NCBI GenBank assembly: GCA_947177185.1 | Contig: CAMWTJ010000015.1 | Span: forward strand, 1-37,928 | Origin: an uncultured Porphyromonadaceae bacterium | GTDB taxonomy: Bacteria; Bacteroidota; Bacteroidia; Bacteroidales; Muribaculaceae | Length of the DNA: 37,928 nt | Direction of reading: 5' to 3' | Shown: positions 1 to 37,928 of the stretch, piece by piece | How the letters are laid out: every line of letters begins with the position of its first letter | How positions within the stretch are numbered: position 1 is the stretch's first letter | Notes under the pieces: model-generated | Databases searched by the model: none | Told to the model about the DNA's origin: nothing | What the model saw: the letters and a program-made list of their open reading frames with translations, nothing else | Translations under genes and position numbers: made by a program

Positions 1-66
1 CGTGCCTGGACGGGGCGGCGGGCACGGGGGGTGCTTAGAGGGGCTTGAGACGCGGGGTTATTTTAA

Positions 67-1086
67 TCATGGGGCGGTGGCTTGGGGTTTGGGGCGGGGC
101 TGCAGCGGGGCGAGCAGTATGCGCGAGATGGCGCGGCGCACGGGGTCGATGAGTGAGGCCGCGGCGTAGATGCCTGCTGAGGCGGCCACGATGGCCAGAG
201 TGTATTGCGTGAGGCTCAGTGTGGCCCAGAGATGGCGGTAGAAGGGTGCGAGCACGTTGCCCCACAGGGCGGGGCACATGTGCAGGAGATAGACGGCAAA
301 CGCCGAGCTCGCTATGGTGTTGACGGCCCGCGAGCGCAGGCTGAACGTGAGGAAGAGGCAGAAGAAGCTGACGGACGCGGCCAGCACCGGGGGCGAGTTG
401 TAGGCGAAGGCCTTGAAGGGGGCTATGTAGAGGGCCGTCACGAAGGTGACGGCTGTGGAGGCCACGTAGGCCGCGGCCGCTACGCCCGGGCGTATGGAGG
501 CCAGGGGCACGTGGAGGCGTATGTAGCGCGCTATGGCGTAGACCAGCATGAGGTGGGCCGGCGAGTAGCCGCGCTCGGCGAAGGCGGCGTCGTGGTACCA
601 GCCCCACCAAAGGCTGTAGGCCGTGAGGAGCGACAGCGTCACGAGGTATGTGCGGCGCGGCAGGGCGTCGAGGCCGGCGTTGAGTATCGGACTGGCCAGC
701 ATGAGCATGAAGTAGCACCGCACGTACCAGTAGGGACCGCGCGTGAGCACCATGAAGTGGTCGGCAAGCGTGTCGGCCGAGTAGAGCTGCGGCAGGAAGG
801 CCGTGGTGGCCAGATACGTGCCCACGGAATAGAACAAGCACTGGAAGAGGAACGCCGCCGCGGTGTGCGCGCGCAGGCGTATGCCGAAGTAGCCCGAAAT
901 CATGGTGAAGCAGTTGACGCCGATGATTACTATCGACTCCACGGCGAGCTGCCATGCGTCGGGGGCTGTGAGCGCGGCTGTGTCGCCGCGCAGTGCGGGG
1001 AGGCTGAGTGCGGCTCCGTCGGCGTGTACGATGAGCACCATGAACATGCTGACGATGCGCAGGAGTTCGATGTTGGATTCTCTCAT
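67..1086 (-). CDS. Acyltransferase family 3 (OafA/YrhL-like) membrane protein
   Basis: This 339-residue protein has about ten hydrophobic segments and begins with the N-terminal signature of membrane acyltransferase family 3. The first membrane helix carries the R-x10-H arrangement (R10, H21) that holds the essential His in this family. Such proteins usually transfer acetyl or other acyl groups to surface polysaccharides or lipids across the inner membrane. The substrate cannot be told from the sequence. The start follows the sufS stop by 48 bp on the same strand, so it may be read through from the suf operon, although no functional link to iron-sulfur assembly is known. The family call is strong; the role is unknown. 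Confidence 0.85.
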   Translation of the reverse strand: MRESNIELLRIVSMFMVLIVHADGAALSLPALRGDTAALTAPDAWQLAVESIVIIGVNCFTMISGYFGIRLRAHTAAAFLFQCLFYSVGTYLATTAFLPQLYSADTLADHFMVLTRGPYWYVRCYFMLMLASPILNAGLDALPRRTYLVTLSLLTAYSLWWGWYHDAAFAERGYSPAHLMLVYAIARYIRLHVPLASIRPGVAAAAYVASTAVTFVTALYIAPFKAFAYNSPPVLAASVSFFCLFLTFSLRSRAVNTIASSAFAVYLLHMCPALWGNVLAPFYRHLWATLSLTQYTLAIVAASAGIYAAASLIDPVRRAISRILLAPLQPRPKPQATAP

Positions 1087-1134
1087 GCTGAGCGTGGGGG
1101 GGAGTGGGTGGTGTGATGAATGGTCGGCGGGGGG

Positions 1135-2358
1135 TCAGAGGCGGAGCATGCGGCGTATGCGCGCGAGGGCGCCGACGAAGGCGTCGGCTTCGGCTTCGGT
1201 GTTGTAGGCGGCGAACGATGCGCGCACCACGCCCGTGACTCCGAGCACGTGCATGAGCGGCTGGGCGCAGTGGTGGCCCGTGCGCACGGCTATGCCCATC
1301 TGGTCGAGCAGCAGGCCTATGTCGTAGGCCGACGCGCGCGGGCCCATGAGGAAGCTGATGATGGCGCATTTGCCGGGAGCGTCGCCGTAGAGCTGTATGC
1401 CGGGCATGTCGAGTATGGCGTCGGTGGCGCGGCGCAGCAGCATGTGCTCGTGGTCGGCTATGGCCTGCAGGCCGGTGCGTGTGAGCCACTGTATGGTGGT
1501 GTGCAGCGCCGCGAGTCCGATGAAGTCGGGAGTGCCGGCCTCGAACTTGAAGGGCAGGTCGGCCCATGTGGAGCGCTCTATGTCCACGTGAGCTATCATT
1601 TCGCCTCCGCCCTGGTACGGCGGCATCTTTTCGAGCAGCTCGCGGCGTCCGTACAGCACGCCTACGCCCGTGGGGCCGTACATCTTGTGGGCCGAGAAGG
1701 CCACGAAATCGGCGTCCCATGCCTGCACGTCGACACTCTGGTGGGCTATGGCCTGGGCTGCGTCGACGAGCGCCACCGCACCGGCGGCGTGGGCCATGTC
1801 GACGATGCGGCGCACGGGGTTGACGGTGCCGAGCACGTTGCTGACGGCCGTGAAGGCCACGATGCGTGTGCGCTCGCCTATCATGCCGGCCAGGGCGTCG
1901 AGATCGAGCGTGGAGAGGTCGGCGGCCAGGGGCACCGCGCGCAGCCGCAGGCCGTGGCGCTGCGCGGCGAGCTGCCAGGGCACGATGTTGCTGTGGTGTT
2001 CCATGACCGTGATCACGATTTCGTCGCCGGGAGAGAGCAGGCTGCAGTAGCTCGCCGCCACGAGGTTGATGGCTTCGGTGGTGCCGCGCGTGAAGATGAT
2101 TTCTTCGGCCGAGGGAGCGTTGATGAAGTCGCGCACGGCGCGGCGTGTGGCTTCCATGGCGTCGGTGGCCTCCTGCGAGAGGGTGTGCACGCCGCGGTGC
2201 ACGTTGGCCTTGCGGTGGTAGTAGGCGTCGGTTATGGCGTCCACTACTTCGCGCGGCGTCTGTGTGGTGGCGGTGTTGTCGAGATATATGAGCGGAGCGT
2301 CGCCGATGTTGCGTGCGAGGGCGGGGAATTGTGCGCGTATGGCGTCGATGTCGGTCAT
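1135..2358 (-). CDS. sufS: Cysteine desulfurase SufS
   Basis: SufS is a PLP enzyme that removes sulfur from L-cysteine as an enzyme-bound persulfide for iron-sulfur cluster assembly on SufBCD. The 407-residue protein has the PLP-binding lysine in FSAHKMYGPTGVG (K225) and the catalytic cysteine in RTGHHCAQP (C364). These positions are almost the same as in E. coli SufS. I chose the ATG at 2358 (MTDIDAIRAQF), 13 bp after the sufD stop. An in-frame ATG at 2412 would lie inside sufD and add a low-complexity Pro/His stretch. It is the last suf gene in the order B-C-D-S. No sufE or sufU sulfur-transfer gene is present in the window. Confidence 0.96.
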   Translation of the reverse strand: MTDIDAIRAQFPALARNIGDAPLIYLDNTATTQTPREVVDAITDAYYHRKANVHRGVHTLSQEATDAMEATRRAVRDFINAPSAEEIIFTRGTTEAINLVAASYCSLLSPGDEIVITVMEHHSNIVPWQLAAQRHGLRLRAVPLAADLSTLDLDALAGMIGERTRIVAFTAVSNVLGTVNPVRRIVDMAHAAGAVALVDAAQAIAHQSVDVQAWDADFVAFSAHKMYGPTGVGVLYGRRELLEKMPPYQGGGEMIAHVDIERSTWADLPFKFEAGTPDFIGLAALHTTIQWLTRTGLQAIADHEHMLLRRATDAILDMPGIQLYGDAPGKCAIISFLMGPRASAYDIGLLLDQMGIAVRTGHHCAQPLMHVLGVTGVVRASFAAYNTEAEADAFVGALARIRRMLRL

Positions 2359-2371
2359 GGCGTGGGGAGTG

Positions 2372-3766
2372 TTAAGGCTGTGTGGAAGGTGCGGGGGCGC
2401 ATGCGGCGGCACAGTCGCCGCATGCCGTCTGCTGGCCGTTGAGGCGGCGTTCGACGAGCATGCGCAGGCGGTCGCGCAGCGATGGTATGGCTATGGTGTC
2501 GACCACGTCGGCCATGAAAGCCTGCATGAGCATCATGCGTGCCTGGGCCTGCGGTATGCCGCGCGAGCGCATGTAGAACATGGCCGCCTGGTCCAGCTGC
2601 CCTGTGGTGGCTCCGTGGCCGCATTTCACCTCGTCGCAGTATATCTCGAGCTGTGGCTCGGTGTGCATGGTGGCCTGCTCGCTGGCGAGGAGGTTGCGGT
2701 TGGTCTGATAGGCTTCGGTGAAGGCGGCGTCCTGGTCGACGCGTATCAGGCCGCGGAAGGCGCCCGATGCGGAGCCGTCGAGTATGTACTTGAAGAGCTG
2801 GCTGCTGGTGCAGTGCGGCGCGTGGTGGTGTATGAAGGTGTTGTTGTCGGTGTGCTGCGTGCCGGAAGCGATGGCCATGCCCGCTATGCGCGCTTGCGCT
2901 CCGGGGTGGTCGAGGTGCACGGTGTAGCTGTTGCGCGTGCGGCCGCCGGAGAGGGTGGAGCCGTTGATGTCGAGCGTGGCGTCGGCACCCACGGAGGCGT
3001 GCAGCGATGCCACGCGGGAGGTGTCGGGGTTGCTTTCCTCAAGGTGGCAGTAGTCGAGGCGCGCGCCGTTGCCGAGGAATATCTCGGTGACCTCGGATGC
3101 GAGGCACGCTATGCCGCGGCTCTGCGTGTGGTCGCACACGAGCAGGCTGGCGCTGGCGCCCGGCTCGAGCACTATGAGCACGCGGCGTGCGGCGAGGGTG
3201 GGTATGCCGGCGTTGAAGATGTTGACCAGCTGCAGGGGCTTGGTGCACACGGTGCCGGCGCTGACGTGCAGCAGCACGCCGTCCTGGGCGAGCAGGGAGT
3301 TGAGGAGTGTGGCCGTGTCGGCGCCTTCGTCGGCGTCGGCGAGGCGTCCGAGATAGCCTGCCACGAGTCCGGGCATGGTCTTTTCGGCCTCGGAGAAGCT
3401 GGTGAGCGTGACTCCGGCGGGCATGTTGCGCACGAGGGTGTCGGTGGGGCGGAATTCGTCGCCGGCCACCACGGCCATGAGTGTGCTTATGTTGGGTATG
3501 TCGCAGCGCAGCGATGCGGCTATGTCGACGGGTGCGGGCACGCGCATGATGTTGATGCCGAAGTCGGGCGCGAAGATGGCGTCGATGTCGGTGCGCGCAT
3601 AGCCTTCGTCGGCCTTGCGCGGCAGGCGTGCGGGTGGCTCGAGGCGCAGGCGCGCGCGGCTGCGGAGCGCGCGCATCGGCGCCGCGGAGTGTGCGTCGAT
3701 GGCCTCGCGGTGCGCGTCGTGCAGCTCGAGATACTGCTGCAGTGCGTTATTGCTGCTGTTCATCAT
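2372..3766 (-). CDS. sufD: Fe-S cluster assembly protein SufD
   Basis: SufD pairs with SufB in the SufBC2D scaffold that builds iron-sulfur clusters in the cytoplasm. The 464-residue protein has the C-terminal beta-helix core of the family, with segments such as HHAPHCTSSQLFKYILDG and the conserved stretch KCGHGATTGQLDQAAMFYMRSRG. The start overlaps the end of sufC by 20 bp, which suggests translational coupling. The C-terminus ends in a small cysteine-rich tail (C449, C452, C456) after the last core helix, a feature absent from E. coli SufD. I suspect related bacteria share it but cannot check. Identity is supported by both sequence and position in the operon. Confidence 0.94.
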   Translation of the reverse strand: MMNSSNNALQQYLELHDAHREAIDAHSAAPMRALRSRARLRLEPPARLPRKADEGYARTDIDAIFAPDFGINIMRVPAPVDIAASLRCDIPNISTLMAVVAGDEFRPTDTLVRNMPAGVTLTSFSEAEKTMPGLVAGYLGRLADADEGADTATLLNSLLAQDGVLLHVSAGTVCTKPLQLVNIFNAGIPTLAARRVLIVLEPGASASLLVCDHTQSRGIACLASEVTEIFLGNGARLDYCHLEESNPDTSRVASLHASVGADATLDINGSTLSGGRTRNSYTVHLDHPGAQARIAGMAIASGTQHTDNNTFIHHHAPHCTSSQLFKYILDGSASGAFRGLIRVDQDAAFTEAYQTNRNLLASEQATMHTEPQLEIYCDEVKCGHGATTGQLDQAAMFYMRSRGIPQAQARMMLMQAFMADVVDTIAIPSLRDRLRMLVERRLNGQQTACGDCAAACAPAPSTQP

Positions 3767-4529
3767 TGTCTACTTGCTGTTTTATCCAGTCGTAGCCTTT
3801 CTCTTCGAGCTCGAGGGCGAGTTCAGGGCCTCCGCTGTGCACGATGCGTCCTTTGTAGAGTATGTGCACGAAGTCGGGGCGTATGTAGTCGAGCAGGCGC
3901 TGGTAGTGTGTAATGACGATGGTGGCGTTGTGCTGCGTCTTGAGCTTGTTGACGCCTGAGGCCACGATGCGCAGGGCGTCGATGTCGAGCCCGGAGTCGG
4001 TTTCGTCGAGTATGCTGAGGCGCGGCTCGAGCATGGCCATCTGGAATATCTCGTTTCGCTTTTTCTCGCCGCCGGAGAAGCCTTCGTTGACGGAGCGCGA
4101 CGCGAGTTTGTTGTCGAGCTCCACGACGGCGCGCTTGTTGCGCATGAGCTTGAGGAAGTCGCTGGCGCTCAGCGGCGGCTCGCCGAGGTATTCGCGCTTG
4201 GCGTTGACGGCGGCGCGCATGAAGTTGACCATCGACACTCCCGGAATCTCCACGGGATACTGGAACGACAGAAACAGCCCTTCGTGCGAGCGGTTTTCGG
4301 GCGCGAGCGCGAGCAGGTCGACGCCGTGGAAGGTGGCCGAGCCGGCGGTGACGGTGTAGCGCGGGTCGCCGGCGAGCACTCCGCTGAGTGTGCTTTTGCC
4401 GGAGCCGTTGGGGCCCATGATGGCGTGCACCTCGCCGGGGTGTATTTCCAGGTCGATGCCTTTCAGAATCTCGCGTCCGTCGATGGCGGCGTGCAGGTCG
4501 GTTACTTTTAGCAGTATGTCTTGTTGCAT
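3747..4529 (-). CDS. sufC: Fe-S cluster assembly ATPase SufC
   Basis: SufC is the ABC-type ATPase subunit of the SufBC2D scaffold. The 260-residue protein has a Walker A motif GPNGSGKST (about residues 39-47), the ABC signature FSGGEKKRNEI, and a Walker B in LSILDETDSGLD, which is the form typical of SufC. I chose the ATG at 4529 (MQQDILLKVTDL), 25 bp after the sufB stop. The longer reading frame, which starts at 4574 inside sufB, adds 15 residues with no family similarity. The gene overlaps sufD by 20 bp. Confidence 0.96.
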   Translation of the reverse strand: MQQDILLKVTDLHAAIDGREILKGIDLEIHPGEVHAIMGPNGSGKSTLSGVLAGDPRYTVTAGSATFHGVDLLALAPENRSHEGLFLSFQYPVEIPGVSMVNFMRAAVNAKREYLGEPPLSASDFLKLMRNKRAVVELDNKLASRSVNEGFSGGEKKRNEIFQMAMLEPRLSILDETDSGLDIDALRIVASGVNKLKTQHNATIVITHYQRLLDYIRPDFVHILYKGRIVHSGGPELALELEEKGYDWIKQQVDNDEQQQ

Positions 4530-4554
4530 GGGATGGTGTGGTTTGCGGTGGTTG

Positions 4555-6030
4555 TTATCCGACAGAGCCTTCAAGTGTGATTGAGAGCAGCTTCTGCGCT
4601 TCGACGGCGAATTCCATCGGTAGTTTGTTCATTACTTCTTTGGCGTAGCCGTTGACTATGAGTCCTACGGCCTGTTCGGTGGGTATGCCGCGCTGGTTGC
4701 AGTAGAAGAGCTGTTGCTCGGATATTTTGCTTGTGGTGGCTTCGTGCTCCACTACGGCGGTGGGGTTGAGCACGTCGACATAGGGGAAGGTGTGCGCGCC
4801 GCAGCGGTCGCCGAGCAGCAGCGAGTCGCACTGCGTGTAGTTTCGGGCGCCTTCGGCGCCGGGCGCCACCTTCACGAGCCCGCGGTAGCTGTTCTGGCTG
4901 CGTCCTGCGCTGATGCCCTTGCTGACTATCGTGGAGCGGGTGTTCCGGCCTATGTGTATCATTTTTGTGCCGGTGTCGGCCTGCTGGCGGTTGTTGGTGA
5001 CGGCCACGGAGTAGAACTCGCCCGTGGAGTTGTCGCCGCGGAGTATGCAGCCGGGGTATTTCCATGTGATGGCCGAGCCGGTTTCGACCTGCGTCCACGA
5101 GAGTTTCGACGCGTAGCCGCGGCAGAGGCCGCGTTTGGTCACGAAGTTGTAGACGCCTCCGCGCCCTTCGGCATCGCCGGCATACCAGTTCTGCACGGTG
5201 CTGTATTTTACCTCGGCGCGGTCTTCGACTATGATTTCCACGATGGCCGCGTGCAGCTGGTTTTCGTCGCGCATGGGCGCGGTGCATCCTTCGAGGTAGC
5301 TCACGTAGCTGTCGTCGTCGGCCACGATGAGCGTGCGCTCGAACTGGCCCGTGCCTGCGGCGTTGATTCGGAAGTATGTGCTGAGCTCCATGGGGCAGCG
5401 CACGCCTTTGGGTATGTAGACGAACGAGCCGTCGGAGAACACGGCGGAGTTGAGCGCGGCGAAAAAGTTGTCGCGGTAGCTTACCACCGAGCCGAGATAG
5501 CGGCGCACCAGGTCGGGATAGTCTTTGACGGCCTCGCTGAAGGAGCAGAATATGATGCCTTTTTCGGCGAGCGCCTCGCGGTGTGTGGTCTTGACGCTCA
5601 CGGAGTCCATCACGGCGTCGACGGCCATGCCCGCCAGGGCTTTCTGCTCCTGCAGGGGTATGCCGAGGCGGTTGAAGGTGTCGAGTATCTGCGGGTCCAC
5701 TTCGTCGAGGCTTTCGGGGCGCTTGGCGGCGCTTGGCGCGGCGTAGTAGCTGATGGCCTGATAGTCGATGGGCGGGATGTCGAGGTGTGCCCACTGCGGC
5801 ATTTCGAGCGTGAGCCAGTAGCGGTAGGCCTTGAGGCGGAAGTCGAGCAGCCACTCGGGCTCGTCTTTGAGCCTGGAGATGGTGCGCACGACGTCTTCGC
5901 TGAGCCCTCGCTCTATGCGGTGTGTGTCGATGTCGCTGACGAATCCGTATTTGTATTCGCCTTGTGTGGCGTCGCGGATTATGTCGTCGGACGCGTTCTG
6001 TTCGCTTATGTTTTTGTCCGTTTGGTCCAT
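4555..6030 (-). CDS. sufB: Fe-S cluster assembly protein SufB
   Basis: SufB is the main scaffold subunit on which new iron-sulfur clusters form. The 491-residue protein carries the family core, including [38 protein letters not shown] and [18 protein letters not shown] near the C-terminus. I chose the ATG at 6030 ([12 protein letters not shown]) because a purine-rich GGAG lies a few bases upstream, one of the few plausible Shine-Dalgarno sites in the window. In-frame ATGs at 6060 and 6072 would add 10-14 residues. It is the first gene of sufBCDS. I found no TAnnTTTG box upstream, so its promoter is unresolved. Confidence 0.97.
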
Positions 6031-6091
6031 GAACTCCGTTTTTGTGGTTGTGGCGTGCATTGTATAGAACAACGCAGGCGGGGTGTTTGTG

Positions 6092-6121
6092 CGGGCAGAC
6101 CCCGCGGAGGGGGCCTGCCCG
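6092..6121 (-). terminator. GC-rich hairpin between the secreted repeat protein gene and sufB
   Basis: Seven bases (6092-6098) pair with 6115-6121, followed inward by one mismatch and four more G-C pairs around a six-base loop. It begins 5 bp after the stop of the gene ending at 6127, which fits a terminator, but no T-run follows on the minus strand. It could instead be an mRNA 3' stabiliser. Confidence 0.45.
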
Positions 6122-6126
6122 GCTGG

Positions 6127-7995
6127 TTATCGTACGATTACCTTGCGCACGGTGCCGTCGGAGTAGCGCACTATGTTGACGCCTTTGACGGGTGCATCCA
6201 CGCGCACGCCGTCGGCGGTGTAGCGTGCGGTTTCGGTGGCGGTGTCGGCGGCCGCGTCGCTTATGCCGCTGCCGTCGCGTGCCACAGTCACCTGTGTGTC
6301 GGCCTCGACGGTGAAGGCGACAGCGCCGTCGGCGCCGGGCGTCAGCTCCTGTCCGCCGACGGATATTTTCCAGCCTTCGGCCTGGGGAAGGATGCTGATT
6401 TCGGTGCCGTGGAGGGCCCGGAACGTGGAGTGTGCGGCGGCGGGCACTACGGGCTGCAGACGGTCGCGTGTGATGCTTACGGCGGCTTCGGGGTCGTCGG
6501 TGCCGTCGATGTCGATGCTTACGTCGTAGCGGGCGGGGGCTTCGCCGTAGTAGACTTTGAGCACGTCGGCCTCTCCGAAGGTCACGTTGTAGTTGTAGCT
6601 GCCGGTGAATTCAGGCTCCATGGCTTCGTCGTTGAGGTAGACGTGTGCCTCGACGGGTGCTCCCGTGGCGGCGCGGAAGGGGTTGTCGCGCGAGAAGAAG
6701 GGTATGGTGTGGTAGCCGTCGGCGAGGTCGGCCACGGGCGCGGAACCGTCGGCGCGCGTGAAGGCGAAATAGCCTTCGGCGAGGGCCATGCCGTGGAGGT
6801 AGAGGACGGCTGTTTGGTCGCGCGTGATGGCGGCGGTGCGTATGGTCACAATGTCGTCGTCGTACAGCGGCGAGAGGTCAATGACGGGCTGCTGGAGATC
6901 TTCCACGCTGAGGTGTTCGGTGGTGCCTCCGTTGGTGAACGATGCCGACTCCACGTAGAAGCCTTCGCAGGCCACGAGCGCCATGCGAGGGGTGTTGCGT
7001 GTGATGGACACGCTGTTGAGGCCGGCTTTCAGGGGCACTACCACGTTGTTGTAGCGGTAGCCGTTGTAGAGGGTCACGCGCGAGGGGTCGTCGATGTCGA
7101 CGGTGACGTTGAACACGGCATACTGGCGCACGGACACGGCCAGCTCCACGTTGTCGGTGACGAGTATGGTGGTGGGGTTGGCGAAGGCGGCGGCCACGCC
7201 GTTGATGCGGAATTCGAGCACCTCGTAGTCGCGGGTGTTGCCTGTGATTTTGAGCTCGCTGCCGGCCTTGACGGTGAATCCCGGCTCAAGATATCCGAAG
7301 ACGGGTTTGCCGTCCACGTCCACGGCCGTGATGAAGTCCTCGGCGCCGTTGCCTGTGAGGGCGAACGTGACGGAGTAGTCCACGTCGGGATACTGCGAGG
7401 TCACGCTGATGGCGTCGCCGTCGGCAATATCCACCGTGTAGCTGTAGGAGGCGGGCAGGGCCACGCCGTTTTTCTCGACTTTATAGAAATCCTTGCCCGT
7501 GGGTGTGAGGCGGATGGTCTTTTCCTGCTCGGGGTTGAATTTCACGCTGTTGAGGCCGTTCTGCAGGGCCACGGTGGTTTCCGTGGCGGGGAACACGGCT
7601 GTCACGGCCTCGGCATTGTCGACGGTGAGGGCGAGTGTGGCCGTGCGCAGGTCGCCGGCGGGAGCCGACACCACTACGTATGTGTCGCCGTAGTCGCTGT
7701 AGACGTTGATGATGGAGAACTGGCGGCCGTCTTCGGCGTAGATGGACATGTCGTATTTATAGTCGCCGTTTGTTTCGGTCACCGACACGAGCATGTTGCC
7801 CGGGGTGGCGGCCACGGTGACGTAGCTGCCGGAGTTGACGTCGAGAGTGTTGAGTCCGGCTTTGATGCCCGTCTGCACCACGTCGTCGACGGATATTTCC
7901 ACGCGCGCGGGGTCGTCGATGTCGAGGCGCACGTCGACGGCCAATGCCGTGAGTGTCAGCAGAGAAAATGTGAGGAGGGTAAGGAGTTTCTTCAT
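6127..7995 (-). CDS. Secreted beta-repeat protein with Por-like C-terminal tail
   Basis: I do not recognise a named family for this 622-residue protein. It has a clear signal peptide (MKKLLTLLTFSLLTLTALA). The mature region holds about four related beta-rich modules of roughly 60 residues, at about 22-77, 121-178, 296-355 and 491-550. At least three share an opening like VDIDDPARV, and the first three have a later GLNS/GLNT motif. The last 35 residues (588-622, with GVRVDAPVKGVNIVRYSDGT) resemble a C-terminal tail seen on many secreted proteins of Prevotella and Muribaculaceae, reminiscent of type IX sorting domains. A promoter lies just upstream, so it is transcribed separately from cvpA. 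Export is likely; function is unknown. Confidence 0.8.
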   Translation of the reverse strand: MKKLLTLLTFSLLTLTALAVDVRLDIDDPARVEISVDDVVQTGIKAGLNTLDVNSGSYVTVAATPGNMLVSVTETNGDYKYDMSIYAEDGRQFSIINVYSDYGDTYVVVSAPAGDLRTATLALTVDNAEAVTAVFPATETTVALQNGLNSVKFNPEQEKTIRLTPTGKDFYKVEKNGVALPASYSYTVDIADGDAISVTSQYPDVDYSVTFALTGNGAEDFITAVDVDGKPVFGYLEPGFTVKAGSELKITGNTRDYEVLEFRINGVAAAFANPTTILVTDNVELAVSVRQYAVFNVTVDIDDPSRVTLYNGYRYNNVVVPLKAGLNSVSITRNTPRMALVACEGFYVESASFTNGGTTEHLSVEDLQQPVIDLSPLYDDDIVTIRTAAITRDQTAVLYLHGMALAEGYFAFTRADGSAPVADLADGYHTIPFFSRDNPFRAATGAPVEAHVYLNDEAMEPEFTGSYNYNVTFGEADVLKVYYGEAPARYDVSIDIDGTDDPEAAVSITRDRLQPVVPAAAHSTFRALHGTEISILPQAEGWKISVGGQELTPGADGAVAFTVEADTQVTVARDGSGISDAAADTATETARYTADGVRVDAPVKGVNIVRYSDGTVRKVIVR

Positions 7996-8034
7996 TTGAT
8001 GAGTTTATTGAGTTTATATGGTGTTTTTATGCTG

Positions 8035-8066
8035 CAAAGTTATCGCAATTATGGCTTTTGTGCAAG
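8035..8066 (-). promoter_or_regulatory. Bacteroidetes-type promoter for the secreted repeat protein gene
   Basis: On the minus strand a TAACTTTG box (8035-8042) exactly matches the -7 consensus TAnnTTTG. Twenty bases upstream lies CTTG (8063-8066), one base off the -33 consensus TTTG. The -7 box is about 39 bp from the ATG at 7995. The -33 box falls within the last codons of the upstream cvpA-like gene. Confidence 0.65.
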
Positions 8067-8561
8067 AGGAAAGACGGTTTTGGCAGCCTGGCTGTGCTGC
8101 ATCACGTAGCCGCACACGGCGGGTGCTATGGCCATCAGGCGCGCCCGCTCGGGGTGGCGGCGCGTGTCGGTGATGTCGCTCGCGGGCGCCACGGCGGCCC
8201 ACAGGTTGAGCATCACGCTGAGGATGAGCATCCACAGACACAGCTTGAAGGCCGCTCCGGCTATGCGGTCGAGCAGGCCCAGATGCACGGCGCCTACGGC
8301 TCCGCGCAGCACTCGGGCTGCCAGCAGCACCACCGTGTAGGCCACGATGAATGTGAGCGCGTAGCACAGCGCCGTGTCGGTGGCAGGCGCGTCGGCGCTG
8401 CCGCATATCCACACCACCACCTGCGGAGCGAGCATGCGGCACGCCATGATGGCGCCCACGACGGCGAGAATCTGTCCCACCTGGCCTATGAGGCCTTTGC
8501 GGAATCCGAGCACTGCCGCCACTGCGGCGAGAATAATCACGAAGATGGTGAAGGGGCTCAT
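8049..8561 (-). CDS. CvpA family membrane protein
   Basis: This 170-residue protein has four predicted membrane helices and the N-terminal pattern of the CvpA family, including the stretch LGFRKGLIGQVGQILAVVGA (about residues 19-38). CvpA was named for a role in colicin V production in E. coli; later work ties it to envelope stress tolerance, but its molecular activity is unclear. Its start overlaps the stop of the calcium ATPase gene by 4 bp (ATGA), so the two are probably translated together. Family membership is likely; the function here is not known. Confidence 0.85.
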   Translation of the reverse strand: MSPFTIFVIILAAVAAVLGFRKGLIGQVGQILAVVGAIMACRMLAPQVVVWICGSADAPATDTALCYALTFIVAYTVVLLAARVLRGAVGAVHLGLLDRIAGAAFKLCLWMLILSVMLNLWAAVAPASDITDTRRHPERARLMAIAPAVCGYVMQHSQAAKTVFPLAQKP

Positions 8562-11218
8562 TTGCGTTGGTTTTTATGGTTGCTGAAAAGGCGTGCGAGC
8601 TCTCCGGCCCAGAGTATGACGCTGGTGGAGGCTATGATGGCAATCCAGTCGGCCGGGCGCAGGGGGGTGACGCCGAACAGGGCGCCGCCGAACTGCACTA
8701 TCAGTATCTGGCCTGCGAATATTATGGCGAGTATGAACAGAAACTCTCCGCATCCGGCCAGATGCAGCGCCGAGCGGCCGGTGGCGTAGGCGCGGGCGTT
8801 GAAGAGGTTCCAGAACTGCATGAACACGAATATGGTGAAGAACATGCTCAGCTCGTAGGGCGTGAGGCCGCGCGCGGCTGCGCCGAGGCGCAGATGTGTC
8901 AGCGCCGTCAGCGAGCCTGCTTCGGCGTGCTCGAACACGTAGAGCACGCCCAGCAGTATGGCGAAGAACAGGATGCCGGTGGAGATGATGGCGCGCCACA
9001 TGCCCCGAGTGATGATGAAGGCTCTGCGCGACCGCGGGCGCTCGTCCATCACATGGGGCGAGGGCGGCAGCGACGCCAGGGCCATGGCGGCGAAGGTGTC
9101 CATGATGAGGTTGACCCACAGCATCTGCGTGACGGTGAGCGGCGAGTGCGTGCCCATGACGGCTCCGGCGAGCACTATGAGGCATGCGGCCACGTTGACG
9201 GTCATTTGAAACAGTATGAAGCGCTGTATGTTGCGGTAGAGCGAGCGTCCCCACAGCACGGCGCGCGCTATGGAGGCGAAGCTGTTGTCGATGATGGTGA
9301 TGTCCGAGGCTTCCTTGGCCACGGCGGTGCCGTCGCCCATCGACAGCCCCACGTGGGCGGCTTTCAGGGCGGGCGCGTCGTTGGTGCCGTCGCCGGTGAC
9401 GGCCACCACCTCGCCGGCGCTCTGCAGCGCCTCCACGAGGCGTTTTTTGTCGAGCGGGCGGGCGCGGGCTATAATTTGTATGCGTGTGGCGCGCTCGGGC
9501 AGCTCGCTGTCGGGTATGGCTTCGAACTCGGGGCCGGTGACCACGGTGCCTTCCGCGTCGGGCGCTATGTCTATGCCCGTCTGCCGCGCAATCTCGCGGG
9601 CTATCACGGGTGTGTCGCCGGTCACAATCTTTATGTCGATGCCGGCGTGGCGGCAGTCGGCAATGGCGTCGGCCACGTCGTCGCGCACGGGGTCGGAGAT
9701 GCCTGTGATGCCCGTGAGGCGCAGCGGCGTGCCGGGTGCCACGGCTCCGCCGGCAATGCCGGTGGCGGTGGCGGCGAGCGGGGCTTCGGCGAAGGCGAGC
9801 GTGCGCAGTCCGCGCGCCTGCATGTCGCGGAGGGCGTCGAGCGTGTCGGCGCTGCTGTCGGCGCTGTCGCACATGGCCAGCACTATCTCCGGGGCGCCTT
9901 TGACGCACAGCGTGCGCTCTCCGCCGGGCGCCTCGACGGCGGTGGCCATGTATTTGCGCTCGGTGGAGAAGGGCAGTTCTTCGACCACGGTCACGCTGCG
10001 GCGCAGCGCGCGGTAGTCGTAGCCGCGGCTGTGGAGCCACAGCAGCAGCGCGCCTTCGGTGGGGTTGCCCAGGGGCACGGGTGCGCCCGCGCCGGAGGTG
10101 TCGAGCTCGGCCGTGCAGTTGACGGCTATGCCGAGTGCGGCGCGGCTTTCGGGCACGCGCAGGCGCGTTTCGGCCACCTGCATGCGGTTTTGCGTGAGGG
10201 TGCCGGTCTTGTCGGTGCAGATTACGGTGGCCGCGCCCATGGTTTCGCATGCGTGGAGCCGGCGCACGAGGTTGTTGGCGCGCAGCATGCGGCGCATGCT
10301 GTAGGCGAGGCTGAGCGTGACGGCCATGGGCAACCCTTCGGGTATGGACACGCACACGAGCGCTACGGCGAGCATGAGTGTCTGCAGGCCGTAGGTGAGC
10401 GCCTGCATCCAGTCGGGGTGGGGGTAGACGTGGAAGAAGGTGGCCATGCGGCACGCTATCACCAGTGCGGCTATGGTGTAGCTGACTATGGATATCATGC
10501 GGCTCAGGCGCGCGAGCTGGAGGTCGAGCGGCGTGCGCGTGCCGTTGTCGATGCGCGCGGCCTGCATGGTGCGGCCGTTCTCGGTGTTGTCGCCCACGGC
10601 TGTGACGCGCGCCGTGGCGTGGCCTTCGAGCACTTTTGTGCCGCGCATCACTCGGTCGGTGGCATAGGTGGCGTCGGGGTCGGCCTGGGCGGGGTCTTCG
10701 CTCTTGTGGCAGGCGGGCTCGCCCGTGAGCGACGATTCGTCGACGGTGAGCTGCCGCGATTCGAGCAGCACGGCGTCGGCGGGCACCTCGTCGCCTGTGC
10801 CGAGCATGATGATGTCGTCCACCACGATATCGCGCCTGGGCACCTGTGTGACGCGTCCGTCGCGCACCACGCGCACGGGTTCGTCGTCGTTGACGCGGTT
10901 GAGCAGGGCGAAGGCTCTGGCGGCGCGGTGCTCGAAGAGGAAGGCGAGGCCGGTGGCCAGCAGCACGGCCATGATGATGCCCACGGGCTCGAAGAACACT
11001 TCGGGGCTGCCGGATATGGTGTACTCGTAGACCGATATGGCCACACTGAGCACTCCGGCCACGCACAGCACTATGATGAGCGGGTCGGCGAACTTGGCCA
11101 TGAACTGGCGCCATAGGGAGATTTCGGGCGGCGGAGTGAGCACGTTGCTGCCGTGCTTGCGTCGCGATTCCTCGGCCTGGGCCTGCGAGAGGCCTGTGTG
11201 TGCGGCGGTGGACTGCAT
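8558..11218 (-). CDS. Calcium-translocating P-type ATPase, PMCA type (P2B)
   Basis: This inner-membrane pump most likely exports Ca2+ using ATP. From the ATG at 11218 it has 886 residues. It shows the actuator loop TGEP (165-168), the transport-site motif PEGLP in helix 4 (293-297), the phosphorylated aspartate in CDKTGTLT (D336), the nucleotide-binding KGAPE (440-444), the hinge TGDGTNDAP (608-616) and NLIMDT in helix 6. The segment around ACETMGAATVICTDKTG closely resembles plasma-membrane Ca2+ ATPases. An ATG at 11257 would add 13 residues, but it sits 4 bases beyond a strong hairpin, so I prefer 11218. It overlaps cvpA by 4 bp. The actuator motif is usually TGES, so the Pro is slightly unusual. 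Confidence 0.93.
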   Translation of the reverse strand: MQSTAAHTGLSQAQAEESRRKHGSNVLTPPPEISLWRQFMAKFADPLIIVLCVAGVLSVAISVYEYTISGSPEVFFEPVGIIMAVLLATGLAFLFEHRAARAFALLNRVNDDEPVRVVRDGRVTQVPRRDIVVDDIIMLGTGDEVPADAVLLESRQLTVDESSLTGEPACHKSEDPAQADPDATYATDRVMRGTKVLEGHATARVTAVGDNTENGRTMQAARIDNGTRTPLDLQLARLSRMISIVSYTIAALVIACRMATFFHVYPHPDWMQALTYGLQTLMLAVALVCVSIPEGLPMAVTLSLAYSMRRMLRANNLVRRLHACETMGAATVICTDKTGTLTQNRMQVAETRLRVPESRAALGIAVNCTAELDTSGAGAPVPLGNPTEGALLLWLHSRGYDYRALRRSVTVVEELPFSTERKYMATAVEAPGGERTLCVKGAPEIVLAMCDSADSSADTLDALRDMQARGLRTLAFAEAPLAATATGIAGGAVAPGTPLRLTGITGISDPVRDDVADAIADCRHAGIDIKIVTGDTPVIAREIARQTGIDIAPDAEGTVVTGPEFEAIPDSELPERATRIQIIARARPLDKKRLVEALQSAGEVVAVTGDGTNDAPALKAAHVGLSMGDGTAVAKEASDITIIDNSFASIARAVLWGRSLYRNIQRFILFQMTVNVAACLIVLAGAVMGTHSPLTVTQMLWVNLIMDTFAAMALASLPPSPHVMDERPRSRRAFIITRGMWRAIISTGILFFAILLGVLYVFEHAEAGSLTALTHLRLGAAARGLTPYELSMFFTIFVFMQFWNLFNARAYATGRSALHLAGCGEFLFILAIIFAGQILIVQFGGALFGVTPLRPADWIAIIASTSVILWAGELARLFSNHKNQRK

Positions 11219-11261
11219 GGGGGTGGGGTGCTTGAAAATCGGTGTGACGGGGGTCATTTGT

Positions 11262-11297
11262 CATGCAGGCCGGCCCTGCGCGGGGCCGGCCTGCATG
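11262..11297 (-). terminator. Perfect 15-bp GC-rich hairpin between secA and the Ca2+ ATPase gene
   Basis: CATGCAGGCCGGCCC (11262-11276) is the exact reverse complement of 11283-11297, with a six-base loop. It begins 32 bp after the secA stop and ends 4 bp before the upstream ATG of the ATPase gene. No T-run follows on the minus strand. It may be a terminator or attenuator for secA, or an RNA structure that limits translation of the ATPase from that ATG. Confidence 0.55.
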
Positions 11298-11329
11298 GAT
11301 TTGGGGGCTGCTGAGTGCGGGCGGGGCCG

Positions 11330-14300
11330 TTACTTGCCGCTGCCGCAGCAGTTTTTGTATTTCTTGCCGCTACCGCAGGGGCAGGGGTCGTTGCGTCCGA
11401 TGCGGGGGCCGTAGTTGCGCACGGTCTGCGGTGCGGCGGGCGCGCCCTGCCTTGCCGACGCCGCGCTGCGCTGGGCCTCTTCGCCGGGCAGGCCGGGACG
11501 CGAGGTGCGGTAGTTGTAGTTGCGGCGCGGGGCTTCGGGCGATGCCTGCTTCACTTCGGGCGCGGGGGGCTGCGGAGCGGATTCCTTGACGCTGCCGCCG
11601 GGATGCGCGGGCGCCTCGGGAGCGGGCGCCTCCTGGCGCACGGGAATCTGGCCGCGCATCAGTGCCGAGAGGGTCTTGACGTTGAGCTGGTTGAGCATGC
11701 CCTCGAACAGGTGGAACGACTCCACTTTGTATATCACGAGCGGGTCTTTCTGCTCGTAGGAGGCGTTTTGCACGCTCTGGCGCAGCTGGTCGAGCTCGCG
11801 GAGGTGTTCCTTCCAGAGTTCGTCGATGGTGACGAGCAGTATGGCCTTGTGCCATTCCTTGACTATGCTGCGGCACTTGGTGTCGTAGGCCTGCTGGAGG
11901 TTGATGCGGAGGTTGAAGAGCCGCTTGCCGTCGGTGATGGGCACTATGATGTTGCCGGTGAATTCGTTGCCTTCCACAATGCGGGCTATCACGGGCCATG
12001 CCACCTCGCAGATGCGCTCGCTGCGGCGGTCGAGAGTGGCGATGGCGGCGTCGTGTATGCGCTCTATGCGGTCTTCGACGTCGAGGTTGCGGTATTCGTC
12101 CTCCGTGACGGGAATCTCGAGCGTGAGCACTCGGTAGAGCTCGAAGCGCAGGTCGGCGTAGTCGTTGGGGCCGTCGTACGTGCGCACGATGTTTTCGATG
12201 CAGTCGTAGAGCATGTTGGCGATGTCGATGCCCACGCGTTCGCCCACGAGTGCGTGGTGGCGGCGCGCATAGATGTATGTACGCTGCTTGTTCATCACGT
12301 CATCGTACTCGAGCAGGCGCTTACGTATGCCGAAGTTGTTTTCCTCGACGCGCTTCTGCGCTTTCTCGATGGCGTTGTTGACCATCTTGTGCTCTATCAC
12401 CTCGCCTTCCTTGAGTCCGAAGGTGTCGAGCATCTTCATCACGCGGTCGGTGGCGAAGAGTCGCATGAGCTGGTCTTCGAACGACACGAAGAACACAGAC
12501 GAGCCGGGGTCGCCCTGACGTCCGGCGCGTCCGCGCAGCTGGCGGTCCACGCGTCGGCTTTCGTGGCGCTCGGTGCCTATGATGGCGAGTCCGCCGGCGG
12601 CCTTCACCTCGTCGGTGAGCTTGATGTCGGTGCCGCGTCCGGCCATGTTGGTGGCTATGGTCACGGTGCCGCTGCGTCCGGCCAGTGCCACAATCTCGGC
12701 CTCGCGCTGGTGCAGCTTGGCGTTGAGCACGTTGTGGGGTATGCGTCGGCCGGTGAGCATGCGGCTTAGGAGTTCTGAGATCTCGACCGAGGTGGTGCCT
12801 ACGAGCACGGGGCGTCCTTCCTGCACGAGGCGTTCTATTTCCTCGATCACGGCGGAGTATTTCTCGCGCTTGGTCTTGTAGACGCGGTCGTTCATGTCGA
12901 TTCGCGCCACGGGCTTGTTGGTGGGTATGCTCACCACGTCGAGCTTGTAGATGTCCCAGAGCTCGCCGGCCTCGGTGCTGGCGGTACCCGTCATGCCCGC
13001 GAGCTTGTGGTACATGCGGAAGTAGTTCTGGAGGGTGATGGTGGCGAAGGTCTGCGTGGCGGCTTCCACCTTCACTCCTTCCTTGGCTTCGATGGCCTGG
13101 TGCAGTCCGTCGCTGTAGCGGCGGCCTTCCATGATGCGGCCGGTCTGTTCGTCGACGATTTTGATTTTGTTGTCGTCGATCACGTATTCCACGTCTTTTT
13201 CGAAGAGCGTGTAGGCCTTGAGCAGCTGCGTGACGGTGTGCACGCGCTCGGCCTTGAGGGCGTAGTCGGCCATGAGCGCGTCTTTTTTCTCGGCGCGCTC
13301 GGGGGTGTCGGGCTCGTTTTCAAGCTCGCTGAGCTGTGCGGCTATGTCGGGCAGCACGAAGAACTGCGGGTCGTTGATTTTGCCGGTGAGTTCGTCGAGG
13401 CCTTTGTCGGTGAGCTCTACGCTGCGGTTTTTCTCGTCGATTACGAAATAGAGCGGGTCGGTGACCACGGGCATTTCGCGTGCGTTGTCCTGCAGGTAGT
13501 ACGCCTCGGTCTGCAGCAGGAGGTTTTTCATGCCTTCCTGGCTGAGGAACTTGATGAGCGCGCCGTTTTTGGGCAGGCCCTTGAAGGCGCGGAAGAGCAG
13601 CAGGGCGCCTTCCTTGCGGGTGTCTTTGTCGTCGCTGGCGATTTTGGTTTTTGCTTCGGCGAGTATGGCGGTGACGAGGCGTCGCTGTGCCTGCACCACT
13701 TTTTCCACGTTGGCCTTGTAGTCGTTGAAGAACTGGTCGTCGCCTTTGGGCACGGGGCCGGAAATGATGAGCGGCGTGCGCGCGTCGTCGATGAGCACGG
13801 AGTCCACCTCGTCGACTATGGCGTAGTAGTGCTTGCGCTGCACGAGGTCGTCGGGCGCCATGGCCATGTTGTCGCGCAGATAGTCGAAGCCGAATTCGTT
13901 GTTGGTGCCGAAGGTGATGTCGCACATGTATGCGGCGCGGCGTGCGGCGGAGTTGGGCTCGTGCTTGTCGATGCAGTCGACCGTTGAGCCGTGGAACATG
14001 TAGAGCGGTCCCATCCACTCGGAGTCGCGCTTGGAGAGGTAGTCGTTGACGGTGACCACGTGCACGCCCCTTCCGGCCAGAGAGCGCAGGAACACGGGCA
14101 GCGTGGCCACGAGGGTCTTGCCCTCGCCGGTGGCCATTTCGGCTATCTTGCCCTGATGCAGCACGATGCCGCCTATGAGCTGCACGTCGTAGTGCGTCAT
14201 GTCCCAGGTGATTTCGTTGCCTCCGGCCATCCAATGGTTGCGCCATATGGCTTTGTCGCCTTCGATGCTCACGAAGTCGCGTCCTTCGCCCGCGAGCTTG

Positions 14301-14707
14301 CGGTCGAGGTCGGTGGCGGTGACTTCGATGGTGCTGTTCTGCGAGAAGCGCGATGCTGTTTCGCGCATGGTGGCGAACACCACGGGCAGGTGGTCGTTGA
14401 GCTGCGTTTCGAGGGTGTCGAGTATGTTTTTCTCGTGGCGGTCTATCTGGTCCCAGAGGTTCTGTCGCTGGTCGAAGGGCAGTGTTTCCACTTCCTGGCG
14501 CAGTGTTTCGATGGCACTGCGGTCGGCTTCGGTGGCGGCGGCTATGTCGGCGCGCACTTTGTCTATCTCGGCGCGCAGTTCGTCGTTGGAGAGTTCTTTC
14601 AGGCGCGGGCCTTCAGCCTGTATTTTGGCCACTATGGGACGTATGGCCTTGAGGTCGCGGCTCGATTTGTCGCCGAATATTTTGGATATGATGCTTGTGA
14701 AACTCAT
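11330..14707 (-). CDS. secA: Preprotein translocase ATPase SecA
   Basis: SecA is the motor that drives unfolded preproteins through SecYEG. The 1125-residue protein is larger than E. coli SecA (901) because of insertions usual in Bacteroidetes. It has Walker [15 protein letters not shown] (about 191-204), the [12 protein letters not shown] helicase motif II, the preprotein cross-linking region, [10 protein letters not shown] motif VI, a Pro/Ala-rich linker and a C-terminal zinc site with C1109, C1111, C1120 and C1121 (the fourth ligand position is Cys rather than His). I chose the ATG at 14707 ([16 protein letters not shown]); the longer frame from 14761 adds 18 residues with no family similarity. 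No consensus promoter is visible in the 90 bp upstream. Confidence 0.97.
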
Positions 14708-14752
14708 TTCTGTGTAACGTGTGTGGGGGTTGTAAATGTGGTGGGGGTGTGT

Positions 14753-14788
14753 ACGCCGCACTCGGCGTGAAGCGCCGGCGGCGGCGCT
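14753..14788 (-). other. Two tandem short hairpins in the secA leader
   Basis: Two perfect six-base stems follow one another: ACGCCG/CGGCGT (14753-14758 with 14763-14768) and AGCGCC/GGCGCT (14771-14776 with 14783-14788). They lie between the stop of the phosphatase-like gene and the secA start. Without a T-run they are not clear terminators. Given the high GC content, chance is possible. Confidence 0.3.
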
Positions 14789-14797
14789 GCGCGCGGC

Positions 14798-16402
14798 CTA
14801 CAGCGGCAGCGCGGGCATGCCTGCGCCGTTGGGCGAGCGTATGCGCAGCAGCCGTGCCACGGTGGGTGCCACGGTGCGGGCGTCGACGGGCGCGGCTATG
14901 GTGCGCGGGTCGATGCCGGGTGCCATGATCACGGCCATGCCTGCGGGTGCTACCTCGCGGTGCACCATGGGGGTGCGTGTGGCCGGCGCGGGTGTCTGCC
15001 AGTCGTCCACCACCTCCCAGCCTGCGGCGGGCGATATGAACACGTCGCCCGCATGGGCTATGGATGTGTTGCGCCGCATGGCCTGTGAGCCTTCGCCGGC
15101 GCGTTCGTTGATTATGTCGTCGATGGTGAAGGCGCGCCTTACGCCGCTCATGCGCTCCAGGAAGTCGGCTGCTTCGGTGCGTATGGCTGCGGGGTCGATG
15201 GCGCGCTCGCTTATGAGGCGGTCGTTGAGGAAAAATGCGTTGCGGTGGAATCCCTTCACCCAGTCGCCGTTGCCGTGCAGGGCTATGAGATACATGTTGA
15301 GTAGCGAGATGGCCTTGCGGGTGGAGAATTCGCCGAAGGGCACGGCCCAGCGTTCGTCGTCGCGGCGCGAACGCGAGCCGGGAGGTGTGGCTGCCAGATA
15401 CACGAGCGTGCGGTTCATACCCGGTCCGCGGTCCACGGCGGCAAACAGCTGCTCAAGGTCGCGGTCGAGGCGCAGGTAGCTGTCCATCAGCTCGTAGCGC
15501 GTGTCGGCGCTTTTGCTGTCGACGAAGGGCCGTATGGTGTAGGCGAGGTTGAGCATGTCCACGCCGTCGTGCGCACCGAAGTCGGGTGTGGCCAGGATTT
15601 CTTCCGCGAGCTGTGTGATTTCGGTGTTGAGCAGCGGCGTGGTCATGAATTTGGCCACTCGCTCGCTCTTGCTGCGTCCGAAGGTGTAGCGGAAGGGATA
15701 GCGCGTGAGGTGGTCGGGCAGCTCGGGGTATGCGGCCGCCGGGCGCAGCGGCGCCCAGCTCATGGTGTCGAGCCTTACGGCAAGGGGGCGCAGGCGGTTG
15801 CGCGCGGCGAGGCTGGTGGGCGGCTCCTTGTAGAAGGTGGATGTGGCCCAGTTGCCGTTGTCGGCGTTGAGCCACAGGGCGCTGTTGGCGGCGTGTCCGC
15901 CGAGCAGTATGGCCTGCTGCGGGTCGGCGGCTATGGCGTAGACTGCCGTGACGCCTCCGCCGGCTATGCGTGCCTCGTCGGCTATGGTGCTCACGGCGAG
16001 TGCCGCGGGCGAGTATGTTTCGTTGGTGTAGTTGCCCATGGCTCCGGGGTCGTGGAGCAGGGGGGCTGTGCGCAGGGCCTCGCGGTCGAAGCGTGTGGCG
16101 CCGTCGATGCCGCTGATGTCGGCCGTGGCGCCGCTCACTATCACTGCCGTGGCTCCGTGCGCGTCGAGAGGCGTGCCGTAGTCGAGCGTGGGAATCACCA
16201 CGCCCTGCTCGAGCAGGCGGTTGAAGCCGCCTTTGCCGAAGCTGTCGCGCAGCAGGTCTATATAGTCCTGCTCCAGGCCTTCCACCACTATGCCCACCAC
16301 GAGCTGCGGCCGCGCGGGCGTGCCTGCCACGACGGCCAGCGTGGCCATCGCGGAAGCGACAAATGTGAGCAGAAGGCGCGGCGTGCGCGCGGTACGTTTC
16401 AT
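14798..16402 (-). CDS. PafA-like alkaline phosphatase superfamily protein, probably inactive
   Basis: The 534-residue protein has a signal peptide and aligns by eye with the Bacteroidetes alkaline phosphatase PafA: QLVVGIVVEGLEQDY near the N-terminus, a central AILLGGHAANSALWLNAD segment, and a C-terminal VAPTVARLL segment. Most active-site positions differ. The first metal-binding Asp is Glu (E41), the nucleophile Thr is Asp (D80), the Lys/Arg pair of the substrate site is replaced around 160-162, the Asp/His pair near 288-298 is missing, and the usual ADHG is ATPP (338-341). A His near the C-terminus may remain. I infer a pseudoenzyme. The start at 16402 overlaps the DUF4105 stop by 4 bp, so the two may act together in the periplasm. 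Confidence 0.8.
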   Translation of the reverse strand: MKRTARTPRLLLTFVASAMATLAVVAGTPARPQLVVGIVVEGLEQDYIDLLRDSFGKGGFNRLLEQGVVIPTLDYGTPLDAHGATAVIVSGATADISGIDGATRFDREALRTAPLLHDPGAMGNYTNETYSPAALAVSTIADEARIAGGGVTAVYAIAADPQQAILLGGHAANSALWLNADNGNWATSTFYKEPPTSLAARNRLRPLAVRLDTMSWAPLRPAAAYPELPDHLTRYPFRYTFGRSKSERVAKFMTTPLLNTEITQLAEEILATPDFGAHDGVDMLNLAYTIRPFVDSKSADTRYELMDSYLRLDRDLEQLFAAVDRGPGMNRTLVYLAATPPGSRSRRDDERWAVPFGEFSTRKAISLLNMYLIALHGNGDWVKGFHRNAFFLNDRLISERAIDPAAIRTEAADFLERMSGVRRAFTIDDIINERAGEGSQAMRRNTSIAHAGDVFISPAAGWEVVDDWQTPAPATRTPMVHREVAPAGMAVIMAPGIDPRTIAAPVDARTVAPTVARLLRIRSPNGAGMPALPL

Positions 16403-17562
16403 TTTTTGCGGGCTATTATTATGTAGTTGGCGGCGCGCAGGGCGTCGGCGGCTATGAGCGGCCAGAATGAGGCGTTGGCGCTCTGCGGCAGCATGGGCCA
16501 TGCGGCGCAAAGCATCAACAGCACTGCAAAGTTAGCAATTTGATAGCATAATACAATGTGTCGGGCTTTTTTTATCCAAATAAAAATAACCGGGATGAAG
16601 CACAAAGGGTTCAGCCATGCCAGCAAAAAGTTGGGCGAGGTGGCCTCGTGGGTGGAAACAAACACGAGAAACACCAGCAGGCACCCTGCCGCGCCGAAGG
16701 CGGCGTAGAGCGCGGTGTCGAAGACGCGGCTGACGCGCCGGCGCCGGATGTCGCGCGCGGTGAAGGCTGCCGCGAGCAGCAGCACGGCCACTGCCGAGGC
16801 CATGGGCGTGGCCCACCACGGCGTGGGGCCGGCGGCCACACCCCCCGGGGCGCCGGCGGCCACTATCTCGCTGTGCTCCACCAGTGTGCGTCCGCCGGCG
16901 GTGCGCGCCTGCGGCAGCGCCTCGCCGAGCAGCACCGGGGCAAACATCTTCTCGCGCGCCGAGATGGGGCGGTCTATGCCCGGGCCGAGCGCAAGGTCTA
17001 TGCCGAACTGATACCACGGATAGTTGCGGTGGTAGTGGCGCATCACCTCGCGGAAGGTGCCGAGCTGCGGCGCGGGGTCGGGCAGCACTATGGAGTCGGC
17101 CAGGGCGCTCTCGACGGCGCGCAGCGGACGCGTGGCGCAGTTGTCGAGCACGTAGTTGTAGCGGTACACGCGGTTTTCAGGGCGCAGGTTGGCGGCTAAA
17201 AAGGCCGTGAGGCGCTGCTTCTCGGCGGGGGTGAGGCGCAGGCGGTGTTCGGTGACGCGGCGTCCGGCGCGGCGGTAGGCGTCGGCGAATACCGGCCAGG
17301 GAGTGGCGCCGCACAGGTAGTCGGTGTGCCCGAGGGCGAAGCGCCACACAAAGCCCGGCGCGTCGAAGTCAAACAGCCCGTAGTGCACGGCCAGGTCGGT
17401 GCCGTCGGGCAGCGCCACGCGCAGCGCGGCGTGGCCTTCGAGCTCATAGACATCGGAGCCGGCGTCGCACACCACGTAGCTCACCACAGTGTCGGGCCGC
17501 AGCGCGGCGTGCGCGGCCCATGCGGCGGCGCATATGCAGAGTATGGCCAGTAGACGTTTCAT
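16399..17562 (-). CDS. DUF4105 / Lnb N-terminal-domain protein with C-terminal membrane helices
   Basis: The 387-residue protein has a signal peptide (MKRLLAILCICAAAWAAHA), a periplasmic domain of about 200 residues matching DUF4105, and about four membrane helices at the C-terminus. Conserved features include YELEGHAALRV (H44) and NYVLDNCATRP (C142), an order compatible with a thiol acyltransferase or peptidase-like active site. From memory, this Pfam family has been linked to the Bacteroides lipoprotein N-acyltransferase Lnb. I am not certain this homolog is the orthologue. A consensus promoter lies only 7 bp before the ATG. The 4-bp overlap with the phosphatase-like gene suggests a two-gene unit. 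Confidence 0.82.
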   Translation of the reverse strand: MKRLLAILCICAAAWAAHAALRPDTVVSYVVCDAGSDVYELEGHAALRVALPDGTDLAVHYGLFDFDAPGFVWRFALGHTDYLCGATPWPVFADAYRRAGRRVTEHRLRLTPAEKQRLTAFLAANLRPENRVYRYNYVLDNCATRPLRAVESALADSIVLPDPAPQLGTFREVMRHYHRNYPWYQFGIDLALGPGIDRPISAREKMFAPVLLGEALPQARTAGGRTLVEHSEIVAAGAPGGVAAGPTPWWATPMASAVAVLLLAAAFTARDIRRRRVSRVFDTALYAAFGAAGCLLVFLVFVSTHEATSPNFLLAWLNPLCFIPVIFIWIKKARHIVLCYQIANFAVLLMLCAAWPMLPQSANASFWPLIAADALRAANYIIIARKK

Positions 17563-17569
17563 ACGTGTG

Positions 17570-17601
17570 CAAAAGTACTATAAAAACCCGACATGGGCAA
17601 A
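17570..17601 (-). promoter_or_regulatory. Consensus Bacteroidetes promoter for the DUF4105 gene
   Basis: On the minus strand TTTG (17598-17601) is followed after exactly 20 bp by TACTTTTG (17570-17577), matching both -33 and -7 consensus elements. The -7 box ends 7 bp from the ATG at 17562, so the transcript would start at or next to the start codon and be essentially leaderless. Confidence 0.7.
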
Positions 17602-17606
17602 CCCGC

Positions 17607-18683
17607 CTATCGGGCGCCCCCGGCGGCCGGGGCCTTTTCGGGCTGCGGAGCGCGCACGGCGACGCGGAGGCGTCCGTCGCGCCACTGCAGCAGCTGCCGC
17701 CGGGCGCACGCCCACGGCAGGTAGCGCACGAAGAGCCATATGGCAGCCGGCATGAGCGCCAGGGTGGCGCCGGCGCGTGCCCACGGGCCCAGTGCGGTGT
17801 GATATTCCAGCAGCCCGAGCACGATGCCGTGGAGGCCCAGCACCACTATCGAATACCGCCCTAAAAACGACACGAACGGCAGCCGCGAGAGCAGCACCGA
17901 CACCGTCCACACGGCGGTCATGCCGAGCAGCGTGAAGGCCACTACCGCGGGCCACGACGAGCTGAAGTTGAGATACGCCCATCCGCCGCACACCTGATGA
18001 TTGAAGCAGTACATCGCGCACAGTGCCGCCGCGGCCACGACGCCCGTGGCGGCCAGCGCCCGCGGCGTGCGCCCCACGCTCAGCAGGCCCTCGCCTGCTG
18101 CTATGTGTCCGAGCCAGTAGAACAGCACCATGGCCACAGGCTGCAGCGGCACGAACATCAGACGCCCAGAGCCGGGGAGGCCGCTGCCGGCCAGGGCCGG
18201 GCGCGCGGCCACCGCCGCCCAGCCCGCAAGGAAAAGTAGCGCGGCCACGGCCGCGCGGCGCCGCCGCGACTGCCCCGCGATGCGGTGCAGTGAGAAGACT
18301 AAGAGCCCGGCCAGCAGCAACGCGCGCAGAAACCACAGATAGCCGTTGAACACCACCATGTCCCACAGTGTGAGCGGCGTCCACGGCGACCGCGCGCCGG
18401 GTATGAGCAGCCAGTTGCCCACGTCCCTCAGCAATATGAAAAACACGTACGGAACCAGCAGCTGGCAGCACTTGCGGGTGGCAAAGTCGCCGAAGCAGGC
18501 GTAGGGCCTGAAAAACAGCCCTGAGATGAAGAAAAACATGGGCATGCGGCACAGCCCGAGAGTGGTCGTGGCGCCATGGTCGGGAAACGCGCTCGCAATC
18601 ACGTCCGAGTGGTTCAGCACCACGAGCATGATGCAGAAGCCCTTTATGAGATCGATGTATTGTATGCGCTCTTTTGTGTCCAT
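17607..18683 (-). CDS. Acyltransferase family 3 membrane protein
   Basis: This 358-residue integral membrane protein belongs to acyltransferase family 3, of the type often annotated as O-acetyltransferase or fucose 4-O-acetylase. Helix 1 has K14-x10-H25 in place of the usual R-x10-H, keeping the essential His, followed by PMFFFISGLFF. About ten hydrophobic helices are visible. I chose the ATG at 18683 (MDTKERIQYIDLIKG); the frame from 18722 adds 13 residues that overlap the likely promoter. It ends 44 bp before the DUF4105 start, which has its own promoter. The substrate is unknown; a cell-surface glycan is the usual target of the family. Confidence 0.85.
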   Translation of the reverse strand: MDTKERIQYIDLIKGFCIMLVVLNHSDVIASAFPDHGATTTLGLCRMPMFFFISGLFFRPYACFGDFATRKCCQLLVPYVFFILLRDVGNWLLIPGARSPWTPLTLWDMVVFNGYLWFLRALLLAGLLVFSLHRIAGQSRRRRAAVAALLFLAGWAAVAARPALAGSGLPGSGRLMFVPLQPVAMVLFYWLGHIAAGEGLLSVGRTPRALAATGVVAAAALCAMYCFNHQVCGGWAYLNFSSSWPAVVAFTLLGMTAVWTVSVLLSRLPFVSFLGRYSIVVLGLHGIVLGLLEYHTALGPWARAGATLALMPAAIWLFVRYLPWACARRQLLQWRDGRLRVAVRAPQPEKAPAAGGAR

Positions 18684-18719
18684 GAGTGTGCGTGCGGGAC
18701 TCCGCGCGCCCCGCTGCTG

Positions 18720-18727
18720 CAAAATTA
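18720..18727 (-). promoter_or_regulatory. -7 box for the acyltransferase gene at 17607-18683
   Basis: TAATTTTG on the minus strand matches TAnnTTTG and lies 36 bp before the ATG at 18683. No TTTG is found at the right spacing, so the promoter is weaker evidence than the others. It shares the 239-bp divergent intergenic region with the promoter of the plus-strand protease. Confidence 0.45.
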
Positions 18728-18841
18728 GCTATTTATCCCGAAATCTCCATCTGCGCTGCAGTCCGAAACGTAGTGTTTTTTCGCCTCCGGCGGTCCGCGC
18801 GGGGCAATTCGTAGGCAAAAAAGGCCGATTGGTCCGCTTTT

Positions 18842-18873
18842 TTTGTGGAATTCGCGAAAATTGTCTATTTTTG
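18842..18873 (+). promoter_or_regulatory. Consensus Bacteroidetes promoter for the M6 protease gene
   Basis: TTTG (18842-18845) is followed after 20 bp by TATTTTTG (18866-18873), matching both consensus elements. The spacer contains the 8-bp palindrome TTCGCGAA. The -7 box ends 49 bp before the ATG at 18923. Confidence 0.75.
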
Positions 18874-18922
18874 GCACCCCGTTGTTTATTTCAACGCCAC
18901 GAAAAACGCTATTCAGGACATT

Positions 18923-20725
18923 ATGAGAAAAACCATCCTTTCGCTGCTGGCGGCATCGCTCGCCCTGACAGCATCTGCGGTGCCCGCGAAGCGCGGCCCG
19001 CTCACCATCACACAGCCCGACGGCACCACCATGCAGGTGCTGCTGCGCGGCGACGAACACCGCCACATATATCTCACACTCGACTCGCTGCCCATGCTCG
19101 AGGGCGCCGACGGCTTCATGCAGTATGCCGCCGTCGACGCCGCCACCGGCCGTGTGGCCGCCACCGGCATCCGCGCCACATCCGACCCCGCCCTGCGCGC
19201 CGCGTCGGAGCGCGCCGCCGCAGCCGGCATCGACGCCGAGGCCACACTGCGCGCCGCCTTCGCCGACCGCCACAAGGCCCGCCGCGCCGTGCGCCGCGCG
19301 CCGGCACAGAGCGGCCTCGGACTGTTTGACAGCTCGTTTCCCGTCAAGGGCGACGTGAAGGCCGTGGTGATACTGGTCAACTACAAGGACGTGCAGTTTT
19401 CCACTCCCAACGCCTCCCAGTACTTTTCCGACATGCTCATGAAGGAAGGCTTCAGCGAGTATGGCGCCACGGGCTCGGCCTACGACTATTTCATTGAAAA
19501 CTCCATGGGTCAGTTCCGTCCGCAGTTTGACTGCTACGGACCCGTCACGCTGCCGCAGAACCGCAGCTACTATGGCGGCAACAACGTGTATGGCGAGGAC
19601 AAGAACGCCGAACGGATGATTGCCGACGCCGTGAGCCTGCTCGACGACGAGGTGGACTTCTCGCAGTACGACACCGACGGCGACGGATATATCGACAACG
19701 TGTTTGTGTTCTACGCAGGCATGGGCGAGGCCAGCGGCGGCAGCTCCGACACGGTGTGGCCGCACGCCTACTATGTGGAGTCGGGCGCCGGCATCACATG
19801 CGTGGTGGACGGTGTGCGCCTCGACCGCTACGCCTGCTCCAACGAGTGGGAGGGCGGCAAGCCCGACGGCATAGGCACCTTCGTGCACGAGTTCTCGCAC
19901 GTGATGGGTCTGCCCGACCTTTACGACACTGAAGGCTCGCTCACAGTGACCCCCGACACCTACAGCGTGCTCGACTACGGCCCCTACAACAACAACGGCC
20001 GCACGCCGCCGGCCTACAGCGCCTTCGAGCGCAACGCCCTGGGATGGAACGAGCCGCACGTGCTCGACGGCCCCGCAAGCGTAAGCCTCGCACACATAGC
20101 CGAGAGCAACGAGTCGTATCTCATACCCACGGAGAAAACCAACGAATTCTTCCTGCTTGAAAACCGCCAGCAGACCGGCTGGGACACCTACATCCCCGGC
20201 CACGGCATGCTCATATGGCACATAGACTACAACAAATCCGTGTGGATGGACAACGCCGTCAACAACACCCGCAGCCACCAGTACGTCGATATCGTGGAGG
20301 CCGGCGGCTCGGCCAACAGCCAGAGCAGCTCGGTGATGCGCTCCTACACCTTCCCCGGCTCCAAGAACGTGACCTCGTTCACCTCCACCACCACGCCCGC
20401 GCTCAAATCGTGGGCCGGTAAAGCCATCGACCTTCCCGTCACCGGCATTAAGGAAAGCGCCGGCGTGATCACATTCGATGTGGCCGGCGGCGACCCCAAC
20501 AGCGGCCTGACCGACGTGGCCGCAGCCGCAGCAGGCTTCCGCACCGAAGGCCTCGCCGTGGTGTACGAAGGCGAGGCCGGAACAGCCATCGGCATTTGCG
20601 ACCTCGCCGGACGCCGCGTGGCCACAGCTGTGGCCGACGCGAGCGGCAGCGCCCGCGTCGACCTTCCCGCAGGCATCTATATAGCAGTGGCCGGCAGCGC
20701 CACCGCCAAGCTGGCCGTGCGCTGA
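18923..20725 (+). CDS. M6 family secreted metalloprotease with Por-like C-terminal domain
   Basis: The 600-residue protein is probably a secreted zinc protease of family M6 (immune inhibitor A type). It has a signal peptide (MRKTILSLLAASLALTASA), a propeptide-like region of about 120 residues, and a catalytic domain with the zinc motif HEFSH (322-326) followed by VMGLPDLYD. The calcium-type loop YDTDGDGYIDNVFVFYAG precedes it. The last 70 residues, with ICDLAGRRV and LPAGIYIAVAG, resemble a type IX secretion sorting domain. The ATG at 18923 gives a proper signal peptide; the frame from 18845 starts within the promoter. Substrates are unknown. It is the first of two plus-strand peptidase genes. 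Confidence 0.9.
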   Translation: MRKTILSLLAASLALTASAVPAKRGPLTITQPDGTTMQVLLRGDEHRHIYLTLDSLPMLEGADGFMQYAAVDAATGRVAATGIRATSDPALRAASERAAAAGIDAEATLRAAFADRHKARRAVRRAPAQSGLGLFDSSFPVKGDVKAVVILVNYKDVQFSTPNASQYFSDMLMKEGFSEYGATGSAYDYFIENSMGQFRPQFDCYGPVTLPQNRSYYGGNNVYGEDKNAERMIADAVSLLDDEVDFSQYDTDGDGYIDNVFVFYAGMGEASGGSSDTVWPHAYYVESGAGITCVVDGVRLDRYACSNEWEGGKPDGIGTFVHEFSHVMGLPDLYDTEGSLTVTPDTYSVLDYGPYNNNGRTPPAYSAFERNALGWNEPHVLDGPASVSLAHIAESNESYLIPTEKTNEFFLLENRQQTGWDTYIPGHGMLIWHIDYNKSVWMDNAVNNTRSHQYVDIVEAGGSANSQSSSVMRSYTFPGSKNVTSFTSTTTPALKSWAGKAIDLPVTGIKESAGVITFDVAGGDPNSGLTDVAAAAAGFRTEGLAVVYEGEAGTAIGICDLAGRRVATAVADASGSARVDLPAGIYIAVAGSATAKLAVR

Positions 20726-20745
20726 GCACCCCACCTGGCATAAAA

Positions 20746-20780
20746 TGGAGCGTATTCGATTTTTTTTCGAATACGCTCCA
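20746..20780 (+). repeat. 14-bp inverted repeat with T-rich loop between the two peptidase genes
   Basis: TGGAGCGTATTCGA (20746-20759) is perfectly inverted at 20767-20780 around a seven-T loop. It could be the end of the M6 protease transcript, but the Ts are in the loop rather than after the stem. The right arm and loop overlap the -33 to -7 interval of the next promoter, so it could also be an operator. Confidence 0.6.
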
Positions 20781-20795
20781 AATGTATTAACTTTG
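20764..20795 (+). promoter_or_regulatory. Promoter for the M13 peptidase gene
   Basis: TAACTTTG (20788-20795) matches the -7 consensus and lies 28 bp before the ATG at 20824. The -33 position, 20 bp upstream, reads TTTT (20764-20767), one base from TTTG, and lies in the loop of the inverted repeat. Confidence 0.6.
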
Positions 20796-20823
20796 CAGCA
20801 CCTTACACATTAATCTTATAGCA

Positions 20824-22836
20824 ATGTATCGAACAGCAATTGCAATTCTCTCGCTGGCCGCATCAGTGATGCCTGCGGCAGCAGAAGGGACTCCGCGCGG
20901 TGTGGACCGCGCGAATCTCGACACATCAGTGGCCCCCGGCACCGATTTCTACGACTACGCCTGCGGCGGCTGGATGAAAGCCAACCCCCTACGGCCCGAA
21001 TATTCGCGCTACGGCACCTTCGACCAGCTCGGCGAGCTCAACCGCGCGCAGGTGCGCGACCTCGTGCTCGGCCTCGACGCCACCACAGCCGCTCCCGGCA
21101 GCAACACGCAGAAGATAGCCGACCTCTACGCCCAGGGCATGGACAGCACCACGCTCAACGCGCAGGGCGCATCGCCCGTGCTCCTCGACCTGGCCCGCAT
21201 CTACGGCACCGGCCGCGACGGCATCGTCGACCTCATGGCCACCATGCCCGGCGTGGGAGCCTTCTTCGGCACAGGCGTGGAAGCCGACATGATGAACTCC
21301 ACGCAGAACGTCATGTACTGGGGCCAGGGCGGCCTCGGACTCGGCGACCGCGACTACTACCTCGAGGACAGCGACAACGCACGCGCCGTGCGCGAGGCAT
21401 ACCGCAAGTATCTGCACACCATAGCCACCCTCGCCGGCCTTAACGACGAAAACGCCTCGCGCCTGGTGGAAAACACCATGCGCATCGAAACCGCACTGGC
21501 CTCCGCCGCCATGAGCCGCGAGGAGATGCGCGACCCCGCCGCCGGCTACAATCCCCGCAGCGTGGCCGCACTCGCCGCTGACTATCCGCACATCGACCTG
21601 CGCCGCTATTTCGAAAAGCAGGGCCTGCAGGGCGTCGACAGCATCATTGTGGGCCAGCCCAAGAGCTATGCCGCAGTCGACAGCATACTCGCATCCGAAT
21701 CGCTCACCGCGCTGCGCGACTATGTGGCCGCAGGCTACCTCGACAGCGCCGCCCCCTATCTGAGCGACGCCTTCGTCGACGCCGGCTTCCAGATGAGCCG
21801 CGTGCTCAGCGGCGTCGAGGAGCAGCAGCCCCGCTGGAAGCGCGCGCTGGCTGTGCCCAACGGCATGCTCGGCGAGGCCCTCGGACAGCTCTATGTCGAG
21901 AAATACTTCCCCGCGTCGAGCAAGGAAAAGATGCTCACTCTCGTGGGCAATCTGCGCACGGCCCTGGGCAAGCACATCGACAATCTCACATGGATGAGCG
22001 ACGAAACCAAAGCCAAGGCACGCGAGAAACTCGACGCCTTCACCGTGAAAATCGGCTACCCCGACAAGTGGCGCGACTACTCGGCCCTCACCATCGACCC
22101 CTACCGCCCCTACTGGAACAACGTGCAGGCCGCCATACTCTTCAATCAGAAGCTCAACAACGACGACTTCGGCAAGCCCGTGGACCGCGACCGCTGGTAC
22201 ATGTCGCCGCAGACCGTCAACGCCTACTACAGCCCGCTCACCAACGAAATATGCTTCCCCGCAGGCATCCTGCAGGCTCCCTATTTCAACCCCGACGCCG
22301 ACGATGCTGAAAACTACGGCGCCATAGGCGTGGTGATAGGCCACGAAATGACACACGGATTCGACGACCAGGGACGTCAGTTCGACAAGGACGGCAACTT
22401 CGCCAACTGGTGGACCGACGCCGACGCACAGGCTTTCACGGCGCTGGCCGACAGCCTCGCCGCGCAGTTCGACGCCATAGAGGTGGCTCCCGGCGTGCAC
22501 GCCAACGGACGCTTCACCCTCGGCGAGAACATTGCCGACCAGGGCGGCCTGCGCGTGGCACACACTGCCTACCACACCGCTCTAGGCGACAGCGCCGGCG
22601 AAACCATCGACGGCTTCACCCCCGACCAGCGCTTCTACCTGGCCTATGCCAACGTGTGGGCCGGCAACATCCGCGAGGCCGAAATACTCAAGCGCACCAA
22701 GACCGACCCCCACTCGCTGGGACGCTGGCGCGTGAACGCGTCGCTGCGCAACATCGAGCCCTTCTTCGCCGCTTTCGGCATAACGGAAGGCCAGCCCATG
22801 TTCCGCCCCGCCGCCGAGCGCGTGGTCATCTGGTAA
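20824..22836 (+). CDS. pepO: M13 family metallopeptidase (PepO/neprilysin-like)
   Basis: This 670-residue zinc peptidase belongs to family M13, which cleaves oligopeptides. A signal peptide (residues 1 to about 20) places it outside the cytoplasm, with no lipobox. The N-terminal M13 region begins with APGTDFYDYACGGWMKANP. The catalytic domain holds NAYYSPLTNEICFPAGILQ, the zinc motif HEMTH (507-511) and GENIADQGG (567-575), whose Glu568 is the third ligand. Length is typical. It has its own promoter and ends at a strong bidirectional terminator. In Bacteroidales such enzymes are thought to process peptides at the cell surface or in the periplasm; here that is inference. Confidence 0.95.
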   Translation: MYRTAIAILSLAASVMPAAAEGTPRGVDRANLDTSVAPGTDFYDYACGGWMKANPLRPEYSRYGTFDQLGELNRAQVRDLVLGLDATTAAPGSNTQKIADLYAQGMDSTTLNAQGASPVLLDLARIYGTGRDGIVDLMATMPGVGAFFGTGVEADMMNSTQNVMYWGQGGLGLGDRDYYLEDSDNARAVREAYRKYLHTIATLAGLNDENASRLVENTMRIETALASAAMSREEMRDPAAGYNPRSVAALAADYPHIDLRRYFEKQGLQGVDSIIVGQPKSYAAVDSILASESLTALRDYVAAGYLDSAAPYLSDAFVDAGFQMSRVLSGVEEQQPRWKRALAVPNGMLGEALGQLYVEKYFPASSKEKMLTLVGNLRTALGKHIDNLTWMSDETKAKAREKLDAFTVKIGYPDKWRDYSALTIDPYRPYWNNVQAAILFNQKLNNDDFGKPVDRDRWYMSPQTVNAYYSPLTNEICFPAGILQAPYFNPDADDAENYGAIGVVIGHEMTHGFDDQGRQFDKDGNFANWWTDADAQAFTALADSLAAQFDAIEVAPGVHANGRFTLGENIADQGGLRVAHTAYHTALGDSAGETIDGFTPDQRFYLAYANVWAGNIREAEILKRTKTDPHSLGRWRVNASLRNIEPFFAAFGITEGQPMFRPAAERVVIW

Positions 22837-22859
22837 CGCACGCACACACGGCTCAACAT

Positions 22860-22899
22860 AAAAAAACCGTTCGGACTCGCTTGTCCGAACGGTTTTTTT
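22860..22899. terminator. Bidirectional intrinsic terminator between pepO and lptD
   Basis: A 17-bp perfect stem (22860-22876 with 22883-22899) starts with seven As and ends with seven Ts around the loop TCGCTT. The core CCGTTCGGAC/GTCCGAACGG is GC-rich. It can end transcription from either side and lies between two convergent genes. Confidence 0.95.
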
Positions 22900-22915
22900 A
22901 TGTTTAGGCGCGGCG

Positions 22916-25738
22916 TCAGTACCAGGTGATGCCGTTGGAGGTGGACGAGCGCTTGTCGTATTTGAGGTCGCTGAGCAGCGAGCTCTTGACGGCGATGTGG
23001 AAGTTGTAGCTCTTGTAGGGACCTACGGGCACGAAGCTGGCCGACATCTGGAAGCAGTGCAGGTCGCGCGAGATGTTGCAGTTCATGTAGGCCAGGCGGT
23101 GGGTGTCGAAGTTGTACGACGCCGAGAACGAGAAATTCCAGTTTTTGGTGGGGCGTATGCTGCCCGAGAAGCTCAGGTTCTGCGTGATGCGGCCGTCGTA
23201 CTCCATTTTCTGCTTGTTGAAGGCTCCGTAGGAGTAGTTGACGGAGTAGTTGACCGAGAGGCTCCAGGGCACCTCCCACTTGGCGTAGCCGTCGGCGCCC
23301 ATCTGCGTTTCGTCGTCGTCGCCGTGGCTGTGGCCCGAGCGGTTGGCCTGTCCCATGCCCTGTCCGTCGAAATTGTCGTCGTCGCCGGCGGCGTCGTCCT
23401 GCGAGTTGTTCTTGCCTTTTTTCTTGTCGTCTTTTTTGCGGCGGAAGGTGTCGTTGTTGAACGTGTAGCTGAACGATGTGCCGGTGTTGCGCAGGCGTCC
23501 GAGGCCTTTGCCGGAAGCGATGCGCAGCTTGTTCACGCGCACGGGGTTGCCGGCTTCGTTGAGCGCGTAGGTGTACACGTCCCACGTGGCGTTGAGGTTG
23601 AGGTTGAAGCCTTTTGTGAGTCGCAGCAGTATGGATGTGTTGATGTCGCTGAAGCGCAGCGAGTCGGCGGCCATGTTGTAGCTCTGCGATATGTTGAGGT
23701 TCTCAATGAGCGATATTTTCTTTTCGCCTATGGAGTCGTTGTCGGTCTTGACCTTCATTTCGAGGTTGTTGGCCAGGCTGTAGCTGATGGTTCCCGACTT
23801 GCCCTCGCTGGGCACTCCGAACAGTGCGTTCGGAAACATGGAGTATCGCCTGGTCTGCTGCTTGCCGGTGCGCGGGTCGGTGTAGTCGTACTGCCCGTAG
23901 TAGCCGAAAAACGGCGCTCCGAAGTCAGGTGCCGCGGAAAACGATATGGAGGGTGTCATCACGTGGCGTATCATCTTCACTTTCTTGCCGAGGAAACCCA
24001 GCGGCTGGAAGAAGCCGTAGAGCTTGGTGTCCATCGACACGCTGGCGCGCATGTCCCACACGTTGTAGAGGCTGTAGGTGGTGTCGCATATCTCCATGCC
24101 GGCCACGGGGTCCCACTGGCGGCGCACCTTGCGGGTGTACATGCGGTCCTGCAGGTCTATGGAGGGCGTGATGTTGACGTATTTCAGCACATTGAACGTG
24201 GCCGAGATTGGCACGCGGTGGTTCATGCCGTTTCGCCAGTCTTTTATGAGGCTTTTCTGGAAAAACTCGTTCTGCTTGGCAGTGAGCGAGTTCTGGAACT
24301 GTCCGTTGTAGCTGAGCTTGATTTTTTCGTACCAGCGCTCGGAGCCTGCCGCCTTCTTGCGCTTGAAAGGCTGTGTCTGGCTCATGGTGATGGTGAGGTT
24401 GGGGAAGCCCACGGTGAGGGTGGAGTCCTGCGTGCGCTGCGACACGTTCATGGTGGCCGAGAGGCTCCACTTCGACTGCGGGAAGCGGTAGGTCATGTTG
24501 ATGGTGGAGCTTTTCGTGCTCTCGGTGAAGGCGTTGGAGTAGTAGCTGTTGAGGTCGTTGCGGGTGTAGCCGCTGGTGGTGAAGTTGACCGACGCCGACA
24601 GACTCATGTTGGGGTTGGCCTTGGAGTCCTGCGAGTGGCTCCACAGCACCTGGAAATTCTTCTGCACGCCATAGTCGGGCGAGCCTTTCTCGCCGGTTTT
24701 CGTGAGCAGGTACGAGAGGTTGAAGTTGCCGCTGTACTTGTAGCGCTTGGCGTAGGTGCTGCGCGCGTTGAGTCCCCACGAGCCCTTGGTGTAGATTTCG
24801 CCGGTGAGCGCCAGGTCTATGTTGTCGCTGATGGCGAAATAGTAGCCGCCGTCGCGCAGGTAGAAGCCGCGGTTGTAGTCGTCGCCGAAGGTGGGCACGA
24901 TTATGCCCGAGGCATACTTGTCGGTGAAGGGAAAGTAGCCGAACGGCACAGCCAGCGGCAGCGGCAGGCCGGCGAGTACCATGTAGGCTGGTCCGACCAC
25001 TATGTTTTTGCCCGGTCGCACCTTGGCTTTTGTGAGCTGCAGGTAGAAGTGCGGGTCGTCGTGGTCGTCGCAGGTGGTGTAGCGTCCGTCCTTGATGTAG
25101 TAGCTGTCGTCCACGTCTTTTTTCGTGAGGCCGCCGGTGAGGTAGCCTTCGCCCTGCTGCGTGACAACGTTTGTGATCAGGCCTTTCGAGGTTTTGAAAT
25201 TGTAGCGCATGGTGGCGGCCTCATAGTCGGAGCCGCCTTCGTGAAACACGGGCGCTCCCTGCACGTCGCCCACGCTGTCGGTGCGTCCCACGGCATACAC
25301 GGTGTTGTCGCCCAGGTTCATTTCTATCTGCGCGGCGTCGAGCTTGATGTCGCCGTAGGTCACGGAGCCGTTGCCGTACATGAACGCCGAGTCGCGGCGC
25401 ACTATCACCATGGAGTCGCTCGACGAGAACACCACGGGGGCGTCGAGGTCCACCATCTCGCGCACTATGCGGCTGCGGCGGCTCGTGGTGTCGCGCGCCG
25501 TCAGCAGGGCTGCGGCGGCGGTGGCCGGCGTGATGCGGGGCGTGGTGTCGGCTGCAGCGGCTGTGTCGGCGGCGACGACGGCCGGCAGGCTGTCGGGCGC
25601 CACGCTGTCGGTGCTCGTCGCTATGGCTGCGGCGTGGAGTTCGTCGGCCTCGGCTGTAAGTGCGGCGTGCAGGCCCGTCGCGGGACCTGCTGCCATGGCG
25701 GCCATCAGACCGAATATGTAGCGGCGTTTAGTCTTCAA
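22916..25738 (-). CDS. lptD: LPS transport outer-membrane protein LptD, Bacteroidetes type
   Basis: LptD inserts lipopolysaccharide into the outer leaflet of the outer membrane. The 940-residue protein has a signal peptide, an Ala/Thr-rich linker, an OstA-like periplasmic domain (about 95-210; VTYGDIKLDAAQIEMNLGDN) and a long beta-barrel region with the family segment PFGYFPFTDKYASGIIVPTFG. It ends in an aromatic residue (Tyr), as outer-membrane proteins often do. A charged low-complexity insert rich in Lys, Asp and Asn sits near residues 765-825, probably in a loop. The start codon is TTG at 25738; it is the only one that gives a complete KTKRR-type signal peptide, the next ATG being 11 codons in. 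A -7 box lies 25 bp upstream. Confidence 0.92.
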   Translation of the reverse strand: MKTKRRYIFGLMAAMAAGPATGLHAALTAEADELHAAAIATSTDSVAPDSLPAVVAADTAAAADTTPRITPATAAAALLTARDTTSRRSRIVREMVDLDAPVVFSSSDSMVIVRRDSAFMYGNGSVTYGDIKLDAAQIEMNLGDNTVYAVGRTDSVGDVQGAPVFHEGGSDYEAATMRYNFKTSKGLITNVVTQQGEGYLTGGLTKKDVDDSYYIKDGRYTTCDDHDDPHFYLQLTKAKVRPGKNIVVGPAYMVLAGLPLPLAVPFGYFPFTDKYASGIIVPTFGDDYNRGFYLRDGGYYFAISDNIDLALTGEIYTKGSWGLNARSTYAKRYKYSGNFNLSYLLTKTGEKGSPDYGVQKNFQVLWSHSQDSKANPNMSLSASVNFTTSGYTRNDLNSYYSNAFTESTKSSTINMTYRFPQSKWSLSATMNVSQRTQDSTLTVGFPNLTITMSQTQPFKRKKAAGSERWYEKIKLSYNGQFQNSLTAKQNEFFQKSLIKDWRNGMNHRVPISATFNVLKYVNITPSIDLQDRMYTRKVRRQWDPVAGMEICDTTYSLYNVWDMRASVSMDTKLYGFFQPLGFLGKKVKMIRHVMTPSISFSAAPDFGAPFFGYYGQYDYTDPRTGKQQTRRYSMFPNALFGVPSEGKSGTISYSLANNLEMKVKTDNDSIGEKKISLIENLNISQSYNMAADSLRFSDINTSILLRLTKGFNLNLNATWDVYTYALNEAGNPVRVNKLRIASGKGLGRLRNTGTSFSYTFNNDTFRRKKDDKKKGKNNSQDDAAGDDDNFDGQGMGQANRSGHSHGDDDETQMGADGYAKWEVPWSLSVNYSVNYSYGAFNKQKMEYDGRITQNLSFSGSIRPTKNWNFSFSASYNFDTHRLAYMNCNISRDLHCFQMSASFVPVGPYKSYNFHIAVKSSLLSDLKYDKRSSTSNGITWY

Positions 25739-25763
25739 ATGCAGGAAAAAAGCATAATCGTGG

Positions 25764-25771
25764 CAAAATTA
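25764..25771 (-). promoter_or_regulatory. -7 box for lptD
   Basis: TAATTTTG on the minus strand matches TAnnTTTG and lies 25 bp before the TTG start at 25738. No TTTG is found 19-21 bp further upstream. Confidence 0.45.
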
Positions 25772-25851
25772 CAAAAAGTATTCGGCATAACAGCGTTTAT
25801 GCGTGTTAATTTGCATCCGCGGGCCGCCTGCGCGCACCGCCCGGATGCGGC

Positions 25852-25884
25852 GCACGCCCCTGCCGGGCTGCGGCGGGGGCGTGC
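25852..25884 (-). terminator. Possible terminator hairpin after the SGNH hydrolase gene
   Basis: A 14-bp stem with one mismatch (25852-25865 with 25871-25884) and a five-base loop lies 34-66 bp past the stop at 25918, at the end of the peptidoglycan salvage cluster. No T-run follows, so it is a weak call in a GC-rich setting. Confidence 0.4.
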
Positions 25885-25917
25885 GGGAGTGTGCGTGTGC
25901 GGCTGCGGCGTGCGGGC

Positions 25918-26592
25918 CTACTGCTCTATGTAGGGCAGCAGGGCGTCGCGCCATATGGCGTAGCCGGGGGCCAGCAGGTGCAGGCCGTCGTTGGTGAGGT
26001 CGGCGCGCAGGCGTCCTTCGTCGTCGGCGAAGAGCGGGTGCAGGTCGATCCATGTGGCGCCAGCGCTTTCCACGATGGGGCGCAGCAGGCGGTTGACGTC
26101 GCGCACGGTCTGCTCCTTGCCGGCTATGGCCTTGTAGCGGCCGAAGGTGTTGTTGATGGGCAGAAGCGACTGCACGTACAGGCGTGTGGAGGGTGTGGCC
26201 GTGCGTATCTCGGCTATGAGGGCGCCGAGTGCGGAGGCTATGGAGTCGGCCGTAAGGTCGTGGCTGATGTCGTTGACGCCGCACAGCAGGAATATCTTCG
26301 CCGGGCGCCCGGCCGTGATGGCCGGCAGGCGGTCGTGCAGGCCGCCTATGATGTCGCCGTTGATGCCGCGGTTCACCACGCGGGGGTTGCCGAACAGTTC
26401 GTGCCACTCGCATCCGTGTGTGAGGCTGTTGCCGAGCATCACGATGGATGTGCTGTCGGTGCCGAGCATCTCGAACAGCGACGCGCGCTGTCCCCACAGC
26501 TCGTTGTGCGGGGCCGCGCTGCACCCGCATCCGCATCCGTGTGCCACGGCAGTGAGCAGTGTGGCTGTGGCTGCTGCCGCGAGCTTATTCAT
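25918..26592 (-). CDS. SGNH/GDSL-family hydrolase
   Basis: The 224-residue protein shows the four SGNH blocks: Ser in MLGNSLTHG (S56), Gly in GINGDIIGG, Asn in GVNDIS (N107), and the Asp/His pair in DGLHLLAPG (D202, H205). Members hydrolyse esters, often acetyl groups on sugars. The N-terminus is hydrophobic and holds Cys20, Cys22 and Cys24; export is likely, and a lipoprotein is possible although AHGC is a poor lipobox. It overlaps murQ by 8 bp and is the last gene of the cluster, so a role in deacetylating peptidoglycan fragments is a fair guess but unproven. Confidence 0.87.
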   Translation of the reverse strand: MNKLAAAATATLLTAVAHGCGCGCSAAPHNELWGQRASLFEMLGTDSTSIVMLGNSLTHGCEWHELFGNPRVVNRGINGDIIGGLHDRLPAITAGRPAKIFLLCGVNDISHDLTADSIASALGALIAEIRTATPSTRLYVQSLLPINNTFGRYKAIAGKEQTVRDVNRLLRPIVESAGATWIDLHPLFADDEGRLRADLTNDGLHLLAPGYAIWRDALLPYIEQ

Positions 26593-27406
26593 GTCCCTCG
26601 CGATAGGTGTCGACGGCTTTCTTGACGGAGCCGTGCATGAGCAGCAGGCGTTTGGCCTCGTCGTAGGGCAGGCCGAGCTCCTCGACCACCATGCGCGTGC
26701 CGCGGTCCACGAGCTTGGCGTTGCTGAGCTGCATGTTCACCATCTTGTTGCCTTTGACGCGTCCCATCTTGATCATCACGGATGTGGTGATCATGTTGCA
26801 TATCATCTTCTGGCCTGTGCCGCTCTTCATGCGCGAGCTGCCGGTGACGTATTCCGGGCCCACAATCATTTCGATGGCGATGTCGGCGGCGGCGCTTACG
26901 GGTGCGTCGGGGTTGGAGGTGATGGCGGCGGTGAGTATGCCGTGGCGGCGGCACTCTTCGAGCGCGCCTATCACGTAGGGCGTGGTGCCGGAGGCGGCGA
27001 TGCCTATGACGGTGTCGCGCTCGTTGATTCCGAAGGCCTCAAGGTCGCGCCATCCCTGTGCGGTGTCGTCCTCGGCGTTTTCGATAGGGTTGCGCAGGGC
27101 TTTGTCGCCGCCGGCTATGATGCCTATCACCCACGAGGGGTCCATGCCGAATGTGGGAGGTATTTCGGAGGCGTCGAGCACGCCGAGGCGTCCCGAGGTG
27201 CCGGCTCCCATGTAGAAGATGCGTCCGCCGCGCTTCATGCGCGTCACGATGCCTTCCACGAGCTGCTCTATCTGCGGGATGGCCTTTTCGACGGCGAGGG
27301 CCACTTTCTTGTCTTCGTTGTTGATGTCGTGCAGCAGTTCGCCGACGCTTTTCTTTTCGAGGTCGTTGTAGAGAGAGGGTTGTTCGGAAATCTTTACGAA
27401 AGCCAT
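26585..27406 (-). CDS. murQ: N-acetylmuramic acid 6-phosphate etherase MurQ
   Basis: MurQ cleaves the lactyl ether of MurNAc-6-phosphate, giving GlcNAc-6-phosphate and D-lactate in the cytoplasm. The 273-residue protein has the SIS-domain core with MGAGTSGRLGVLDASEIPPTFG split across residues 66-87, where E81 matches the catalytic Glu, and NAEDD (E112) for the second acidic residue. SSRMKSGTGQKMICNMITT is the other family signature. Length is slightly shorter than E. coli MurQ (298), with the loss at the C-terminus. It follows the kinase gene by 19 bp and overlaps the SGNH hydrolase by 8 bp. The order murT-murK-murQ matches the operon described in Tannerella forsythia. Confidence 0.96.
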   Translation of the reverse strand: MAFVKISEQPSLYNDLEKKSVGELLHDINNEDKKVALAVEKAIPQIEQLVEGIVTRMKRGGRIFYMGAGTSGRLGVLDASEIPPTFGMDPSWVIGIIAGGDKALRNPIENAEDDTAQGWRDLEAFGINERDTVIGIAASGTTPYVIGALEECRRHGILTAAITSNPDAPVSAAADIAIEMIVGPEYVTGSSRMKSGTGQKMICNMITTSVMIKMGRVKGNKMVNMQLSNAKLVDRGTRMVVEELGLPYDEAKRLLLMHGSVKKAVDTYREGHE

Positions 27407-27425
27407 AGTATCTGGGATTGCTGGT

Positions 27426-28271
27426 TTAGGAGTGGAACTGTATGAGTCCTTCCATGGGACTCTTGAGTATGGTGCCTACGGTGAAGCCCGTGGCGGCTGC
27501 GGCGTCGGCGAGCACGTCGCGGTAGTAGTGGGCTATCGAGCCCACAAAGTGGGCGCAGGGCTCGCACATGCCGGCGTAGCGGCTGACGTTGCGGCGGAAG
27601 AAGGCTTCGAACGAGCTCTGCACGAGCGCGCGCACCTCGGCGCGGTCTATGTTTTCGATGAGGAAGGGTGTGACCGACGCCAGGAAGCGGTTGGGCTGCG
27701 GCTCCTTGTACACGCGGCGTATGATGTCGAGCAGCGTGAGGTCGTACTGGTGCAGGAATTTCTCGCAGAGGTCGGCGGGCAGCTGTGCCTTGAGCACGTC
27801 GCCCACGAGCAGCTTGCCGAGCACGGCGCCCGAGCCTTCGTCGCCGAGTATGAAGCCCAGGGGCGACACGTTCATGGCTATGGCCGAGCCGTCGTAGTAG
27901 CACGAGTTGGAGCCGGTGCCGAGTATGCACGCTATGCCCGGACGGCGGCCGCACAGGGCGCGCGCGGCGGCGAGCAGGTCGGTGTGCACCTCGACGGTGC
28001 CGGCCGAGGGTATGTTGGCGCTTATGGCGCGCGCCACATTGCCGCACACTTCGGGCGAGATGCATCCCGCGCCGTAGAAGTAGACGGCTTCGATGCCGGC
28101 GGCGCGTTCGCCGAGTTCGGGCACGAGTTCGGCGGCGATGCGTGTGCGCATCTCCTCCTCGGTGAGCATTACGGCGTTCATGCCGCAGGTGAACACTTGT
28201 TTTTCAACTTTTCCGTTGCGGACGACGCACCAGTCCACTTTGGTGCTTCCGCAGTCTGCTATAAGTATCAT
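27426..28271 (-). CDS. murK: BadF/BadG-type amino-sugar kinase, probable MurNAc kinase MurK
   Basis: This 281-residue cytoplasmic kinase has the phosphate-binding DCGSTK at the N-terminus (6-11), a probable catalytic Asp in VHTDLLAAARAL (D98), GTGSN (118-122) and a second phosphate loop GDEGSG. The family includes N-acetylglucosamine kinases and the MurNAc/GlcNAc kinase MurK of Clostridium and Tannerella. Lying between murT and murQ, it most likely makes MurNAc-6-phosphate for MurQ, though it may also take GlcNAc. Its start overlaps the murT stop by 4 bp (ATGA). Family is certain; the preferred sugar is inferred from context. Confidence 0.88.
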   Translation of the reverse strand: MILIADCGSTKVDWCVVRNGKVEKQVFTCGMNAVMLTEEEMRTRIAAELVPELGERAAGIEAVYFYGAGCISPEVCGNVARAISANIPSAGTVEVHTDLLAAARALCGRRPGIACILGTGSNSCYYDGSAIAMNVSPLGFILGDEGSGAVLGKLLVGDVLKAQLPADLCEKFLHQYDLTLLDIIRRVYKEPQPNRFLASVTPFLIENIDRAEVRALVQSSFEAFFRRNVSRYAGMCEPCAHFVGSIAHYYRDVLADAAAATGFTVGTILKSPMEGLIQFHS

Positions 28272-29432
28272 ATCTTGATGTAAATTTTCTTTTTATAGAG
28301 TATGTAGCCGAACACCCAGTTGAAGGCCACGAAGGCCAGGGCGAAGAGCAGCGACGCGAGCGTGGCGTCGTCGCCGGCCATGGGCATGCACACGGCGCGG
28401 TATATCCAGCCTTTAAGACTTATGCTGCCGGCCTCGGCGGCGGCGTAGGGCACGCGTATGAAGCCCATGAGTATGGTGAGCACGGCGCCCAGGCAGTACA
28501 TGAACAGCGGGTTGACGCCGAAAGCCTCGAAGAAGCGGCACCAGCGCCTGTGGCCGCGGATGTCGATAATCCATATGAGCAGGCCCAGCAGGCTGGCGGC
28601 CATGCCGCAGGTGGTGAGCACAAACGTGGGCGACCATATTTTCTTGTTGACGGGTATGCCGTAGGCCAGCAGAAGGCCGCTGAAGGTGAGCACGGAGCCG
28701 ACTATGAACAGGCGGCATATGCGCTCACGGTTGTCGGCCACGGCCATGAGCATGCTTCCGCACAGGAAGCCTATGAGCATGTGGGCCACGGAGGGTATGG
28801 TGCTGAGCAGCCCCTCGGGGTCGAAATGCAGCGTGACGCCGCCCACGGTGTCGGAGTACATGTGGTTTTCGCCGAGCACGGCGCGGTCGGCGGCCGCTAT
28901 GATGTTGCGCTCGCTGAACTCCAGGCCGTGGCCCAGCAGCAGCACGGCGGCGTAGGCCACAAGGATGCCGGCCACGGTGCGTGCCAGCGCGCGGCGGCCC
29001 ATCGACAGCGCCAGCAGCGAGCCTGCGCCGTAGCACAGCGCCAGGCGCGGCATCACGCCGAGCATGCGTATGTGGTCGAAATTGACGGCGGCCTCCACTA
29101 TGCCGCCGCCGGCGGCCAGGCGCCGCAGCGTGAGCGACAGCCACGCTATGGCCAGGCCTATGAGGAATATCACGGCCGTGCGCCGCAGAATCTTCAGGGC
29201 GGCCGCGCGGCTCATGCGGAAATCGTAGCGCCGCAGCGACATGTACGTGCTCACGCCCATGATGAACATGAAGAAGGGAAACACCAGGTCGGTGGGTGTC
29301 AGGCCGTGCCACTGCGCGTGTGCCAGCGGGGTGTAGATGTGGCCCCACGACCCGGGGTTGTTGACCATGATCATGCCGGCCACGGTGATGCCGCGCAGTA
29401 TGTCGAGGGCGAGCAGGCGCCCTTGTTTGGGT

Positions 29433-29443
<11 letters not shown>
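28268..29443 (-). CDS. murT: MurT-like / DUF5009-HGSNAT-family membrane protein, candidate MurNAc transporter
   Basis: The 391-residue inner-membrane protein has about ten to eleven helices and the DUF5009/HGSNAT signature HAQWHGLTPTDLVFPFF (from H42). In Tannerella forsythia the gene at this position in murTKQ was reported as a MurNAc importer; I assign MurT by that context and resemblance from memory. The family also includes the human lysosomal enzyme that acetylates glucosamine across a membrane, and the probable catalytic His of that motif is kept here (H42). It could therefore be a transporter, a transmembrane acyltransferase, or both. It overlaps the D-lactate dehydrogenase-like gene by 11 bp and the kinase by 4 bp, showing tight coupling. 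Confidence 0.8.
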
Positions 29444-32276
<2,833 letters not shown>

Positions 32277-32300
32277 AGGTTGATTCGGTTTAGAGCCCGC

Positions 32301-32326
32301 CCCCCGATGTTTGTCAGAATCGGGGG
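32301..32326 (-). other. Hairpin in the leader of the D-lactate dehydrogenase gene
   Basis: CCCCCGAT (32301-32308) pairs perfectly with ATCGGGGG (32319-32326) around a ten-base loop, 24 bp before the ATG at 32276. This 101-bp gap is the largest within the salvage cluster. With no T-run after the stem it may be an attenuator or an mRNA processing/stability element rather than a full stop. Confidence 0.45.
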
Positions 32327-32377
32327 TCGGAAGGCTTTTTTCAGTTTATGAATTTGAAAATATTATAACCGGTTTTA

Positions 32378-33607
32378 TTAGTCGTAAAGCTTGTAGGGCG
32401 CGGACGCGGCGCGGAAGGGCTCCACGTCCTTGTTCCAGTAGGGGAGCATGTCGGCCACGCGGTGGCACGGTGTGAACAGGCGGCGTATCTGTTTGCTGCC
32501 CACCACCTTGTCGAACATATCGAAGCGCTTGGCGGCGTCCTCGGCGTCCATCACGCGGCGGTCGGGATACATGTCGGCCAGCTCCTGGAGCACGTAGAAC
32601 TGCACCAGCGTCAGCGGCGCGGCCTGCGCGTCGGTCACGTATATCTCCACGCCCTGCAGGTTCTCGCCCTTGCCGGTGCCGTAGAAAGGCTTGATGTGGA
32701 TGGGGCGGAACATCACGCCCGGGATGTGCAGGGCGTTGAGCCGGCGGTTGAGCTCGGCTGCGTCGATCCAGTCGGCGGCCACGAGCTTGAACGGCAGCGT
32801 GTAGCCCACGCCGATGCTCACATAGTACAGCTCGCCCAGGATGCCTGTGGCCGGATAGTACAGCGCCGATTCGGCGTTGGGTTGGTGTGGCGAGGGCAGC
32901 ACCCACGGCATGCCCGTGTCGGCGAAGCTCATGGAGCGCTTGTAGCCCTCCATGGGCACTACGGTGAGGTTTACGCGCTTGTCGCCGAGCAGTCCCTCGC
33001 CGTCGAGGTAGCGGGCGAGCTCGCCGGGTGTGAGGCCGTACAGATAGGGGATGGGAAACTGGCTTACGAACGAGAAGCAGCTGTCCTCCACCACGCATCC
33101 CTCCACCTTGTCGGCGCCCGCGGGGTTGGGGCGGTCGAGCACCACGAATTCCTTGCCCAGCTCGGCGCATGCCTGCATGGCCAGGCCCATGGTGGAGATG
33201 AAGGTGAACGAGCGGCAGCCGTTGTCCTGGATGTCGTACACGAGCACATCCACGCTGTCGAGCATCTCGGGGGTGGGCTTGCGGTACTTGCCGTAGATGC
33301 TGTAGACGGGCACGCCCGTGGCGGCGTCGACGGCGTTGCCCACGTGGTCGCCGGCGTGCACGTCGCCGCGCACGCCGTGTTCGGGTCCGTACAGTGCCGT
33401 CAGGCGCACGCCGGGGGCCTCGTGCAGTATGTCGATGGTGCTGCGCAGCGTGTTGTCCACGCCAGACGGATTGGTTATCAGGCCCACGCGCTTGCCTTGC
33501 AGGATGTCGAAGCCGCGGTCGCGCAGCACTTCCACTCCGGGTTTTACCTGCGCCGTGGCGCCGACGGCGATGGCCGCCGCTGCCAGTATTGATAACGCAC
33601 GTTTCAT
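32378..33607 (-). CDS. namZ: Exo-beta-N-acetylmuramidase NamZ-like (DUF1343, GH171)
   Basis: NamZ enzymes remove single MurNAc units from the non-reducing end of peptidoglycan glycan fragments. The 409-residue protein has a signal peptide (MKRALSILAAAAIAVGATA) with no lipobox, so a periplasmic place is likely. Family marks are LITNPSGVD, the probable catalytic region YGPEHGVRG (E76), VLDRPNPAGADKVEG, PIPYLYGLTPGELARY and GVGYTLPFKLVAADWID. Length fits. Its start overlaps the AmpG-like gene by 4 bp (ATGA). In this cluster it would supply free MurNAc to the MurT-like protein. The activity is known for the family; it is inferred here. Confidence 0.93.
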   Translation of the reverse strand: MKRALSILAAAAIAVGATAQVKPGVEVLRDRGFDILQGKRVGLITNPSGVDNTLRSTIDILHEAPGVRLTALYGPEHGVRGDVHAGDHVGNAVDAATGVPVYSIYGKYRKPTPEMLDSVDVLVYDIQDNGCRSFTFISTMGLAMQACAELGKEFVVLDRPNPAGADKVEGCVVEDSCFSFVSQFPIPYLYGLTPGELARYLDGEGLLGDKRVNLTVVPMEGYKRSMSFADTGMPWVLPSPHQPNAESALYYPATGILGELYYVSIGVGYTLPFKLVAADWIDAAELNRRLNALHIPGVMFRPIHIKPFYGTGKGENLQGVEIYVTDAQAAPLTLVQFYVLQELADMYPDRRVMDAEDAAKRFDMFDKVVGSKQIRRLFTPCHRVADMLPYWNKDVEPFRAASAPYKLYD

Positions 33608-35502
33608 TTCTTTTCTATTTTACGTCCGAAATTAGGGTCTATTTTAAGGAAGGCGCACACGCCGATGGTGGCGGCGCAGCATATCATGGTCCACACGAAG
33701 AAATGCCGGTAGCCGATGGTTTCCTGCAGCCAGCCGGCGGCCATGCCGGGCAGCATCATGCCCAGGGCCATGAAGCCGGTGCAGATGGCGTAGTGGGCGG
33801 TCTTGTGCTCGCCTTCGCTGAAGTAGATCAGATACAGCATGTAGGCCGTGAAGCCGAAGCCGTAGCCGAACTGCTCTATGAACACGCAGGCGTTGATGGT
33901 GAGCAGCGAGTGCGTGGGCCAGTAGCTCAGATACACAAACGTCAGGCACGTGAGCGACATGCTCCAGGCCATGGGCCACAGCCATTTCCTGAGGCCGCCG
34001 CGCGCAGCCACGATGCCGCCCACGATGCCGCCTATGGTGAGGCCGATGATGCCCACGGTGCCGTAGACAAAGCCCACCTCGCCGGTGCTCAGGCCGAGGC
34101 CGCCCTTGTCGATGGGGTCGAGCAGAAACGGATTTATGAGTTTCACCAGCTGGGCTTCGGGCAGGCGGTATAGAAGCATGAACGCCACCGCCACCCATAT
34201 CTGCTTCTTGGCGAAGAAGCTGCGGAAGGTTTCGAAAAACTCGCGGAAGATGTCGGCCGACGTGCGCGCGGCGCCGTGCTCGCGGCTGTCCGACGCCGGA
34301 CGCGGCAGCGCCCAGCTGTGGTACATGGCCACTGCCAGGAAGAACGCCGACAGCACCGCAAACACCACGAGCCATGCCATGGGTATGTTGCCGCTCGCGC
34401 CGTCGAAGCCGGCTGTCGCGGGCTGCTTGATTTTGTGGTCTATGTCGTAGTAGAGCCACGCCGTGCGGTCCCAGTTGTGCTCGTCGAACACCAGGCGCTC
34501 GCCCTCTGCGAGCTTGATGCCGGCGTCGCCCGACGTGTGCGTCACGTTCAGCACCACGCTTTCGCCGGGCGCCGGGCGCTTGGTCAGGCGCACGCCGCGG
34601 ATGGCGAACGTGTTGCTCGCGGCCTCGGCGGCAGCCTCGCGCTTCTCGCCGAAGGTTTCGGCCACCCAGCGCGTGAAGGCGCCGGGGCCTTCGTCGGCCT
34701 TGGCGGCGGCGGTGGCTGTGCCCGCGGCGGGAGCGGCAGCGGCCACGAAGCCGTTGCGCTCGTTGCTGCGGCGCACGCTGTCGCGCATCATGGCGGCGTA
34801 GGCGGCGAACGTCATCGGCTCGCCGTCCACCTCCACAATGGCCGGAGCCTTGACGGCCGTAGCTGCGGCTTCGCTGCCGGTGAAGAAATTCATCTCGGCC
34901 GGTTCGGCGGGATTCTGCAGGGCGAGGTCGGCCATCACGGGCGCCTCCCAGGCCACATAGGGGTCGACGTCGACTCCTAACTTCACGGCGTCGAGGCCGG
35001 TGCCCGTTTCGATGGCGCCTGCGAGCACCACCAGCAGGCCCTGGCCCACCACGGTGCTCACGCGGTAGAACGTGGAGCGGATGCCCACGTACAGCGACTG
35101 CTCATGCTCCGTCAGGGCCAGCATGTAGAAGCCGTCGGCGGCTATGTCGTGCGTGGCCGATGTGAAGCCCACGAGCCAGAATATGGCCAGCGTGAGCTGG
35201 AAGAAGAAGGGCGTCGGGATGCTGAACGCTATCCCCGCCAGGGCGAAGGCTATGATCCACTGCATGGTGAGTGTCCACCAGCGCTTGGTGCGGATAATGT
35301 CAACGAACGGGCTCCAGAAGGGTTTTATCACCCACGGCAGATACAGCCACCCCGTGTAGAGGGCTATGTCGGTGTTGGAAATACCCAGGCGCTTGTACAT
35401 TATCACCGATATGGTCATCACGGCCACATACGGCAGGCCCTGCGCGAAATAGAGCGTCGGAATCCACGCCCATGGCGAGCGCTTCGTGCTTGCGTCAGAC
35501 AT
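33604..35502 (-). CDS. AmpG-like MFS permease with a 200-residue periplasmic insert
   Basis: The 632-residue membrane protein starts with PTLYFAQGLPYVAVMTISVIM-like residues typical of AmpG, the importer of anhydromuropeptides, and has about twelve helices. It is longer than usual AmpG (around 490 in E. coli) because of a segment from about residue 166 to 373 between helices 5 and 6. By normal MFS topology this faces the periplasm. The insert has an Ala-rich helical part (about 250-298) and a beta-rich part (about 300-355). It starts 6 bp after the SpoIID-like gene and overlaps namZ by 4 bp. The substrate is inferred to be a muropeptide or related fragment from family and neighbours. Confidence 0.87.
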   Translation of the reverse strand: MSDASTKRSPWAWIPTLYFAQGLPYVAVMTISVIMYKRLGISNTDIALYTGWLYLPWVIKPFWSPFVDIIRTKRWWTLTMQWIIAFALAGIAFSIPTPFFFQLTLAIFWLVGFTSATHDIAADGFYMLALTEHEQSLYVGIRSTFYRVSTVVGQGLLVVLAGAIETGTGLDAVKLGVDVDPYVAWEAPVMADLALQNPAEPAEMNFFTGSEAAATAVKAPAIVEVDGEPMTFAAYAAMMRDSVRRSNERNGFVAAAAPAAGTATAAAKADEGPGAFTRWVAETFGEKREAAAEAASNTFAIRGVRLTKRPAPGESVVLNVTHTSGDAGIKLAEGERLVFDEHNWDRTAWLYYDIDHKIKQPATAGFDGASGNIPMAWLVVFAVLSAFFLAVAMYHSWALPRPASDSREHGAARTSADIFREFFETFRSFFAKKQIWVAVAFMLLYRLPEAQLVKLINPFLLDPIDKGGLGLSTGEVGFVYGTVGIIGLTIGGIVGGIVAARGGLRKWLWPMAWSMSLTCLTFVYLSYWPTHSLLTINACVFIEQFGYGFGFTAYMLYLIYFSEGEHKTAHYAICTGFMALGMMLPGMAAGWLQETIGYRHFFVWTMICCAATIGVCAFLKIDPNFGRKIEKK

Positions 35503-35508
35503 CTGTTG

Positions 35509-36825
35509 CTATGCTTTGTTGTTGATTGATTCGTATTCTTTGAGTTCGGCGCCGGGGAAGTAGTGCGCCAGTATCTGCTGCCACGTGTAGCCCTTTTCGG
35601 CCATCACGGCGGCGCCTATCTGGCACAGGCCCACGCCGTGGCCCCAGCCGGCGCCCCGCAGCACGAAGTCGTCGCCTTCGCGGTCCACCACGAAGGCCGA
35701 CGAGCGCAGGTGGCTGGTGCTCAGCGCATGGCGTATCTCAAGCTCCTTGCCTATGATCATGGTGCGGCGGGTGCCCGTGATGCGCAGGCGCACGATGCGG
35801 CCCGAGGTGCCGCGTTCCACGGCCGTCAGGTCGGTGATGCGGCCGAAGTCTATGCCTATGCGTTCGCGCACCAGCGCGCTCAGCTCGTCGGTGCTGTAGC
35901 GCACGGTCCAGCGGAAGAAGTCGAGGCTCTCGCGGTCGTAGCCGTTGAGCACCTGCGAGAGCACGCGTTCGTCGGCAGTGTTGCAGAAGGCTTCGGGCGA
36001 CGCCTCAATCCACGCACGCGCGCGGGGCTCGTAGCGCAGGTCGGGATACACCAGCGAGTCGGGGGCGTCGCTGCGCACCGTCAGATAGCTGTGGTGCACG
36101 GGTTCCCAGCAGTTCTCGAACAGCTCGAACACGCCGCCGCAGCACTTGCTGAAGCGTGCGTCGGCCAGTTCGCCGGTTTCGGGGTCCACGAGCACCACTC
36201 CGGCCGTGGCGGCCACAGCCTCGGCCACGGCGGCCGTGGTCTGGCGCGCCTTGCCCTGGTAGCGCTGGCAGTGGTCGTCGGCGCACACGTCGAAGTCGCT
36301 GTGGTCCTCGCGGTCCTGCCAGCGCACTATCTCGCCTTCGGTCACGGTGCACGCCTCGTAGGCGCTGCCGCCGGCCTCGATGCGGCGGTTCTTGCGTATC
36401 TGCGCCAGCAGCCAGCTGCGCGATATCACCGAGTGGGCGCGCAGCAGGTCGGGCGAGCTCATGGCGCTCATCTCCGACGATATCACGCTCAGCAGATAGT
36501 CTTCCACGCCGATGCGGTTTATCACCGTGATGCCGCCGTCGGCCGCGGCTTTCAGCGTCAGCGCGCCGTCGAACGTCTGGTTCTCGCGGCGTTCCCAGTG
36601 GAAGTCGACGCCGATGGTCACATCTTTCACCTCGAACACGGCGCCTTCGGCGGCGGGTTCGAAATCGAGCGCCCCGCAGGGCAGAGCGTCGAAATGCATC
36701 AGGCCGCTCACTTCGGTGCCGTCGCTGCAGCGGAAAGCACCGTGAAACTCTATGTCTACGGCCGAGGCGGTAAGTATGCCTACGGCTACGGTAGCGTATG
36801 GTTTTTTATCGCACATTTTCAGCAA
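35509..36825 (-). CDS. SpoIID/LytB domain protein, apparently cytoplasmic
   Basis: SpoIID proteins are lytic transglycosylases that cut peptidoglycan to 1,6-anhydroMurNAc ends. This 438-residue homolog keeps the core VEDYLLSVISSEMSAM with the probable catalytic Glu (E118), followed by LLRAHSVISRSWLLAQ, and has the later GAGWGHGVGLCQIGA signature. A CCGGVFE segment in the middle is shared with other Bacteroidetes members as I remember them. No signal peptide is visible: the domain begins right after about ten polar residues. The start (36825, or ATG at 36816) overlaps the DUF4922 gene. The absence of an export signal is odd for a murein enzyme and hints at action on imported fragments. Confidence 0.88.
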   Translation of the reverse strand: MLKMCDKKPYATVAVGILTASAVDIEFHGAFRCSDGTEVSGLMHFDALPCGALDFEPAAEGAVFEVKDVTIGVDFHWERRENQTFDGALTLKAAADGGITVINRIGVEDYLLSVISSEMSAMSSPDLLRAHSVISRSWLLAQIRKNRRIEAGGSAYEACTVTEGEIVRWQDREDHSDFDVCADDHCQRYQGKARQTTAAVAEAVAATAGVVLVDPETGELADARFSKCCGGVFELFENCWEPVHHSYLTVRSDAPDSLVYPDLRYEPRARAWIEASPEAFCNTADERVLSQVLNGYDRESLDFFRWTVRYSTDELSALVRERIGIDFGRITDLTAVERGTSGRIVRLRITGTRRTMIIGKELEIRHALSTSHLRSSAFVVDREGDDFVLRGAGWGHGVGLCQIGAAVMAEKGYTWQQILAHYFPGAELKEYESINNKA

Positions 36826-37738
36826 TATTTTTTATTTCTACGTCGTTGAGGCACAGCTCGTCGAACACGCGCCGCAGCAGGGCCTCGTCTATGCGTCCGA
36901 AATCCTCGGCGCGGGGAGTTATGAACGCGCCGCCCATGTCCACACTGGCCGGGCTGAGCAGCATGGCGCCGGGGCCTTCCGTGCCGTAGAACGACGGACG
37001 GTGGCGCTTGCGGGGCACCACCACCAGCCGCACGCCGCCGGCCGTGGCGTAGGCCAGCAGGTTGAGCATGGGCTCCTCGCCGGTGTCGGGCATCGGAAGC
37101 GCCGCATACAGGCGGTCGAACATGCGCGCGCCGGCCTCGGCATCGGCCGAGTCGACCACGAACACCTTCAGCGGCAGCTCCGCGGCCACGCGCAGCGTGG
37201 TGCCGTCGGGCTCCGCGGCCACTACCTGCATGGCAGCGCCCTCGAGCGCGGCGGGCAGTGTCAGGAAATCGGTGTTGCCGGCCTGGAAATGCATGTGGTC
37301 GGGGGCCGAGGCGCCGCAGCGCGGGCCGTTGTAGAACACCGTGTAGCCCTTCAGCGCCATGGCCAGGCGCAGCATGTGGGCCATGCGGCCGGCTATGCGC
37401 TGCGGCGTGTGCTCGAGCGCAGGGATGGTGAAATGGCGCGGAAATATGGGAAACGGATTCACCAGCACCGTGTAGCCTTCCCACTCGATGCCGCGCTGCT
37501 CGGCGGGGCGGTTGGCCTCGCACAGGAAGCACGGACGCTCGGCCAGCGAGCGGGCGTCGACCTTGGCGCCGCTCGACACTATGCGGGCGGGGTTGAACTG
37601 CACCTTCAGCGTCCAGCCGGGCATGGCCACCTCGCGCAGCTCTACCGAGCGCAGGGCGTCGAAATTGCGAGCGGCCAGCGGCCACTCCGCGCACTGGCTC
37701 TCAAGCAGGCGCTCTATCTGTTCGGAGTCTAATGCCAT
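36806..37738 (-). CDS. DUF4922 protein, HIT-superfamily nucleotidyltransferase-like
   Basis: The 310-residue protein matches DUF4922. It contains HMHFQ (H148, H150, Q152), which fits the H-phi-H-phi-Q pattern of the GalT/Apa2 branch of the HIT superfamily, whose members transfer nucleotides to phosphate or sugar phosphates. RPCFLCEANRP near residues 68-78 has a Cys pair also seen in such enzymes. No signal peptide is visible, so it is cytoplasmic. It overlaps the SpoIID-like gene by 20 bp and starts 10 bp after the partial gene upstream. A role as a nucleotide-sugar phosphorylase or ATP adenylyltransferase is possible; the substrate is unknown. Confidence 0.8.
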   Translation of the reverse strand: MALDSEQIERLLESQCAEWPLAARNFDALRSVELREVAMPGWTLKVQFNPARIVSSGAKVDARSLAERPCFLCEANRPAEQRGIEWEGYTVLVNPFPIFPRHFTIPALEHTPQRIAGRMAHMLRLAMALKGYTVFYNGPRCGASAPDHMHFQAGNTDFLTLPAALEGAAMQVVAAEPDGTTLRVAAELPLKVFVVDSADAEAGARMFDRLYAALPMPDTGEEPMLNLLAYATAGGVRLVVVPRKRHRPSFYGTEGPGAMLLSPASVDMGGAFITPRAEDFGRIDEALLRRVFDELCLNDVEIKNIAENVR

Positions 37739-37748
37739 GGCGTAGCGT

Positions 37749-37928
37749 TCAGTTGCGGTTTTTGTTCTCGCGGATGCGCGCCAGCAGTTCCCAGGTGCGG
37801 ATGCGGTCTTTGTAGAGGTTGTTGGCGTTCATCTTGTTGATGTCGAGCGCGGCGTCGCTGTTGTCCTCCCAGCGGCGGCAGAAGTAGAGCACATCATAGA
37901 TGCGGCCTATCTGGTTGTGGCGCGAGAA
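37749..37928 (-). CDS. C-terminal end of an unidentified protein (cut by the window edge)
   Basis: An open frame enters from the right edge and ends at a TGA (37749-37751). The last 59 residues include IGRIYDVLYFCRRWEDNSD and end in RENKNRN. The frame has no internal stop and lies 10 bp before the DUF4922 start, so it is very probably the real upstream gene of the cluster. I do not recognise the family from this fragment. Confidence 0.75.
   Translation of the reverse strand, partial: FSRHNQIGRIYDVLYFCRRWEDNSDAALDINKMNANNLYKDRIRTWELLARIRENKNRN

Follow-up and report, generated by a model that had tools for sequence, protein, structure and literature searches.

A probable Bacteroidales variant of the Tannerella forsythia murein-salvage operon in a predicted MurNAc auxotroph

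The ten genes at the end of the window (the whole stretch of DNA analysed, 37,928 nucleotides) do not constitute a wholly new system. They form a Bacteroidales variant of the murein-salvage operon of Tannerella forsythia, with added genes for a D-lactate dehydrogenase (D-LDH)-like enzyme and an SGNH hydrolase, and this variant probably supplies MurNAc to a predicted auxotroph, as in T. forsythia. The gene content, order and conservation, the invariant residues and the pattern of MurA and MurB were observed here. The function of AmpG and MurK, the single transcript and the auxotrophy were demonstrated by others in T. forsythia.

RESULTS

Architecture of the locus

Positions 25918..37928 hold a tight co-directed run of nine complete open reading frames and one gene cut by the contig end:

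25918..26592, minus strand: SGNH/GDSL hydrolase, possible sugar O-acetylesterase (Pfam PF13472)
26585..27406, minus strand: MurQ, MurNAc-6-phosphate etherase (TIGR00274, 306.3 bits; cut-off 302)
27426..28271, minus strand: MurK, MurNAc kinase (PDB matches to T. forsythia MurK)
28268..29443, minus strand: MurT, HGSNAT/NagX-type membrane protein, MurNAc uptake (59% identity to T. forsythia MurT)
29433..32276, minus strand: D-LDH-like FAD/iron-sulphur enzyme (PF01565, PF02913, Fer4, CCG)
32378..33607, minus strand: NamZ exo-beta-N-acetylmuramidase (PF07075 2.3e-80, PF20732 2.6e-36)
33604..35502, minus strand: AmpG-type muropeptide permease, long form (TIGR00901 2.1e-47, under curated cut-off)
35509..36825, minus strand: SpoIID/LytB-domain enzyme (TIGR02669, 152 bits; cut-off 83.3)
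36806..37738, minus strand: DUF4922, probable GalT/Ap4A-phosphorylase-like enzyme (PF16269 7.9e-64)
37749..37928, minus strand: C-terminus of a family 2 glycosyltransferase (GT2; identity to relatives' gene ends; contig end)

The GT2 gene is partial because contig C15 stops at base 37928. From the SGNH gene to the partial gene the junctions are -8, 19, -4, -11, 101, -4, 6, -11 and 10 bp, computed with the first ATG of the SpoIID gene (36816, after a TTG start at 36825) as its start. Eight of the nine are 19 bp or less, and only that between NamZ and D-LDH exceeds 20 bp. This spacing is the basis for a predicted operon in the window; the single transcript was shown in T. forsythia. The run is not due to chance, since the identical order recurs in genomes of the family, in Bacteroides and in Tannerella. 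A preliminary description of this DNA had listed nine complete minus-strand genes and one partial gene, mostly overlapping or less than 20 bp apart; all the frames were found as described, and the families it named are confirmed by Pfam, TIGRFAM and PDB matches.

Comparison with known systems

The T. forsythia operon comprises nine genes, xanthan lyase-gtf-gtf-lytB-ampG-ybbC-murT-murK-murQ, forming one transcript by RT-PCR (PMC5388701). Eight of the ten window genes occur in the same order (GT2, DUF4922, SpoIID/LytB, AmpG, NamZ/YbbC, MurT, MurK, MurQ) in the operon of strain ATCC 43037 (Tanf_08345-08385, ampG-murTKQ), and the seven of them that are complete in the window show 43-76% identity where they match best. 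Here murT, murK and murQ are adjacent, co-directed and in the T. forsythia order. The upstream gtf-gtf(DUF4922)-lytB-ampG-ybbC block is also present, with GT2 only in part, while the place of the T. forsythia head gene (Golvesin_C) lies beyond the contig end. The 20.8-kb T. forsythia locus contains no D-LDH or SGNH match, whereas the window has both, and AmpG has 433 aa in T. forsythia compared with 632 aa in the window. The locus had been described as an extended version of murTKQ; this is true of the D-LDH and SGNH genes, but the others were already in the published operon.

In Bacteroides-type clusters (Bacteroides salyersiae L112, B. nordii L170 and Mediterranea L122) the ten families, D-LDH among them, are all found and their order is unchanged. 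Unlike the window, B. salyersiae has in the SGNH position a PBP4B-like serine hydrolase to which the SGNH domain is fused at the C-terminus. The ybb cluster of B. subtilis (murQ-R-P, amiE, nagZ, namZ) shares its NamZ/MurQ logic with the window, and in E. coli murQP-yfeW a beta-lactamase-fold hydrolase lies beside MurQ. Both differ from the window in using MurP PTS uptake, and neither is known to have MurT/MurK, AmpG, GT2 or DUF4922 in the cluster.

Conservation across the Bacteroidales

From 80 named loci, 46 MurK loci were kept and 34 dropped for a short flank or the lack of a MurK label. All ten families are present in 11 of these 46 adequately flanked loci; the non-mur genes, earlier proposed to belong to one salvage cluster, are thus conserved neighbours of murTKQ. 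Of the 46, 21 have D-LDH no more than 9.9 kb from MurK, and 20 of these 21 also have MurQ. Five arrangements of D-LDH occur among the 80 named loci: before MurT and, in most, after NamZ; AmpG-DLDH-MurK (L137, L140, L144); DLDH-MurK (L118); MurK-DLDH (L147); and divergent beside a kinase (L155, L156, L165-L168). Gene order was read in 17 loci of the order, and DUF4922 was searched in 45 of its 198 genomes. Among the papers listed by a literature search, none dealt, by title and abstract, with D-LDH alongside MurQ in Bacteroides.

Properties of the encoded proteins

The N-terminus of the SGNH hydrolase is lipoprotein-like by eye, and its best PDB matches are 7pzg ('Lysophospholipase L1', 3.5e-58) and 6njc ('Sialate O-acetylesterase / Lysophospholipase L1', 8.6e-58). 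MurQ scores just above the TIGR00274 cut-off. The Pfam BadF match of MurK is below cut-off and its PDB match is strong, the top score being to the uncharacterised 1zxo (345 bits). A K1058-like identity for this kinase was dropped once the PDB entries had been assigned, with 316 bits for T. forsythia MurK (8oqw/8ow9) against 211 bits for K1058 (8oqk/8ow7). The entries were told apart via PMC10465942, in which 8QQ appears in place of the 8OQ of the PDB copy. The MurNAc-binding residues given in that paper (T94, D95, N119, S133-P134-L135 and D141) are all kept in window MurK, in an alignment read by eye.

The D-LDH-like protein comprises FAD_binding_4 and FAD-oxidase_C domains with a C-terminal 4Fe-4S region and CCG. 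Its best PDB match is 8jdc ('Probable D-lactate dehydrogenase, mitochondrial', 1.3e-29), followed by glycolate oxidase (3e-29), and D-2-hydroxyglutarate dehydrogenase matches as well. H423, H430, E468 and H469, the His-His-Glu-His set expected at the metal/catalytic site, are invariant in 27/27 sequences. NamZ has NamZ_N and NamZ_C domains, a signal peptide by eye and a best PDB match to 4k05 (5e-162); a separate NamZ-sodium symporter locus is found on contig C80 of the host genome. The AmpG-type MFS protein scores under the AmpG cut-offs and carries about 190 extra residues. No signal peptide is seen by eye in the SpoIID protein, whose SSEM motif includes E118, invariant in 27/27.

In DUF4922 residues C70, C73, H148, H150 and Q152 are invariant in 26/26 (L107, L108 and L140 were left out of 28 alignment rows as near-copies, after a length and coverage filter). 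The protein bears the HxHxQ motif of GalT/HIT-type nucleotidylyltransferase-phosphorylases. This homology is detectable with a profile, which matches Ap4A phosphorylase 2 at 7.8e-6; the lone window protein is below cut-off (0.048 against Ap4A_phos_N). Judged by sequence, DUF4922 probably resembles sugar-nucleotide (GalT-like) or dinucleotide phosphorylases. The GT2 fragment is the C-terminal 59 aa and is 61-88% identical to the gene end in the loci where it is found; one full relative is PF00535. Pfam and PDB profile searches with the head gene gave Golvesin_C and weak titin/fibronectin-type matches only; at a guess, it looks like an Amidase_3 with an insert.

Window MurT is 55% identical over the matched part, and 59% over the alignment, to the protein encoded between ybbC/namZ and murK in T. 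forsythia. A mistaken label was considered, as PMC5790795 calls TfMurT a sodium symporter superfamily member, and elsewhere an MFS protein, whereas the window protein is HGSNAT/DUF5009-like. A member of this HGSNAT-like family also lies between NamZ and MurK in T. forsythia, and the MurT assignment of the preliminary description stands. A profile of 31 MurT sequences matches HGSNAT at 1.6e-29 (L107, L108, L124 and L134 were omitted from 34 rows as near-copies, after a length and coverage filter). By alignment, most of the HGSNAT acetyltransferase site is kept: the residues aligned with N258, H269, D279, R344, E471, R239, D244, R247 and R317 are invariant in 31/31, the positions being counted by hand along the printed alignment (offset 28). 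Among them, MurT H42 and N28 align with H297 and N286 of the PDB chain, equivalent to H269 and N258 of HGSNAT, the catalytic histidine and acetyl-CoA-binding asparagine (roles from PMC11357348). H586, E587 and E363 of HGSNAT are not kept, D469 and K491 are kept loosely, and K634 is outside the alignment. Against the NagX equivalog the window and T. forsythia proteins score 121-122 bits (cut-off 480).

Distribution of MurA, MurB and AnmK

Neither MurA nor MurB is detectable in the host genome (G000, a draft 90.94% complete), and MurC, the further pathway step searched, is present. In 22 of the 34 family genomes that have a MurB match, the MurA and MurB genes are adjacent. The lack of both is therefore a single observation rather than two, and at this completeness it could be an assembly gap in the host itself; the case rests on relatives.

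MurA is over cut-off in 36/59 family genomes, and no MurB was found in any of the 23 that lack it. Both are absent from 23 of the 33 genomes with the D-LDH cluster and from none of the 26 without it (Fisher 8.9e-9, kinship ignored). For genomes at least 97% complete the counts are 9/16 and 0/23 (p 5.4e-5, kinship again ignored). These family counts weaken the explanation by an assembly gap. Genomes were classed as 'without cluster' if they had no D-LDH homologue at 1e-30, as in 24 of them, or had just a distant homologue in another place, as in G231 and G245. The MurK locus was read in 6/26 of these; in two (G207, G199) it consists of cluster parts without D-LDH, MurT or MurQ, and MurA is present. 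A nearly full-length MurC-type match occurs in 21/23 genomes lacking MurA and MurB, with fragments in G223 and G244. Within the genus, G227 and G247 (both 99% complete) lack MurA and MurB and G200 (99%) has both. At least six changes of MurA/MurB state fall on the D-LDH gene tree (midpoint root, without G244, which has a frame break, and the partial G240 row). This is not a species tree, as Bacteroides and Paludibacter rows fall among those of the family. The cluster does not imply auxotrophy, since 10/33 cluster genomes keep MurA.

AnmK was not found in the host draft and occurs in 3/59 family genomes, so that of the E. coli-type anhydromuropeptide recycling pair only AmpG is seen; no cluster gene is an evident peptide handler. 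The locus remains a peptidoglycan-salvage operon as first described, but doubt attaches to the accompanying claim that it takes up anhydromuropeptides and consumes every product, its anhydro-sugar arm being weak. According to PMC7670621, T. forsythia lacks MurA/MurB and a predicted AnmK. No other MurNAc auxotroph was found in the part of the open-licence literature surveyed.

DISCUSSION

Outside the inner membrane NamZ would remove terminal MurNAc from foreign glycan, and the SGNH lipoprotein may strip O-acetyl groups, its putative substrate. MurT would import MurNAc, and AmpG disaccharides or muropeptides. MurK would phosphorylate MurNAc to MurNAc-6-P in the cytoplasm, and MurQ would release GlcNAc-6-P and D-lactate from it. 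The D-lactate could then be oxidized to pyruvate by the added FAD/Fe-S enzyme, for which it is again a putative substrate. Because MurA and MurB are not detectable and MurC is kept, imported MurNAc must presumably also feed UDP-MurNAc; the T. forsythia model requires AmgK/MurU for this. The operon would therefore stand in for de novo synthesis, with the host a predicted MurNAc auxotroph, and with MurA/MurB apparently absent the likely role of the operon shifts from extra carbon to supply of an essential precursor.

It counts against MurNAc supply that MurQ destroys what an auxotroph must ration. MurQ and the D-LDH-like enzyme are degradative, as expected if the operon were purely catabolic, drawing carbon and nitrogen from neighbours' peptidoglycan, with MurA/MurB missed by assembly or replaced by unrelated enzymes. 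The cluster genomes that keep MurA fit this as well, and in an incomplete host a single gap could hide two adjacent genes. However, the pair is missing from 23 genomes, including nine with a completeness of 97% or more, while all 26 genomes without the D-LDH cluster have at least one of the two, and MurC stays; a purely catabolic operon is unlikely.

The GT2, DUF4922 and SpoIID genes could be passengers serving surface glycans, which we consider rather less probable than a part in salvage. GT2 is unusual in salvage, and in 11 of the 27 genomes that have DUF4922 none of the MurK-type kinases listed was seen within 10 kb of it. Ten of these 11 have the two on separate contigs and one has them 37 kb apart; many of the assemblies are fragmented. 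Within the stretch fetched, 3/10 MurA-positive cluster genomes lack the Golvesin_C/GT2/DUF4922/SpoIID/AmpG half. Yet that whole half is kept in 18/18 fetched MurA/MurB-lacking relatives with more than 11 kb upstream of D-LDH (contig ends cut the other four), and these genes are co-transcribed with murTKQ in T. forsythia (PMC5388701). The nine invariant HGSNAT-site residues suggest that MurT might not be, or not only be, a transporter, and could re-acetylate de-N-acetylated cell-wall sugars across the membrane with cytoplasmic acetyl-CoA. PMC9007349 proposed NagX as a transacetylase and noted its kinship to TfMurT. The lost and loosely kept HGSNAT positions make this a minority possibility. So does the work of Ruscitto in 2016, in which T. 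forsythia MurT and MurK reportedly restored growth on MurNAc to E. coli transport mutants. The transport role is retold in PMC5388701 and PMC5790795. Highly speculative, and improbable as a whole, is a scheme in which the cluster fully replaces de novo UDP-MurNAc synthesis, several lineages of the family independently gave up MurA/MurB to become obligate scavengers of neighbours' walls, DUF4922 and GT2 provide a new sugar-nucleotide step (e.g. exchange of UDP-MurNAc or UDP-GlcNAc) and MurT imports its substrate in a process linked to acetylation by acetyl-CoA.

The MurA and MurB steps usually count as essential, and MurA is the fosfomycin target. Their repeated loss, in the sampled genomes only with the operon, would make precursor cross-feeding common in the family, and what has been a curiosity of the oral flora would become a general rule that can be tested. 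It would also place two unexplained genes, MurT with its acetyltransferase-like active site and DUF4922, in a defined pathway, and the loss might explain why some family members resist culture.

Organization of the gene run

The run occupies 25918–37928 and comprises nine complete genes and the 3′-terminal 59 codons of one more, all on the minus strand, as the preliminary description had read it. Starting at the 3′ end of the operon, domain searches identified an SGNH/GDSL hydrolase, MurQ, a MurK-type kinase and an HGSNAT/NagX-type membrane protein, and then, continuing in the same direction, an FAD/Fe–S dehydrogenase resembling D-lactate dehydrogenase (D-LDH), NamZ, AmpG, SpoIID and a DUF4922 protein. 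The tenth gene encodes a family 2 glycosyltransferase (GT2), and is partial because the contig stops at 37928. The packing is as tight as had been claimed; eight of the nine junctions overlap or are no longer than 19 bp, and the NamZ and dehydrogenase genes are separated by 101 bp. Genes referred to by position are:

28268–29443, minus strand, MurT (the HGSNAT/NagX-type membrane protein)
29433–32276, minus strand, D-LDH
33604–35502, minus strand, AmpG

The window has a GC content of 64%, and long antisense ORFs lie over many genes (24000–37928, both strands). These were taken for artefacts of composition. Because they displaced true genes in gene calls, tblastn was used for the counts in relatives. 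Judged from the first residues of the predicted proteins only, 67–25705 contains Suf-type iron–sulphur cluster-like, SecA-like and P-type-ATPase-like genes, two genes whose products resemble membrane-bound acyltransferases, and, at 22916–25705, an LptD-like gene.

Relation to the Tannerella forsythia operon

With T. forsythia MurK as the query, the best 80 of 132 confirmed MurK loci of named relatives were fetched. The locus of T. forsythia ATCC 43037 is carried by contig NZ_JUET01000082, in agreement with PMC5388701, and has the order Golvesin_C protein, GT2, DUF4922, SpoIID, AmpG, NamZ, MurT, MurK and MurQ. This agrees with the published Tanf_08345–08385, described there as a single transcript by RT-PCR under the control of GppX (PMC5388701). 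Matched by their place in the order, the second ‘gtf’ in the paper corresponds to DUF4922 and ‘ybbC’ to NamZ. Eight of the ten window genes are common to the published operon; the preliminary description of an extended murTKQ version is thus apt for the D-LDH and SGNH genes, the window's additions, but not for the other eight. The operon type is already known, and what appears to be new is the addition of D-LDH and the repeated loss of MurA and MurB that accompanies the D-LDH cluster. Searches of open-licence literature, including PMC11382707 and PMC10947601, found no report of either.

The window protein 28268–29443 belongs to the MurT family, with 59% identity to T. forsythia MurT on alignment. 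TfMurT has been noted to be distantly related to NagX, for which a transacetylase role is proposed (PMC9007349). Nine of the acetyl-CoA and catalytic-site residues of HGSNAT, as named in PMC11357348, are invariant in 31 of 31 MurT proteins, with positions assigned by a count along the alignment as printed. HGSNAT residues H586, E587 and E363 are not conserved in MurT, and D469 and K491 are loosely kept, with serine at K491 in the window.

The window kinase is nearer to MurK than to K1058 in its PDB matches (entry codes from PMC10465942). A second kinase of MurK/K1058 type, 41% identical to it, is encoded in the window's own draft genome, G000 (C4:45153–45977, locus L047). A MurK/K1058-type gene also lies directly upstream of the head gene of the cluster in 8 of 40 family loci, in the opposite direction in one; K1058 of T. 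forsythia is likewise placed upstream (PMC10465942).

The CxxC and HxHxQ motifs of DUF4922 are invariant in an alignment of 26 proteins. A profile of these matches Ap4A phosphorylase 2 (7.8e-6), and all 26 match Ap4A_phos_N with E values of up to 5 (best 8.8e-7, window protein 0.048). Some plant GDP-galactose phosphorylase proteins are assigned to the DUF4922 superfamily (PMC11047344, PMC9871823). DUF4922 is present in 27 of 45 genomes of the order picked for strong MurK matches, and in at least 16 of the 27 a MurK-type kinase, among the kinase matches listed, is no more than 10 kb away.

Probable salvage route

T. forsythia AmpG imports GlcNAc–MurNAc and GlcNAc–anhMurNAc and is required for growth on peptidoglycan fragments (PMC7670621). 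In the same species MurK forms MurNAc-6-P, from which MurQ generates GlcNAc-6-P and D-lactate (PMC5790795), and the formation of UDP-MurNAc is attributed to AmgK/MurU (PMC7670621). The FAD/Fe–S dehydrogenase would burn the D-lactate. It has the His-His-Glu-His set of its enzyme family, invariant in 27 of 27 sequences, and its best solved match is mitochondrial D-LDH, with glycolate oxidase close behind. Uptake and use of anhydromuropeptides had also been proposed. Against this, AnmK was found in only 3 of the 59 family genomes, and not in G000, so that the kinase known to act on incoming anhydroMurNAc would be missing, as it is in T. forsythia.

MurK requires a free C6 hydroxyl. SGNH may remove O-acetyl groups, because its two best matches among solved structures include one annotated as sialate O-acetylesterase. 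In Bacteroides salyersiae the gene after MurQ (L112:11708–13546) encodes a PBP4B-like serine hydrolase with a fused SGNH domain, in the position of the stand-alone SGNH of the window; the serine hydrolase part scores below the PBP4B model cut-off. In Escherichia coli, PBP4B (yfeW) adjoins murQP. SpoIID has a putative catalytic glutamate. Inspection by eye showed no signal peptide on the window protein or on most of its 26 relatives, using script-chosen starts, so SpoIID may work on fragments after their import.

There are two forms of AmpG, short (415–531 aa) and long (588–661 aa), the latter with ∼190 extra residues in one loop and found in 25 of 79 fetched loci. The forms are intermixed within the family and also within Bacteroides, and from our reading of the helices the insert would lie on the periplasmic side. 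A second NamZ, 35% identical, forms a separate locus in G000 (L035, contig C80:1–3918), followed by a sodium/solute symporter and, by eye, a gene resembling a WYL-type regulator.

Conservation of the cluster

Of the best 80 named loci, 46 had enough flank. The ten families proposed to belong together do recur in relatives, all of them in 11 of the 46. MurT is present in 26, accompanied by MurQ and AmpG in all 26, NamZ in 25 and D-LDH in 18. D-LDH is present in 21 (20 with MurQ), and MurK and MurQ occur without the other cluster families in seven. D-LDH is placed in five distinct arrangements among the best 80 of 132, which argues for a functional tie to the cluster beyond plain inheritance.

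Within the family of the window, probably Muribaculaceae, a D-LDH homologue was found at 1e-30 in 35 of 59 genomes. The copies in G231 and G245 are 36–38% identical, and no cluster surrounds them in the sequence fetched, leaving 33 D-LDH-cluster genomes. MurT lies beside D-LDH in 30 of 32 fetched family loci, and in the remaining two (G240 and G243) the contig ends. SGNH is less constant (15/40 family loci). The D-LDH gene at G244:C164:14430–17245 (L097) is split between two frames, which could reflect either a disrupted gene or a fault in the assembly.

Apparent loss of MurA and MurB

MurA gave no match in G000; the same model matches all 14 control genomes, 10 of them over the cut-off. Across the family there is some match in 42 of 59 genomes and a match over the cut-off in 36. 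The weak matches are far under the cut-off, as we would expect of the related AroA. All 23 genomes without MurA over the cut-off have zero MurB matches. MurB alone is missing in G201 and G222 (86 and 82% complete), is a fragment in G198 and scores slightly below the cut-off in G233. MurC-type matches are present in 59 of 59 genomes, over the curated cut-off in 13. That of G000 has 296 bits against a cut-off of 335, and most of the others below it fall just short, including in MurA-positive genomes. The match is nearly full-length in 21 of the 23 genomes lacking MurA and MurB, and fragmentary in G223 and G244; outside these 23, G211 and G222 are without a full-length match.

MurA and MurB are lacking in 23 of 33 D-LDH-cluster genomes versus 0 of 26 others (Fisher 8.9e-9, kinship ignored). 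MurB directly adjoins MurA in 22 of the 34 family genomes with a MurB match, so a single assembly gap could conceal both. Among genomes at least 97% complete, the pair is lacking in 9 of 16 with the cluster versus 0 of 23 without (p 5.4e-5, kinship ignored). Of the 26 genomes without the cluster, six were read at the MurK locus and two at the distant D-LDH copy. Part of the cluster is present in G207 and G199, both among the six, but D-LDH, MurT and MurQ are missing there.

The MurA/MurB label needs seven changes on a D-LDH tree of all 33. With two rows left out, one partly out of frame and one partial, it needs six; six are forced by well-supported branches, and 17 of 500 shuffles are as low. 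Bacteroides and Paludibacter rows sit among family rows in both trees, and the G000 and G208 rows have an unusual letter make-up; the tree is therefore a gene tree, and the number of changes is approximate. The changes would be losses, possibly also gains. The whole upstream half (Golvesin_C, GT2, DUF4922, SpoIID and AmpG) is kept in all 18 fetched relatives lacking MurA and MurB with >11 kb upstream, and is absent within the fetched stretch in 3 of 10 MurA-positive cluster genomes (G198, G200 and G239).

T. forsythia is described as being without MurA, MurB and a predicted AnmK (PMC7670621). In the draft genome G000, MurA and MurB likewise gave no match, and from this likeness, resting on draft genomes, the host is predicted to be a MurNAc auxotroph.
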